A DNA stretch of 56,161 nt, taken from contig JNJK01000030.1 of assembly GCA_000701625.1 (NCBI GenBank), forward strand, positions 1 to 56,161, in the 5' to 3' direction. Source of the DNA: Lachnospiraceae bacterium MC2017 (GTDB lineage: Bacteria; Bacillota; Clostridia; Lachnospirales; Lachnospiraceae). Shown here piece after piece: positions 1 through 56,161 of the stretch (positions are counted from its first letter, which is position 1; each line of letters starts with the position of its first letter). A model generated the notes under the pieces. It searched no databases and had not been told where the DNA came from. It saw only the letters and a program-made list of their open reading frames with translations. The position numbers and the translations under genes were made by a program.

Positions 1-176
1 CTGGTATGATTTGGAATCTCATATGACTTTTTCTTCAATTTCCTGATGTATCTATAAAGAGCGGTTTGACTGATTCTATTAGCAGCACACCAATCTTTAT
101 CAGTCATACCGCTAGTACGACATCTTTGGATTGCTTCAAACAATTCATCATCAGACTTAAAAAGAGCTTTGGGCAT
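1..176 (-). CDS. IS66-type accessory transposition protein TnpA-like, partial
   Basis: An ATG at 174-176 follows a strong GGAAGGAGA ribosome site and opens a frame running off the left edge (about 58 residues seen). The N-terminus reads MPKALFKSDDELFEAIQRC, followed by a segment with CRTSGMTDKDWCAAN and a helix-turn-helix-like stretch ending in YRYIRKLKKK. This arrangement, a short basic protein with a WC motif and HTH-like helices, is that of the first small gene of IS66 elements (TnpA, sometimes called orf1 or the IS66 accessory protein). Its exact role in transposition is not settled. Only the N-terminal part is present, so length and downstream partners cannot be checked. Confidence 0.6.
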   Translation of the reverse strand, partial: MPKALFKSDDELFEAIQRCRTSGMTDKDWCAANRISQTALYRYIRKLKKKSYEIPNHT

Positions 177-202
177 CGAATCTCCTTCCTTGGCACATTG
201 GA

Positions 203-250
203 AGTAAATTTTTCCAACGTTTAGACAATATGAAAGTAAATTTTTCCAAC
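203..250. repeat. 16-bp direct repeat inside the IS66 end
   Basis: AGTAAATTTTTCCAAC occurs at 203-218 and again at 235-250, a period of 32 bp. It lies between the putative IS66 terminus and the TnpA start, a place where transposase-binding iterons would be expected. Function is inferred from position only. Confidence 0.5.
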
Positions 251-379
251 CTGCCAATGTGGCAGATCGGATTTCGACACCATTATGAAGAAAAATCAGC
301 TGCATGGGAATCCGGGAGCATATATGACGCTTACGTTTCATCTCATGCTCATCTTCTGCGCAAAAAGTGGGCATAATAA

Positions 380-419
380 TAGACCAGTACTTGCTGGGCG
401 TCCCCAGGGTACTGGTCTA
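380..419 (-). terminator. Long nested stem-loop, likely terminator of the decayed minus-strand gene
   Basis: TAGACCAGTAC (380-390) pairs perfectly with GTACTGGTCTA (409-419). Inside it CTGGG (394-398) pairs with CCCAG (403-407). On the minus strand the hairpin follows the stop codon at 430-432 by about ten bases and is trailed by TTATTAT, so it can act as a terminator in that direction. Confidence 0.5.
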
Positions 420-429
420 TGTAAGGTTC

Positions 430-625
430 TTATATCCCTAATGAATCTTCTAATTGCTTTTTTTCCTGCTCACAAAGATTTTTGGCAACCTCATATGCAT
501 TGTTACGATCTACATTTATCATTTTGTGATTATGATATTCATTCAAAACATACTTAGTATAAGCTTCTTTTTTTACTTTTGGTGCATTACAACAGAGTCT
601 TGTTATATATTCAAGAATTAAACAT
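430..625 (-). pseudogene. C-terminal remnant of an unidentified gene
   Basis: The minus strand is open from 625 to a TAA at 430-432 and reads like real protein, with stretches such as KVKKEAYTKYVLNEYHNHK and NAYEVAKNLCEQEKKQLED. There is no ribosome site and no credible start codon before an internal ATG, and the frame is closed by a stop just upstream at 626-628. A terminator-like hairpin follows the stop. I read it as the tail of a gene whose front has been lost, perhaps during arrival of the neighbouring IS66 element. The family is not recognised. Confidence 0.35.
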
Positions 626-896
626 TAATGGCGGATAGAAATGGCATGACCGGGTCGTTTCTATCCTTTATTTTTGTAAAAATTTCAAATAAAGAAAAGT
701 GATCTTGAGAGTATTACTCTCAAAACCACTTTGTCTACGGTCTGAGGGTGTCTAAAGTAGACACCCTATACTAGAAATAGCTTAATTACAAGCTTTTCGG
801 GAAATCTGAACCCGTTTTTCTTATGATAAATCTTTGTAGATTGTCTCATGAAATCTTTCGAGATTTCATAAGTTCCCAAAAAACAACTCGGATCCT
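626..896. other. Gene-free stretch with a run of short hairpins
   Basis: Downstream of ppdK the sequence holds several perfect stem-loops: GGATAGAAA/TTTCTATCC (634-642/659-667, then TTTATTTTT on the plus strand, terminator-like), TTGAGAG/CTCTCAA (706-712/718-724), AGGGTGTCTA/TAGACACCCT (745-754/758-767), CGGG/CCCG followed by TTTTT near 803-820, and ATGAAATCT/AGATTTCAT (848-856/861-869). The last one lies just past the ppdK stop on the minus strand and may end that transcript, although it lacks a clear T-run. No credible gene is seen here. Confidence 0.5.
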
Positions 897-3536
897 TTAC
901 TGCAGTGACTCGGCGATAGCTGCCTGTGCTGCTGCAAGTCTTGCTACCGGTACACGGAACGGTGAGCAGGATACATAGTCAAGACCGATCTGGTGGCAGA
1001 ACTCTACGGAAGAAGGATCTCCGCCGTGCTCACCACAGATACCAGCGTGGAGCTTCGGATTTACAGGACGGCCAAGCTTCAGGCATGTATCCATGAGCTT
1101 ACCTACACCTGTGCGGTCAAGCTTTGCGAACGGATCGTTCTCGTAGATCTTTGCATCGTAGTACGCATTGAGGAACTTACCAGCATCATCACGGGAGAAA
1201 CCGAATGTCATCTGTGTCAGATCGTTTGTACCGAAGCAGAAGAAGTCAGCTTCCTTAGCGATCTCATCAGCTGTAAGAGCTGCTCTCGGGATCTCGATCA
1301 TTGTACCAACCTCATACTTAAGGTCAGCGCCAGCAGCCTTGATCTCCTCGTCAGCTACCTTTACGATGATATCCTTAACGAACTTGAACTCCTTAACTTC
1401 GCCTACAAGCGGAACCATGATCTCCGGAACCACAGACCAGTCAGCGTGAGCCTTCTGAACCTTGATAGCTGCGCGGATGATAGCACGGGACTGCATAGCT
1501 GCGATCTCAGGATATGTTACGGACAGACGGCATCCTCTGTGACCCATCATCGGGTTAAACTCGTGAAGACCTGTGATGATGTCCTTGATCTGCTGAACTG
1601 TCTTGCCCTGAGCATCAGCGAGCTTCTTGATCTCATCCTCTGTGTTAGGAACGAACTCGTGAAGAGGCGGATCCAGGAAACGGATAGTAACCGGGTTGCC
1701 TTCCATAGCCTCAAAGAGCTGCTCGAAGTCATCCTGCTGATAAGGAAGGATCTTTGCAAGAGCTGCTTCTCTCTCTTCAACAGTGTCAGAGCAGATCATC
1801 TCACGGAATGCTGCGATTCTCTCCTCATCGAAGAACATGTGCTCTGTACGGCAGAGACCGATACCTTCTGCACCGAGCTCACGAGCCTTCTTAGCATCAG
1901 CCGGTGTATCAGCGTTTGTACGAACCTTAAGCTTTCTATACTTATCAGCCCACTCCATGATACGGCCGAACTCACCTGCGATCTGAGCGTCTACTGTCTC
2001 GATAACGCCATCGTAGATGTTACCTGTTGTACCATCGATAGAGATGAAGTCTCCCTCGTGGAACTCCTTGCCGCCAAGTGTGAACTTCTTGTTTTCCTCA
2101 TCCATGTTGATGTCGCCGCATCCGGATACGCAGCACTCACCCATACCACGAGCAACTACTGCTGCGTGAGATGTCATACCACCACGAACTGTGAGGATAC
2201 CTTCTGCAGACTTCATGCCTGTGATGTCCTCAGGAGATGTCTCAAGACGAACAAGGATAACCTTCTCGCCCTTTGCAGCCCATTCAACAGCGTCATCAGC
2301 TGTAAATACAACCTTACCGCAAGCAGCTCCCGGTGAAGCGCCAAGACCCTTTCCGATAGGTGTAGCAGCCTTCAGAGCCTTTGTGTCGAACTGAGGGTGA
2401 AGCAGTGTATCAAGGTTACGAGGATCGATCATCGCAACAGCTTCCTTCTCAGTCTTGTGTCCCTCATCAACGAGGTCGCAAGCGATCTTCAGAGCAGCCT
2501 GTGCTGTTCTCTTACCATTACGGCACTGAAGCATGTAGAGCTTCTTGTTCTCAACAGTGAACTCCATATCCTGCATATCATGGTAATGATTCTCAAGAGT
2601 CTCACAAACCTTGATGAACTCAGCATATGCCTCAGGGAACTCCTGCTCCATCTGAGCGATCGGCATAGGTGTACGAACACCAGCAACTACGTCCTCACCC
2701 TGTGCGTTCTTAAGGAACTCACCCATGAGTTTCTTCTCACCAGTAGCAGGATCACGTGTGAATGCAACACCTGTACCTGACTCGTTGTTAAGGTTACCGA
2801 ATACCATCGGCATTACGTTTACAGCAGTACCCCAGCTGTACGGGATATCGTTATCACGACGATATACGTTTGCTCTCGGGTTATCCCATGAACGGAATAC
2901 AGCCTCGATAGCGAGCTTCAGCTGCTCAACCGGATCAGACGGGAAGTCCTTGCCGAGCTGCTTCTTGTACTCAGCCTTGAACTGCTCAGCGAGCTCCTTA
3001 AGGTCAGCTGCTGTCAGATCAACGTCGTACTGAACACCCTTCTCTGCCTTCATCTTGTCGATGAGCTGCTCGAAGTACTTCTTACCAACCTCCATAACTA
3101 CGTCGGAGAACATCTGGATAAATCTTCTATATGAATCGTATACGAAACGCTCAAATGCAGGATCAGGATTTCCCTTGATCATAGCTGCTACTACTTCGTC
3201 ATTAAGACCGAGGTTCAGGATAGTATCCATCATACCCGGCATAGAAGCACGAGCACCGGAACGAACGGAAACGAGAAGCGGGTTCTGAAGATCGCCGAAC
3301 TTCTTGCCGTTGATCTCTTCCATCTTCTTTACGCCTTCCATAGCCTGAGCCATGATCTCGTCGTTGATCTTGCGTCCATCTTCGTAGTACTGAGTACATG
3401 CCTCAGTTGTAATTGTGAATCCCTGCGGAACAGGAAGACCGATTGATGTCATTTCTGCGAGATTAGCGCCCTTACCACCGAGAAGGTTTCTCATGGTCAT
3501 GTCGCCTTCGCTGAACATATAAACCCACTTTGCCAT
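897..3536 (-). CDS. ppdK: Pyruvate, phosphate dikinase
   Basis: Reversibly converts pyruvate, ATP and phosphate to phosphoenolpyruvate, AMP and pyrophosphate in the cytosol; in clostridia it commonly takes part in glycolysis or gluconeogenesis with pyrophosphate. The 879-residue protein matches the family's usual size. In order: the N-terminal nucleotide-binding domain (LLGGKGANLAEM near residue 20), the swivelling phosphohistidine domain with GGMTSHAAVVARGMG, and the C-terminal PEP/pyruvate barrel ending in GICGEHGGDPSSVEFC. The start was placed at the ATG at 3534-3536, which follows GGAGGAAAC; a longer frame to 3659 has no ribosome site and would add 41 residues absent from the family. A likely promoter lies at 3631-3659. 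The gene appears to be monocistronic. Confidence 0.96.
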   Translation of the reverse strand: MAKWVYMFSEGDMTMRNLLGGKGANLAEMTSIGLPVPQGFTITTEACTQYYEDGRKINDEIMAQAMEGVKKMEEINGKKFGDLQNPLLVSVRSGARASMPGMMDTILNLGLNDEVVAAMIKGNPDPAFERFVYDSYRRFIQMFSDVVMEVGKKYFEQLIDKMKAEKGVQYDVDLTAADLKELAEQFKAEYKKQLGKDFPSDPVEQLKLAIEAVFRSWDNPRANVYRRDNDIPYSWGTAVNVMPMVFGNLNNESGTGVAFTRDPATGEKKLMGEFLKNAQGEDVVAGVRTPMPIAQMEQEFPEAYAEFIKVCETLENHYHDMQDMEFTVENKKLYMLQCRNGKRTAQAALKIACDLVDEGHKTEKEAVAMIDPRNLDTLLHPQFDTKALKAATPIGKGLGASPGAACGKVVFTADDAVEWAAKGEKVILVRLETSPEDITGMKSAEGILTVRGGMTSHAAVVARGMGECCVSGCGDINMDEENKKFTLGGKEFHEGDFISIDGTTGNIYDGVIETVDAQIAGEFGRIMEWADKYRKLKVRTNADTPADAKKARELGAEGIGLCRTEHMFFDEERIAAFREMICSDTVEEREAALAKILPYQQDDFEQLFEAMEGNPVTIRFLDPPLHEFVPNTEDEIKKLADAQGKTVQQIKDIITGLHEFNPMMGHRGCRLSVTYPEIAAMQSRAIIRAAIKVQKAHADWSVVPEIMVPLVGEVKEFKFVKDIIVKVADEEIKAAGADLKYEVGTMIEIPRAALTADEIAKEADFFCFGTNDLTQMTFGFSRDDAGKFLNAYYDAKIYENDPFAKLDRTGVGKLMDTCLKLGRPVNPKLHAGICGEHGGDPSSVEFCHQIGLDYVSCSPFRVPVARLAAAQAAIAESLQ

Positions 3537-3630
3537 TTTTTTGTTTCCTCCATAAGATAAATAACAATTATGATACACCGGTTTCAGTGATGTATTAATA
3601 TTAATGCACTTCGGTGAATCTCCGTTGCCT

Positions 3631-3659
3631 ATTGTAGCACAATGTACAACTCGAAACAA
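3631..3659 (-). promoter_or_regulatory. Probable ppdK promoter
   Basis: On the minus strand TTGTTT (3654-3659) and TACAAT (3631-3636) are separated by exactly 17 bp, a sigma-A type arrangement, giving a leader of roughly 90 nt before the ppdK start. Confidence 0.5.
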
Positions 3660-4176
3660 ATATAAATTGTAAAAAAATTACTACTTGTTCTATACATTTA
3701 TTCTGTATTCTGTACATTGTCCACATATGAAATGTTTCATGTCGGTAAGAATACTAATTTCAGAGTCAATTTATGACAAAAGAACAACTTTCTCCGCAAT
3801 GTGAATAGACGAATTATACGAGGTTTTTCAGTATTTTTGTGAGGTTCGCACAGAATTTGCATCATTTCAGATACATATAGAGTTGTACGGTCATCTTTTT
3901 ACTTAAATTTTCGCTGTTCGTATTGCACCTTGTTTATATTTTTCCCAATAAACCGCTATTCTTCAGTCGATTTGACATCGTATAATTTTTCATATTCATC
4001 GGTCATAAACTACGCAGCAAAATGCTCCGTTTACGAGTAAACAGTAACGAACTTTATCCCATCATTTTTATCCTATCTATTTCAAAGTATACTTTTAAAA
4101 AGGAGTCAGTTATAATGACTCTGTATATCTATAAGTAAAAATCCCGTCTGAAAAAAAGCAGACACGAAAGGAAACT
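3660..4176. promoter_or_regulatory. AT-rich divergent intergenic region; PBP promoter with inverted repeat
   Basis: The 517 bp between ppdK and the divergent PBP gene are AT-rich and without a gene. Near the right end TATAAT (4111-4116) sits between the arms of an inverted repeat, GAGTCA (4103-4108) and TGACTC (4116-4121), so a repressor dimer could cover the -10 box. The -35 region is weak (TATACT at 4088-4093 by spacing). A segment with TGCTCCGTTTACG near 4023 recurs at about 7543. Confidence 0.4.
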
Positions 4177-6795
4177 ATGGACTACGGAAAACACGGAGTT
4201 GAAAGGCGTCAGCGTCAGCTGTCATCACTTCTTCCAAAATTCATACACTTATTCATTGCTGCTGCATTTGCCTGCGTGGTCTTTGGCTGCATCGCTATCG
4301 GAACAGCCGGTACCGCCGGCGGCCTCGGTGTATTCAGAGGAATCCTTGCTTCCTCTCCCGAGATCAATGAAAGTGTTATACGGCCTTCCGGTTATTCTTC
4401 CATCGTATATGATGCAGAGGGAAATCAGATAACCAAGCTCGTAGCAGCAGATTCAAACCGTATCTATCAGACCATTGACAAGATACCGCTGGATCTGCAG
4501 CATGCGTTTGTCGCTATCGAAGACGAACGTTTCTATGAGCATAACGGAATCGACCTGCGCGGTATCGTCCGTGCTGCCGTGACAGGTATCAAGTCACACG
4601 ATTTCTCACAGGGTGCCAGTACCATAACCCAGCAGCTCATAAAGAATAACGTCTTCACGGGATGGACCACCGAGTCTTCATTTTCAGAGAAGCTCAAGAG
4701 AAAGATCCAGGAGCAGTTTCTGGCAGTCGAACTTGAGCAGCAGGAAAATGTTACAAAGGAGACTATCCTTGAGCTCTATCTGAACACTATCAACCTCGGA
4801 CAGAATACCCTTGGTGTTCAGGCGGCATCGCTCCGTTACTTTAATAAGAATGTTTCTGATCTGAATCTTTCGGAAGATACTGTAATTGCTGCTATCACGC
4901 AGAACCCTTCGCGTTACAATCCTATTTCTCATCCGGACAACAATTCGGTCCGTCGTAAGAAAGTACTGGATAACATGCTGGAGCAGGGCTATATCACGCA
5001 GGCTGCATACGATGAAGCTATAAATGATGATGTTTATTCCCGTATCCAGACTGTAAACGCCCAGACTGAAAACAATACAGTTAATTCCTATTTTGTAGAT
5101 GCTCTGACAAAGCAGATCCTGTCAGACCTCACAGATAAACTCGGCTATACCGATACACAGGCATACAACCAGCTTTATTCCGGTGGTCTGAGCATCTATG
5201 CGACTCAGGATCCCGCGATCCAAAAGATCTGCGATGATTTCACAGGAAACGAGGACAACTACCCTGCAGGTACGAAGTATCTTCTGGATTACAGACTCAC
5301 AGTGGAAGATTCCGAGGGAAATTACGAGAACTATTCATCAGAGATGATGGCTATCTGGTTCTCAGAAAACGGCTACAATAAGCACCGTCTCTTTGACAGT
5401 AAGGATGAGGCGCAGGCGGCTGCCGATGCTTACAAGGCATCCATACTAAATCAGGGATACACTCTCGTATCCGACAACCTGTCCACTGCCCCGCAGCCCC
5501 AGATTTCCCTGACTGTTGCCGATCAGTCTACAGGATATGTAAAAGCGATCGTCGGCGGACGCGGCAAAAAGGAAGCAAGCCTCACTCTTAACCGCGCGAC
5601 CGATACCATGCGTCAGCCAGGTTCTACATTTAAGGTAGTATCAACTTACGCTCCGGCGCTTGATGCAGGCGGAATGACACTCGCCACCACACAGGTCGAT
5701 GAACCTTTTAACTACTCAAACGGCCGACCGGTATCCAACTGGTACAAGAGCGGCTACAAAGGTATCTGTACTCTGCGTTACGGTATCGAGCAGTCACTTA
5801 ATATCGTTACTGTTAAAACTCTTACAGATATCACACCACAGCTCGGTTTTGATTATCTGAAAAAGTTCGGCTTCACGACACTTGTTGAGAACCGCGTTAC
5901 AAAGGACGGCAAGGTTATGTCCGATATTTCTCAGGCTCTCGCTCTCGGAGGCATCACGGACGGTGTTAAAAATCTCGAGCTGAACGCAGCCTACGCAGCT
6001 ATCGCTAACGGCGGTACTTACATTGAACCTACATTTTATACAAAGATCCTGGATCACGATGGAAACGTGCTCCTGGAATATGAGCCAGATACTCACGAAG
6101 TGATCAAGCCCACTACAGCATGGCTACTTACAAGTGCCATGGAGGACGTAGTAACAAAGGGAACCGGTGCTTCCGTAAACTTCGGTACACAGCCTATCGC
6201 AGGTAAGACCGGTACCACATCTGACGAAAACGATGTTTGGTTCGCAGGCTACACTCCTTATTACACCTGCACGACCTGGGCAGGATTTGATAACAACGTG
6301 GACCTCACCACCAAAGATCAGCAGCGTCTCGCCCGCACGATGTGGCGTGGTGTCATGGAAAAGATCCACGAAAACCTGAGCCGTAAAGAATTTGTTCAGC
6401 CTTCCGGAATCGTATCAAAGATAGTCTGCAAACAGTCCGGTAAACTTGCCGTAGATGGTGTCTGCACGGCGGACGGAAGCTCCTATTCCGAGTACTTTGC
6501 GTCAGACAATGCTCCGACCGACTACTGTGATTATTCACATACGAGCATTCATTCCGGATACATCTGCTCTGCAACAGGTCTGGAAGCTCTGGACAGCTGC
6601 CCGTTCAAAGTACCCGGAACAGTTATACCCGGTACAGGAACATGTCCTCATACAGCTGATGTTACTGCTGCTCTGGGCCTTACACCTACTCCTACAGTAC
6701 CTGTCGCTCCGGCAGATAACGGTGCCGCAGCAGCTGTAAACAATGCTGTCGGTGAAGAAGAAGGTCTCCTCACAGGCGAAGAAAATGGACAGTAA
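4177..6795 (+). CDS. Class A penicillin-binding protein (glycosyltransferase/transpeptidase)
   Basis: Polymerises lipid II and cross-links peptidoglycan at the outer face of the membrane. The 872-residue protein has one N-terminal membrane anchor (about residues 24-48). The GT51 domain carries IEDERFYEHNG with catalytic Glu115, GASTITQQLIKN, and an NTINLG motif. The transpeptidase domain has the three active-site motifs STFK (Ser483-Lys486), SLN (540-542) and KTGT (677-680). The tail is rich in Pro, Thr and Ala and ends in acidic residues; it is probably disordered. ATG at 4177 follows GAAAGGAAA. The gene is 23 bp upstream of the pseudouridine synthase and probably co-transcribed with it. It belongs to the PBP1a/PonA group; a more exact symbol is not justified. 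Confidence 0.93.
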   Translation: MDYGKHGVERRQRQLSSLLPKFIHLFIAAAFACVVFGCIAIGTAGTAGGLGVFRGILASSPEINESVIRPSGYSSIVYDAEGNQITKLVAADSNRIYQTIDKIPLDLQHAFVAIEDERFYEHNGIDLRGIVRAAVTGIKSHDFSQGASTITQQLIKNNVFTGWTTESSFSEKLKRKIQEQFLAVELEQQENVTKETILELYLNTINLGQNTLGVQAASLRYFNKNVSDLNLSEDTVIAAITQNPSRYNPISHPDNNSVRRKKVLDNMLEQGYITQAAYDEAINDDVYSRIQTVNAQTENNTVNSYFVDALTKQILSDLTDKLGYTDTQAYNQLYSGGLSIYATQDPAIQKICDDFTGNEDNYPAGTKYLLDYRLTVEDSEGNYENYSSEMMAIWFSENGYNKHRLFDSKDEAQAAADAYKASILNQGYTLVSDNLSTAPQPQISLTVADQSTGYVKAIVGGRGKKEASLTLNRATDTMRQPGSTFKVVSTYAPALDAGGMTLATTQVDEPFNYSNGRPVSNWYKSGYKGICTLRYGIEQSLNIVTVKTLTDITPQLGFDYLKKFGFTTLVENRVTKDGKVMSDISQALALGGITDGVKNLELNAAYAAIANGGTYIEPTFYTKILDHDGNVLLEYEPDTHEVIKPTTAWLLTSAMEDVVTKGTGASVNFGTQPIAGKTGTTSDENDVWFAGYTPYYTCTTWAGFDNNVDLTTKDQQRLARTMWRGVMEKIHENLSRKEFVQPSGIVSKIVCKQSGKLAVDGVCTADGSSYSEYFASDNAPTDYCDYSHTSIHSGYICSATGLEALDSCPFKVPGTVIPGTGTCPHTADVTAALGLTPTPTVPVAPADNGAAAAVNNAVGEEEGLLTGEENGQ

Positions 6796-6818
6796 TATTG
6801 AAATAATAAAGGAACGAT

Positions 6819-7541
6819 ATGAGATTAGATAAATTTCTCGCAGATATGGGCGCAGGGTCACGCAGTGACCTTAAGAGCGCCATCAGAAAGAAAAGAGTAA
6901 CCGTCAATGGAGAGATCGTCCGCGATTCCTCCATGGCCGTTACAGAAAATGACACCGTCACTCTTGACGGTGTCACTGTTTTGTACGAAACAACACAATA
7001 TTTCCTCATGAATAAGCCTTCCGGTGTGATCACGGCTACAGAAGACAAGCGAATGGAAACTGTTCTGGATCTCCTGTCCCTTCCTCATCGCACGGATCTG
7101 TTCCCTGTAGGAAGACTCGATCGTGATACAGAGGGACTGCTCCTCATTACCAATGACGGCGATCTGAATCATCGTCTGCTGTCTCCAAAGCATCACGTAG
7201 ATAAGACTTATTTCGCAAAGATCGACGGCGAAGTTACGCCTGAAGATGTACGGAAATTTGCCTCAGGTATCTTTATTGACGACGATGAAGGACCTGCATT
7301 TAAAGCATTACCTGCTGACCTAAAGATCTTATCAGCAGGTAATGGCGTTTCTGAAATAGAGGTCACTCTGCAGGAAGGCAAATACCACGAAGTAAAACGT
7401 CTTTTCAAAGCTGTTGGTAAGCGTGTTGCCTATCTCCGTCGTATCTCCATGGGGCCGCTCCGTCTTGACGAATCCCTCGCTCCGGGCAAATGCAGAAAAC
7501 TTACGTCTGAAGAGATCGAAGCACTGCAAAATGTTCAGTAA
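6819..7541 (+). CDS. RsuA/RluB-family 16S/23S rRNA pseudouridine synthase
   Basis: Isomerises a specific uridine to pseudouridine in ribosomal RNA. The 240 residues comprise an N-terminal S4 RNA-binding domain (MRLDKFLADMGAGSRSDLK, residues 1-60) and the catalytic domain with the family signature GRLDRDTEGLLLITNDG, whose Asp in the RLD motif is the catalytic residue. Length and the directly following GDL segment fit RsuA (16S position 516 in E. coli), but RluB/RluF relatives share these motifs, so the target base is not certain. AAAGGAAC precedes the ATG. It trails the PBP gene by 23 bp and converges on the GT2-GH3 gene with only 23 bp between stops and no clear terminator. Confidence 0.88.
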   Translation: MRLDKFLADMGAGSRSDLKSAIRKKRVTVNGEIVRDSSMAVTENDTVTLDGVTVLYETTQYFLMNKPSGVITATEDKRMETVLDLLSLPHRTDLFPVGRLDRDTEGLLLITNDGDLNHRLLSPKHHVDKTYFAKIDGEVTPEDVRKFASGIFIDDDEGPAFKALPADLKILSAGNGVSEIEVTLQEGKYHEVKRLFKAVGKRVAYLRRISMGPLRLDESLAPGKCRKLTSEEIEALQNVQ

Positions 7542-7564
7542 CTGCTCCGTTTACGTGGCATTGA

Positions 7565-9739
7565 TCAGATGCGCCAGCAGTACTTTATGTACACATGTCC
7601 ATCTTTGATACTATCTATTTCTACTATGTCACCGGTTCTGAAGCGATATAGTCCGGACTCGCTGGTAAGCAGTACTTCGTACCGCCGTCCGGGCTTTACT
7701 CCTTCTGCCGGAACTATCTTTCCTCTGCCGCTTTCCGGCGCAAATTCAAGAAATGATTCATTCTCAAGCAGCATATATACATCTGTGTCATCTTCAACAG
7801 CTTCTGCTATGATGCTTTCAGCAGTCAGGAGATATCCGTTATTATATGCTACATCTTTGCCATAGCGCTTTAGTTTTATCACGTATTCCGCAAAGATTCC
7901 TGTTCCTATTGCGGATATCCTCTTTAAGTCAGGCCATATCTTTCGCAGGATGTCATCAAATCCCTGATCGCAGATCTTTTTAAGCAAAGCAGCTCTCTCC
8001 GGCTGTGCTTTCAGTTGCTTTTTCAGAGACTTTTTAACCTGAGGCGTAAGCTCTGCACCTCCGGTTATATCACCGTTTGCAAGATCCTTCAGCAAACTAT
8101 CGTAATTCTTTTCCAGATACTCCAGGTGTTCATAGACCATCTTCGCTGATGTAGCCATGATATTCGTAACATTTTCTTCTGCCAGCGCAAATAAGAGCTT
8201 TACATACGTAAAATCAGCTCTTTCCTGGGGATACATTATTTCATAAGGGCAGGTAAGTGTACCATATTTATTTTGTCTCTGATGAGAATTAAACACATCA
8301 CGGCCTTTACGCTCATCCAGCACTTCTCCCCATATGGTATTCAGTTCTCCGCCATCCTTAAATCTGATCCGCTCATTTACCGGCATTCCCTCAAATACCG
8401 CAAAGGTGCTTCCTTCCGTTCCTCTAAGAGAACTTATAAAAAAGCGGCGGTTTCTGTTTATCACCTGTGCCGACTGGGGCATCAGTATACTATTTCCCTT
8501 TGAATCTTTATAACTGATATAAGACACTATCCTGCCATCATAAAAAATCTCCGATTCACCAAGCCTCGTTGTGAGATCTATATATGGCTTATAATCTTCG
8601 TATGTACTTACGGGTACCCTGTCCTGATACTCTTTTATGGATCTGATGAGTGAAAATCCATACTTGCGGCCTAGTTCACATCCTTTATTTTCGTTAAGTA
8701 TCCTCTGAAGATTTTCTTCATCTGTTATCTTATGCTCGCTATACTCTCCGAGTAGTACACGACGAACTCTGAGCATCTCTTTTTCTGCTTCTTTTCCTCC
8801 AAAAAACTTTGTCGAGACTCGAAGCGGTGATACCAGTTCGATGATCATCTTTACATCTTCCGCAATGGCATTTTTATCTTCTTTAGACAGGCGCGCCGAT
8901 GACTCAACAATATCCGCGATGAGTCCCAAAACAGTCCATGCATAGTAAGGTGACCCTATCCCGTTTGTGATAGACAGGCTCACACATTCCAGTGCATCGT
9001 CCTTAAACGTCATGATGTCATCTCTTGAAAAGATCTGCTGCTGTGTCACCGCTCCGTGATTTAGATAGTGAACGTACGCAATGATCTTTGGAAGAATAAT
9101 GGTCTTCTTTGACGCTATCAGTGCAGTCAGGCAAAAAAATGCACCTTCACTATATCTCAGCGACAGATCAAATCTTAAGTTTGCTTTCTTTACCAGATCA
9201 CGCTTGATCATCTTACTCCATACGGTCATATTCGATATGGTGATCAGCTTTTTGATCTCAGGATTACCTTTTTCTATACATATACAGTCCTCAGTCTGAT
9301 CATAGAAAGTCCTCATATCCAGATTAAGATCTATATATTCATCTTCCTTTTCCGTTTCTGCACGGAAGGATGCAACATCTGCATGATTTTTTTCTATCTG
9401 CTTATATACTTCTTCCAGACCTTTTTCCATGAAGTAATCATCTGAATCCATGAATGCTATATATTTTCCGGTGGCGTTTTCCAGCGCCATATTCCTCGGA
9501 CTGGACGGAGTCGAATACTCATCATTCAGTATAAATACGCGGATATTTTCATATCCCTCAGTCATCTTTTTTACAAATGTCTGGTATTTTTTCTCAGAAT
9601 TATGAACCACAATGATCCATTCAAGATTTTCAAATCCGATGGACTGTTTTTTTAACGATTCAAAACCTCTCTTAAAAAGCTCTTTTTCTGTATTACGAAA
9701 AGGTGTTATCACAGAAATCAGATATTTTTCGTCAGACAT
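7565..9739 (-). CDS. Fusion of a GT2 glycosyltransferase and a truncated GH3 (acyl-acid amido synthetase-like) domain
   Basis: A 724-residue two-domain protein. Residues 1 to about 240 form a GT-A type family 2 glycosyltransferase: YLISVITPF at the start and FMDSDDYF (DSDD at 98-101) as the metal and nucleotide-sugar site. From about 335 the sequence follows the GH3 auxin-responsive family of adenylate-forming amido synthetases (RILNENKGCELGRKYGF, RVPVSTYEDYKPYI, NVTNIMATSAKMVYEHLEY, GLYRFRTGDIVEI). Two oddities stand out. Where GH3 enzymes carry the SSGTT-type ATP loop, this protein has YKDSKGNSILMPQS. The chain also stops at YCWRI, just where the mobile C-terminal lobe of about 100-150 residues should begin. 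ATG at 9737-9739 follows TGAGG with 5-nt spacing; an upstream ATG at 9754 has no ribosome site. Activity of the second domain is doubtful. The name GH3 here is not glycoside hydrolase family 3. Confidence 0.8.
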   Translation of the reverse strand: MSDEKYLISVITPFRNTEKELFKRGFESLKKQSIGFENLEWIIVVHNSEKKYQTFVKKMTEGYENIRVFILNDEYSTPSSPRNMALENATGKYIAFMDSDDYFMEKGLEEVYKQIEKNHADVASFRAETEKEDEYIDLNLDMRTFYDQTEDCICIEKGNPEIKKLITISNMTVWSKMIKRDLVKKANLRFDLSLRYSEGAFFCLTALIASKKTIILPKIIAYVHYLNHGAVTQQQIFSRDDIMTFKDDALECVSLSITNGIGSPYYAWTVLGLIADIVESSARLSKEDKNAIAEDVKMIIELVSPLRVSTKFFGGKEAEKEMLRVRRVLLGEYSEHKITDEENLQRILNENKGCELGRKYGFSLIRSIKEYQDRVPVSTYEDYKPYIDLTTRLGESEIFYDGRIVSYISYKDSKGNSILMPQSAQVINRNRRFFISSLRGTEGSTFAVFEGMPVNERIRFKDGGELNTIWGEVLDERKGRDVFNSHQRQNKYGTLTCPYEIMYPQERADFTYVKLLFALAEENVTNIMATSAKMVYEHLEYLEKNYDSLLKDLANGDITGGAELTPQVKKSLKKQLKAQPERAALLKKICDQGFDDILRKIWPDLKRISAIGTGIFAEYVIKLKRYGKDVAYNNGYLLTAESIIAEAVEDDTDVYMLLENESFLEFAPESGRGKIVPAEGVKPGRRYEVLLTSESGLYRFRTGDIVEIDSIKDGHVYIKYCWRI

Positions 9740-9825
9740 ATGCACCTCACTCATTACATGATCAAACTTTTTATTACTACGGTGTTCTTCTGATTATTTT
9801 CGACATATTCCGCACTTTTCATTAG

Positions 9826-9877
9826 AGAAAAAGCCCTGTGACAAGTGCTTTTTTCACACCTGCCACAGGGCTTTTCT
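9826..9877. terminator. Bidirectional intrinsic terminator after htpG
   Basis: AGAAAAAGCCCTGTG (9826-9840) pairs with CACAGGGCTTTTCT (9864-9877); T-rich flanks on both strands. It lies just beyond the htpG stop. Confidence 0.85.
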
Positions 9878-9886
9878 GAAAAAAAT

Positions 9887-11923
9887 TTAGTTCAGTCCAC
9901 TGTAAGACATCATGATCGTATTTGATCTCTCGATGAATGCTGCCATTTCATCCGGTGAAAGCTGCTTATTTGCAAGGAGAGCCAGATCATAAAGCTGCTC
10001 ACTTACAAGCTTGCTCTTTTCCTCATCAGGGTTCTCCATAACATTCTTTACCAGCGGATGGTTTGCATTGAGGACGAGCGTCTGTCCGTCATCATCCTTA
10101 AACATGTCATCCATAGCACCGCTTCCTGCAGAGTACATTCTCATCATATCCTGCATACGGCGTGTTTCCTCGGATCTGGTAAGCATAGAAGCTACTTTCT
10201 TATTCTTGAGCTTCTGAATCTTTACCTCAAGCTTTTCCTTCTTAAGAGCCTTGCGGAGAAGTCCCTGTACTGTCTCAGCTGACTTTGCAAACTCTTCCTG
10301 CTCTTTCTTTGACTCCTTGGAAGCCATAGCATCGGTTACATTTGAGTCGATACGAAGGAACTTTACACCCGGGTTCTTTGCTTCGAGCTGCTGCATGAAC
10401 GGAGTATCGATATTGTTTTTGAGGATGACTGCGTCCATCTTTGCATGCTTAAACATATTTATGTACTGACCCTGCTGCTTTTCGTCAGTTACATAGTATA
10501 CGATGGTCTCTTTCTTTTCTTCCTCTGACTCGTCCTTCTTTTCTGCTGACTCATCTACAACCTCTGCCTCAACCTTTTCTCCGGTCTCGGTATCAACTGC
10601 TTCTGTCTCCTCAACAGCCTCTGTCGGAAGCTCCAGACACTCAGGAAGTGTAAGATACTTTCCATTGATATCGTGGAACAGGATGAAGTCATTGATCTTC
10701 TCGGCAAACTTGGAATTTCTGAGATATCCGTACTTTACGAAAGGAGAAATGTCATCCCAGTACTTCTCATAATTTTCCTTATCGGTCTTGCACATACCGG
10801 AAAGTTTCTCAGCGATCTTCTTTGTAATATAATCAGAGATCTTTGTTACGAAGCCGTCGTTCTGAAGTGCGCTTCTGGATACGTTAAGCGGCAGATCCGG
10901 ACAATCGATAACACCCTTTAAGAGCATCAGGAACTCAGGGATCACTTCCTTGATATTATCTGCTACAAATACCTGATTATTGTAAAGCTTGATCTTTCCT
11001 TCGATGGACTCGTACTCGATGTTGATCTTAGGGAAGTAAAGGATTCCCTTGAGGTTAAACGGATAGTCCATGTTCAGGTGGATCCAGAAAAGCGGCTCTC
11101 TGTAATCCTGGAATACCTTACGGTAAAATTCCTTATATTCATCATCTGTGCAATCCTTCGGAGTCTTTGTCCAAAGGGGATTAGTATCGTTTATCGGAGC
11201 AGGTGCTGCCGGTGGTACTTCATTTCCATCCTTATCCTTTGTAGGCTTAGGCGGCTCTGCGTTTACATCCTTAAGATAGATTTCTGTCGGCATAAATGAA
11301 CAGTACTTATCAAGTACTTCACGAACACCGTACTCATTACAATACTTAAGGCTGTCATCATTAAGGTAAAGTGTGATCTCTGTACCTACGCGTGTACGAT
11401 CACCGTCTGTCATATCATAGTTTGTGCCTGCGCCTTCGCACTCCCAATGTACCGGAACTGCGTCCTTCTGATATGAGAGTGAGTCAATGGTTACCTTATC
11501 AGCTACCATGAATGCTGAGTAGAAACCGAGTCCGAAGTGACCGATGATCTGGTCATTATCAGCCTTATCTTTATATTTATTAAGGAACTCTGTTGCACCG
11601 GAGAAAGCGATCTGGTTGATGTATTTATCAACTTCATCCATGGTCATTCCGATACCGTTATCGATGAACTTCAGAGTTTTTGCTTTGTTATCTACCTGTA
11701 CATCAACTCTGCCCTTGAGACCTGCTCCCTCTGTTCCGTCTGTTTCTTCTGCCGGAGCCTGGTACTCGCCGATCATCTCAAGCTTTTTCAGCTTTGTGAT
11801 GGCATCGCATCCATTACTTACAAGCTCACGGATAAAGATATCCTGATCAGAGTACATCCATTTTTTTATGATTGGGAATATATTTTCACTGCTTATTGAA
11901 AGATTTCCGTGTCTTTCTGCCAT
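9887..11923 (-). CDS. htpG: Molecular chaperone HtpG (Hsp90 family)
   Basis: Cytosolic ATP-dependent chaperone for protein folding under stress. The 678-residue protein has the N-terminal GHKL ATPase (SDQDIFIRELVSNGCDA, KFIDNGIGMT, GHFGLGFYSAF), the middle domain (PLFWIHLNMDYPFNLKGILYFP, LPLNVSRSALQ) and the dimerisation domain ending near AAFIERSNT. It is longer than E. coli HtpG because of a Pro/Lys-rich insertion near residue 225 and an acidic Glu/Lys run near residues 445-485. The start was set at ATG 11921-11923; a GTG at 11944 in the same frame precedes the GGAAAGGA ribosome site and is less likely. A CIRCE operator and a good promoter lie directly upstream, so HrcA control is expected. 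Confidence 0.96.
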   Translation of the reverse strand: MAERHGNLSISSENIFPIIKKWMYSDQDIFIRELVSNGCDAITKLKKLEMIGEYQAPAEETDGTEGAGLKGRVDVQVDNKAKTLKFIDNGIGMTMDEVDKYINQIAFSGATEFLNKYKDKADNDQIIGHFGLGFYSAFMVADKVTIDSLSYQKDAVPVHWECEGAGTNYDMTDGDRTRVGTEITLYLNDDSLKYCNEYGVREVLDKYCSFMPTEIYLKDVNAEPPKPTKDKDGNEVPPAAPAPINDTNPLWTKTPKDCTDDEYKEFYRKVFQDYREPLFWIHLNMDYPFNLKGILYFPKINIEYESIEGKIKLYNNQVFVADNIKEVIPEFLMLLKGVIDCPDLPLNVSRSALQNDGFVTKISDYITKKIAEKLSGMCKTDKENYEKYWDDISPFVKYGYLRNSKFAEKINDFILFHDINGKYLTLPECLELPTEAVEETEAVDTETGEKVEAEVVDESAEKKDESEEEKKETIVYYVTDEKQQGQYINMFKHAKMDAVILKNNIDTPFMQQLEAKNPGVKFLRIDSNVTDAMASKESKKEQEEFAKSAETVQGLLRKALKKEKLEVKIQKLKNKKVASMLTRSEETRRMQDMMRMYSAGSGAMDDMFKDDDGQTLVLNANHPLVKNVMENPDEEKSKLVSEQLYDLALLANKQLSPDEMAAFIERSNTIMMSYSGLN

Positions 11924-11986
11924 GTTTTTGCACGTCCTTTCCACATTTTTCCCGCCTCGCGGGGTATTTTTGTCTCAACAAAAATA

Positions 11987-12015
11987 ATTTTAATTCCCAC
12001 CATAATAAAAGTCAA
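11987..12015 (-). promoter_or_regulatory. htpG promoter
   Basis: On the minus strand TTGACT (12010-12015) and TAAAAT (11987-11992) are separated by 17 bp. The leader contains a small GC hairpin CCCGC/GCGGG near 11951-11963. Confidence 0.75.
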
Positions 12016-12022
12016 TGAATTT

Positions 12023-12049
12023 TTAGCACTCTTTTAAATAGAGTGCTAG
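12023..12049. promoter_or_regulatory. CIRCE element (HrcA operator) upstream of htpG
   Basis: TTAGCACTC (12023-12031), a 9-bp spacer and GAGTGCTAG (12041-12049) match the CIRCE consensus (TTAGCACTC-N9-GAGTGCTAA) at all but the last base. It ends 7 bp upstream of the htpG -35 box and begins 5 bp from the border of the foldase gene, so it belongs to htpG. Confidence 0.92.
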
Positions 12050-12053
12050 CAAC

Positions 12054-13115
12054 TCATTCTACACCAAAAACATCGTCGTACACCTCAAAGAAGCCCCGGT
12101 CTGAGAATGCAGCATCCGAGTCCATCTTGACGCTGTTCCACAGATCACGGTTAAGCATGACGTGCAGCTTCCTTGCAAAGTCATTGTAGACTCTGTTAAA
12201 TGCCTCGGACTTGCGGACCTTTACAATTCTTTCCTTGTTTGCGTCGGTCTCAACCTCGTTAAAAGTACTTACACACTTGATAATGTGGTAACCATACTCC
12301 GTCTCAACAAGACCACTGATTTCGTCAGTATCCAGATTAAATGACGCTTTTTCAAAAGCCTCCGGCATTGTTCCCTTTCCAAATGTATAGGTGCTGACCG
12401 AGTCTTCATTATATCCTTCTATGAGACTGTCAAAGTCATCACCATTCTGTGCTCTCAAAAGAACTTCCTGTGCTTTTTTCTCTGCCTGAGCTTTCTCTTC
12501 CTCGTTATACGGTACGACTTCCCCATTCTCACCCGTTGAACTGCATCGTATCAGGATGCACTTGACCGTGATCGTACGGGCCTCATCATCGCTTATCTCC
12601 GGATTGACGTTTTGTGTGATCTGATTATAAACCTTATCTGCAATAGCATACTCAGTGTACATATTTTGGATCATCTCTTCCGTGATACCGAGAGATGACT
12701 TCTCTTTCTCAGATACGCTTCCAAAATATGTCTCCGCTGCCTTCTTTACATCAGCCTGCTCATCAATATCAAGATTGATCCCCCAGTCTGCCGCCAGGAG
12801 ATTCATGGATTTAACCTGAGCGATCCTGGCAAGAGTCGTGTCCTTAAGTTCATTTCCAAGTGTCACTCCGTCAATCTCTCTGTCCCAGATACCATCGCCG
12901 AATGCCTTTTCATAACTGCCTGCCGACGAATAAAGATAAACCAGCAATTCCGGTCTGAAACAGCTCTCCGTATCTATACGAAGGATCTCATCATCCTTAA
13001 ATTCCGAAGTCAGAACTATCTCCTGCTTTTCACCTCCGTTACACCCCGTTAGAGCTGTCGCACTCAACACAGTCATTACAAATATCGCAAATAATCTATA
13101 TAATAAACGCCTCAA
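12054..13115 (-). CDS. PrsA/SurA-like peptidyl-prolyl isomerase lipoprotein
   Basis: Extracytoplasmic foldase assisting secreted proteins after export. A TTG start at 13113-13115 preceded by GAGG with 5-nt spacing gives a textbook lipoprotein signal peptide, MRRLLYRLFAIFVMTVLSA then LTGC lipobox, so the mature protein would be lipid-anchored at that Cys. An ATG at 13137-13139 in the same frame lacks a ribosome site. A SurA-N-like helical region is followed by a parvulin (PpiC) domain: VKCILIRCSS near residue 185, ALIEGYNEDS-like loop, and EISGLVETEYGYHIIKCVS. Length (353 residues) fits PrsA-type foldases. It stops 5 bp before the CIRCE element that drives htpG, placing two protein-folding genes side by side. 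Confidence 0.85.
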   Translation of the reverse strand: MRRLLYRLFAIFVMTVLSATALTGCNGGEKQEIVLTSEFKDDEILRIDTESCFRPELLVYLYSSAGSYEKAFGDGIWDREIDGVTLGNELKDTTLARIAQVKSMNLLAADWGINLDIDEQADVKKAAETYFGSVSEKEKSSLGITEEMIQNMYTEYAIADKVYNQITQNVNPEISDDEARTITVKCILIRCSSTGENGEVVPYNEEEKAQAEKKAQEVLLRAQNGDDFDSLIEGYNEDSVSTYTFGKGTMPEAFEKASFNLDTDEISGLVETEYGYHIIKCVSTFNEVETDANKERIVKVRKSEAFNRVYNDFARKLHVMLNRDLWNSVKMDSDAAFSDRGFFEVYDDVFGVE

Positions 13116-13156
13116 AACATCCTCTTTTCTATGAAACATATAAAGTTAAAGTTCAT

Positions 13157-13290
13157 AGGCAAACTGCGCACTTCGCTGCGCAGTTATGCCTCAATAAAGT
13201 AGGTGTGCCATTGGGTTTTGCCCATCGCCGCAGGCGATTTAATTGGCAAAACCCGTTACTGGAGCGAGCTGTAAGCGAGTGAACAGTAAC
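13157..13290. other. Three consecutive stem-loops between divergent genes
   Basis: Hairpin 1: AGGCA-ACTGCGCA with TGCGCAGT-TGCCT (13157-13191). Hairpin 2: GGGTTTTGCC (13213-13222) with GGCAAAACCC (13245-13254), with ATCGCC/GGCGAT nested inside. Hairpin 3: GTTACTG (13255-13261) with CAGTAAC (13284-13290). They abut and none has a T-run. They lie upstream of both the foldase gene and the small membrane protein gene; 13291-13451 shows nothing else beyond AT-rich promoter-like sequence. Confidence 0.6.
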
Positions 13291-13454
13291 CATAGAAATA
13301 ATAGGATAATGATACCATAAATACAGATTCTTTACTTATTTTTTGAAATAACCTATAATACTGAAATAACGGAAATTTTTAAATACTGTTCGTTTCTTCG
13401 TAACCGTTCCTACAAAAACGGTAACGTTTCTTCCGAACAAGGAAAGAGGGAATG

Positions 13455-13814
13455 ATGAAAAAACTCGGTAGATTAATTACATTTGCACTTCTTGCAGGCG
13501 CTGCTGCCGCAGGAACATATTATTACCTGAAAGAGCGCGACAACGAAGATTCCTTTGAGGACTCCGACCGCGATGTGAATGATGATCTTGAGGAATTCCT
13601 TAAGAACGAAGCTGAGGCAAAAGACGTATCTCCCGCCGCTAAACGCGAATATGTCCCACTCAACTTCTCAAAAGAGACTGTTGAAACAGCTTCTGCTGAG
13701 GACAAGATCATTGGCGAGACAGCAAAGTCCGCTGATAACAATGTCGAGAAGGAGCCTTCTTCCGACAAGTTCTCAACTTTCCGCTTCTCAAGTTTTGATT
13801 CAGAGGAGAAGTAA
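13455..13814 (+). CDS. Small membrane-anchored acidic protein, unknown function
   Basis: About 119 residues. The second of two adjacent ATGs (13455) has proper spacing from GAAAGAGGG; the first (13452) is too close. The N-terminus MKKLGRLITFALLAGAAAAG followed by TYYYLKERDN makes one hydrophobic segment, and the rest is strongly acidic, serine-rich and low in complexity (DSDRDVNDDLEEFLKNEAEA; SSFDSEEK at the end). No family is recognised. The layout resembles small stress-related membrane proteins of Firmicutes, but that is only a resemblance. It is monocistronic, with a strong terminator 12 bp after the stop. Confidence 0.75.
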   Translation: MKKLGRLITFALLAGAAAAGTYYYLKERDNEDSFEDSDRDVNDDLEEFLKNEAEAKDVSPAAKREYVPLNFSKETVETASAEDKIIGETAKSADNNVEKEPSSDKFSTFRFSSFDSEEK

Positions 13815-13826
13815 AATAAGCATCAA

Positions 13827-13862
13827 AAAAAGCCCATGCCTCATATGAAGCATGGGCTTTTC
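13827..13862. terminator. Bidirectional intrinsic terminator
   Basis: AAAAGCCCATGC pairs with GCATGGGCTTTT (right arm 13850-13861) across a 10-nt loop, with A/T runs on both sides. It separates the convergent small membrane protein gene and the DUF2225 gene. Confidence 0.9.
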
Positions 13863-13878
13863 AATATGTATCAGGCTG

Positions 13879-14739
13879 TTATCCTTCTTCCTTTGCCTTC
13901 TGATGTTCCACAATCTCTTCCTTTAGGTCACGAGCCAGATCCTTGATCTTCGGTCCGGCAACTCTGCTTCCAAGGATACCTGTTACGAGTTTTGCTGCGA
14001 TATCATATCTGTCAAAGCGCATGGAAAGAACTGAGAGCAGATAATCAAGCGTGGACTGCTCCATGCCAGCCATCGGGAATTCTTCCTTCTGACGTGCTGC
14101 GATAAATCCATCAAATGCAAGCTTTAAGGCTTCATTCTCATCATCATTGCACTTTTTCAGCTGTGCTTCATAATCCTCAGCTTCTTTATCAAGGCTCTCG
14201 CCCTTACCTCTGATGACCCAGCCCATCTTAAGGCACAGATATGCCTTTTCAGAATCTTTTCTGCCGCAGGTCATGGCATTTACAAGAGCTATCTGATATC
14301 TCTTTATCGCATCATCATATGAATAAATGCTTCCGGGTTCCTCATATTTGAAACCTGGCTTGATATTCTCAAGAACCAGCTTTTTCTGAGGCTCCATGAT
14401 ATTCTTGAAATCACGGGTCATTGCAGCGTAACCGCACTCCGGACATACACAAACATCATACTTTGAAGTATCCATCTGCTCAAAGCGAGGGCGAAGATCC
14501 TTATCCTGACCGATTCTTCTTACTCTTCCGCTCTTTACTGCTTTAGCCTTAAACTTCGAACCGCAGACAGGACAATCCATGGTTCGTTCCAGAAGATAGC
14601 TTTCTTCTGTAATAGCCGGCTTAGCTTTGACTTCCGCAGCTGCAGGTGCCCCCTTCTTAGCAGGCTCATCAGCCTTAAAAAGATCTTCCTGTGAAATCTT
14701 CTTCAGACCCATCTGGTCCATTCCGTCAAACAGTCCCAT
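13879..14739 (-). CDS. DUF2225 family zinc-ribbon protein
   Basis: A 286-residue soluble protein of unknown role. After a flexible Ala/Lys-rich leader (residues 20-45) come two Cys pairs, CPVCGSKF near residue 56 and CVCPECGYA near 98, which should form a zinc ribbon. The rest is helical and resembles tetratricopeptide-like repeats (DDAIKRYQIALVNAMT, KAYLCLKMGWVIRG). This combination is the DUF2225 family, common in Clostridia. It lies downstream of glnS on the same strand, 66 bp after its stop, with a CCGGATG/CATCCGG hairpin (14767-14784) in its leader. A GGAGG ribosome site precedes the ATG. Confidence 0.85.
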   Translation of the reverse strand: MGLFDGMDQMGLKKISQEDLFKADEPAKKGAPAAAEVKAKPAITEESYLLERTMDCPVCGSKFKAKAVKSGRVRRIGQDKDLRPRFEQMDTSKYDVCVCPECGYAAMTRDFKNIMEPQKKLVLENIKPGFKYEEPGSIYSYDDAIKRYQIALVNAMTCGRKDSEKAYLCLKMGWVIRGKGESLDKEAEDYEAQLKKCNDDENEALKLAFDGFIAARQKEEFPMAGMEQSTLDYLLSVLSMRFDRYDIAAKLVTGILGSRVAGPKIKDLARDLKEEIVEHQKAKEEG

Positions 14740-14766
14740 ATTAACTTAACCTCCTAACTTTACACT

Positions 14767-14784
14767 CCGGATGCCGTCATCCGG
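14767..14784. other. Hairpin between glnS and DUF2225
   Basis: CCGGATG (14767-14773) pairs with CATCCGG (14778-14784) across CCGT. No T-run follows on either strand, so it may be a leader structure or a weak terminator. Confidence 0.5.
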
Positions 14785-14805
14785 CGTCCGTACTCCCCCA
14801 ACTCC

Positions 14806-16476
14806 TTATTTATTTGCCGGCATCTTAAAAGAGCTCTTCAAAGATACGATCCGGTTAAATACCGGTGCTCCCGGCTTTGAATCCTTACAGTCTGCACAGA
14901 AGAAACCGTTACGTACAAACTGGAAACTCTCAAAAGGCTTTGCCTCTGCGAGAGCAGGTTCAACATAACACTCACATACAGTCAGTGAATTAGGATTAAC
15001 GTTGACGTTTCCCTCCTCGTCATATACGCCCTTTTCCTCATCCACGATATTTTCGTAAAGTCTTGCTGTCACCTTGACCGCATCCGCTGCATTTACCCAG
15101 TGGATGGTTCCCTTTACCTTGCGGTCTGCCTTGAAATCCGGTCCCTGCTTGGTTGCCGGATCGTAAGTACAGTGTACTGCGATGACATTTCCCTCTTCAT
15201 CCTTATCACATCCAACACACTTTACAAAATAAGCATTCATGAGACGAACTTCATTACCCGGGAAGAGTCTGAAATACTTCTTCGGCGGCTCTTCCATAAA
15301 GTCATCCTGCTCGATCCAGAGCTCACGGCTGAAGGAGATCTGACGGCTTCCGAGTTCTTCATTCTCCGGATTATTAACCGCATCCAGAAGCTCTGACTGT
15401 CCCTCGGGATAATTATCAATGATGAGCTTCAGCGGATTAAGTACAGCCATCTGTCTCTTTGCTTTCGGCTTCAGATCCTCTCTGATGCAATACTCGAGCA
15501 TATCCATCTCTGCAGTAGACTGTGACTTTGAAATACCACAGAGTTCAACAAACTTGCGGATAGAGTCAGGTGTATAACCACGACGGCGAAGACCTGCGAT
15601 AGAAACAAGTCTCGGATCATCCCATCCGTCTACGATACCGTCCTCAACAAGCTTTTTAATGTAACGCTTACCTGTTACTACGTTGTTCAGGTAGAGCTTT
15701 GCAAACTCGATCTGTCTCGGCGGGTGAGCAAATTCACATTCCTCAACTACCCAGTTATAAAGCGGTCTGTGATCCTCAAACTCCAGTGTACAAAGGGAAT
15801 GTGTGATTCCCTCAATAGCATCCTCAAGAGGATGTGCGAAGTCGTACATAGGATAGATGCACCACTTATCACCTGTATTCTGATGTGTGAGATGTGCGAT
15901 CCTGTAGATGATCGGATCACGCATGTTGATATTCGGGCTCGCCATATCGATCTTTGCTCTGAGTACGAGGCTTCCGTCCTCATACTTTCCAGCCTTCATA
16001 TCCTCAAACATCTGCAGACTTTCTTCCATCGGACGATCCCTGTTCGGATCATCCTTTCCGGGTTCTGTAAGTGAACCACGGTACTCGCGGATCTGCTCTG
16101 CATTGAGGTCAGACACATAAGCCTTTCCCTTCTTTATAAGCTTTACAGCATATTCATACATCTGATCAAAGTAATCTGATGCAAAGAAAAGGCGGTCTTC
16201 CCAGTCTGCTCCGAGCCATGCAACGTCATTCTTTATAGACTCGACGAATTCTGATTTTTCCTTTGTCGGATTAGTATCATCAAAACGAAGATTGAATTTT
16301 CCTCCGTACTGCTTTGCAATGCCAGAGTTAAGTACTATAGACTTTGCATGTCCGATATGAAGGTATCCATTCGGTTCCGGAGGGAAACGTGTATGTACCG
16401 TATCATAAACGCCGTCTGCGAGGTTTTTATCGATTTCCCTCTCGATAAAATTCCTGGATTCTTCTGTGTTTTCCAT
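14806..16476 (-). CDS. glnS: Glutaminyl-tRNA synthetase
   Basis: Attaches glutamine to tRNA-Gln. Class I synthetase of 556 residues, the usual size. HIGH is seen as [12 protein letters not shown] near residue 35, followed by [11 protein letters not shown]; the KMSKS-equivalent region is the divergent GKRYIKKLV stretch before DGWDDPRL. The C-terminal beta-barrel anticodon-binding domain is complete ([35 protein letters not shown]). AGGAG lies 9 bp before the ATG. Having glnS means that this organism may charge tRNA-Gln directly rather than only by the GatCAB route common in Gram-positives; other genes outside the window would decide. Confidence 0.96.
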
Positions 16477-16575
16477 TTTTAATTTCTCCTGTTTCTAACC
16501 GGCACTAAATAAGCCGAAATATCAGAAATATCATACAATAACGGCGTTTAAAAATCAATTTTGTAAGGCTTTTCA

Positions 16576-16950
16576 TCACTTCTTTAGTGCCTCTTCAGCC
16601 CACCAGGTATCTGCCTTCACATCCTTCTTGGCATTCATCGGTGCCTTACTTCCAAATATCAGATTGATGATGGACTGATCATTTAGCTCTATTTCCTCTA
16701 TTATCAGATCATGGAGCCCTTCTGCCGGTCTCTTTCCTGTAAGGAGCGAGAGTGTTACGATAGTCCGAACACGATCTGCCAGATACACTGAGATATGTCC
16801 TATATCCAGCGCCTGCAGCAGCGTGAACTTTACAAAATCCATCTCGTTTGTTCCGGGGATCTGAAGTGCTTCCTCGATAACAAACTCCGAAAGGTTCGGC
16901 TTCTGATCCGCAATATAAAAATCCTTCCACTGATCAAAGTCTCCTGTCAT
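16576..16950 (-). CDS. Hypothetical protein, 124 residues
   Basis: Not recognised. It is a soluble protein with MTGDFDQWKDFYIADQKP at the N-terminus, a helical middle (FTLLQALDIGHISVYLADR) and a C-terminus ending in WWAEEALKK. GGGAGG precedes the ATG at 6-nt spacing, so it is very likely translated. It starts 54 bp after the stop of another small unknown gene on the same strand; the two probably form a transcript with a shared role. Confidence 0.7.
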   Translation of the reverse strand: MTGDFDQWKDFYIADQKPNLSEFVIEEALQIPGTNEMDFVKFTLLQALDIGHISVYLADRVRTIVTLSLLTGKRPAEGLHDLIIEEIELNDQSIINLIFGSKAPMNAKKDVKADTWWAEEALKK

Positions 16951-17004
16951 ACTGTACCTCCCGGTGATACTTCCCTGCTACCGCCCCTCACCTATGCTGA
17001 GCAG

Positions 17005-17292
17005 TTAGCCTATTTCCAGTTTTTCTCCGTTGAAAAATGCTCCGGTTATCTTGTAATTTTGCTTTGCACCGGGCTTTCCACTCCGTATACCTTCCAGACG
17101 GATAATTACCTTTTCATCATCAGTCTGGTAATCCTCCGAGGCTTTCTCACCTTCTTTTGCCTTATTCATTACCATTGCAAAATCTGTGAGAACAGACGGA
17201 AGCATTACATTTGCAACTCTTAAACCCGCATCAAAACCGTACGCCTCTATGAGACGCCCGGTTAATATATTTCTTAATTCATTATCATTCAT
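17005..17292 (-). CDS. Hypothetical protein, about 95 residues
   Basis: Not recognised. The ATG at 17290-17292 follows ATCGGAG by 6 nt; an ATG seven codons upstream has no ribosome site. The protein reads MNDNELRNILTGRLIEAYGF, has a helical N-terminal half, and then a likely beta-rich end (VIIRLEGIRSG, YKITGAFFNGEKLEIG). A TG-A-TATAAT extended -10 box lies upstream on the minus strand at 17414-17422. It precedes the 124-residue unknown and is probably co-transcribed with it. Confidence 0.65.
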   Translation of the reverse strand: MNDNELRNILTGRLIEAYGFDAGLRVANVMLPSVLTDFAMVMNKAKEGEKASEDYQTDDEKVIIRLEGIRSGKPGAKQNYKITGAFFNGEKLEIG

Positions 17293-17520
17293 ATCATTCT
17301 CCGATATGCGCATTAAACTCTTGAGCTACAGTTAAATTTCTAACATACGAACTGAAATCCTATCGATTTTTACACTCTAAAAGCGCGCAGTTTCCCTTAT
17401 TCATGCATAATGAATTATATCATTGTTTTCGGATGCCCCGGCTTTTTTGCTGACCTTATTTTTGGTTTTTATTTAATACTTTTTTGAACCGTTCTCCACT
17501 CGTCGAACCTTTCATTAAGT
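17293..17520. promoter_or_regulatory. AT-rich promoter region of the two small unknown genes
   Basis: On the minus strand TATAAT (17414-17419) preceded by TG at the extended -10 position is the only clear signal. No -35 match and no other gene are seen. Confidence 0.4.
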
Positions 17521-17560
17521 TAAAAACCCCACAGCAGTCCATTTTCTGCTGTGGGGTTTC
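17521..17560 (-). terminator. Terminator of the ABC transporter operon
   Basis: CCCCACAGCAG (17527-17537) pairs with CTGCTGTGGGG (17546-17556); on the minus strand the stem is followed by TTTTTAAC. It sits 5 bp past the permease stop codon. Confidence 0.92.
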
Positions 17561-17564
17561 TTGT

Positions 17565-19745
17565 TCAGTATACGATTTCATCGCCGCTGGTTTCGACCAG
17601 CTGACCTTTATCTATTAATCTCGCCAATATATCCTGCGGAACATCACCGTTTCTAAAAAACAGGCCCGCAGCAGTCATACATCCATCCGGTTTTCTCTTA
17701 TCTGTCTCGACTTCTACAGAAAAATCATAATCATAATCTGAAGCCTTTTTCCATTCACTGTTATAGGCCGACATTACAGTGTTTTTCAGTATCTCTTTTA
17801 TCTCATCCGGATCTTCAAAATCTACATCTCTGTACTCACCTACATCATCTATATACCCACTGATGGTGAGTTTCGTCACATCTGTCACCTCATCGATTGG
17901 ATCCAGCCACATATTGTTTTTATTAAGGAAAGCAATGGTATTCTTATATCCCTTATAGACAGTGTAGCTCTCGATGAGTCCCCAGTTGTCCTTTCCACCT
18001 ATGTTTATCTCTCCAACCGGGTACTCATCACAGGCAAGTGTAAAGTCGTAATTCTCTTCTACATCCTTTCGATATGCATCCGCAAATTCCGTATACTTTT
18101 CACCGTCTGTCTCTGTAACATCAGCACCGTTTGAGTAGAAAATATTATATCTTTTCTTGTTTTTCTCAAAGTATCCGTCATTAAAGATCGGGAAATATGC
18201 TCTGCAATATCCGTCACTTCCGACCACCTGATCCATGACATTTTCATCTATATCATACGGGATATACAGCTGTCTGTGGATCTTTCGACCGTCTTTCATA
18301 TTCCAGATAAGTTCTGAATACCATCCGGTCGATTCATCAGAGTCAGAGTGAAATGTCTCTCTCATATGACTCTGTCCTGCTTCTGCGATCTTCTGCATAG
18401 CTTCTACATCCGTGATATGCATATACTTTTCGATATAGGCTTGTTTCTCCATCTGATCTGATAAACCATTTTCATCTGTATATGTCATATCCTCGTTGCC
18501 ATCATTTATAAGCACGGCATCTTTTACGGCTGATGCTTTAGGTATATAGCTGTCAAATCCGATGAGATCCAGTCCGAATACAAATATATATACACATGAG
18601 AGCACTATCGCTGCAGCAGTCACCCAATAGTCCTTAAAAAACTTTTTGATGTCTGCTTCGAACAGGCTCTCCACTATTCCTGAAAGGACAATGGCGATTA
18701 TAGCAGCAATCACACACATACATATCATCATTCCGGTTCCCGCCACAGATCTGTCCATCATCCATAACATAAAAACCAGCATGCATCCCAATGCGCCGAG
18801 CCATGACACGATCAATCTTGAAACGATCCGTACAGGCTTGTGGATCACCGTGCTTCCTGCTGTTTCTGCCTGACGTTTTTGATAAAGATATAATGCAATA
18901 AACATCACTATGATACCGATCGCAAAAAACACTACTGTCTCCGGCAGCAGCTCTCTGATCGTTTCAAGGATCATTGCCTTCGGTCTCATATAATTATCAC
19001 CGAAATATATATTCTTATTTACTTCCAGGCATGCAAATTCATTTATGTATCCGTAAAGCGGTGACAGTATTATTTTTTTGCTGATCGATGAGCTCCATAT
19101 ATATGTCGCAAAAAATGTACCGGCAAACATCGAATACAGAAAGGAAAACACCATTTCAACGCACAGAAAAAAACCAACACCGCAAAGAGCGAATATTGCA
19201 TTTCCGGTGAGCATTACTGATGCTACCGACAGACTATATGTCGCGAAATATACTCCAAAGATACGCAGAGCCTCAAAAATAATCGCCGCCAGTACGGATT
19301 TTGTTAATCCATCCATGAGAAATGCAAGTCCGATGGATATTGCATAAAGTACGATAAACGGTACTACAAACATCACGATACCATTTATATAAAAAAGCCA
19401 GTATCTTTCTTTTCTGGTTTCAGGCTGGCTTTCGTAAAAATCTACCTTTTCTGCACTGAAGAGCCATGCAAAACTTCTGATTCCTATGATCACTGCAAGT
19501 CCTATGATCATTACCGGCCACAGGTGTTCTATTCCGAGAACCTGATTTACTTCATAGACTCTCATGAGCTTTGTCATTACTTCATTGTATTCACTTGCCC
19601 TGCAAACCTGGTCGCTCCTGACGATAGTCATTACTGTTGCAAAGGGAAGTAGAAAGAGCAGCACACCTATTGTAAAAAATGCCAGCGCACCTCTTCTTTT
19701 CAGGAGTTTCCATTCTTTAATCCAGAATGAGTTTTCTAACATCAT
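17565..19745 (-). CDS. ABC-2 type transporter permease with large extracytoplasmic domain
   Basis: Membrane partner of the adjacent ATPase. About 726 residues: an N-terminal block of roughly six membrane helices (GALAFFTIGVLLFLLPFATV onward), more helices in the middle (VSWLGALGCMLVFMLWMM, and a last one at WVTAAAIVLSCVYIFVFGLD), then an apparently extracytoplasmic C-terminal domain of about 300 hydrophilic residues with no recognised motif. The start at ATG 19743-19745 (second ATG adjacent) follows GGAGG and overlaps the ATPase gene by 29 bp. The substrate is unknown; GntR/YtrA-linked exporters often respond to cell-wall-active compounds, but nothing in the sequence proves this. Confidence 0.85.
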   Translation of the reverse strand: MMLENSFWIKEWKLLKRRGALAFFTIGVLLFLLPFATVMTIVRSDQVCRASEYNEVMTKLMRVYEVNQVLGIEHLWPVMIIGLAVIIGIRSFAWLFSAEKVDFYESQPETRKERYWLFYINGIVMFVVPFIVLYAISIGLAFLMDGLTKSVLAAIIFEALRIFGVYFATYSLSVASVMLTGNAIFALCGVGFFLCVEMVFSFLYSMFAGTFFATYIWSSSISKKIILSPLYGYINEFACLEVNKNIYFGDNYMRPKAMILETIRELLPETVVFFAIGIIVMFIALYLYQKRQAETAGSTVIHKPVRIVSRLIVSWLGALGCMLVFMLWMMDRSVAGTGMMICMCVIAAIIAIVLSGIVESLFEADIKKFFKDYWVTAAAIVLSCVYIFVFGLDLIGFDSYIPKASAVKDAVLINDGNEDMTYTDENGLSDQMEKQAYIEKYMHITDVEAMQKIAEAGQSHMRETFHSDSDESTGWYSELIWNMKDGRKIHRQLYIPYDIDENVMDQVVGSDGYCRAYFPIFNDGYFEKNKKRYNIFYSNGADVTETDGEKYTEFADAYRKDVEENYDFTLACDEYPVGEINIGGKDNWGLIESYTVYKGYKNTIAFLNKNNMWLDPIDEVTDVTKLTISGYIDDVGEYRDVDFEDPDEIKEILKNTVMSAYNSEWKKASDYDYDFSVEVETDKRKPDGCMTAAGLFFRNGDVPQDILARLIDKGQLVETSGDEIVY

Positions 19746-20622
19746 AACCGGCTGCCTCCGTTTCACTGATAAAGATCTCCTCCAATGTGAGCGGAAGGAT
19801 CTCTGCATATACTGTTTCTATTTCTTTTAGGCTTTCCTGTATGTTTTCTTCCGTGCCTCTGACTGTGTAAGTTCGAAGTCTTCCTTCTGCCTTACAGTTA
19901 AGGACACTGAGAATCTTTTCTGCCTTTCGCTGTTCTTCATCCGTAGGAAATACGCACTGGAGCTTTCGTATCTCTGACTTCATATCATAGACATCCTCTG
20001 ACAGGAGTATGCCTCCTTCATGGAGAAGTCCTACGTGATCACACAGATCCTCGATCTCTCGCAGATTATGTGATGCTATGACCGGTGTAAGGCCATAGTC
20101 GGACATATTTTCTGCGATAAGACTTTTTACTGCCTGTCTCATGACCGGATCCAGTCCGTCAAAGGTTTCATCGAGAAACAGATATTTTGTTCCCGCAGAC
20201 AATCCAATGATTATGGCGAGCTGTCTCTTCATTCCCTTTGAATAGGTCTGAATACGTCTTTTCATTCCGAGCCCGAAGTCTTCTACGAGCTTTTCAAATC
20301 TTTCTTTGTTAAAATTTTTGTACTCTGTCGCGTAATATTCTTCCATGTCCTTCGGAGAAGAATTTGGAAAAAAATACAGGTCACTCGGTACAAAGAAAAG
20401 TTTTTCTTTTACTTTTCTATTATCAAATACCGGTTCATCATCTATTATCACCGCTCCTGAATCCTGTCTCAGTACGCCTGCGAGGATCCTGAGGAGCGTG
20501 GTTTTTCCTGCTCCGTTTGTTCCTGTGAGACCAAAGATCTCACCATCTTTTAGGGTGATGGTTATATCATTTACGGCTTTTACACCGTCAAATGTCTTCA
20601 CCAGATTTTCTGTCCTGATCAC
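19717..20622 (-). CDS. ABC transporter ATP-binding protein
   Basis: Energises the adjacent permease. The 301-residue protein has Walker A (GTNGAGKTT near residue 35), the signature YSKGMKRQL near 126, Walker B YLFLDETFDGLD near 148, and the switch His in VIASHNLREIE. A C-terminal extension of about 90 residues follows, as in many ABC-2 export ATPases. The start is GTG at 20622, preceded by AAAGGAG, and its GTGA overlaps the stop of the GntR gene by 4 bp, a translational-coupling arrangement. Confidence 0.92.
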   Translation of the reverse strand: MIRTENLVKTFDGVKAVNDITITLKDGEIFGLTGTNGAGKTTLLRILAGVLRQDSGAVIIDDEPVFDNRKVKEKLFFVPSDLYFFPNSSPKDMEEYYATEYKNFNKERFEKLVEDFGLGMKRRIQTYSKGMKRQLAIIIGLSAGTKYLFLDETFDGLDPVMRQAVKSLIAENMSDYGLTPVIASHNLREIEDLCDHVGLLHEGGILLSEDVYDMKSEIRKLQCVFPTDEEQRKAEKILSVLNCKAEGRLRTYTVRGTEENIQESLKEIETVYAEILPLTLEEIFISETEAAGYDVRKLILD

Positions 20623-21014
20623 GCTTTGTCTCCTTTCGTTTTGTCTATCGCAGCTTTCTCTGCCGCCTTGGAAAGAAGTTCATCTACTTTGATTCCAAAT
20701 TCCCGTCCCTCTTTTAGGATTTCACATAAACGCCCAACCAGTTCTTCTTTTTTTGCTTCCATGAGATTATCATTCTCCTTGACAAAATTTCCTCTGCCCT
20801 TTACTGCATATAAAAATCCCTGTCGCTCTAATTCTGCGTACGCCCTCTGTATCGTATTGGGATTAGTTCCCAACTCGACGGCAAGGCTTCGAACAGACGG
20901 CATCTGCTCATCCGGCTGCAAAATCCCTTTTAGTATCAGCGTTTTGTAATATTCGCTGATCTGCTCGTATATTGGTCTGGGATTTTGGTAATCGATCGGT
21001 GTCATCCGCTCCAC
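20619..21014 (-). CDS. GntR-family (YtrA subfamily) transcriptional regulator
   Basis: Likely repressor of its own operon. The 131 residues start with the winged-helix GntR domain (PRPIYEQISEYYKTLILKG, MPSVRSLAVELGTNPNTIQR, YAELERQGFLY, KGRGNFV) and end with a short helical region of about 45 residues, the hallmark of the YtrA subfamily that lacks a large ligand-binding domain. The start may be GTG at 21014 or the ATG at 21003-21005; AAAGGATGG is the nearest ribosome site. It is first in a three-gene operon with ATPase and permease. A perfect operator-like palindrome lies upstream at 21148-21168. Confidence 0.9.
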   Translation of the reverse strand: MERMTPIDYQNPRPIYEQISEYYKTLILKGILQPDEQMPSVRSLAVELGTNPNTIQRAYAELERQGFLYAVKGRGNFVKENDNLMEAKKEELVGRLCEILKEGREFGIKVDELLSKAAEKAAIDKTKGDKA

Positions 21015-21147
21015 CCATCCTTTCTAAATCTTTGCACGGCGCGTTTCCGTTCATTTTATGCACCGGCTTTTCCCTGTGACAGCAGGAGAGGCACATCTCC
21101 TGCTTGCTTTTCCTTCTGTACGGCCTGCACTTTTATTGTGTATCAAC

Positions 21148-21168
21148 TGTACTAGAAGTATTAGTACA
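21148..21168. promoter_or_regulatory. Operator-like palindrome for the GntR/YtrA regulator
   Basis: TGTACTA (21148-21154), 7-bp spacer, TAGTACA (21162-21168): a perfect inverted repeat about 135 bp upstream of the regulator. Wide-spaced palindromes of this kind are typical YtrA-family sites. Assignment to this regulator is inference from position. Confidence 0.6.
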
Positions 21169-21245
21169 CTCGTAATATACTTCCACTTTGTTTTGATGTC
21201 AATACATTTTTTTGCATACAATGCGTTTAATGAACAGGATGGCAC

Positions 21246-21439
21246 GTTCAGGTCATAGGTTTATATTCTTCCGCGCTCGGACAGTTCTAGGCTCACGCAC
21301 CGCCCTCAAAAACACGGAAATTTGCGTGAAACTCGCCGCTTCAGCGGCTTAAACAGTTCACTCAAATTTCCTAATCGGACAGCGTGTTTGCTAAGAATCG
21401 CCGGCTGATTGCTGCACAAGATAACTATATGCCCTGCAC
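21246..21439 (-). repeat. Structured dispersed repeat, copy A
   Basis: A 194-bp self-complementary element on the minus strand. It shares with copies B, C and D the ends CAATCAGCCGGC and TGTCCGAGCG and a central palindrome (here CCGC-TGAA-GCGG). Its outer arms are degenerate (about 14 of 19 bases can pair). It is in inverted orientation to copy B, 122 bp away, with very high similarity between facing right halves. The spacer 21440-21561 is AT-rich with nothing recognised. See findings. Confidence 0.85.
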
Positions 21440-21561
21440 TTTCGTTACGACTTAAACAGAAAGCTATGATTCCGGTTATGTCACGAACATATTTTTTTAT
21501 TATTCCCCTACTTTATGAATTTAACTATAATATATAAATTCTTCCGTCTTTCACAAAGTAA

Positions 21562-21755
21562 GTCCAGATCATATATTTATATTCTGGAGCAATCAGCCGG
21601 CAGTTCTTGGCAAACACATCGACCGAATAGGAAATTTATGCGAACTGTTTGAGCCGCTTTTGCGGCGAGTTTCGCAGAAATTTCCGTGTTTATGAGGGCG
21701 GTGCGTGAGCCTAGAACTGTCCGAGCGCGGAAGAATATAAATATATGACCTGGAC
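21562..21755 (+). repeat. Structured dispersed repeat, copy B
   Basis: A 194-bp element forming one long hairpin. Outer arms 21562-21585 and 21732-21755 pair at 23 of 24 positions (AT-rich, ending TTTATATTCT). Inside come CAATCAGCCGGC on the left and TGTCCGAGCG on the right, then CAGTTCT/AGAACTG and GGC/GCC around a T-T mismatch, GAAATTT/AAATTTC, GCGAA/TTCGC, and the apical CCGC-TTTT-GCGG. It ends 28 bp before the tRNA-Thr promoter. Confidence 0.9.
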
Positions 21756-21783
21756 GCCCCCATGCGAAGAGCAAAAATAACTG

Positions 21784-21812
21784 TTGACACAGTCAAACTA
21801 CTTTGCTATGAT
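21784..21812 (+). promoter_or_regulatory. Promoter of tRNA-Thr
   Basis: TTGACA (21784-21789), 17-bp spacer, TATGAT (21807-21812): near-consensus sigma-A promoter about 40 bp before the tRNA. Confidence 0.9.
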
Positions 21813-21853
21813 AATCAAGCGCGTTAAGTGACGCGTCAAGGATATTCACACAT

Positions 21854-21926
21854 GCTGGAATGGCTCAGGTGGTAGAGCGCATCATTGGTAGTGATGAGGT
21901 CCCGAGTTCGACTCTCGGTTTCAGCA
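21854..21926 (+). tRNA. tRNA-Thr (anticodon GGT)
   Basis: A 73-nt cloverleaf: acceptor GCTGGAA/TTTCAGC with discriminator A; D-stem GCTC/GAGC; anticodon stem CATCA/TGATG around TTGGTAG, giving anticodon GGT; T-arm CCGAG-TTCGACT-CTCGG. CCA is not encoded. It has its own promoter and is followed by a strong terminator, so it is a single-gene unit. Confidence 0.96.
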
Positions 21927-21931
21927 TATTT

Positions 21932-21967
21932 AAAACTCCGGAATCAAAAGATTCCGGAGTTTTTTTG
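21932..21967 (+). terminator. Terminator after tRNA-Thr
   Basis: ACTCCGGAATC and GATTCCGGAGT pair around AAAA, followed by TTTTTTT on the plus strand. Arms 21935-21945 and 21950-21960. Confidence 0.93.
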
Positions 21968-22004
21968 TACCAAAAACCTGCCTCACGACGAGACAGGTTA
22001 ATGA

Positions 22005-22598
22005 TCACAATGCTTTTCTGACTTTTGCACGGATTCGCTGAAGTGCATTATCCGTAGATTTTTCATCTCGTCCGAGGACGCGGGCAATCTCACCGTTTCT
22101 TAATCCGGTCATATGGAGATCCAGAACTTCTTTTTCGAGAGGGCTCAGTGTTTCAAGGATTTCTTCTATCCTCTCTGCATTTTCCCTGTCGATAAGAACT
22201 GTTTCCGGATTCTGGTCATCACTGGATAAAAACTCTGCAAAGGGTTCTTCCTGATTATTCTCAGAACCACTTGAAAGCGACAGCGAACCATTTAACGGCA
22301 TATGCTTCTGTCTACCCGAGGAGCGGACTGCCGAATATAGCTGTCTCGTCACCACCAACTGACAAAATGTGGACAGCGAGGCATCACGCCCGGGATCATA
22401 ATCCCGGATGGCCTTATAAAGACCTATCATGCCTTCCTGTATGAGATCCTCTTTTTCACCTCCGAGTATGAACATGGATTTCACACGCATGCGGACCATG
22501 TTCTTATACTTTTCCATGAGGTAATCCATGACATCCTTATCTCCCTCTCTCAGAGCAGTGATAAGTTCCGCGTCACTCATTTCATCATACTGTCCCAT
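22005..22598 (-). CDS. sigH: RNA polymerase sigma factor SigH
   Basis: Sigma-70 family factor used in B. subtilis at entry to stationary phase, competence and sporulation. The 197 residues include region 2 (DYLMEKYKNMVRMRVKSMF, EDLIQEGMIGLYKAIRDYDP, FCQLVVTRQLYSAVR, RQKHMPLN) and region 4 (LSPLEKEVLDLHMTGLRNGEIARVLG). QKHxPLN and the gene's position at the end of cysS-mrnC-rlmB match SigH in other Firmicutes. It lies 34 bp downstream of rlmB. The yacP-type gene usually between rlmB and sigH in Bacillus is absent here. Confidence 0.92.
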   Translation of the reverse strand: MGQYDEMSDAELITALREGDKDVMDYLMEKYKNMVRMRVKSMFILGGEKEDLIQEGMIGLYKAIRDYDPGRDASLSTFCQLVVTRQLYSAVRSSGRQKHMPLNGSLSLSSGSENNQEEPFAEFLSSDDQNPETVLIDRENAERIEEILETLSPLEKEVLDLHMTGLRNGEIARVLGRDEKSTDNALQRIRAKVRKAL

Positions 22599-22632
22599 TA
22601 TCTGTCGCTACCCCCATAGCAAAAATACAGAT

Positions 22633-23382
22633 TTACTGCCACTCACCACGCTGACGAACAATCTCAAATGCAAGGACTCCAGCCGCCACACTGGCATTCA
22701 GCGAATCGATGTCCCCCATCATAGGGATACGTGTAACAAAATCACACTTCTGCTTTACGAGTCTGCCGACACCTTCACCCTCTGAACCAATAACAAGACC
22801 GATCGGCCCTGTGAGATTCTGCTTATACATCACGTCGCCGTCCATATCGGCACATACGAACCACATACCCTGTTTTTTCAGATCTTCGATAGTATTTCCG
22901 ATATTTGTTACCCTTGCAACCGGTGTGTAGTTGATCGCACCTGCAGAAGTCTTTGCTACAGTGGCTGTGAGGCCTACTGCGCGATTTTTCGGGATGATGA
23001 CGCCATGCGCACCACAGAGATTTGCTGTACGGATGATCGCTCCGAGATTATGCGGATCTGTGATGTTATCAAGCAGGAAAATGAACGGCGGTCTTCCGGA
23101 TTCTTCTGCCTTTTTCATGATCTCGTCAACTGTTGCATAGGTGTATGCTGCTGTGTAGGCAACAACTCCCTGATGCTTTCCTGTTTCTGAAAGCTGATCC
23201 AGTCTTGATTTCTGGACAAAATCAATCCTTACATCATGCTTTTTCGCCTCACGCTTTATAGTCTGGATCGGTCCATCCTGCGCACCGTCCAGAATGAAAA
23301 GACGATCAATTGTCTTTCCGGAACGGAATGCTTCTATTACTTCATTTCTTCCTTCGATGATGGATTCTTCGTATCTACTCAT
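22633..23382 (-). CDS. rlmB: 23S rRNA (guanosine-2'-O-)-methyltransferase RlmB, TrmH/SpoU family
   Basis: Methylates the ribose of a 23S rRNA guanosine (2251 in E. coli). The 249 residues have the N-terminal substrate-binding domain (IIEGRNEVIEAFRSGKTIDR) and the knotted SPOUT domain with the three family motifs: LLDNITDPHNLGAIIRTANLCGAHG, VIGSEGEGVGRLVKQKCD and IPMMGDIDSLNASVAAGVLAFE (split here for length). It is part of the conserved cysS-mrnC-rlmB-sigH cluster. Confidence 0.93.
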   Translation of the reverse strand: MSRYEESIIEGRNEVIEAFRSGKTIDRLFILDGAQDGPIQTIKREAKKHDVRIDFVQKSRLDQLSETGKHQGVVAYTAAYTYATVDEIMKKAEESGRPPFIFLLDNITDPHNLGAIIRTANLCGAHGVIIPKNRAVGLTATVAKTSAGAINYTPVARVTNIGNTIEDLKKQGMWFVCADMDGDVMYKQNLTGPIGLVIGSEGEGVGRLVKQKCDFVTRIPMMGDIDSLNASVAAGVLAFEIVRQRGEWQ

Positions 23383-23448
23383 TATTTCTTTCCAATCTTA
23401 ATTTCAGCGGTAACTGTTCAAACCTCTTTAGGTTCTTACTCGTTACTT

Positions 23449-23850
23449 TCAGCGTTTCTTTGACTCAGCCTCGTTTATTTCTGCCGCACGGTTCATAAGC
23501 TCATTAAGTCTCTCGTGATCGCCCTTTAAATACAGCCATCCCATGAGGCACTCAAGTCCTGTTGCTTTGTGATACGTGGTGAGAGAAGCGTTTTTTGCGT
23601 GAGTCTCTACTTTAGTGTTTTTGCCTCTCTCGTATATGTCTCTTTCTTCTTCCGTTAAGTCATCAAGGAGACCGTCAATGGCGGTCTCCTGTGCATTAGC
23701 AGAAACATATATTATTGTTGCGTTGTGCAATTTTTTCGCCGGGCAATTTCCCCTCTGGACCACGCGGTTTCGCATAAAGAGGCTATAAACTGCGTCTCCG
23801 AGATATGCAAAAGTCTGCGGCGAATATGTTCTTAATCTGCTCTCTTCCAT
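23449..23850 (-). CDS. mrnC: Mini-ribonuclease III
   Basis: Processes 23S rRNA precursor ends; a RNase III catalytic domain without a double-stranded RNA-binding domain. The 133-residue protein has the signature [15 protein letters not shown] near residue 14 (catalytic Asp in GDAVY) and the closing motif [16 protein letters not shown]. Size and place directly after cysS are diagnostic. Its ATG at 23848-23850 lies inside the end of cysS (19-bp overlap), indicating coupling. Confidence 0.94.
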
Positions 23851-25259
23851 TTTACACCCTGTCTGGTATCCTCAAGGATAATACCCTTTGCTGCAAGTTC
23901 ATCACGGATCTCATCCGCACGTGCAAAGTTCTTGTCCTTACGTGCCTGCTGACGTTCTTCGATAAGTGCTTCGATATCAGCATCGAGAAGACCTTCTTCT
24001 TTCGGCTCTACTATGAGTCCCAGGATATCGCTGAGCATCACTACTTCATCGCGGAGAGCCTTGAGATATTCCTTTGAGCTGTTTTCATCTGCTGTTGTGT
24101 TGATGAATTTTACAAGTTCAAAGATAACAGAAATGGCATCAGCTGTATTGAGATCATCATCCATCGCTTCGTCAAAGCGTGTTACGTACTCTGCTGCCTT
24201 TTCTTTCTTTTCCTTTTCATCGTCTGTAAGAGCTTCCGCTGTATTCTGCTTCATCAGGAAGTCAAGGTTCTTTACTGCTGTGCGGATACGCTCAAGACTT
24301 GTCTTTGCTGCTTCCATGAGATCAGCCGAGAAATTCAGCGGACTTCTGTACTGTGCTGTCAGCATAAAGAAACGAAGCACCTGAAGCTCGTACTTTTCTG
24401 CGATATCACGAACTGTGAAAAAGTTTCCGAGAGATTTACTCATCTTCTCGCCATTGATATTTAAGAAACCGTTGTGCATCCAGTAGTGTGAGAATTCCAC
24501 TCCGTTTGCTGCTTCTGACTGCGCGATCTCATTTTCGTGGTGAGGGAAGATCAGGTCTTCTCCGCCTGCATGGATATCGATGGTTGCACCGAGATACTTC
24601 TTTGCCATTACGCAGCACTCTGTATGCCATCCCGGACGGCCTTCGCACCAGGGAGCCTTCCAGAAAGGTTCTCCTTCTTTCTTGGGTTTCCAAAGTACAA
24701 AGTCGAGGTCATCTTCTTTTCCTGCTGTGCCGGACACCTTGAGTGCATGTCCTTCTGAACGATGTCCTGACTCAAGGTCATCGATATTTTTATGGGACAG
24801 TTTTCCGTAGGTCTCAGCCTTACGTGTACGGAAATATACTGTTCCGTCCTCTGTAGGATATGCGAATCCCTTGTCGATAAGGTCAGTGATAAGGTCGATC
24901 ATTCCTTCGATCTCTTCTGTTGCCTTGGGATGTACTGTTGCCGGAAGGACGTTCATGCCTTCCATATCCTTTTTGCACTCTGCGATATAACGCTCTGATA
25001 TTTCAGAAGGATCTACGCCTTCTTCGTTTGCTTTATTGATGATCTTATCGTCTACATCGGTAAAGTTTGACACATAGTTTACGTCATATCCCTTATGTGT
25101 CATATATCTGCGAAAAGTGTCAAATACGATCATGGGTCTTGCGTTTCCGATATGGATCAGATTGTACACGGTAGGTCCGCATACATACATGCTGATCTTG
25201 CCGGGTTCGATCGGCTTGAACTCTTCTTTTGTGCGTGTCATGGTATTAAAAATTTTCAT
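23832..25259 (-). CDS. cysS: Cysteinyl-tRNA synthetase
   Basis: Charges tRNA-Cys. Class I, 475 residues. Zinc/substrate Cys in [14 protein letters not shown]-equivalent [17 protein letters not shown], zinc ligands in CxxE-type segment [10 protein letters not shown] and HHENEIAQ, and KMSKS as [20 protein letters not shown] lies 5 bp from the ATG. It is followed with overlap by mrnC and preceded by cysE, matching cysteine supply and use in one transcript. Confidence 0.97.
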
Positions 25260-25285
25260 AACTACTCCTCAGGTCTGTCTATTTT

Positions 25286-26008
25286 TTACTGATCTTTCTT
25301 CTTTTCTTCCAGAGATTTTTTCAGGTATTTCAGCTCATCCTTGAGTTCCAAAAGCTGATTTGTGATCTCGGAATCAGCGTGTTTCAGGACATTGATATCA
25401 TCTTTTACCGGATCAGGCAGATCGATCTGGTTCATGGTCTCTCTCGGTATATGGCAATTGTGATAACGGACTATCCTTCCGGGGACACCAACTACCGTAC
25501 AGTTCGGCGGTACTTCATCGAGTACTACGGATCCTGCTCCGATTTTGGAGTTTTCACCTATTGTGAAGGATCCTAAGACTTTTGCTCCGACTGATACCAT
25601 TACGTTGTCTTTCAGGGTCGGATGACGCTTTCCATGTTCTTTTCCGGTTCCGCCAAGTGTTACGCCCTGATACAGTGTAACATTGTTTCCGATTATGGTT
25701 GTCTCACCTACTACTACTCCCGAGCCGTGATCTATGAAAAATCCTGTTCCTATCTGTGCTCCTGGATGTATCTCTATCCCCGTACGATTTCTTGCAAACT
25801 GTGATATGGCTCTTGCTATGAAGTAGTTCTTTTTTTCATAGAATCTATGTGCGATCCTATAAAACAGTATTGCCCAGAAACTGGGATAAAGAAACACTTC
25901 CCAAGGATTATGTATCGCAGGATCACGTTCTTCTATTACCTTTATTTCTGCCCTTACGTAATCAAGCACAACATCTAATGCTCCCATAGCCTTATGACGT
26001 CTGCTCAT
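25286..26008 (-). CDS. cysE: Serine O-acetyltransferase
   Basis: Makes O-acetylserine from serine and acetyl-CoA, the first step of cysteine synthesis. The start at 26006-26008 follows GAGGAGGAC; a longer frame to 26080 would overlap ispF. The 240-residue protein has the N-terminal helical domain (DPAIHNPWEVFLYPSFWAILFYRIAH, split by helices) and the left-handed beta-helix with GIEIHPGAQIG, FIDHGSGVVVGETTIIG and GGTGKEHGKRHPTL, the last holding the catalytic His region. A charged C-terminal tail with a Lys-rich end (KKSLEEKKKDQ) extends beyond the usual fold. Typical of the epsC/cysE group of Firmicutes. Confidence 0.93.
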   Translation of the reverse strand: MSRRHKAMGALDVVLDYVRAEIKVIEERDPAIHNPWEVFLYPSFWAILFYRIAHRFYEKKNYFIARAISQFARNRTGIEIHPGAQIGTGFFIDHGSGVVVGETTIIGNNVTLYQGVTLGGTGKEHGKRHPTLKDNVMVSVGAKVLGSFTIGENSKIGAGSVVLDEVPPNCTVVGVPGRIVRYHNCHIPRETMNQIDLPDPVKDDINVLKHADSEITNQLLELKDELKYLKKSLEEKKKDQ

Positions 26009-26046
26009 GATATTGTCCTCCTCTGACTCTTTTCCGATGTTTAATC

Positions 26047-26592
26047 TTATTGTTTTCTGCACCCTGCGCAGCTCATACATCGTGCGGAGTCAGAATCTGC
26101 TACCTGATATGAATAGTCTGATGGGCTTGTGAGTGCACATATTGCCTGAGAGGAAATACCTTTTCCTTCTCCTGTAAAGCCCATTCCTTCTTCGGTCGTT
26201 GCTTTGACATTTACCTGATCGATATCGATCCCGAGCGTATCTGCGATATTTTTTCTCATCTGATCGATATGCGGGCGCATCTTTGGTCTCTGCGCAATAA
26301 TGGTTGCATCGATATTTTCTACGATATAGTGCTTTTCTTCCAGCATTTCTCCTACTCTTTTAAGGAGTTTCATAGAGTCTGCGCCCTTGTATTCCGGATC
26401 TGTGTCCGGGAAGTGCTTTCCTATGTCTCCGAGCGCAGCTGCGCCGAGCAGTGCATCCATTATCGCATGCAGCAGCACGTCTGCATCCGAGTGTCCCAAG
26501 AGTCCCAGTTCATACGGGATTTCCACGCCGCCGATAATCAGCTTGCGCTCCGGGACAAGTTTATGTACATCGTATCCTGTTCCTACTCTCAT
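26047..26592 (-). CDS. ispF: 2-C-methyl-D-erythritol 2,4-cyclodiphosphate synthase with Cys-rich tail
   Basis: Cyclises CDP-ME 2-phosphate in the MEP isoprenoid pathway. The N-terminal 157 residues are a complete Isp[13 protein letters not shown] (zinc Asp and His), [22 protein letters not shown] (zinc His), [19 protein letters not shown], and the closing [19 protein letters not shown]. About 25 extra residues follow and end in [10 protein letters not shown], which is not part of the family. The ribosome site is AGGA 8 bp upstream, and the promoter is at 26681-26709. It heads the cysE-cysS-mrnC-rlmB-sigH series; ispD and gltX, neighbours in Bacillus, are absent. Confidence 0.94.
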
Positions 26593-26680
26593 TTATTTGT
26601 CCTGTTCTGTTATGTATTCATTTATGACATAGTCACGTGCAATCCGCGCGTTCAACTTTCCTATTTCAAACACTTAGCCT

Positions 26681-26709
26681 ATTATATACGATTTAATGCT
26701 TTGTATAAA
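26681..26709 (-). promoter_or_regulatory. Probable promoter of the ispF-led operon
   Basis: On the minus strand TTTATA (26704-26709) and TATAAT (26681-26686) are 17 bp apart. Confidence 0.55.
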
Positions 26710-26740
26710 GTGATACTCAGTGTTATTTGCCACAGAATAA

Positions 26741-26935
26741 GTGCCGTACAGATAAATAGTTCCAGAGACAATCAGCCGGCATCTCTTAGAGAATGCGTTG
26801 TCCGATTAGAGAATTTCTGCGAACTGTTTGAGACGCTTTTAGCGTCGAGTTTCGCAGAAATTATCGAGTTTATGAGGACAACGCATGAACTTAGAGATGT
26901 CCGAGCGTCTCAGGAACTACTTATCTGTACAGCAC
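26741..26935 (+). repeat. Structured dispersed repeat, copy C
   Basis: A 195-bp long hairpin. Outer arms from 26746 and to 26930 pair at 22 of 24 positions and have no sequence relation to those of copies B or D. Inside: CAATCAGCCGGC and TGTCCGAGCG, CATCTCT/AGAGATG, a perfect 11-bp stem ATGCGTTGTCC/GGACAACGCAT, TTCTGCGAA/TTCGCAGAA and GACGC-TTTTA-GCGTC. It lies between ispF and the GH3 hydrolase, in the place of a terminator, but without a T-run. Confidence 0.9.
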
Positions 26936-26957
26936 GTACGCTGCCAATAAACCAGCA

Positions 26958-28394
26958 TCACTCCTCCACATCCTCAGAAACAGTCTCATGAACCTCAGCA
27001 GGCGGGATATCTCCCATGTCTCTGGCCGCTGCCGTTTCGAGTTTGACTGTGAGGATACGCCTAACAGACTCATCAATGCGGTCTTCCGTAATGGTTTCGT
27101 CTGATACTGCATCCATTACTGCCTGATAAGCCTCGTTGTAGTCCTTCGGCATGAGGAGCATATCTCCACCGGCTTTTATTACTGCCACAGCCGCTTCACC
27201 TGACGAATACTTAGACACAACAGCCTCGGCACTCAGTGCATCAGTGATGACTACACCGTTATAACCCATTTTCTTCCGGAGCACGTCAGTAATGATGGTT
27301 GATGACATACATGCAGGTCTGTCATCTCCCGAGATTGCCGGGAATGACATGTTGCCTGCCATTATCATGTTTGTACCGTTGTTAATAGCATCAGCGTATG
27401 GGATCAGATCCTTGCTCTCAAGAGAAGATAACTCTGTTCCAAGCTTTACATATGCAAAGTCTGTATTTTCATCTGCTCTTCCAAATCCCGGGAAATGCTT
27501 CATGCATGGGATGATGCCATTCTCTTTAAGACCATCTGATAAAGAAAGCGCCATAGATGATACAAGTCCTGCATCTGATCCGAACGATCTGTCACCGATC
27601 GCAGAGCTTCCGTCTTCCATCTGTACATCTGCTACAGGCGCAAAGTCTACATTAAATCCTAAGTCTGACAGATATTCTCCAATGTGCTCGCCTGCCTTAC
27701 GAGCATTGTCGGTGTCACCGCTCTTACCGATTTTTTCCATTGAATCGGTGTTCTCAATACCAAAGTCTCCATTCTTGGCAATTCTGGCTACTGCTCCGCC
27801 CTCTTCATCAACACCAAGCAAGATCGGTATGCCGCTTGCTTCCATGGCATATTTCTGAGTGCCGGTAAGAAGCGCTTTTGTCTGATCTTTATTCAGTAGA
27901 TTTTTGTCAAAATAAATGATTCCGCCGGGTGTTCTCTCACTAAGCGCTGTCTGTGTCACACTTCCTGCCTCAGTCACCTGTCCAAATCCTGTAACAGCCT
28001 CAGGTGTCACAAAAAAGAGCTGTGCAACTTTTTGCTCAAGAGTCATACGCGCCAATAGATTCTCAATATCTACAACCCTTGAAGTACTCACTTCTTCATT
28101 CATGACGGATTCATATTCCGATGCCATGTCTTCCGAAGATCTCGCGGGTTCATCATTTGCTTTCGTTTCCTCTGACTCTTCCGATTCCTTTTCTTCCTCT
28201 TCGGTCGAGCTTTCTCCTGCGGATGCAGTCTCTATCTCCGGAACAAGCTGAAATCCATTAGGGAAGAAATATTTATATCCCTGCACTGCTCCAAATATCA
28301 CTACACCCAGTACCAACGTAATTACAAAAAGAAACGACACCGTAGCAATGATACGGCGTCGCATTATTTTTCTATGTTTATCTGATTTTCTCAA
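26958..28394 (-). CDS. Membrane-anchored NagZ-like glycoside hydrolase family 3 protein
   Basis: Related to beta-N-acetylhexosaminidases that trim peptidoglycan muropeptides. After an N-terminal membrane anchor (ATVSFLFVITLVLGVVIFG) and a Glu/Ser-rich linker of about 70 residues comes a GH3 barrel: MTLEQKVAQLFFVTPEA, GVDEEGGAVARI, KHFPGFGRADENTDF and YNGVVITDALSAEAV, whose Asp is the expected nucleophile. The usual acid-base His of the NagZ loop (KHFPGHGD-x-DSH) is not visible. The start is uncertain: TTG at 28392-28394 follows AGGAG at 8 nt, while ATG at 28442 overlaps the previous stop as ATGA without a ribosome site. It is last of a three-gene run with the membrane protein and DUF4317. Confidence 0.82.
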   Translation of the reverse strand: MRKSDKHRKIMRRRIIATVSFLFVITLVLGVVIFGAVQGYKYFFPNGFQLVPEIETASAGESSTEEEEKESEESEETKANDEPARSSEDMASEYESVMNEEVSTSRVVDIENLLARMTLEQKVAQLFFVTPEAVTGFGQVTEAGSVTQTALSERTPGGIIYFDKNLLNKDQTKALLTGTQKYAMEASGIPILLGVDEEGGAVARIAKNGDFGIENTDSMEKIGKSGDTDNARKAGEHIGEYLSDLGFNVDFAPVADVQMEDGSSAIGDRSFGSDAGLVSSMALSLSDGLKENGIIPCMKHFPGFGRADENTDFAYVKLGTELSSLESKDLIPYADAINNGTNMIMAGNMSFPAISGDDRPACMSSTIITDVLRKKMGYNGVVITDALSAEAVVSKYSSGEAAVAVIKAGGDMLLMPKDYNEAYQAVMDAVSDETITEDRIDESVRRILTVKLETAAARDMGDIPPAEVHETVSEDVEE

Positions 28395-28438
28395 AGTAAT
28401 CTCTCCTATATAAACGCCACTGTTTATATAGGATTTTA

Positions 28439-29023
28439 TCATACTGCATTATTAAAAAAAACGTTATTTTGTCTCTTCATGATCTTGTTTTTATATACGA
28501 CTGCTAAAACAATGTCAACGCAGTAGATAAAGCTTCCGATGGCGAAGAGAATGCCCTCACCTGTCGGCACTGCCTTTTCCTTTATTGCCCTTACGGCAAA
28601 TCCAAAAGCCACGATTCCGGATAAAGCTATCATCAGAATATCAGCGAGCACCGCCCACAGAAAGAAAGCTATTCCGAATACACCTAAGATACATCCTATA
28701 AATCCAAGGATGAAATTAAAAATGAACGCAGGGATGTGCAAAAACTTTACCATCATGTTTACTTTTGCGAGGTCTTCAAGTTTTTGCTTCCCTGTCATTT
28801 CACTCACGCTGAACACTATTGCCCATATAAATGTCAGGATATTGTAAAGTATTATGCTGACGCCTATCACGCCTACGCCTATCTTTTCCGACAGAACGGT
28901 TTCTACATTTGCAAACTGCATAAACTCTATAGCGTATTTTCCCACAAAAAGCGCCCCTATGAGCACCGGGATAAACACATACGGATAAATAATGATCGGC
29001 AGGGTTTTTAACTTAAGTGTCAT
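28439..29023 (-). CDS. Multi-pass membrane protein, unknown function
   Basis: Not recognised. 194 residues with about five membrane helices: IIIYPYVFIPVLIGALFVG, VGVIGVSIILYNILTFIW, FIFNFILGFIGCILGVFGIA, LADILMIALSGIVAFGFAV and ILFAIGSFIYCVDIVLAVVY. A basic C-terminus follows (KNKIMKRQNN). It sits 6 bp after DUF4317 and its stop overlaps the alternative ATG of the GH3 hydrolase, so the three are likely one operon. No transporter or enzyme motif is seen. Confidence 0.75.
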   Translation of the reverse strand: MTLKLKTLPIIIYPYVFIPVLIGALFVGKYAIEFMQFANVETVLSEKIGVGVIGVSIILYNILTFIWAIVFSVSEMTGKQKLEDLAKVNMMVKFLHIPAFIFNFILGFIGCILGVFGIAFFLWAVLADILMIALSGIVAFGFAVRAIKEKAVPTGEGILFAIGSFIYCVDIVLAVVYKNKIMKRQNNVFFNNAV

Positions 29024-29029
29024 TTATCT

Positions 29030-30187
29030 TTACTCCTCTGTTTCCCCACGTCTCTCATCCTGCGGAATGAGAGTTCTCACGTTTACACCATTTACCTGTA
29101 CATGGTCATCTACCGCGATGACGATACACTGCCTGCCATCAACCACGCGGGCTTCGATCAAGTCTACGTAATCGGGCTTTACATGGATCTCTATATCAGG
29201 AGTCTTTACATCAAACTTCTTTATTCCGGGCACATTTGATACCATGATTTCCTGATCACCTGCTATATCTTCGTAGCTGGAATCAAATTTCTCCATAGCT
29301 TCTTCAGGCGCACCACTCTTTTCAAAGATCTTTTTAACTTCCATTTTACCGATCGCAAGAGGCTCAGGATTTTCTTTATTGTCCTGCACGATCTCAGTGA
29401 GGCTGTCATGGATATTCTTCATGACCTCAACATCAGCGCTTTCACCAAGAACCTCCTCTACAAGCATATTAAAGGTTTCTTTCTGGTCGCCTGCTGTAAG
29501 CGGCGCATCTGCTCCAAATACAAAGTTTATGAAATCCGGCTGGATCTCCTCCGGCTTCTTTGTATAGTAAAGCATCTCATGGATATCCGCAGTACGATCC
29601 GCAAAAGACGGGAAAAGGAAGCCCTTGTCGGGAACCTTTACTACCCAGTCCTGAGGCAGCTCGCCGATACGGTTCTTTTCTGGATCATAGCCGAGCTCAC
29701 CCTTTGTAAGCTCTACAGGACAGAGACAGCAGAGCATGTAGCGGTAAACATTCTCTGAAGCGTCGTCTTCTTCCAGATTGTCAGTCCCCTTTCCGGGAAC
29801 GTCATAAACTGCATATATAAGAAGTATGCAATATTTCTCAGGATTGTCATAATGCTCGATGATTTTGTCATAAAACTTATCTACAAGCTCATCATCGTCC
29901 AGCTCACTGTCACGGAGCTTTAATAAAAATTCCTGCTTTCCGCCCTCTGCTTCTTCTGCGAGAGGGAATTCAAGGTTCATTAAGTTCTTTCCGATGGTTC
30001 CGGTCAGCACCTTTTTGAAAAAAGCAAGGTACTTATGCATTTCCTCTTCCGGAAGAGAAAGAAATGCGTCCTTTGCTGTGAATTTTTTCTCTTTTTCTGC
30101 GCCTACATAACAGGTACATATATGCTGTATAGTACATTTATCCGGTGTAAACTGCTTCTTGATTTCAGATATTTCTACTTTATTCAT
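29030..30187 (-). CDS. DUF4317 domain-containing protein
   Basis: A 385-residue soluble protein of unknown function found mainly in Clostridia. The N-terminus KKQFTPDKCTIQHICTCYV is the family signature. The middle has an acidic stretch (PGKGTDNLEEDDASENVYRY) and a conserved LCCLCPVELTKGELGYDP segment; the end is a beta-rich tail. A structured repeat with a terminator-like hairpin lies 31 bp upstream (30218-30295), which could act as an attenuator. Confidence 0.88.
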   Translation of the reverse strand: MNKVEISEIKKQFTPDKCTIQHICTCYVGAEKEKKFTAKDAFLSLPEEEMHKYLAFFKKVLTGTIGKNLMNLEFPLAEEAEGGKQEFLLKLRDSELDDDELVDKFYDKIIEHYDNPEKYCILLIYAVYDVPGKGTDNLEEDDASENVYRYMLCCLCPVELTKGELGYDPEKNRIGELPQDWVVKVPDKGFLFPSFADRTADIHEMLYYTKKPEEIQPDFINFVFGADAPLTAGDQKETFNMLVEEVLGESADVEVMKNIHDSLTEIVQDNKENPEPLAIGKMEVKKIFEKSGAPEEAMEKFDSSYEDIAGDQEIMVSNVPGIKKFDVKTPDIEIHVKPDYVDLIEARVVDGRQCIVIAVDDHVQVNGVNVRTLIPQDERRGETEE

Positions 30188-30217
30188 AACTTTTCCCTTG
30201 CCTTATCAATTATTTAA

Positions 30218-30295
30218 AACAAGAATCCAACTTTGTCGGATTCTCCGCGCCAGCGCGGAAGCCGTAGTTTTTTCCTATCCATGCGCGTCGCATCC
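30218..30295 (-). repeat. Second structured repeat family, copy 1 (upstream of DUF4317)
   Basis: A 78-bp block about 85% identical to 49578-49656. On the minus strand it holds ATGCG-ACG-CGCAT, CCGCGC/GCGCGG and GAATCCGAC-AAA-GTTGGATTC, the last followed by TTGTTTT, so it resembles an intrinsic terminator placed just before the DUF4317 start. Confidence 0.8.
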
Positions 30296-30317
30296 GGCAC
30301 ACTAATTGCCCCGCATG

Positions 30318-30349
30318 AGAACAGGGACAAGTTTTCTTGTCCCTGTTCT
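30318..30349. other. Perfect 14-bp hairpin
   Basis: AGAACAGGGACAAG (30318-30331) pairs fully with CTTGTCCCTGTTCT (30336-30349) around TTTT. No T-run follows on either strand. It lies between the hybrid kinase stop and the repeat at 30218-30295. Confidence 0.8.
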
Positions 30350-30388
30350 GTCTACGTATGATTAATAATCAGTATACCGCAAACCATC

Positions 30389-33300
30389 CTAGATTTCATT
30401 TATTATTTCTTCAAGCTTTTCCCAGTCAAAAAGCTTTATGTTTTTCCGGATCTCTCCAAGTATCTCACTGTCTTTTTCCGGAAGACGATACTTCATCACC
30501 TCATCCAGAATGGTCTCGACTGCATCATAATCCATCTGCGGTATGACTTCCTTAAGTGCCTCATAGGCTTCCTTCAGTTCATCCTCAGGTATCAGTTCTT
30601 TGCCGTCATCGTCCTCTTTCTGATTTTTGATCCGCTCCAGCGCCTCCTTAAACCAGAGATACTTATCAATTAGCGGTCTGTGATTGGCCTTTATGAAGTC
30701 GATATCGCCTTTCTTCCCTGCCATTTCCAACGCTTCTGCAGATTTTGACAATTCATTCGCTCCGATTATCCTGGCAGAAGACTTCAGCGCATGGACCTTT
30801 ACAGTATATAACTGATAATCGCCCTCTTCAAAGGCCTTTTCAAGCACATCTGTATTTATTTCGATAGTTGAATAAAACATACTAATACTGTTTATAAACA
30901 GGTCATATCCACCGGAGCACCTGACACCATCTTCAACAGATATTCCATCCACATCATTTAACCAACTATATTCTTCAGGAAGCTCCTGCAGCTTAGGTTC
31001 TTCATCTCCACAAACCTCATCTATCAGTTCCTTTGGCAGGCTGTTATAAAGAGCTTCCTCGAGTTTTACAGTATCTACAGGCTTTGACAGATAACCGTTG
31101 AAACCCTTTGAAACATAGAAATCCGCTCCGCCGGGCTCTACATTTGCCGTTAGCGCAAAGACTATCTGCTCCGGCAAAAACTCCCGGATCTTTTCCAGAG
31201 TCTCAAGTCCGTCCATTCCGGGCATCATGTGATCCAGAAGGATTATCTCAAAGCTTTCTTTTTTTAGTATCTCCAGGCATTCTTCACCACTTTCGGCTGT
31301 GGTTACCTGTACCTTCATAGCTTTTAATAATCCTCTCATGACCGACAGATTCATGGAATTATCGTCCACAACCAGGATCCGCGCCCGCTCCGAAATAAAT
31401 TTAGGCACATACGGACCACCTGATACATTGTCCTCATGCTCCGTAAATACACCTATCGGTTCTTTATCGACAATTTTTTGATTGATCGTCAGGATAAAAT
31501 CGGATCCTTCACCATAGACACTTTCGCACCAGAGATCACCTTCCATTAGTTCAGCAAACCGCTTTGAAATATCCAGTCCCAGACCGGTTCCCTGTATGCT
31601 GCTGTTTTTTTCCTCATCTAGTCTCTCATAGGCGTTAAAGATCTTTGTCATATCCTCTTCCTTTACGCCTATGCCTGTATCCTTTACAGAAAAACGCAGC
31701 GAGCAGACATCATTTTCAATCTTTGTCACAAAAACTGAAAGTGTGAAACCGCCTTTTTCCGTGTACTTGACTGCATTAGTCAAAATATTCAGTACGATCT
31801 GCTTTATCTTTCCTACGTCTCCATAAAGCTTCCTCGGCAGCTTTTCATCGATATCAACCTTAAAGAAAAGATCCTTTTCACTGCTCCTGACCCGTACCAT
31901 TGATACAATAGCACGGAGATTATCTACAGTAGCCCACTCCTGTTCTACCAGATGCATCTTTCCGGATTCTATTTTTGATATATCAAGTATGTCATTTATG
32001 AGTCCTAAAAGAGATTCCGCTGCATTTTTTATATCAAGTCCGTAATTTACTATTGTCGTATAGTATGCTGCCGGAACGTTTTCATGATCTTCCCTAAGCA
32101 TTATCTCATTCATTCCCATGATGGTATTTATTGGCGTTCTGATCTCATGTGACATATTTGCGAGGAATCGTGACTTTGCAGTGCTTGCTCTGTCTGCCTC
32201 ATCCTTTGCTACGCGTATCTCCCTGTATTGGCGCTGTATGATGGTAAACCTGAGAATAACCCATACGAGCAGTGCCACAGATGTAAGTATCAGTAATGCT
32301 ATCGCTATCTTCACAGAGGTTAGCTCAAAAAATTCCGGAAGCTTAACGATTTTGTAACTATCATCCTGCAGTACTTTCCTTGTTTCATTATCAAGTATCT
32401 GTATATGAAGCTTATATGAGCCATAATTAAGCTTCGTATATTCAAGCGCCGTATCTGCGCTTCTGCGGCTGGTGATACCGTTATCATCTGCACCTTCAAG
32501 CTCAATATGGACCAGAGGATCACTCAGAGAATAATCCATTATGGAAGGTTCTATCCGTATACGGCTTACCGCAGGAGGTATAGTATATCCTCCATCTTTA
32601 TCCTGTATCAGCGCAACATCATCACAATAAATAGCCTTTATACCGGTTTTGATAAAAATATTGTTATCCGTATAATCATAAATATTTACTCTGTTTACGC
32701 CATCTGCAGATGAAATGTACAAACTGCCGTCATCTGCCATGTCGTTATAGGCATTCCTTATCGGCGTGCTGGTCAGGCCATTATTTACCGTGTATTCCCG
32801 ATATTCCTCTATAGAATCATTCAGCGCATCTTCTGTATGTATACGGCACAGTCCAAAGGCAGACAACAGCCACAGGGTATCATCATCGCCATGGAACATA
32901 TCAAAGTTTCCTATAAAAGGGATCGTAGATACATTGTGTACCTTTCCGTCTTTTATGTACTGAACAGAATTTGATGTAAATACCCAGACAACGCCGTTCT
33001 TATCATCTCTTCCAATACGTTGGATCACCATGCTGGTAAGTCCATCTTCCATGCCGATCTTACTGACTTTTTTATCCTTTATCACATAAATACCACCGCC
33101 GTCTGTACCAAGATAATATTCTCCGTCAAATCCGTCTCCGACAGCGATCAAAACAGGGTCCGTCAAACCATTTCTTTGCGAATAGACCCGCTCAACAGCA
33201 TTGTCACTTATCACAGCGAGGCCGTCACTGGTTCCAACCAGTATCCTGCCATCTGCGGCTTCATAGGTATTACGTACCTCAGTACTTGGCAGACCATCTT

Positions 33301-34609
33301 TAATTGTGTAATTTTTTATTGTTTTATCTTTCGAATAACAAACAACTCCGATTTCTTTATTATATGTCGATACCCACAAGTTATCTTTTGAGTCTCTTCT
33401 TAAGCAACGTATTCTTTCTCTTCCGACAAAATCGATGATCGGATCGTTCTCAACAACCTGCAGTTCAGGCAGATTTATTATCTTTATCCCGGAATCTGTT
33501 CCTATGTACAGATAATTGCCTATGCAGCAGCAGGAGGATGCTAATTCCGAATCCATGCCAACCCTTGAATTTACGTTTAGAAAATTGCTCGTAACAATTT
33601 TCATGAGTCCCTGTCTTGTAGAAGCGACCCATATATTTCCCTGATAGTCGGCGGTCAGCATTTCTATTCCATCATTCATCGGCAGATTAGGCAGTTCGAT
33701 AAACCTGTCTTTTCCATCTATATATCCGATCTTTTCAGATGATGCCAGCCATATCCTGTCACATGCAGAAATTATCCACTTCACAGAGTTAAGGCCATCA
33801 ACCTCGATTTTTTTTAACCTCCATTCAGGATTGCCAAAATCACCATAGTATAATTCTCCATCGCCGGTTCCAATATATATTTTTCCATCTTCATCACCCG
33901 GATAAATTGATGTGATCTTGGTGAACCCAAGTGCCTTACTGCGATAAAAAGATGATACGACTCCATTCTCTATCAAAAAAATGCATCCTGTTTTCGTATA
34001 TCCATATATTTTTCCGTCTTTAGTGGTGCACATTCTAAGCACACGCTCATTTCTAAGCCTTGAATCCCCTACCTGAGTGAATTTAAGGCTTTCGTCTGTA
34101 TAATATATGCCGTCGGTTGTCCCGACAAAGATCCTGCCATCGTTATCTTCCGCAAAAGACCGGATCGAAGCAGCCCGTAGTCCATCTCCATATCCAAAAT
34201 GTCTGTAATCATCCTGGTGCAGGTAAACCATCACACCATCACCATTTGTACCGACCCAAATCCTTCCCTTGCTGTCCTCAAACAGTATCCTTCCGCTTGT
34301 GAAACCATCCGCCGAATTAAATATTTCAAATGCGGATCCATCATAACGCATGATTCCGCTGTACGTTCCGACCCAGATATAACCATTTCTGTCAGAAATT
34401 ATATAATTCGCATCAATACTGTAGCCCACCAGATTATTGAGCATTATCGGTGCGTAGGTGGTATTCTCTATCTGCTTTGTAACTGCATATCCGCCGCCTC
34501 TGTCCGTTTTATTTGCCTTAAATTCTTTCGCTGATATATCTTTCGACAGGCAGCACAAAATAATTACAGCTAAAGCCAGGATTTTTACGATGAATTTAAT
34601 TCTATTCAT
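30389..34609 (-). CDS. Hybrid two-component sensor kinase with beta-propeller sensor, receiver and HPt domains
   Basis: 1,406 residues. A signal/anchor (FIVKILALAVIILCC) is followed by about 690 residues of two-component propeller repeats (YIWVGTYSGIMRYDGS, RIWVGTNGDGVMVY, RIFVGTTDGIYY and others) and a Y_Y_Y-like beta domain, all predicted outside. A membrane helix near residue 770 (IAIALLILTSVALLVWVIL) leads to the kinase: phosphoacceptor His821 in NMSHEIRTPINTIMG, N-box ILTNAVKYTE, and GTGLGLDISKRFAELM. Then a receiver with Asp1126 (LLDHMMPGMDG) and an HPt domain with His1273 (KVHALKSSARIIGA). A final helical tail of about 110 residues is unexplained. No DNA-binding domain is present, so another protein must take the phosphoryl group. 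Start chosen at ATG 34607-34609 after AAAGG; it follows the chemoreceptor by about 35 bp. Confidence 0.93.
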   Translation of the reverse strand: MNRIKFIVKILALAVIILCCLSKDISAKEFKANKTDRGGGYAVTKQIENTTYAPIMLNNLVGYSIDANYIISDRNGYIWVGTYSGIMRYDGSAFEIFNSADGFTSGRILFEDSKGRIWVGTNGDGVMVYLHQDDYRHFGYGDGLRAASIRSFAEDNDGRIFVGTTDGIYYTDESLKFTQVGDSRLRNERVLRMCTTKDGKIYGYTKTGCIFLIENGVVSSFYRSKALGFTKITSIYPGDEDGKIYIGTGDGELYYGDFGNPEWRLKKIEVDGLNSVKWIISACDRIWLASSEKIGYIDGKDRFIELPNLPMNDGIEMLTADYQGNIWVASTRQGLMKIVTSNFLNVNSRVGMDSELASSCCCIGNYLYIGTDSGIKIINLPELQVVENDPIIDFVGRERIRCLRRDSKDNLWVSTYNKEIGVVCYSKDKTIKNYTIKDGLPSTEVRNTYEAADGRILVGTSDGLAVISDNAVERVYSQRNGLTDPVLIAVGDGFDGEYYLGTDGGGIYVIKDKKVSKIGMEDGLTSMVIQRIGRDDKNGVVWVFTSNSVQYIKDGKVHNVSTIPFIGNFDMFHGDDDTLWLLSAFGLCRIHTEDALNDSIEEYREYTVNNGLTSTPIRNAYNDMADDGSLYISSADGVNRVNIYDYTDNNIFIKTGIKAIYCDDVALIQDKDGGYTIPPAVSRIRIEPSIMDYSLSDPLVHIELEGADDNGITSRRSADTALEYTKLNYGSYKLHIQILDNETRKVLQDDSYKIVKLPEFFELTSVKIAIALLILTSVALLVWVILRFTIIQRQYREIRVAKDEADRASTAKSRFLANMSHEIRTPINTIMGMNEIMLREDHENVPAAYYTTIVNYGLDIKNAAESLLGLINDILDISKIESGKMHLVEQEWATVDNLRAIVSMVRVRSSEKDLFFKVDIDEKLPRKLYGDVGKIKQIVLNILTNAVKYTEKGGFTLSVFVTKIENDVCSLRFSVKDTGIGVKEEDMTKIFNAYERLDEEKNSSIQGTGLGLDISKRFAELMEGDLWCESVYGEGSDFILTINQKIVDKEPIGVFTEHEDNVSGGPYVPKFISERARILVVDDNSMNLSVMRGLLKAMKVQVTTAESGEECLEILKKESFEIILLDHMMPGMDGLETLEKIREFLPEQIVFALTANVEPGGADFYVSKGFNGYLSKPVDTVKLEEALYNSLPKELIDEVCGDEEPKLQELPEEYSWLNDVDGISVEDGVRCSGGYDLFINSISMFYSTIEINTDVLEKAFEEGDYQLYTVKVHALKSSARIIGANELSKSAEALEMAGKKGDIDFIKANHRPLIDKYLWFKEALERIKNQKEDDDGKELIPEDELKEAYEALKEVIPQMDYDAVETILDEVMKYRLPEKDSEILGEIRKNIKLFDWEKLEEIINEI

Positions 34610-34644
34610 GATAAAACCTTTCAAAGCCCGGATCATATCTTTCG

Positions 34645-35904
34645 TTATAGTACCGCAATCTTTGCTATTTCATAGTCAAGGACTTCGACTGATTCCTCGG
34701 TCTTTTTAGCTTCATTTACAACATGTTCCGAGAGCTCACGGATACTGTCTACTCTTTCTGCTATCTGCGTCGTACCTTCGGCACCGTTCTGCGCTGCATC
34801 GCTTATCTCATCTAAGGATATGATTATGTCGGAAATCTGATCATTCAGTTTGTTCGTAGTATCGTTAACATCAGACACGAGACAATGCACATCCTCTATT
34901 TCCCGACCATATTCCTCCATGATCGTTCCAAAACTGTCCCGCATCTTTCCAACATCACTACTCACAAATTCCATGAGTCGTGCAGAATCATCCGCAAGCT
35001 GCTGAACAGAAACGCTGACAGCTCCGGTGACTTCCTGTATCTTTCCAACCGCAGCCTTACTCTGAGACGCGAGACTTCTGACCTCATTCGCAACTACCGC
35101 AAAGCCTTTTCCAGCCTCTCCTGCTCCCGCTGCCTCGATAGACGCATTGAGTGCCAGCACATTAGTTTTATTCGCTATAGCCATGATGGAGTTACTGAGC
35201 ACCTCAATCTCACGAACTACTTCTACATCTTTTAAGGCCTTTTTCAGACTTTCGTTTATCTCAGTCAAAAGCTGATCAACGTCGTTCCTGCGCTTATTAG
35301 TCTTTCTTTCTACTCTTCTGGACGCCTGTGAAATTTCTCTTACGCGTCTCTCACCATCTTCCGCACGTTTCGCCATTGCTTCGGTGGCTTCTCTTATATC
35401 CTCGGCAACATCCCTTATCTCAGCTGTTGATGCGGCGGTTTGCTGCATTCCGGCCGCCAACGTTTCCGTATGTTTCGATACGTCTTCTATATCTGAATTC
35501 AGCTTTTCCAAGGAATCATTTATACTAAAAACTACTTCTTCGATCCCTTCCGCATTCGTTTTTACATTACCGATAAGCACGCCTACTGCTTTCTTCATAT
35601 CATGCATGCTGGTTCCAAGCTGTCCGAATTCATCTGTTCTTTCACTCAGTGCTTTCGGTATATCCTCTGTGAAATTTCCGGTGCCCATCCGCTCTATGTA
35701 ATCGATGCTGAGCTGAAGGTATTTACTGATATTTTTAACAAGCTGCACACTAAGAACAGCCATTATGATAAACATAATGACTCCCACTGTAATAACCTGT
35801 ATTTCGTTATGATCAAATGCCGAAAGAATCGTAAGAACTATTACGTTTCCAGCAGAAAGAACCCCAAAGCAGACGAGTTTTGTCCGAATCCCGAATTTAT
35901 TCAT
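34645..35904 (-). CDS. Methyl-accepting chemotaxis-type receptor without a large sensor domain
   Basis: 419 residues. Two adjacent membrane helices ([19 protein letters not shown] and [19 protein letters not shown]) are separated by only about ten residues, so there is almost no periplasmic or extracellular sensor. A HAMP-like segment ([19 protein letters not shown]) follows, then a long coiled-coil signalling domain with the conserved hairpin tip [23 protein letters not shown] (cited in parts) and [13 protein letters not shown]. The start was set at ATG 35902-35904, following AAAGGA; the longer frame has no ribosome site. The hybrid kinase follows at once on the same strand, implying joint signalling. 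Confidence 0.9.
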
Positions 35905-35970
35905 AAATAAAATCCTTTCGCTGTTACTGCCCCATTGCATCACAGCTAACATGATCTATTCTAATAATCC

Positions 35971-36008
35971 GAAAATAAACGCGCCCAGCCTATATAGGAT
36001 GGACGCGT
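35971..36008 (-). terminator. Terminator of glgP
   Basis: ACGCG (35979-35983) and CGCGT (36004-36008) close a stem with CCAGCCTA/TAGGATGG inside; on the minus strand TTTATTTTC follows. It separates glgP from the chemoreceptor gene. Confidence 0.75.
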
Positions 36009-36077
36009 ATGTCTTTACTATCTCTTCACCCTCACACCTGTATTATCGGATACATGGTGTAAAACTTTAGAGTTTCT

Positions 36078-38387
36078 TTATTTTTTAGCTGTTGTCTTTT
36101 TTTCAGTCGGCTTCCATACAGGAACCTTCCAGATGTCACGATTGTACTCTGCAATGGTTCTGTCGGATGAGAAGAAACCTGCGTTTGCGATGTTTACAAG
36201 CATCATCTTCTTCCACTTATCGCGGTCTTCGTAATCTGCAAAGATCTTGTCCTTTGCCTTGATGTAATCCTCAAGGTCAAGGAGGGTCATGAACCAGTCT
36301 TTATTTAAGAGTTCCTTATAGAGGCGCTCCAGATTTTCCTTATGACCTACCTTCAGACACTCAGGTCCTACGATGAAATCCACCGCTTCCTTGATGACCT
36401 TTGACTTCTTGTAGTAATCCTTTGATACATAATCAGCTTTCTCGTAGTGTTTGATAACTGTATCAGAATCTACTCCAAAGATGTAGATATTGTCATCACC
36501 AACGAGCTGATGGATCTCTACATTTGCTCCGTCATCTGTTCCGAGAGTTACAGCACCGTTAAGCATAAACTTCATGTTTGATGTTCCGGATGCTTCCTTG
36601 GATGCAAGTGAGATCTGCTCGGAAATATCGCATGCCGGGATAAGCTTTTCTGCATAGTCTACGTTATAATTTGTGACCATAACAACCTTGAGGTACGGAC
36701 TTACCTTCGGATCATTGTTGATGATCTTCTGCAGTACGAGAAGCAGATGGATTATATCTTTTGCGATCACATAAGCAGGTGCAGCCTTTGCTCCAAAGAT
36801 GCAGGTGATCGGACGCTTCGGAATCTTTCCTCCCTTGATCTCCAGATACTTATGGATGATATAAAGAGCATTCATCTGCTGTCTCTTGTACTCGTGGAGT
36901 CTCTTTACCTGGATATCAAAGATGGAGTTTTCGTCGAGCTCTACGCCTTCGCGTTCCTTAATTGCCTTTACGAGCTCTTTCTTCTTTCCTGCCTTGATGG
37001 AAAGGATCTCATTAAGAGCTTCTTCATTATCCTTGAACTCAAGGAGCTTCTTCAGCTCATCGGCATCCTTTCTGTATCCTGTACCGATCCACTTATCGAG
37101 GAAAGCTGCCAACGGACGGTCACACTCGAGAAGCCAGCGGCGGAATGTGATTCCGTTTGTCTTATTATTGAACTTATCAGGATAAATCTTGTAGAAACAG
37201 TTAAGCTCCGTATTTTTCAGGATATCTGTATGGATAGCAGCAACACCGTTTACAGAATATCCGTAGTGGATATCGATGTGAGCCATGTGTACTCTCTTAT
37301 CATCGTCGATGATCCATACCTTCGGATCCTTGTACTGCTTCTTTATGCGGTTAGCAAGCTCCTTGATGATAGGTACAAGTACCGGAACCACTTTTTCAAG
37401 GTAAGGAAGCGGCCACTTTTCAAGTGCTTCCGCAAGGATCGTATGGTTTGTGTACGCGCAGGTCTTGCTGACTACTGCGATCGCATCATCCATGGTGAAT
37501 TCTTCTTCCTGAGTAAGGATACGGATAAGCTCCGGAATTACCATTGTCGGATGTGTGTCATTGATCTGGATCGCTACATGCTTATCCATCTCATGGAGAT
37601 CAAATCCCTTGTCCTTCAGTTCCTGGATGATGAGCTGTGCGCCGTTTGATACCATGAAGTACTGCTGGTAAATACGGAGAAGATTTCCTGCTTCATCAGA
37701 GTCATCCGGATACAGGAAAAGTGTCAGGTTCTTTTCTATCTCAGTCTTATCAAAGTCGATGCCCTTCTTTACGATGGACTCGTCTACTGTCTCTACATCA
37801 AAGAGATGGAGCTTATTGATACCACCTTCATAACCTGTTACGTCGATGTCGTACATTCTGGACTGAACAGTTCTGTCACCAAATTTTACAGGGAATGTTA
37901 CATCTGTCTTCTGAAGCCAGGATTCCTTTTCGATCCAGGTGTCCTTCTCAGCGTTCTGCAGATAGTCACGGAATACCTGATGGAAAAGACCGTAGTGATA
38001 GTTGAGACCGATACCTGCTCCCGGGATACCAAGTGTCGCGATGGAATCCATAAAGCAGGCTGCAAGTCTTCCAAGTCCACCGTTTCCAAGTGACGGCTCA
38101 GGCTCTTCCTCCTCGATCTCTGTTAATGATTTTCCATTTTCCTTGAGTATCGCTTCCACCTCATCGTAAGCACCTACATTTATAAGATTATTGGATAAGA
38201 GCTTACCGATAAGAAACTCAGCAGAGATGTAATAGATCTTTCTGTCTCCGTCAATCTGAGGTCTCTCTTCCATCAGATCCTTTGTGAGCTGCATAACTAC
38301 GTGGTACAGTTCTGCCGTTGTACACTGCTTGATCGGGCGACCATAGAGTTTACGAGCAAGCTTGTCAAAATGTTCTGCGATAACCAT
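36078..38387 (-). CDS. glgP: Glycogen/alpha-glucan phosphorylase
   Basis: Releases glucose 1-phosphate from glycogen or maltodextrin. GT35 family, 769 residues, a usual bacterial length. Seen: [17 protein letters not shown] near residue 50, [19 protein letters not shown] near 95, GLNYHYGLF, and the PLP-binding site [15 protein letters not shown] with the Lys, followed by [19 protein letters not shown] is 9 bp before the ATG. A 14-bp perfect palindrome typical of LacI-family operators lies 127 bp upstream and the gene for a LacI-type protein lies behind it, suggesting local control by sugar supply. Confidence 0.96.
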
Positions 38388-38513
38388 AGATCAGATCCTC
38401 CTTCATAAACATCAGTTTCTATCTGACAAAATTTTGAACATTCCACTCTTAGGGAATAATTTAATGCATTCAACTGGTTTTCTTTTGTTTGTTGACTCCA
38501 TCAAGCTAACATA

Positions 38514-38527
38514 GGAAAACGTTTTCC
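38514..38527. promoter_or_regulatory. LacI-family operator palindrome upstream of glgP
   Basis: GGAAAACGTTTTCC is a perfect palindrome with a central CG, the form bound by LacI/GalR proteins such as MalR or CcpA. It lies between lacI-type gene and glgP. No firm -35/-10 pair could be assigned around it. Confidence 0.7.
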
Positions 38528-38599
38528 GCAATACATTTCCAAAAATAAATCAAAAACTGTGTATTTCTACTATCAGAAGGTTCATTTTTTTGTTTACTT

Positions 38600-39613
38600 T
38601 TATCTGATAATGTCCAGATATTCCATCCGTACCAGTGTGTGAGGCACTACTACCTTTTGTCCGCTTTCACCTTCCATGAGACGCTTTACTTCCAATACTG
38701 CCGTACGCGCTATCTGATAAAAGTCCTGCTGCACTGTGTTCATCTGTTTTCCGACGTATCCCATAAGTGTGATGCCGTCAAAGCCGCATACCGGATGGAA
38801 AACATCCAAATCTCTCAGCGCATTCATAGCACCGATCGCCATAAGGTCTGATGCGCACACAATAACATCTCTGTCTTTTCCTGCAGCGAGCGTAATGTCA
38901 CGTGCTTTCTTTTCAGAGTAGTCTCCGTAACGGACAGTAAGATTAAGATTTAACTCCTGCGCAAGCCGCCTCATACCTTTTGTCCTGTCAGCCGTCACAT
39001 AGCCGTTTCCGTTTCCTGCTATATACAGAACGCTCTGCGGACCATGATCTTCCGGAAGGTACTGTATATTATCTACGATGGTTTTCTGCGCTACATCGTA
39101 CTGTGCCTGTTCATGGTCTATACCGACGCATGACATTTTTTCTCCTACGAGAGGCACATCTACCAGCACCGCAGGGAATTCCTCACGCTCTATGAGATCA
39201 CGTATTTTTTTATCCTCTCTGGACATATTGAATACTATGAAGCCTGATATATTGAGGCTCATGAGATAGCGTATGATGTCATCTACGTCCATATTGTCCA
39301 GCATGGAGAAAAAGATGGTTACGGCTTCCAGATCCAGTTCTTTTATACAGTCCAGTGCACCAATAAGGTACTGCATAAATACCTGGTCGATAGCCGCTGT
39401 CTGCCTCTTTGGATCCATGAGGAGCGCTATACGCCCGGATTTCTTGCTGGATAATGCCGCCGCTATGGAATTTGGCACATAGTTCAGCTCTTTTATGGCC
39501 GCATGTACTTTTTCCTGAGTGGCTTCTGAAATATTGGGATAGTGATGAAGAACTTTAGATACGGTCGAGATTGCAACCCCCGCCCGTTCTGCAACATCTC
39601 GAATAGATACCAT
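38600..39613 (-). CDS. LacI-family transcriptional regulator
   Basis: 337 residues. N-terminal helix-turn-helix VSIRDVAERAGVAISTVSKV with the hinge AIKELNYVPNSIAAAL, followed by a periplasmic-binding-protein-like sensor domain (GRIALLMDP, NISGFIVFNMS, VCGFDGITLMGYVG) that should bind a sugar or sugar phosphate. Start at ATG 39611-39613 after AAAGGAC; the longer frame to 39712 lacks a ribosome site and runs into repeat remnants. It is 212 bp upstream of glgP, with the operator between them, so glgP is the best candidate target. Confidence 0.92.
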   Translation of the reverse strand: MVSIRDVAERAGVAISTVSKVLHHYPNISEATQEKVHAAIKELNYVPNSIAAALSSKKSGRIALLMDPKRQTAAIDQVFMQYLIGALDCIKELDLEAVTIFFSMLDNMDVDDIIRYLMSLNISGFIVFNMSREDKKIRDLIEREEFPAVLVDVPLVGEKMSCVGIDHEQAQYDVAQKTIVDNIQYLPEDHGPQSVLYIAGNGNGYVTADRTKGMRRLAQELNLNLTVRYGDYSEKKARDITLAAGKDRDVIVCASDLMAIGAMNALRDLDVFHPVCGFDGITLMGYVGKQMNTVQQDFYQIARTAVLEVKRLMEGESGQKVVVPHTLVRMEYLDIIR

Positions 39614-39899
39614 GTTTTTTTGTCCTTTTTTGTTTTTTATTGTTTTATCATGGTTGTGGCATCCCGCTCGTGCCAGCACGTATAAGTATTTCCTGAAACG
39701 CTCGGACTGCACAACATTATATTTATCGGCTGAAAGGCCGATAATATTAATACCAGGTCAATCTATGATATTATTATGATTATAGACCAAAAAATGTACG
39801 TCGTAGCAAAATCGAGACATTTTAATGTTCTTTATCAAGAACGCTGGAGCGAGCAAAGCGAGCAATCAGCCTGTACAAAACTATGAACTGCCAAAGTCA
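39614..39899. other. Gene-free region with remnants of the structured repeat and one hairpin
   Basis: On the minus strand 39676-39712 reads like the right end of the 195-bp repeat (GTCCGAGCGTTTCAGG, then a copy-C-like tail). On the plus strand GAGCAATCAGCC at 39860-39871 looks like a left end. Neither has its other half. TTATCGGC/GCCGATAA near 39723-39744 makes a further hairpin. I see no gene. Confidence 0.5.
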
Positions 39900-40100
39900 G
39901 TACGTGTGAACCGTATATTACCTTACGGAACAATAAGCCGGCAGCGCTTAGTGAACACGCTGTCCGAGTAGGAGATTTCTGTGTACTGTTTGAGATGCGG
40001 AGCATCGAGTTACACGGAAATCTCCGCGTTTACGCGGACAGTGCGTGAGCTTAGCGACTGTCCGAGCCGTGACGGAAGGTAATATACGGCTCGCACGTAC
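39900..40100 (+). repeat. Structured dispersed repeat, copy D
   Basis: A roughly 201-bp long hairpin. Outer arms share GTACGTG/CACGTAC and CCGTATATTACC/GGTAATATACGG, unrelated to copies B and C. Inside: CAATAAGCCGGC and TGTCCGAGCC, CGCT/AGCG, CACGC/GCGTG with TGTCC/GGACA, GGAGATTTC/GAAATCTCC and GATGC-GGA-GCATC. The right arm ends only 13 bp before the start codon of the metalloprotease gene, so it forms that gene's upstream region. Confidence 0.9.
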
Positions 40101-40113
40101 GTCACCGAAAGCC

Positions 40114-40911
40114 ATGACCAACAAAACATCAACCAAAACCGAACACCGCACTGTCAAAACGCCTGCCGGTTTCAAAATTACATATACCCTCTCGCGGAAG
40201 CAGGTAAAAAACGTAAATCTCCGCGTCAAAGCTGATGGAACTGTCCATGTTTCTGCATCACCGCAGATTTCGTTGTCTTTCATTGATGAATTTGTGCTGT
40301 CACGCGCAGATTTTATCATCGAAGCATTGGAACGCTTCAACACCAAAAATACACTCCATGCTCTGCCATCAGAATTTAACAGCGGTGATACCGTGCGGAT
40401 ACTCGGAATGAATATTCCGCTGCTCATCAGGCAGGACTCGAACGAAAACGTAACCCTTATTACCAAGGATTCTTCCGGAAAACCGGACACAGTAAATATA
40501 GCTGACCATAATTATTCCATCCCTTATCATGCTATCCTTTGCATATCACTGCGCAACCCTCTCCATACACAGAAAAAGCGCCAGCTCTTTCTAAAATGGA
40601 AAGCAGAACTGACGGAGACTATATTTAAAAAACTCATAACTGATGGTTATGAGGTATTTCAGCAGTTCAATGTACCTGAGCCCACTCTCAGAATCACGGA
40701 AATGAAATCAAGATGGGGCACCTGCAAACCATGCGATAAACTGATCACTCTGAACAGCCGGCTTATCGAGTATCCGATGCCGGCTATTAAGTATGTCGTG
40801 TGGCACGAATATAACCATTTTCTCCATATGGATCACTCACATGCTTTTCACGAATCACTGTCACACATAATGCCCGACTGGAAAACCCGAATGAATATGC
40901 TGCGGCATTAG
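40114..40911 (+). CDS. YgjP-like M48-type metallopeptidase
   Basis: A 265-residue protein of the YgjP/DUF45 group. Zinc-binding HExxH is present as WHEYNHFLHMDHSHAFHE near the C-terminus, with the third ligand His nearby; RWGTCKPCDKLITLNSRL upstream is the conserved family strand. The N-terminal half is beta-rich (YTLSRKQVKNVNLRVKADG). Substrate unknown. An insertion of about 40 residues relative to short family members is apparent in the middle. ATG 40114 has only a weak ribosome site (CGAAAG). The earlier GTG at 40045 lies within repeat copy D and is rejected. Confidence 0.85.
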   Translation: MTNKTSTKTEHRTVKTPAGFKITYTLSRKQVKNVNLRVKADGTVHVSASPQISLSFIDEFVLSRADFIIEALERFNTKNTLHALPSEFNSGDTVRILGMNIPLLIRQDSNENVTLITKDSSGKPDTVNIADHNYSIPYHAILCISLRNPLHTQKKRQLFLKWKAELTETIFKKLITDGYEVFQQFNVPEPTLRITEMKSRWGTCKPCDKLITLNSRLIEYPMPAIKYVVWHEYNHFLHMDHSHAFHESLSHIMPDWKTRMNMLRH

Positions 40912-40962
40912 GTGTTACTATAACCATCAGGTTAACAAAAGCTAACTTTATAAAAATTTTTC

Positions 40963-40991
40963 TTGTTTTGAGAAATGCAGACCGTTATACT
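40963..40991 (+). promoter_or_regulatory. Probable ddh promoter
   Basis: TTGTTT (40963-40968) and TATACT (40986-40991) are 17 bp apart, about 80 bp before the ddh start. Confidence 0.55.
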
Positions 40992-41069
40992 GTTTATCGT
41001 AATGTTTTTAACGAATTGCAGTAGAAAAGTTTTTATATGTCGGCAAAGGAGTCGATAAGAAAGGAAAAT

Positions 41070-42053
41070 ATGAGCATTAAGATCGGTATTCTCGGATATG
41101 GTAATCTTGGTCGTGGTGTTGAAAAGGCCATCGCCCTTAATGATGATCAGGAGCTCGTGGCAGTTTATTCCCGCCGTGATCCCTCATCTCTTAAAATTGA
41201 TACAGCAGGCGTACCTGTAAAGTCCGTAAAGGATCTCGAGACAGGAAAAGAGGACATCGACGTTCTCATCATCTGCGGCGGTTCTGCAACAGACCTTCCG
41301 GAGATGACACCGAAGTACGCTGCTCTTTACAATGTAGTTGATTCATTTGATACACACGCAAATATCCCGACTCACTTCGCAAATGTCGATAAGGCATCTA
41401 AAGAGGCTGGTAAGATCGGACTCATCTCCTGCGGTTGGGATCCGGGTATGTTCTCTCTGAATCGTGTATATTCCCACTCCGTTCTGCCAAATGGTAAGGA
41501 TTACACATTCTGGGGCAGAGGCGTGAGCCAGGGTCATTCCGATGCAATCCGCCGTATCCCGGGTGTAGTAGATGCGCGCCAGTACACAGTACCGGTTCCG
41601 GCTGCACTTGATAAGGTTAGAAGCGGAAGCAATCCTGAACTCACTACCAGGGAAAAGCACACAAGAGAGTGCTGGGTAGTTGCAGAGGAAGGCGCCGATA
41701 AGGACAAGATTACAGAAGCAATTAAGACTATGCCTAACTACTTCTCCGATTATGATACAACCGTAAACTTTATCTCTGAGGAAGAGCTCCAGGCTAATCA
41801 CGCTGGTCTGCCGCACGGCGGTTCTGTGATCTACACAGGCTCCACAGGCGATGGCTCCACAAAGCATGTCATCGAGTACAGCCTGAAGCTTGACTCCAAT
41901 CCGGAGTTCACAGGTTCCGTACTTGCAGCTTATGCTCGTGCAGTAGCACGTCTCAATGCTGAAGGTCAGACAGGCGCAAAGACAGTTCTCGATATCGCTC
42001 CTGCATACCTTTCCCCATTAAGCGGCGAGGAACTCAGAGCACATCTGCTGTAA
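41070..42053 (+). CDS. ddh: meso-Diaminopimelate dehydrogenase
   Basis: Reductively aminates tetrahydrodipicolinate to meso-diaminopimelate with NADPH in one step, for lysine and peptidoglycan synthesis. The 327 residues match the family length (about 326). The Rossmann motif is ILGYGNLGRGVEKAI at the N-terminus; other conserved parts include VDSFDTHANIPTHFANVD, GLISCGWDPGMFSLNRV and GRGVSQGHSDAIRRIPGV. The ATG at 41070 follows AAGGAAA; an ATG at 41037 in frame lacks a ribosome site. Its 3' end overlaps the convergent gene by 20 bp and its terminator lies inside that gene. Confidence 0.95.
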   Translation: MSIKIGILGYGNLGRGVEKAIALNDDQELVAVYSRRDPSSLKIDTAGVPVKSVKDLETGKEDIDVLIICGGSATDLPEMTPKYAALYNVVDSFDTHANIPTHFANVDKASKEAGKIGLISCGWDPGMFSLNRVYSHSVLPNGKDYTFWGRGVSQGHSDAIRRIPGVVDARQYTVPVPAALDKVRSGSNPELTTREKHTRECWVVAEEGADKDKITEAIKTMPNYFSDYDTTVNFISEEELQANHAGLPHGGSVIYTGSTGDGSTKHVIEYSLKLDSNPEFTGSVLAAYARAVARLNAEGQTGAKTVLDIAPAYLSPLSGEELRAHLL

Positions 42054-42879
42054 GAATTTCCATCTGATAGGACTTTCGGTCTGAAAAAGGCCATGTGAGA
42101 GTTCGGGAAGAAACGAGGTTTAACTCGCCTTCCCGGGCTCTTTTTCTTATGTCATTCATACCCTGAAGCGCTCCCTCTACAGCGCCTATCGTATCAAAAG
42201 AAGAACGCTCACACCCAATGATGACACGCCCATGGGTCGCACGCAGCACCGCCTTATTAAATCTGGACGTGATAGCATCATTTTCTGTAGCGACACGGAT
42301 CGGCACCTTTATGTTCTGAGCACGTACGAGTTCCAGGAGTGCTGTCCATATCCATGCAGGCATATTGTTTAGCTGACTGTGAACGCCCAGTACCACTGAC
42401 ACGTCAAAACGGTCTTCACCAAAATCCGGTGTATATGTCTGTACATTTGCGTATATACTGTCAAGTTCCTCAATGACCGAAGGTACTATCTCCTCGGGGT
42501 TAAAGTCATATTTCATGCGACTCAATTCACTTGTGATCAAATTTATGTACTCATAGTAATCAGCGTCATCTATACCTGTGAAATCAGACTGATATATCTG
42601 TATCCTCGATGATTCCGAAAGCCCGTAATGCTGCAGCGCTTCATCCATGGCTTCGATATCCCGATCAAAAAGAGCAATGTTCTCAAAGTACCCGGACATC
42701 ACAGCGAGATCCAGATCAGCGCATCTGCCTGCTCCAAACACAGCGATACGGCTTCCTGCCGGTGACTGCGAGATAATATGCTCTGTTACACTGTCACGAT
42801 ATGTTTCCCACCTCGTATAAGCATCCGGTATGATCTGAGATCTTCTGAGCTCTGTAAGTATTTCTCTTGCGTTAGTCAT
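42034..42879 (-). CDS. Rossmann-fold protein linked to the AmmeMemoRadiSam operon, possible methyltransferase
   Basis: 281 residues, family not recognised. A glycine-rich loop SRIAVFGAGRCADLDLAVM near residue 43 followed by an acidic strand end (IALFDRD) resembles the SAM-binding motif I of class I methyltransferases, and FDVSVVLGVHSQLNNMP fits a motif IV-like strand. The later part has RVATENDAITSRFNKAVLRA. It starts 7 bp after the radical SAM gene, so it is the third gene of that operon. Its last 20 bp overlap the end of ddh. The methyltransferase idea is an inference from the glycine-rich loop only. Confidence 0.7.
   Translation of the reverse strand: MTNAREILTELRRSQIIPDAYTRWETYRDSVTEHIISQSPAGSRIAVFGAGRCADLDLAVMSGYFENIALFDRDIEAMDEALQHYGLSESSRIQIYQSDFTGIDDADYYEYINLITSELSRMKYDFNPEEIVPSVIEELDSIYANVQTYTPDFGEDRFDVSVVLGVHSQLNNMPAWIWTALLELVRAQNIKVPIRVATENDAITSRFNKAVLRATHGRVIIGCERSSFDTIGAVEGALQGMNDIRKRAREGELNLVSSRTLTWPFSDRKSYQMEILTADVL
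42099..42148 (+). terminator. ddh terminator inside the convergent gene
   Basis: On the plus strand GAG-TT-CGGGAAG (42099-42110) pairs with CTTCCCG-GG-CTC (42129-42140), with GAG/CTC inside, followed by TTTTTCTT. It begins 46 bp past the ddh stop and overlaps the coding end of the minus-strand neighbour. Confidence 0.85.
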
Positions 42880-42886
42880 GTTAAAC

Positions 42887-43792
42887 CTATATATTTCCTA
42901 GATGTACGTGTTTCAGATGTTTTAGAGCGACAGTCCCAAGTTTCCTCATCTTATCTATATCCGTGGGTTCCCTGTCCGTCATTCGGTACATAGGGAAAAA
43001 TCTCGTTAAATGAAGCGGGATATCCCGGCGTATCTCCGAAAGCCAGGATGATAGTTCCTCAATTTCTGCCTGCGAATCATTTTCTCCAGGGATAAGTAGC
43101 GTCGTAACTTCTATATGACAACACTCAGCGGCTCTTTTTATAAAATGCTTCACTGTCTCCAGATCCCCACCGCATTTTTTATAAAATCCATCGCTAAACG
43201 CCTTTAGATCTATATTCATGGCATCGATAAAAGGGAGTACCTCCTGTATCACATCTTCCGTGAAGCATCCATTCGATACAAGTACAGTTTTTTGTCCACT
43301 TTCATGCAGTTTCCGCGATACATCCCTAACAAATTCCCACGATACCAGTGGTTCATTATACGTGAAGGCAACGCCGATATTTCCGTTTTCTTTTTCTTCC
43401 TCAGCTATCTCTATAAGCCGCTCAGGAGAAACATCATATATCGGGATTCTTTGCTGTCTCACTCTGCTCTTTTCAGATAGTCTGTCCAATGAAGGATCAT
43501 CATAGTGACCATCTTCTCCGCACTGACTTATCTCATAATTTTGGCAAAAAGGGCATCGAAGATTGCACCCAAAGCTTCCAACAGACAAAATTTTGCTCCC
43601 GGGATAAAAATGCGCCAACGGTTTTTTTTCAATAGGATCGAGGGCTATGGATGTGACTTTCCCGTAATTTACCGAAACAGACTGTCCATTACGGTTTGTT
43701 CGCGAGCGGCAGTATCCGGTTTTATTCTCCGAAAGTTCGCAGTGATGAGGACAATATGGACATTTTACAGTATTTCCGGTCACATCGCTCAT
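42887..43792 (-). CDS. amrS: AmmeMemoRadiSam system radical SAM enzyme
   Basis: 301 residues. The radical SAM cluster motif is GCNLRCPFCQNYEIS near residue 75. An N-terminal Cys-rich segment (VKCPYCPHHCELSENKTGYC) precedes it, as in this family and in pyruvate formate-lyase activase relatives. Conserved blocks FTYNEPLVSWEF and NIDLKAFSDGFYKK follow. It is the radical SAM part of the AmmeMemoRadiSam system, whose substrate has not been established to my knowledge. It lies 18 bp after the fused Memo-AMMECR1 gene and 7 bp before the Rossmann gene. Confidence 0.92.
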   Translation of the reverse strand: MSDVTGNTVKCPYCPHHCELSENKTGYCRSRTNRNGQSVSVNYGKVTSIALDPIEKKPLAHFYPGSKILSVGSFGCNLRCPFCQNYEISQCGEDGHYDDPSLDRLSEKSRVRQQRIPIYDVSPERLIEIAEEEKENGNIGVAFTYNEPLVSWEFVRDVSRKLHESGQKTVLVSNGCFTEDVIQEVLPFIDAMNIDLKAFSDGFYKKCGGDLETVKHFIKRAAECCHIEVTTLLIPGENDSQAEIEELSSWLSEIRRDIPLHLTRFFPMYRMTDREPTDIDKMRKLGTVALKHLKHVHLGNI

Positions 43793-43810
43793 TGCAGTAC
43801 CTCACTCAAT

Positions 43811-45223
43811 CTATGATTCCACTGAATGTCTTGTTACAGTAAACCGCTCCAGCTCAACCTCTTCATCTTCGTCTATCCCGGCTTTTCTTTTTGCGATCGA
43901 TATCTGCTCCTCGACCGTATCCACACCCTCAAGGTCAGGGAGAAGTAAGCCGCGTCTTCTGCCGTTTGTCACGATGACACCGTACACTTTTGGATCGAGT
44001 TCTGCTTCAGAAGAGATCGGCTCTGTGGGATTAAGGACATCCACATTATATTCCAACGCTTCGAGTTCATTTTTTTGTACCGGATTGAATCTCGGATCGT
44101 AGTTTGATGCCGATACTGCATTACGGATTATCTCCTGCGCAAGACTCTCTTCCGTAGGCCCTGTCGTGCCAATACATCCCCGTAGCTGTCCGTATTTATG
44201 GAGAGAAACAAAAGCACCTGCTCTGCGGTTCAATAGTTCCTCCGGCAAACCTTCCGGTAGCTTTAGTACTGTCCCTGTTTTAACAAAATGCTCGACAGAT
44301 GCGCGGGCAAGACGGATATATGCATCTTCTTTTTCAAGAGCTACTTTTCTTTCTTCCTCTTTTTCTATGTCATATTTTTGCAGAAAAGCTCTGGTTTCAT
44401 CCTCTCCTAATGCTTTATATATGCATACTCCGTAACCCACTCCGGTCACGTCTTCATGAGTCAGTTTCTCTGTTTCTACAGCAGTCCTATCCAGTGCACC
44501 TGCCATCATGATAAAGGATCTGTGTCCGCATTCTGCCGCTTTGTCGCAGAAGCTCTCGCTAAACCGCATGAGTTCGATAAAGTTGCCGCTGCCCATGACT
44601 TCCATGATTCGTGCGTCATATTCCGGCCCCTCTTTTGAGAGACCGTATGGGCCGTTTTCTTTTAATTTATGCGACAGGTCTCCGCTCGCCACATACACGA
44701 CTTTTCTATGAAGGGCTTCTGCGGTATCACGTATCAACTGCCCTACCCTGTAATGTTCTCTAAAGGGAAGCCCTGATATGCCGATGCGGACCAACTTATA
44801 ATTTGGTGTGATCCCCGCTTCTTCATACGCTTCGTTTATGAATATCATAGGAATCATGGTTCCATGATCAAGACGTGGTTTTCTTTCTCCGCTTGTACCT
44901 GCAGGTATGCCTGTTTCAAAGGCTTTTTCGCTTAAAAGAGACACAAATTCCTCGTCATACTCTGCATCAACCTGTATTTCGGGCGCTCCAAATTCTGAAA
45001 AGCTGCCTGATGCGCGAGCTCCAGGCGACACATGAAAATAATCCGCATACATTACGGTATGCGGACTGGATATTACTATGGTATCGGGATTCATTGAAAC
45101 TACGGCACATGCCGCCTTTCGATAGGAATCGATAGTTGGCTGGATCGTCTTTTCAGAACCTTTTCCGACACCCGGAAGGATCATAGGTGGATGAGGAACC
45201 ATGATGGCACCGACAACTGACAT
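43811..45223 (-). CDS. Fused AmmeMemoRadiSam proteins B and A (Memo/LigB-like plus AMMECR1)
   Basis: 470 residues. Residues 1 to about 275 are the Memo domain, a relative of class III extradiol dioxygenases (VGAIMVPHPPMILPGVGKG, DTIVISSPHTVMYADYFHV, ASGDLSHKLKENGPYG with metal-type His). Residues from about 300 are AMMECR1 (IRLARASVEHFVKTG, RRAGAFVSLHKYGQLRGCIG, SNYDPRFNPVQKNELEALEY). In many organisms these are separate proteins; here they are one chain, which supports a physical complex. AAGGAGG is 6 bp before ATG 45221-45223; the longer frame would run into tRNA-Leu. A hairpin (45246-45292) sits between tRNA-Leu and this gene. Confidence 0.92.
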   Translation of the reverse strand: MSVVGAIMVPHPPMILPGVGKGSEKTIQPTIDSYRKAACAVVSMNPDTIVISSPHTVMYADYFHVSPGARASGSFSEFGAPEIQVDAEYDEEFVSLLSEKAFETGIPAGTSGERKPRLDHGTMIPMIFINEAYEEAGITPNYKLVRIGISGLPFREHYRVGQLIRDTAEALHRKVVYVASGDLSHKLKENGPYGLSKEGPEYDARIMEVMGSGNFIELMRFSESFCDKAAECGHRSFIMMAGALDRTAVETEKLTHEDVTGVGYGVCIYKALGEDETRAFLQKYDIEKEEERKVALEKEDAYIRLARASVEHFVKTGTVLKLPEGLPEELLNRRAGAFVSLHKYGQLRGCIGTTGPTEESLAQEIIRNAVSASNYDPRFNPVQKNELEALEYNVDVLNPTEPISSEAELDPKVYGVIVTNGRRRGLLLPDLEGVDTVEEQISIAKRKAGIDEDEEVELERFTVTRHSVES

Positions 45224-45245
45224 AAAAACCCTCCTTATATGTGAC

Positions 45246-45292
45246 GAGCAGGTAACTGTCAACTCGCCTGCTGCTCGCTTCAGTACCTGCTC
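45246..45292. other. Hairpin between tRNA-Leu and the Memo-AMMECR1 gene
   Basis: GAGCAGGTA-A-CTG pairs with CAGTACCTGCTC with one bulged A (12 bp). No T-run follows; it may process or partly terminate the tRNA transcript. Confidence 0.6.
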
Positions 45293-45309
45293 GATTCGTT
45301 TTTGATGAG

Positions 45310-45392
45310 TGCACCGGATGGGAGTCGAACCCACACGCCACGGGGACACAGGAACCTAAATCCTGCTCGTCTGCCAATTCCGACACCAGTGC
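45310..45392 (-). tRNA. tRNA-Leu (anticodon TAG)
   Basis: 83 nt on the minus strand: acceptor GCACTGG/CCGGTGC with discriminator A, anticodon stem CAGGA/TCCTG around TTTAGGT giving anticodon TAG, a long variable arm as in leucine tRNAs, and T-arm GTGGG-TTCGACT-CCCAT. CCA is not encoded. TATACT lies 13 bp upstream as a likely -10 box. Confidence 0.95.
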
Positions 45393-45451
45393 GAACCTAA
45401 ATAAGTATAACACAATTTTTTGTAATTGTGGTAGAATAGATGAAATTTGTA

Positions 45452-45608
45452 TGATGCCAGGGTCCAAAGGTATAAATCCGATTGTGCTTGCACAAGGAGG
45501 ATTTGTACCTTTGGACCCGCTAAACACGAGCAAGTAGCGTAATTACGCGGATTGCGAGTGTTTTAGAAGCGCGTGAGCTGCATAGCAGCGAAGCGATTCG
45601 TGGCATCA
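45452..45608 (+). ncRNA. Candidate cloverleaf-like structured RNA or DNA element upstream of the thioesterase
   Basis: The ends TGATGCCA (45452-45459) and TGGCATCA (45601-45608) pair perfectly and enclose three hairpins. The first (45460-45518) has a 13-bp stem GGGTCCAAAGGTA/TACCTTTGGACCC, a T-G pair, AAATCC/GGATTT, and an inner TTGTGC/GCACAA. The second (about 45521-45567) pairs CTAAACAC with GTGTTTTAG around GCGTAATTACGC. The third is GCTGC-ATA-GCAGC near 45578-45590. It ends 25 bp before the thioesterase start, next to its ribosome site. Whether it is transcribed is unknown. Confidence 0.5.
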
Positions 45609-45633
45609 GTAAGGTTCAAAGGAGTTTTTATTC

Positions 45634-46356
45634 ATGTTCACTTTTTCTTCTAAAATACGTTACAGCGAAGTTGGTCCCGACTGCATCCTGACACTTCCTG
45701 CTCTTGTTAATTACTTTCAGGACTGCTCAACTTTCCAGTCCGAAGGAACCTGCGGTTCGCTTGCCGCACTTAAGGAAAAAAACTGGGCATGGATGCTTTC
45801 CTCCTGGCAGATAGATGTTCTGCGCTACCCTAAACTCTGCGAAGACGTTATTATCGGAACGATCCCCTATGAACTTAGGGGGCTATTCGGCATGAGAAAT
45901 TTCTTTATGAAAACAGCTGACGGAGAAACTCTGGCCCAGGCAAACTCCATATGGGCGCTTATCGATCTGGAAAATAATCTGCCCATACAAATACCGGACT
46001 ACTTCGCGGAAGCCTATCCTATCGAGCCTCGTCTCGACATGGACTATGCTCCACGTAAATTGCCCTTCCCAAAGGAAGGCGAAAACCACTCTGTTGAGGA
46101 TATCACGGTTCGCTTAAGAGACCTTGACAGCAATCACCATATGAATAATGAGCAGTATATCCGTATGGCACTTGACTGCCTCAATGGAAAACTCCTGCAC
46201 CCGTCCCATATGAGAGCCGAGTACAGGAAACAGGCTTTCCTCGGAAATATCATCCATCCGGTCGTAAACGAGCGTACCGTTTTTGATCAAACGATTTATA
46301 CCGTCGGACTCAATAATGACGAAGGGAAAGCTTATTGCAATGTAATGTTTAACTAG
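45634..46356 (+). CDS. Acyl-ACP thioesterase (FatA/FatB family)
   Basis: Hydrolyses acyl-acyl carrier protein to release free fatty acid in the cytosol. 240 residues forming two hotdog domains: an N-terminal one beginning FTFSSKIRYSEVGPDCILTL and a C-terminal one with RLRDLDSNHHMNNEQYIRMAL, where Asn and His of the NxHxxN-type motif are catalytic. Bacterial family members of this size are common in Clostridia. AAAGGAG lies 9 bp before the ATG. It is monocistronic, preceded by the cloverleaf structure and followed by a bidirectional terminator. Confidence 0.92.
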   Translation: MFTFSSKIRYSEVGPDCILTLPALVNYFQDCSTFQSEGTCGSLAALKEKNWAWMLSSWQIDVLRYPKLCEDVIIGTIPYELRGLFGMRNFFMKTADGETLAQANSIWALIDLENNLPIQIPDYFAEAYPIEPRLDMDYAPRKLPFPKEGENHSVEDITVRLRDLDSNHHMNNEQYIRMALDCLNGKLLHPSHMRAEYRKQAFLGNIIHPVVNERTVFDQTIYTVGLNNDEGKAYCNVMFN

Positions 46357-46392
46357 AAAAATGCGACAGCCCTTAAAGCTGCCGCATTTTTC
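46357..46392. terminator. Bidirectional terminator between thioesterase and pepT
   Basis: AAAATGCG-A-CAGC pairs with GCTG-C-CGCATTTTT around a 7-nt loop. 46393-46461 shows nothing further. Confidence 0.88.
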
Positions 46393-46461
46393 TTTATCAC
46401 TATTTCAATCAATATTTGTGCTCGTACGATCAGTTTTTTTATCTTTATTGCCCTTACATCA

Positions 46462-47658
46462 TCACATAGTAGCGATATGTATCAGTGCTTCTGCGCTCTT
46501 TTCCATTTCCTGGATCGATGCGTATTCATATCTGCCGTGATAGTTGTAACCACCGGTCGGAAGATTCGGGCATGCAATACCTGCATTTTCACAAAGCATT
46601 GCTCCATCCGTACCGCCGCGGATCGGCTCATTTACAGGTGTAACTCCGACTTTCTTCATGGCTTCCATGGCATTTTCTACGAGATCCATATGATTCTTCA
46701 TTGCATCTGCCATGTTGTGGTACTGATCCTTTACTTCAGCACTGAATGTTCCCTCTCCGTACTTATCGTTAAGATAAGCTGTGATCTTCTTTATATTCTC
46801 TTTTCTTGCCGCAAAGAGTTCTGCATCATGGTCTCTGATGATGTAGGAAAGTTCTGCATTCTCCACATCGCCCTTCATGCTGTCAAGGAAATAAAATCCC
46901 TCGTATCCTTCTGTGTGTTCCGGAACTTCTACAGCAGGAAGCATGTTCTGGAACTCTATGGCAAGTGTTGAAGCGTTTTTCATGATATTCTTTGCGCTAC
47001 CCGGATGTACGCTTTTTCCTGTCACATGGATATGTGCAGAAGCTGCATTGAAGTTTTCATACTCAATGATACCGAGTTTTCCGCCATCAACGGTGTAGGC
47101 TTCCTTTGTACCAAATCTCTCTGCATCAAAGTAATCTGTTCCACATCCGATCTCTTCATCCGGTGTAAATGCAATGTGGATCGGACGGTGAGATACTTCC
47201 TTGTGTGTAAGGAGATATTCTGCGAGATTCATGATCTCTGCAACACCTGCTTTGTCATCGGCTCCGAGAAGTGTAGTTCCGTCAGTTGCAATGATGTCCT
47301 CACCGATATGGTTTAAGAGTTCCGGAAATTCCTCTGTTTTCAGGAGGAAATCCTCACCGTTATAATTCTCGATGATCCTGGGTTTTACATCTTTTCCTGT
47401 TACTGCCGGTGATGTATCCATGTGAGCGATAAATCCCAGCGGTGAACGGTCATCTCCCGGAATACGAGCATATACATAGCAGTGCTCTGTATCATAATAA
47501 ACATCGGAAGCACCCATACTTTTAAGTTCTTCATAGAGAACTTTCGCAAGATCATGCTGCTTTGCTGTAGACGGTGATGCACCTGTTTCTTCTGAAGACT
47601 GAGTATCGATCTTTACATATCTGAAAAAACGATCTATGAGTTCTTTGTTTTTTATCAT
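46462..47658 (-). CDS. pepT: Peptidase T (tripeptide aminopeptidase)
   Basis: Removes the N-terminal residue from tripeptides; a cytosolic M20B metallopeptidase with two zinc ions. 398 residues (usual about 405). Metal and catalytic motifs: GFIAHMDTSPAVTGKD near residue 75, TLLGADDKAGVAEIMN near 136, and FTPDEEIGCGTDYF near 170, with the terminal motif RGGTDGAMLCENAGIACPN. The RBS is AAAGGAA upstream of the ATG. It follows the metal ATPase by 20 bp on the same strand and may be read through from it. Confidence 0.95.
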   Translation of the reverse strand: MIKNKELIDRFFRYVKIDTQSSEETGASPSTAKQHDLAKVLYEELKSMGASDVYYDTEHCYVYARIPGDDRSPLGFIAHMDTSPAVTGKDVKPRIIENYNGEDFLLKTEEFPELLNHIGEDIIATDGTTLLGADDKAGVAEIMNLAEYLLTHKEVSHRPIHIAFTPDEEIGCGTDYFDAERFGTKEAYTVDGGKLGIIEYENFNAASAHIHVTGKSVHPGSAKNIMKNASTLAIEFQNMLPAVEVPEHTEGYEGFYFLDSMKGDVENAELSYIIRDHDAELFAARKENIKKITAYLNDKYGEGTFSAEVKDQYHNMADAMKNHMDLVENAMEAMKKVGVTPVNEPIRGGTDGAMLCENAGIACPNLPTGGYNYHGRYEYASIQEMEKSAEALIHIATM

Positions 47659-47678
47659 CTGTTAAATATTCCTTTCTT

Positions 47679-49562
47679 TCAATCCTTTACACGAAGCGCG
47701 CGCATGGAATTAAGGATGGCGATCACAGTGACGCCTACGTCACCAAATACAGCTTCCCACATATTTGCCAGACCAAGAGCACCAAGGATTATCACTGCAA
47801 ACTTTACCGCAAGTGCAAAAGTAATGTTCTCCTTGACGATCCTCATTGTCTTTCTGCCGATCTTAACTACAGAAGCGATCTTCCTTATATCATCATCCAT
47901 AAGAACGATGTCAGCAGCTTCTATCGCAGCATCTGAGCCAAGAGAACCCATGGCGATACCTACATCCGATCTCATGAGTACCGGTGCATCATTTATACCA
48001 TCTCCGACAAAAGCAAGTTTTTCGCTTCTTTCTTTTGTTTCAAGAAGTTTTTCTACCTCAGAAACTTTGTCTGCCGGCAAAAGTTCTGCGTGTACATCAT
48101 CTATACCGATCTCTCTCGCAACATTCTGAGCAGTTTCACGCCTGTCACCTGTGAGCATTACAGTCTTTCTGATACCGACCGATTTCATCTTTTTGATTGC
48201 CTCTGACGCTCCATCTTTTATGATATCTGAGATCACTATCGCTCCGACATATGCGCCGTCAGCTGCTACATATACGATTGTTCCATTTTCTGCATGCCCC
48301 GGAGCTTCTATGCCCTTTGCAGTCAGAAGTGCTCTGTTACCGAGAAAAATCTGTTTACCATCAACTACTGCCGAAAGTCCGTGTCCTGCCTCTTCCTTTG
48401 CGTCCTTAACGCGATTACTGTCGATAGTCTTTCCGTATGCTTCGCGAATCGACTGCGCTATGGGATGATCTGACATACTTTCTCCTATAGCGGCAATTTC
48501 AAGTATATCACCTTCTGATAAACCTTTCTCATTATCCGGTAAAATTTTTGTAACCTTAAATTCTCCCTTTGTGAGAGTTCCTGTTTTATCAAACACTATC
48601 GTCGTTGTTTCTGCTATTGCTTCCAGGAAATTTCCACCCTTAACGAGTACTCCCATTTTTGATGCAGCACCGATTCCTCCGAAAAAGCCAAGTGGAACTG
48701 ATATGACCAATGCGCACGGGCATGACACGATCAAAAAAATGCATGCTCTGTGAATCCAGTCTGCAAAACCTCCTCCGAAAATGATTGGCGGTATGATCGC
48801 GAGAAGAGCTGCTCCGATAGTGACTACGGGCGTATACCATCTGGCAAAACGAGTGATAAATTTCTCTACTTTTGCTTTCCTTGTAGCCGCATTTTCTACT
48901 AGTTCCAGTATCTTTGCAACTGTTGAGTCTTCATATCCCTTCGTGACACGTACTTTCAAGGTTCCCTTGTCATTTACACATCCGCTTATCACTTCATCAC
49001 CGACCGTTACCCTTCTCGGAACGTTTTCGCCTGTAAGTGCTGCAGTATTAAGGAAAGATTCACCCTCTGTCACTACTCCGTCTAACGGTACTTTTTCACC
49101 TGCACGGATCACTATCACATCATCAATTTCTACGTCTTCCGGATCTACTTCTTCTATAGTTCCGTCCTTTTCCAGATTTGCATATTCAGGAGCTATACTC
49201 ATCATTTCTGTGATCGATGCTCTGGACTTACCGACAGCATAGCTCTGAAAAAGTTCACCGATCTGATAGAAAAGCATGACCGCCGTTGCTTCCGGAAATT
49301 CGCCTATGGCAAACGCAGCAATAGTTGCTACTGCCATGAGAAAGCTTTCATCAAATGCCTGACCTCTGATGATATGTGTAAACGCCTTTTTCAGAACATC
49401 ATATCCGATAATGAGATATGGGATCACATAGAGCACAAGCCTTACAGGCTCGGAAACACCGTAACTGCTTAGCGTACCTGCTTTATCTAAAATAAAAATC
49501 GCGAAGAAGATTATCAACGTTACTATTATGCGATTTCTGGTCTTTATCATTTTCTTATTCAT
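47679..49562 (-). CDS. P1B-type heavy-metal ATPase (Zn/Cd/Pb export type)
   Basis: Pumps Zn(II), Cd(II) or Pb(II) out of the cell. 627 residues with the membrane metal site SCPCALVISVPLG, phosphorylation motif FDKTGTLTKGE, actuator motif ALTGENVP, ATP-binding HP in MSDHPIAQSI, and GDGINDAPVLMRSDVGIAMG (in parts). No N-terminal metal-binding domain is fused; a free 71-residue HMA protein is encoded upstream, which may supply metal. CPC with no Cys/His-rich tail points to the CadA/ZntA group. AGGAG lies 7 bp before the ATG. A structured repeat lies directly upstream. Confidence 0.93.
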   Translation of the reverse strand: MNKKMIKTRNRIIVTLIIFFAIFILDKAGTLSSYGVSEPVRLVLYVIPYLIIGYDVLKKAFTHIIRGQAFDESFLMAVATIAAFAIGEFPEATAVMLFYQIGELFQSYAVGKSRASITEMMSIAPEYANLEKDGTIEEVDPEDVEIDDVIVIRAGEKVPLDGVVTEGESFLNTAALTGENVPRRVTVGDEVISGCVNDKGTLKVRVTKGYEDSTVAKILELVENAATRKAKVEKFITRFARWYTPVVTIGAALLAIIPPIIFGGGFADWIHRACIFLIVSCPCALVISVPLGFFGGIGAASKMGVLVKGGNFLEAIAETTTIVFDKTGTLTKGEFKVTKILPDNEKGLSEGDILEIAAIGESMSDHPIAQSIREAYGKTIDSNRVKDAKEEAGHGLSAVVDGKQIFLGNRALLTAKGIEAPGHAENGTIVYVAADGAYVGAIVISDIIKDGASEAIKKMKSVGIRKTVMLTGDRRETAQNVAREIGIDDVHAELLPADKVSEVEKLLETKERSEKLAFVGDGINDAPVLMRSDVGIAMGSLGSDAAIEAADIVLMDDDIRKIASVVKIGRKTMRIVKENITFALAVKFAVIILGALGLANMWEAVFGDVGVTVIAILNSMRALRVKD

Positions 49563-49577
49563 AAAAATCTCCTACTT

Positions 49578-49656
49578 AACAAGGAATCCGACTTTGTCGG
49601 ATTCTTCGCGAAAACGCGGGAGCCGTAGGCTCTTCCTATCCGCGCGCGTCGCATCC
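49578..49656 (-). repeat. Second structured repeat family, copy 2 (upstream of the metal ATPase)
   Basis: A 79-bp block about 85% identical to 30218-30295. On the minus strand: GAGCC-TAC-GGCTC, CGCG-TTTT-CGCG and GAATCCGAC-AAA-GTCGGATTC. The last pairs perfectly here where copy 1 has a G-T pair. It ends 16 bp from the ATPase start. Confidence 0.8.
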
Positions 49657-49659
49657 CAA

Positions 49660-49745
49660 TGCACGTAGTGCATTTTTAACTTATAGGAATTCCAACGGAA
49701 TTTCTATAAGTTAAAACAGGCAGAGACTTTTTTGTCTCCGCCTGT
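49660..49745. other. Three further hairpins in the gap between HMA and ATPase genes
   Basis: ATGCAC-GTA-GTGCAT (about 49660-49674). A 20-bp stem (49674-49693 with 49697-49716, one G-T pair) around AAC. CAGGC-A-GAGAC with GTCTC-C-GCCTG (49718-49744); on the minus strand TTTTAAC follows this last one, so it can terminate the arsR-HMA transcript. Confidence 0.75.
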
Positions 49746-49777
49746 CGATTCTTTTTGATACAGAGCGGATTCTACGA

Positions 49778-49993
49778 TTAGATCGTGATCACTGTATCCG
49801 GCTCAATCCTCTTTGCCTCTTTTACTACCTTCTCAAGTACTGAATCAAATTCGCTTTCGTCCGCTACCAAAGTAAGTTTCTGAGTAAGGAAATTTACTGT
49901 TGCATCCTGTACTCCCTCGACCTTCTTGATAGCATCCTCGAGCTTTGCTGCACAATTTGCACAATCAACTTCACAAGCAAATTTTTTCTTCAT
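49778..49993 (-). CDS. Small heavy-metal-binding (HMA/CopZ-like) protein
   Basis: 71 residues, ferredoxin-like HMA fold. The N-terminus MKKKFACEVDCANCAAKLED has the metal-binding CxxC as CANC, followed by KKVEGVQDATVNFLTQKLTL. Free HMA proteins deliver or bind soft metals. Its place between an ArsR/CadC regulator and a P1B ATPase lacking its own HMA domain suggests it replaces the missing N-terminal domain. Spacing to arsR is 37 bp. A ribosome site (GGAG) precedes the ATG. Confidence 0.92.
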   Translation of the reverse strand: MKKKFACEVDCANCAAKLEDAIKKVEGVQDATVNFLTQKLTLVADESEFDSVLEKVVKEAKRIEPDTVITI

Positions 49994-50030
49994 AACATTT
50001 CTCCTTTATAAATGCCAGTTCATATCTGAC

Positions 50031-50390
50031 TTACTCTTTAACATGATTTAAGCCCTGACCGATTATGGTCCTGACATGATCATCTGATAAGAAATAAAAT
50101 ACAGTCTTTCCTTCCCGACGATTTCCCACAAGCTTTGCGTTCTTTAGTATCTTAAGCTGGTGTGAAACAGCGGACTGTGTCATATTCAAAGCTTCTGCTA
50201 TATCGCAGACACACGTCTCCGCTTCAAATAAAACGAAGAGGATCCTTATCCTGGTTGAATCTCCAAATGTCTTAAATAATTCTGCGAGATCATATAATGT
50301 ATCTTCATCCGGCATATCTTTCTCTATTTTTTGGAGTCTGTCCGGATGCAGTTTGTATACGTCACAGCTCTCTACGTCATGTATTGCCAT
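50031..50390 (-). CDS. ArsR/SmtB-family metal-sensing repressor (CadC/CzrA type)
   Basis: 119 residues. The winged helix is LYDLAELFKTFGDSTRIRIL then CDIAEALNMTQSAVSHQLKIL. CVC in ETCVCD (alpha-3 position of CadC-like soft-metal sites) and the C-terminal DDHVRTIIGQGLNH (alpha-5 Zn-type ligands) are both present, so Cd, Pb or Zn sensing is expected. N-terminal ESCDVYKLH could add ligands. ATG 50388-50390 follows GAGGAG; a further ATG at 50414 does not have one. It heads the metal operon, with operator and promoter upstream. Confidence 0.93.
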   Translation of the reverse strand: MAIHDVESCDVYKLHPDRLQKIEKDMPDEDTLYDLAELFKTFGDSTRIRILFVLFEAETCVCDIAEALNMTQSAVSHQLKILKNAKLVGNRREGKTVFYFLSDDHVRTIIGQGLNHVKE

Positions 50391-50457
50391 ATATCGCTCC
50401 TCTATGCACAACATTTAGTTTATGTATGTCGGTGTGTTTTGTTTATCAAACTTTTGA

Positions 50458-50512
50458 ACATATGAATAACTGTTCATGTGTTTATATTATACCCACATTT
50501 AATTTCCGTCAA
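50458..50512 (-). promoter_or_regulatory. Promoter and ArsR/SmtB operator of the metal operon
   Basis: On the minus strand TTGACG (50507-50512) is followed at 17 bp by TAATAT (50484-50489), overlapping TATAAT (50486-50491). Immediately downstream lies ATGAACAGTTATTCAT (50462-50477), a palindrome of the ArsR/SmtB type (ATGAA-N6-TTCAT), placed over the expected transcription start. Confidence 0.85.
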
Positions 50513-50525
50513 CAACTTTTTAAAG

Positions 50526-50564
50526 ACAAAAACCCTGTCGACAGGTCTGATCCTGCCGGCAGGG
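50526..50564 (-). terminator. Terminator of thrS
   Basis: CCCTGTCGACAGG (50533-50545) and CCTGCCGGCAGGG (50552-50564) form a 13-bp stem with two G-T pairs; on the minus strand TTTTTGTC follows. Each arm is itself a palindrome. Confidence 0.92.
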
Positions 50565-50588
50565 CCTCATTGTCATATGATGTAATTA

Positions 50589-52361
50589 TCAAAGATTCTC
50601 AGGAACATCCTCGAGTAAGTCAAGGGAATACTCTCTGTTCATCTTGTTACACATCTTGATAAATGTATCAAGCGGAATATTCTGCAGATTCTTCTTTGTA
50701 CCACGGATATTAATAGATACAGTATTTGTCTCTGCTTCCTTGTCTCCAAGAACGATGATGTACGGATCACGCATTGTCTTAAAGCGCTTGATCTTTACCT
50801 TCATGTTCTCATCTGTGTAATCAGCCTCAAATCTGATGCGGTTCTCGTAGCAAAGATCAGCAACCTTCTTTGCATACTCGTTATTCTCCACACGGATAGG
50901 AACGATACCTACCTGCTTCGGAGAGAGCCAGAACGGGAAGCTTCCCTTGAAGTTCTCAATGAGGATTCCGATGAATCTCTCAAGTGAACCAAAGATAGCT
51001 CTATGAATCATAACTGGTCTCTGCTGGCTTCCGTCAGGAGCAATGTACTTCAGATCGAAATTCAGAGGAAGCTGGAAGTCGAGCTGGATAGTACCCATCT
51101 GCCACTCACGTCCAATGCAATCCTTCATCTTAAGATCGATCTTAGGACCATAGAATGCACCGTCGCCCTCATTGATTTCAAATCCGTCTGCTCCAAACTT
51201 ATGAGTCAGAATAGTCTTAAGTGAAGCCTCTGCCTGATTCCAAAGCTCGATATCACCCATGAAATCCTCAGGACGAGTAGAAAGTTCAGCTGCATATGTC
51301 AGTCCGAATGTTCCGTAGATTTCCTTTGCAATATCCATGATATCGCCGATTTCTTCCTCGATCTGCTCATTTGTAACAAATGTATGGCAGTCATCCTGAT
51401 GGAATTCCTGTACACGGAACAATCCGTTCAGTGCACCGGACTTCTCTCTTCTATGGATCGGATCAGTCTGTGAGAAACGAAGCGGAAGCTCCTTGTAACT
51501 TCTCTGACGGCTTCGATATACGTTGATCGCATTCGGGCAGTTCATAGGCTTGATCGCATAAGTATTATTCTCATCGATCGGAACTACAAACATTCCGTCC
51601 TGATAATGATCCCAATGTCCTGACTGAACCCACAGTTCCTTTGAACTCATGATAGGACCGGAAATCTCCTGATATCCATGAGGCATATGCTTTCTTCTCC
51701 AGTAATCAAGAAGTGCATTATATACCTCCCAGCCTCTCGGAAGCCAATACGGCATACCCGGTGCTGTCTCATGGAACATAAAGAGCTCCATTTCAGGTCC
51801 GATCTTCTTATGATCTCTCTCCATTGCCTCTTTGATGAATGCGAGATGATCTTTCAGACCCTTCTTATCAGGAAACGCATATACATAAATTCTCTGAAGC
51901 TGATCCTTATGCTCATCACCTCTCCAATAAGAACCGGATACGGACTTAATCTGGAAAGCTGTATTCATAAGTTCCTGAGAGTTCTCAACATGTGGTCCAC
52001 GGCAAAGATCCACGAAATCTTCACCTGTGTAGAATATAGTGAGTGTCTCTCCTTCCGGAAGATCCTCAATAAGCTCTGTCTTGTACTTCTGATTCTTGAA
52101 GATATTCAGAGCCTCTTCACGTGATACTTCCTTTTTTGTCCAGTCTTCACGACGCTTGATGATCTCACGCATCTTATCCTCAATGGACTTGAAATCATCA
52201 GTTGTCACTGCACGTGGCAGATTGAAATCATAGTAAAATCCATCTGCTATCTGCGGTCCGATGGCATACTGAACATCTTTACCAAAGATCTCTACCACCG
52301 CTTTTGCGAGAATGTGCGCAAGTGAATGACGATACAGTTTCAGAAATTCTTCTTTTTCCAT
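50589..52361 (-). CDS. thrS: Threonyl-tRNA synthetase lacking the TGS domain
   Basis: Charges tRNA-Thr. 590 residues; the usual 640-residue enzyme begins with a TGS domain of about 60 residues, absent here. The chain starts at the editing domain (LYRHSLAHILAKAVVEIFG, the HxxxH zinc-like site; CRGPHVENS) and continues with the class II core: MNCPNAINVYRSRQRSYKEL (zinc Cys), RREKSGALNGLFRVQEFHQDD, MIHRAIFGSLERFIG; the anticodon domain follows (VGIVPIRVENNEYAKKVADL). The ATG follows GAAGGAG at 6-7 nt. A 155-nt leader with three related hairpins separates it from its promoter. Confidence 0.95.
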   Translation of the reverse strand: MEKEEFLKLYRHSLAHILAKAVVEIFGKDVQYAIGPQIADGFYYDFNLPRAVTTDDFKSIEDKMREIIKRREDWTKKEVSREEALNIFKNQKYKTELIEDLPEGETLTIFYTGEDFVDLCRGPHVENSQELMNTAFQIKSVSGSYWRGDEHKDQLQRIYVYAFPDKKGLKDHLAFIKEAMERDHKKIGPEMELFMFHETAPGMPYWLPRGWEVYNALLDYWRRKHMPHGYQEISGPIMSSKELWVQSGHWDHYQDGMFVVPIDENNTYAIKPMNCPNAINVYRSRQRSYKELPLRFSQTDPIHRREKSGALNGLFRVQEFHQDDCHTFVTNEQIEEEIGDIMDIAKEIYGTFGLTYAAELSTRPEDFMGDIELWNQAEASLKTILTHKFGADGFEINEGDGAFYGPKIDLKMKDCIGREWQMGTIQLDFQLPLNFDLKYIAPDGSQQRPVMIHRAIFGSLERFIGILIENFKGSFPFWLSPKQVGIVPIRVENNEYAKKVADLCYENRIRFEADYTDENMKVKIKRFKTMRDPYIIVLGDKEAETNTVSINIRGTKKNLQNIPLDTFIKMCNKMNREYSLDLLEDVPENL

Positions 52362-52553
52362 TTTTTTCTCCTTCTTTCGCAGCCGGTCTGTACCGCAGAC
52401 CGCTGATCGTTCTTTGAGAGCCTGTACCGCAGACTGCTCGGTTACTAATTCTGCTCCGTCTGCACCTCAGACAGTTCAGAAGCTCGGTGTAATTAACGGT
52501 ATATTCTATACACAGAACGCATACATAATAGTCCCTGCTCTAAAAAAAATCAA
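52362..52553 (-). promoter_or_regulatory. thrS promoter and leader with three related hairpins
   Basis: On the minus strand TTGATT (52548-52553) and TATTAT (52525-52530) are 17 bp apart. The leader then holds three stem-loops of one pattern about 36-37 nt apart: GTCTG-AGGTG-CAGAC (52458-52472), GAGC/GCTC with CTG-CGGTA-CAG (52418-52439) and GGTCTG-CGGTA-CAGACC (52385-52401). TTCTG/CAGAA and GTTAATT/AATTAGTAAC extend the first. No T-box sequence is seen. 52554-52638, up to the cyclase stop, holds nothing clear. Confidence 0.55.
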
Positions 52554-52638
52554 GTTAAAATGAGTTAACATATAACAGTCAAAAAGCCAATGACTTTTCA
52601 TCTTTCTTGGTCGTAAACAGCTAACGCATACACTCTTA

Positions 52639-53748
52639 CTAAGAACACTTAGCAAACCCGGCTGAATTGTAAGCTGATTTTTTCTGCTTAACTTTATTTT
52701 CATACATTTTTTTATCAGCTCTTTTGAGGCAGTCTTCAATCTTTTCTCCACAGGTTCTTTCCGCTGTTCCGTATGCCAGACTAAACTTGAAATCACCATA
52801 TTCCGAATAGCAGTTTTTTAACTCCTTAAACACCTCTAATCGTTTATCAAGAATATACTTATTTACATTTACAGTAATCAGACAGAACTCGTCTCCACCA
52901 ACTCTGTAAAGTCTGCCAACTCCTTTAAAGCACTTCTGGATCGTTTTCGCTGTTGCGCGAAGATAATGATCTCCAACTGCATGACCTTGATTATCATTGA
53001 TTTTTTTCAGATCATTTAGGTCAAAACTGATCATGATAATATTTTTTTCTTTTTTTAGCTGATGAATTCGAAAATTAAAGACATTACGATTCTTCAATCC
53101 TGTTACTGTATCAGTCTTATAATAAAGTTCCTGAATAAACATATAATACATCAGTGCCGCGATCGAAACACAACACCACAGTATCTGAACCGTTGGAAAT
53201 ATCATCTGTACCAATGTTCCAAATAACATCATCAAATAGACCAGGGTAAGATAGGCTACATCATATGGCTCAAGCTCATATTCTTCCCTAAGCTTTCCAT
53301 ACATAAACAGTAAAAAAGAATATGCCGATATTATTGTCACCACAGGAATCAATGGTCCTCTAAAATAACTATTATCAACCGGATTTATCCCGAATATTAT
53401 CGGATATTTGATATTTAAAATACACAAACCTTCGTATAGCAAAATGGGGATCATTGTCTTTTTTTTGCTTCTAAACATCCCCTCTTCCGTATAATAGTTA
53501 AATCCAAGCGGAACAAGAGGTGATAGCATTTTAGAAATAGAATTACCAAAATGTGCCAACACATATCCTATTGTACCTGTTGAACCGGTCACAAGCTCTG
53601 CTATCTGTTCTCCTATAACGATAAACGCGATCATTATCGATGCAAAGATAAATGCTTTTTTTACACCAGGTTTTATATATACATTATGATGAACCTGAAA
53701 TATGACAAAAAGGAGAATGAAAATACTGATCAATGTTACTCCCTGCAT
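52639..53748 (-). CDS. Membrane-bound diguanylate cyclase (GGDEF)
   Basis: Makes cyclic di-GMP from two GTP. 369 residues: six or so membrane helices (VTLISIFILLFVIFQV; AFIFASIMIAFIVIGEQIAEL; MIPILLYEGLCILNI; LIPVVTIISAYSFLLFMYG; VAYLTLVYLMMLFGTLVQMIF and the next; each a separate helix) form the likely sensor, followed by the GGDEF domain from about residue 210: DTVTGLKNRNVFNF, SFDLNDLKKINDNQGHAVGD and the active site RVGGDEFCLI. No RxxD inhibitory site is visible five residues ahead of GGDEF. ATG 53746-53748 follows AAAGGAGG; the longer frame is rejected. Confidence 0.93.
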   Translation of the reverse strand: MQGVTLISIFILLFVIFQVHHNVYIKPGVKKAFIFASIMIAFIVIGEQIAELVTGSTGTIGYVLAHFGNSISKMLSPLVPLGFNYYTEEGMFRSKKKTMIPILLYEGLCILNIKYPIIFGINPVDNSYFRGPLIPVVTIISAYSFLLFMYGKLREEYELEPYDVAYLTLVYLMMLFGTLVQMIFPTVQILWCCVSIAALMYYMFIQELYYKTDTVTGLKNRNVFNFRIHQLKKEKNIIMISFDLNDLKKINDNQGHAVGDHYLRATAKTIQKCFKGVGRLYRVGGDEFCLITVNVNKYILDKRLEVFKELKNCYSEYGDFKFSLAYGTAERTCGEKIEDCLKRADKKMYENKVKQKKSAYNSAGFAKCS

Positions 53749-53942
53749 TTTCAATCCTCCTTTCTTTAAATCCATCAGTAACTGCTCAAGAGCCTTCAGA
53801 GTTCTGACAGTTACATTCATCATTTCTTTACCGGATAATTGCAAGCTTCCATGAATACAATATACATTTCACACAATCTACACAATTTTAATATGCTTGT
53901 TACTGTAAAGCAACGATATGGATTGATGTTTGTGCTTTTATA
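53749..53942. other. Intergenic region upstream of the cyclase
   Basis: AT-rich; it contains the unused in-frame extension of the cyclase frame. No gene, repeat or clear promoter recognised. Confidence 0.4.
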
Positions 53943-53984
53943 CAAAAAAGGGCTGTTTGCTTTCACAAACAACCCATTTTTTTG
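53943..53984. terminator. Terminator of the secreted repeat protein gene
   Basis: GGGCTGTTTG (53950-53959) pairs with CAAACAACCC (53966-53975); on the minus strand TTTTTTG follows. It lies 130 bp past the gene's stop. 53985-54113 shows nothing else. Confidence 0.85.
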
Positions 53985-54113
53985 AATCGTCCACTAAAGC
54001 AGGACCTCTCTAACAATTATATGGTTTCTATCCAGACCTATCAGGATTGGCATCGCCAATCCCACATTACTTATTTTATTAACAACCATAATCTATGTCG
54101 TAAAAACAGAATA

Positions 54114-55619
54114 TTAATTTACTGAAATGCTGCCCTTAAATCTACCATCAAAAACAAGCCTCGATCCAAAAATCCTAAACTCATTCTTTTTAAGCTTTAT
54201 ACCATTTATGGTTACTTTTTTTATTTCTCCTTTTTTATTTGTTTTTTTGGAAATATTATCCTTTGATGCACTAACATTATAAGGAACTATTTCAATATCA
54301 AACTTATACTTTTTTAAGAACCTTTTATCTTCTTTGCTCGCGCCTTTTACAGTTAACTTAAATGTCGTAGTACCAACTTTGGTTGCTTTCCTTAGCTTAA
54401 CCTTGTCTACAGAATATGTTTTTCCTTCTGCACCAACTACAGAAATACTTCCAGCTGGCAGCTTTGCTTTTTTCGAATCTGTAAATGTGATTTTTAATGG
54501 ATATGTTACTTTATAGCCACCGACCGTTACCGTTTTCAAATACTCTGATGAAGTATAATCGTTTTGGGGAATACTCGGATCATCAGGATTCTTTCCTGAT
54601 TGATCATCAGGATTCTCTCCTGATTGATCATCAGGATTCTCTCCTGATTGATCATCAGGATTCTCTCCTGATTGATCACTCTCAATGAATTTTATCGGAC
54701 TATGCCCTCTCTTCATAGAAGAGTAATAATGGGTCCTTCCACCAGTACCTATCCATTCACCAGGTTTATCATCATATGGATCATCAACATACTCATAATC
54801 CTCTGGAATATACCATTCAAATGAGTAATTTATAAAGTCCCCTGGACGAATTTTTTCAAAAAAATCATCAATTTCAGCGGAAGTTACTTTTTTTCCATTT
54901 GCGTCAAATATTCTTATACGAAATCTTTCTCCTCTCTTAGAACCAATTCTATAACGTTCTAATGGTCTATTGTTCTCTTGTGCATAAAGCTTCTCTTTCA
55001 AACACTTTATAGTTTCCTTATATGTACTGTTTGGTATTATTTGTCCTGTAGGTGAAATAATTTCTTCATGCACCTCTACCTCAATTTCATTTGCATAAAC
55101 ATTATAGGCAGTTTCAACAACTTTTAATTTACCCTCACCCGTAACAACTGCTGTGTTGCCATTTTCTTCCATAATCTCAGTTTTTAATGAAATCGTAAGT
55201 TTATTACCTTCGATCTCTAATGCCTTTTCGATCGCATTATCATCTTTTGGATTTATATCATTAGAACTTGCGATATGCTGTTCTTGAATATTAGTAATCT
55301 CAACCTTTGAAGGATCAATCGCCATCCTTTTTCCATCTTTTGTTAAGTACAAATTATTTTTTACAATCTTTCGAAAACTCTCGGCATATATATAAGACTC
55401 TATCTCATCTGCGTCAATACCTAATTCATAATTATCATTTGCAGTAACACAACTACTAACTTTCCCGGTATCAACTCCAGACTCATTATCATTCTGAGAC
55501 GTTGTTACCACTTCCTGCGCCAGCGCAATCGAAGATGAAAATCCGCTTTCACAAAATATTAAAGCAAGACAGACAACAACTGCAATGTTGCGTATTGTTC
55601 TGTTCAAAAAACACCTCAT
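54114..55619 (-). CDS. Secreted protein with DQSGENPD tandem repeats, unknown function
   Basis: 501 residues. A signal peptide is clear (IAVVVCLALIFCESGFSSS, likely cut after ALA). An N-terminal region of about 280 residues carries beta-rich sequence and a basic turn (RYRIGSKRGERFRIRIFD). Residues about 315-346 are four copies of an 8-residue unit DQSG(E/K)NPD. A C-terminal beta domain follows (TVGGYKVTYPLKITFTDSK, TTTFKLTVKG) and ends in GSRLVFDGRFKGSISVN. No LPxTG, lipobox or choline-binding repeat is seen, so surface attachment is unexplained. GAGGAG lies 6 bp before the ATG. It may be an adhesin or cell-wall protein; that is a guess. Confidence 0.8.
   Translation of the reverse strand: MRCFLNRTIRNIAVVVCLALIFCESGFSSSIALAQEVVTTSQNDNESGVDTGKVSSCVTANDNYELGIDADEIESYIYAESFRKIVKNNLYLTKDGKRMAIDPSKVEITNIQEQHIASSNDINPKDDNAIEKALEIEGNKLTISLKTEIMEENGNTAVVTGEGKLKVVETAYNVYANEIEVEVHEEIISPTGQIIPNSTYKETIKCLKEKLYAQENNRPLERYRIGSKRGERFRIRIFDANGKKVTSAEIDDFFEKIRPGDFINYSFEWYIPEDYEYVDDPYDDKPGEWIGTGGRTHYYSSMKRGHSPIKFIESDQSGENPDDQSGENPDDQSGENPDDQSGKNPDDPSIPQNDYTSSEYLKTVTVGGYKVTYPLKITFTDSKKAKLPAGSISVVGAEGKTYSVDKVKLRKATKVGTTTFKLTVKGASKEDKRFLKKYKFDIEIVPYNVSASKDNISKKTNKKGEIKKVTINGIKLKKNEFRIFGSRLVFDGRFKGSISVN
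54581..54676 (-). repeat. 24-bp tandem repeat, four units, inside the secreted protein gene
   Basis: Four head-to-tail 24-bp units encode DQSGENPD. Each contains ATCAGGA-TTCTC-TCCTGAT, so each unit is also a hairpin. The first unit on the plus strand has two changes (CTTTC for CTCTC among them). Confidence 0.95.
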
Positions 55620-55674
55620 AATAATCTCCTCGTATTATATAGTCATACCCATTCTTTACCTGTTCTTAGGCATA

Positions 55675-55855
55675 GGGTATGCTGTTGAAGATGCTGTGGA
55701 TTGGTTCTTTACTCCTACCGCATAGACGGTTACAGAAAGGCTCCAACCACAGCCTCTTTGTCAAAGTGTTAATCAGTTAGATACCGCATGACGGTTTATG
55801 TAGAACGAGGTTACATCGGCAGAGAGCACTGTGGATCCAATACAGCGTCAAATAC
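55675..55855 (+). ncRNA. Candidate IS110 bridge RNA region
   Basis: GCTGTGG-A-TTGG (55693-55704) pairs with CCAA-CCACAGC (55743-55753) around a loop holding TACCGCATAGACGGTTA. A second loop downstream repeats the motif as TACCGCATGACGGTTTA (from 55782). Two similar internal loops ahead of the transposase fit the two-loop layout of IS110 bridge RNAs, where one loop reads the target and one the donor. A smaller hairpin CTGT/ACAG follows near 55830-55845. Identity rests on position and fold only. Confidence 0.5.
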
Positions 55856-55875
55856 TTTTAAGGAGGATCATGTGT

Positions 55876-56161
55876 ATGATCTATGTTGGTATCGATGTTG
55901 CAAAGGATAAACACGATTGCTGCATCCTGGGATCAGAAGCCGATAATCTATATCCGGTATTTACGATTCCGAATAACAAGGCTGGCTTTGATGAGCTGTA
56001 TGAGAAGATTTTCTCTGTGACTGATGATAAGACCGAAATAAAAGTAGGTCTTGAAGCTACCGGTCACTACTCACTCAATCTTCTCGGTTCGCTCATTGAT
56101 AAAGGTCTGACCACCTGTGTTATCAACCCGTTACATACAAATCTTTACAGAAAAGGTCTAA
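55876..56161 (+). CDS. IS110-family transposase, N-terminal part
   Basis: The frame starts MIYVGIDVAKDKHDCCILG, where the first Asp (GIDVAK) belongs to the DEDD RuvC-like catalytic set, and continues to VGLEATGHYSLNLLGSLIDKG (in parts) carrying the Glu of the second motif, then INPLHTNLYRKGL before the window ends. This is the N-terminal RuvC-like domain of IS110 transposases, which recombine using a bridge RNA. ATG 55876 is 9 bp from AGGAGG; another ATG at 55870 is only 3 bp from it. The C-terminal Tnp domain with the catalytic Ser lies outside. Confidence 0.93.
   Translation, partial: MIYVGIDVAKDKHDCCILGSEADNLYPVFTIPNNKAGFDELYEKIFSVTDDKTEIKVGLEATGHYSLNLLGSLIDKGLTTCVINPLHTNLYRKGL

Follow-up and report, generated by a model that had tools for sequence, protein, structure and literature searches.

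The window, that is, the whole stretch of 56,161 nucleotides that was analysed (contig JNJK01000030.1 of Lachnospiraceae bacterium MC2017), carries four copies of a repeat of about 195 nt, named A to D. Across the family, each repeat is approximately 200 bases long and forms one long rod. Copy A (21246–21439, minus strand) and copy B (21562–21755, plus strand) are organized head-to-head around a spacer (21440–21561) and are 85% identical. Copy B is a full hairpin, the core of which (21585–21734) is flanked by outer arms. Copies C (26741–26935, plus strand) and D (39900–40100, plus strand) are also full hairpins, and D terminates shortly before a YgjP-like gene (Pfam). A covariance model, R1, was built from 17 cores of the MC2017 genome and does not include the outer arms. 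It matches copy A at 21267–21416 on the minus strand with 152.9 bits, and copies B, C, and D with 169.9, 157.9, and 156.5 bits, respectively; its five matches in the window at E-values up to 1 comprise copies A to D and an antisense match to B. Copies C and D each retain, on the minus strand, a remnant of a lost head-to-head partner. The right-arm end of the deleted partner of C lies at 26632–26645, as identified by alignment with the corresponding locus of the congener G014, in which the partner is present; in G009 it is decayed. The decayed partner of D is found at 39666–39712 (blastn, 85% identity over 47 bp).

The predicted end-to-end folds of copies B, C, and D have energies of −92.1, −99.3, and −110.9 kcal/mol, with z-scores of −10.9, −12.1, and −9.5 relative to shuffled sequence. 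The initial annotation had proposed four copies with a single common fold. All four copies are present and B, C, and D fold from end to end, whereas copy A lacks the full fold: its outer stem is mismatched, its energy is −67.8 kcal/mol (z = −1.96), and 9 of 200 shuffled sequences fold equally well. The right arm of A resembles that of B, while in the G009 orthologue of A the right arm fits its own left arm. Because of this difference, we read copy A as a chimera that was probably overwritten by B.

The core is held together by covarying pairs. In the alignment of the 17 cores from the MC2017 genome, standard pairs make up 98.1% of the pair cells, compared to 87.7% in shuffled alignments, and two-sided changes occur in 26 of the 43 core pairs, compared to 10.1 in shuffles; none of 500 shuffles reaches either value. 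When the partners are slid by one to three columns, the proportion of paired cells falls to 30–42%. Another of the five covariation measures, the number of further pair types, was matched by 20 of the 500 shuffles. The two-sided changes bear out the initial proposal that compensatory substitutions preserve the same stem. In copies L114 and L115 of genome G013, the apical part is longer and different, and the core is otherwise near-identical.

The outer arms provide a test of self-complementarity that is independent of R1, because they are not part of the model. In the MC2017 genome, the match of a left arm to the right arm of its own copy has a value of 0.826, compared to 0.620 for the right arms of other copies, and the own partner is the best match in 22 of 25 copies. 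The corresponding values are 0.925 and 0.665 in G013 (own partner best in 14 of 14), 0.873 and 0.747 in G031 (7 of 10), and 0.939 and 0.588 in G075 and G400 together (9 of 9). None of 5000 permutations reaches the observed self-matching in any of these four subfamilies. The matched outer arms of the nine copies in G075 and G400 extend over 65–97 nt with 0–10 mismatches or gaps. The cores are more similar among copies than the left arms are, with mean identities of 0.965 versus 0.803 in G031 and 0.859 versus 0.704 in G013. The outer arms thus constitute a regime of their own, being divergent among copies and matched inside each copy. Together with the covariation of the core, the arm matching supports selection on a self-complementary structure, as RNA or as single-stranded DNA, as had been suggested from the window alone.

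Within a subfamily, the arms have a common consensus and common ends. In the G000 family, and in this family only, GTAAGTG is found at the left end of the majority of 34 aligned rows and the right end is near-complementary to it, so that the element is bounded by terminal inverted repeats; the outermost approximately 10 bp are in common, and the arms are copy-specific further inward. Several copies have additional repeats at their borders. Six copies of G013 and G027 (L112, L113, L121, L124, L125, and L128) are flanked by inverted GGGGACG.../...CGTCCCC repeats that look, by eye, similar to CGTC-type REPs, and comparable repeats at L123 are directly oriented. Fragments of such repeats without the hairpin are present at one locus in G001 and G030. 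By eye, several of the G279 copies (L219–L223) are located between terminator-like hairpins with their T-runs facing, and the inverted repeat is extended outward. The flanks of L098 in G031, which lies between the start of its contig and about base 400, are inverted for approximately 65 bp past the element as far as the contig start; this extension may be real or an effect of assembly.

The search of the MC2017 genome and of other Lachnospiraceae with a covariance model, as suggested in the initial annotation, returned many matches. The MC2017 genome contains 25 full copies (148–175 bits) and three weak matches, namely one short fragment and two antisense matches. The refuting outcome named in the initial annotation, an absence of further copies from the genome, thus did not arise. 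Among congeners, R1 has 27 matches in G009, 23 in G014, 25 in G013, 17 in G027, and 13 in G031, with fragments and antisense matches included, and three in G440; none was found in G003, G028, and G032. In a set of 61 genomes (MC2017, 36 congeners, and 24 of other families), 13 have R1 matches, and all 13 belong to the same genus as MC2017. A scan of 397 Lachnospiraceae genomes, in which seven candidates were scored per genome and the counts are therefore lower bounds, found matches in at least 13 genomes and at least 10 of 334 genera.

A sequence pattern scan of named genomes yielded 57 stretches, 55 of which are titled Lachnospiraceae and two Acetatifactor, and many come from rumen metagenomes. 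With a shorter pattern that represents the rod top, matches were obtained in 19 of the 397 Lachnospiraceae genomes, belonging to 17 of 334 genera, and in 7 of 391 class-wide genomes, five of them outside the family and one with 29 matches. Single matches may be due to chance, because the reversed control pattern is itself matched once per genome in 3 of the 397 and 4 of the 391 genomes. After refolding, CTTAG pairs with a second CTTAG in 19 of 22 rod-top matches, and the wider matches in Lachnospiraceae and other clostridial families are probably relatives by motif and fold. This wide distribution rests on R1 and the sequence pattern, as 19 diverse cores are too divergent to be aligned into a second model. 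Carriage by phages or plasmids was rejected, since the phage and plasmid collections yielded no match to the element and matches to the top motif on viral contigs have the expected pairing in only 1 of 48 cases. The exception is L324, at position 11081 of viral contig IMGVR_UViG_3300027021_000008, a stretch related to the clostridial top motif in which CTTAG pairs with CTTAG.

The head-to-head arrangement of A and B recurs in the family. Among the matches listed, all 21 of the 21 neighbour pairs less than 600 bp apart, counted by eye without antisense matches on the same element, are head-to-head, and they represent about 15 distinct loci. Three pairs are in G000, seven in G009 (three of them with a fragment), four each in G014 and G310, one in G075, and two in G400. 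Beyond the 600-bp limit there are same-strand neighbours at distances of 638 bp (L232) and 752 bp (C60 of G027), and one opposite pair 876 bp apart (C130 of G009). The single copies L043, L045, L048 (copy D), and L049 have a partner remnant on their 5′ side. The spacers of eleven head-to-head pairs, compared by eye, are alike only between orthologues.

The positions of the copies relative to genes bear on the possibility that the elements act in cis on the transcripts of neighbouring genes, as hairpins for RNA processing or stability, after having spread through chance insertion. The right end is no more than 75 bp from the next mechanically called open reading frame in 19 of the 25 MC2017 copies, and the location of D just upstream of the YgjP-like gene is consistent with such a role. 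However, the right-hand neighbour is on the plus strand in 15 cases and on the minus strand in 10, no two of the ten neighbours that were tested are of the same kind of family, and the two hairpins of a head-to-head pair both point away from their common spacer. A cis-acting function is therefore improbable. The copies are intergenic and have no neighbour gene in common.

Comparison with G009 and G014 enabled us to follow individual loci. Among 28 copies fetched from these two genomes, which is a part of their copies, orthologues of at least 14 of the 25 MC2017 copies were identified by their flanks. Eighteen orthologous loci were compared among MC2017, G009, and G014. In 14 of them, the core is 93–100% identical (142 of 152 positions or better), which is above both measured flanks; the 18-locus set omits two comparisons of L057, whose locus is rearranged. 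In the remaining four (L041, L046, L050, and L053), the core is strongly changed, and so are the arms. The L044/L144 pair has compensatory changes in the core. In L054/L136, three pairs within one block are altered on both arms with pairing kept, and the core is identical at 147 of 152 positions. The strength of this constraint on the fold at orthologous loci speaks for its continued use. Over the arms of the 18 loci, 17 cells are changed on both sides with pairing kept and 51 are one-sided changes between pair and mismatch, while a further 20 are otherwise one-sided and 14 otherwise two-sided. The ratio of 51 one-sided to 17 pairing-preserving changes is one that ordinary mutation plus selection could also give. 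Copies have apparently recombined with one another, judging from the mosaic cores at C and the converted arm at A.

Loci that differ in the presence of the element were compared in G440, G001, and G030. The A/B pair is absent from G440, which has a diverged spacer at this place. A stretch at approximately 21138–21168 of the window, around GTATCAACTGTACTAGAAGTATTAGTACA and ahead of a GntR-type gene, is identical in G440 within diverged surroundings. At a locus common to G013 and G027, the outer half of the arms differs between the two genomes and each element matches itself; G001 and G030 have no element there. No target-site duplication or clean empty site is readable at the G440, G001, and G030 loci, because these differ too much from the filled ones. 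These loci are relevant to the idea that the outer arms were copied from the target at insertion and that the inverted outer stem is host DNA. The different arms of copies with similar cores would fit such an origin, as would the longer inverted flanks around L098 and the REP-like repeats that enclose the six G013 and G027 copies. Nevertheless, members of a subfamily have the arm consensus and ends in common, and no arm sequence is visible at the empty loci of G001 and G030, although these loci have diverged. We rejected target-derived arms, as they gain no support from these diverged empty loci, and regard such an origin as very improbable.

It is doubtful, on balance, that the copies are a set of about 25 host genes for trans-acting structured RNAs, such as 6S-like rods or protein sponges, each of them retained on account of its product, which would have been duplicated and homogenised by gene conversion. 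The conservation of the core above its flanks, with compensatory changes, would be expected of such RNAs. Furthermore, of 112 copies, 101 have a better fold as the plus strand than as the reverse complement (in MC2017, 21 of 25), although this preference is weak in G279 (3 of 5) and in G075/G400 (6 of 9); the strand counts are not independent, because the copies have conserved loops in common and many are orthologues, and rows with too-short flanks at contig ends are omitted from the arm, strand-energy, mismatch, and promoter-peak counts. The arms, evaluated as duplexes, have little strand preference (61 lower, 50 higher, p = 0.04). The columns of consensus core pairs contain 82 G-U and 10 A-C cells, which again favours RNA, but 56 of the 82 G-U cells fall within three columns, and the count is biased, since conserved A-C mismatches are counted as loops. 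A strand-symmetric count of mismatches gives 42 G-T and 43 A-C in the core, and thus no polarity, and 50 and 35 in the arms. In an earlier, crude half-against-half count of the core, the G-T to A-C ratio was 52:48 for the G000 family, and for G013/G027 it was 2:14. The half-against-half count of the arms was 49 to 33 over all groups, with 26:26 in the G000 family, 9:1 in G031, 12:5 in G013/G027, and 2:1 in the others. Strand polarity was therefore dropped as proof of RNA on account of the core counts, and it is weak evidence. There is a slight lean towards the plus strand as the working form, be it RNA or single-stranded DNA.

Signals for transcription were sought on both sides of the core. 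The best forward promoter match places a −10 hexamer 10–16 bases before the core start in 12 of the 25 MC2017 copies, and the mean promoter score of these copies peaks at one position before the core, which would fit a family of transcribed RNAs. However, compared to the mirror side or shuffled flanks, and with approximate promoter weights, the p-values are 0.09, 0.22, and 0.67 over all copies and 0.22 and 0.071 for the MC2017 copies. The broader subfamilies have lower promoter scores. A promoter in the left arm is no more than a candidate, as the scores are not significantly above these controls. Within positions 21000–22100 of the window, neither A nor B has a terminator-like site at its right end. 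In addition, copy numbers of three or none found in congeners argue against a host RNA family.

None of the copies in the window matches an Rfam family, in agreement with the initial annotation, which did not recognise the element as known. Rfam release 15, searched with the whole window at gathering score, identified two tRNAs and a Clostridiales-1 RNA, none inside the element; the latter (RF01699) is at 45452–45608 on the plus strand with 122.5 bits. Copy C has no match at E-values up to 5, and the loci of eight relatives match only a lysine riboswitch and a tRNA at E-values up to 1, both outside the element. In twenty wider loci, a fluoride riboswitch and a Clostridiales-2 RNA score above the gathering threshold outside the core, and three matches, two of them on the element, are far below it. 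The Clostridiales-2 RNA (RF02937; L300, 831–911, minus strand) directly adjoins a relative of the element. The CUGUYUGAG...CGAGUU part may have a hammerhead-like look, and integron attC sites were considered as a further possible likeness. Searches of open-licence PMC papers did not bring up the element, which seems to represent a kind of hairpin repeat not described so far.

As far as the available parts of the published accounts go, several systems have features in common with the element. Similarly to MRSC-65-2 (PMC11109978), it consists of a single long covarying stem, occurs in dozens of copies per genome, has an inconsistent orientation to genes, and leaves open whether the working form is RNA or DNA. 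Multiple copies, a covarying structure, and inconsistent orientation to genes, by which the excerpted account delimits the MRSC class (PMC11109978), are all found here. By eye, the UYCCGG repeat given there for MRSC-65-2 is absent from the consensus of our alignment A2, and relative to that account, the copy-specific self-matching arms and the head-to-head pairing are features of the present element. In the available text on GTAG- and CGTC-type REP/BIME palindromes (PMC3733652), these repeats are likewise dispersed and often dimeric; for CGTC repeats, HH dimers are named, TT dimers are rare, and HT dimers negligible. The REPs described there are 20–40 bp long, whereas the elements here are approximately 190–320 nt long and have a structured interior. 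The bacterial MITEs covered by the same excerpt (NEMIS, ERIC, bcr1, and Nezha; PMC3733652) are similarly inverted-repeat elements of small size beside genes; unlike MITEs, the element has arms that are copy-specific beyond the outermost approximately 10 bp in the G000 family, and no target duplication was seen at the diverged loci that lack the element.

A further difference from REPs, as portrayed in that excerpt (PMC3733652), is that Y1 transposases do not track the element. The presence of the Y1 transposase family PF01797 does not follow that of the element in 16 genomes of the genus. There is no PF01797 match in the copy-bearing genomes G009, G031, and G015, which are 75, 82, and 93% complete, and there are matches in G028 and G032, both of which lack R1 matches. 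A Y1 transposase was thus rejected as the mover; the search for a mobilising enzyme, which covered this one family, found none.

We propose, with a probability of about one half, that the elements are non-autonomous mobile hairpin repeats, a giant rod-shaped counterpart of REPs and MITEs, under selection on the fold. This reading is preferred because the copy number, the lineage subfamilies, the dispersal, the lack of gene association, and the dimer arrangement fit it. The conservation of the core above its flanks speaks against it, in that it exceeds the needs of a purely selfish repeat. The folded strand, RNA or single-stranded DNA, might be recognised by a putative trans-acting protein through the conserved unpaired parts, for which CAATCA, CUGUYUGAG/CGAGUU, GUUUAUGA, and the T-T mismatch in CUUAG/CUUAG are candidates. 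The outer arms would clamp the rod and would need mainly pairing, which would allow their sequence to drift. Compensatory change, recombination between copies, and perhaps the copying of one arm onto the other by template switching could restore the pairing. Copies would spread within lineages and would afterwards be kept through selection on the fold.

Multi-base compensatory stem changes that are explainable by arm copying are also a feature of template-switch RNA hairpins in the available portion of PMC8794818, which deals with rRNA and microRNA; in the present family, such changes are distributed among many paralogous copies. By analogy with that portion (PMC8794818), template switching is a ready, although not proven, mechanism for the matched arms. 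It is conceivable, as a tentative extension of the mobile hairpin reading, that the element is self-templating, so that an outer arm would be rewritten on both sides by one templated event and every copy would acquire a private self-complementary clamp. The event might be a template switch or snap-back synthesis during mobilisation, with the conserved core bound by the putative protein.

Numerous paralogous hairpins in each genome, located at traceable orthologous loci and with arms that stay paired as their sequence changes, provide a natural setting in which to test the origin of compensatory change, and could distinguish between two-step mutation, template switching, and recombination. The conserved unpaired motifs, together with the head-to-head pairing, point to a putative, so far undescribed recognition system in gut and rumen bacteria.
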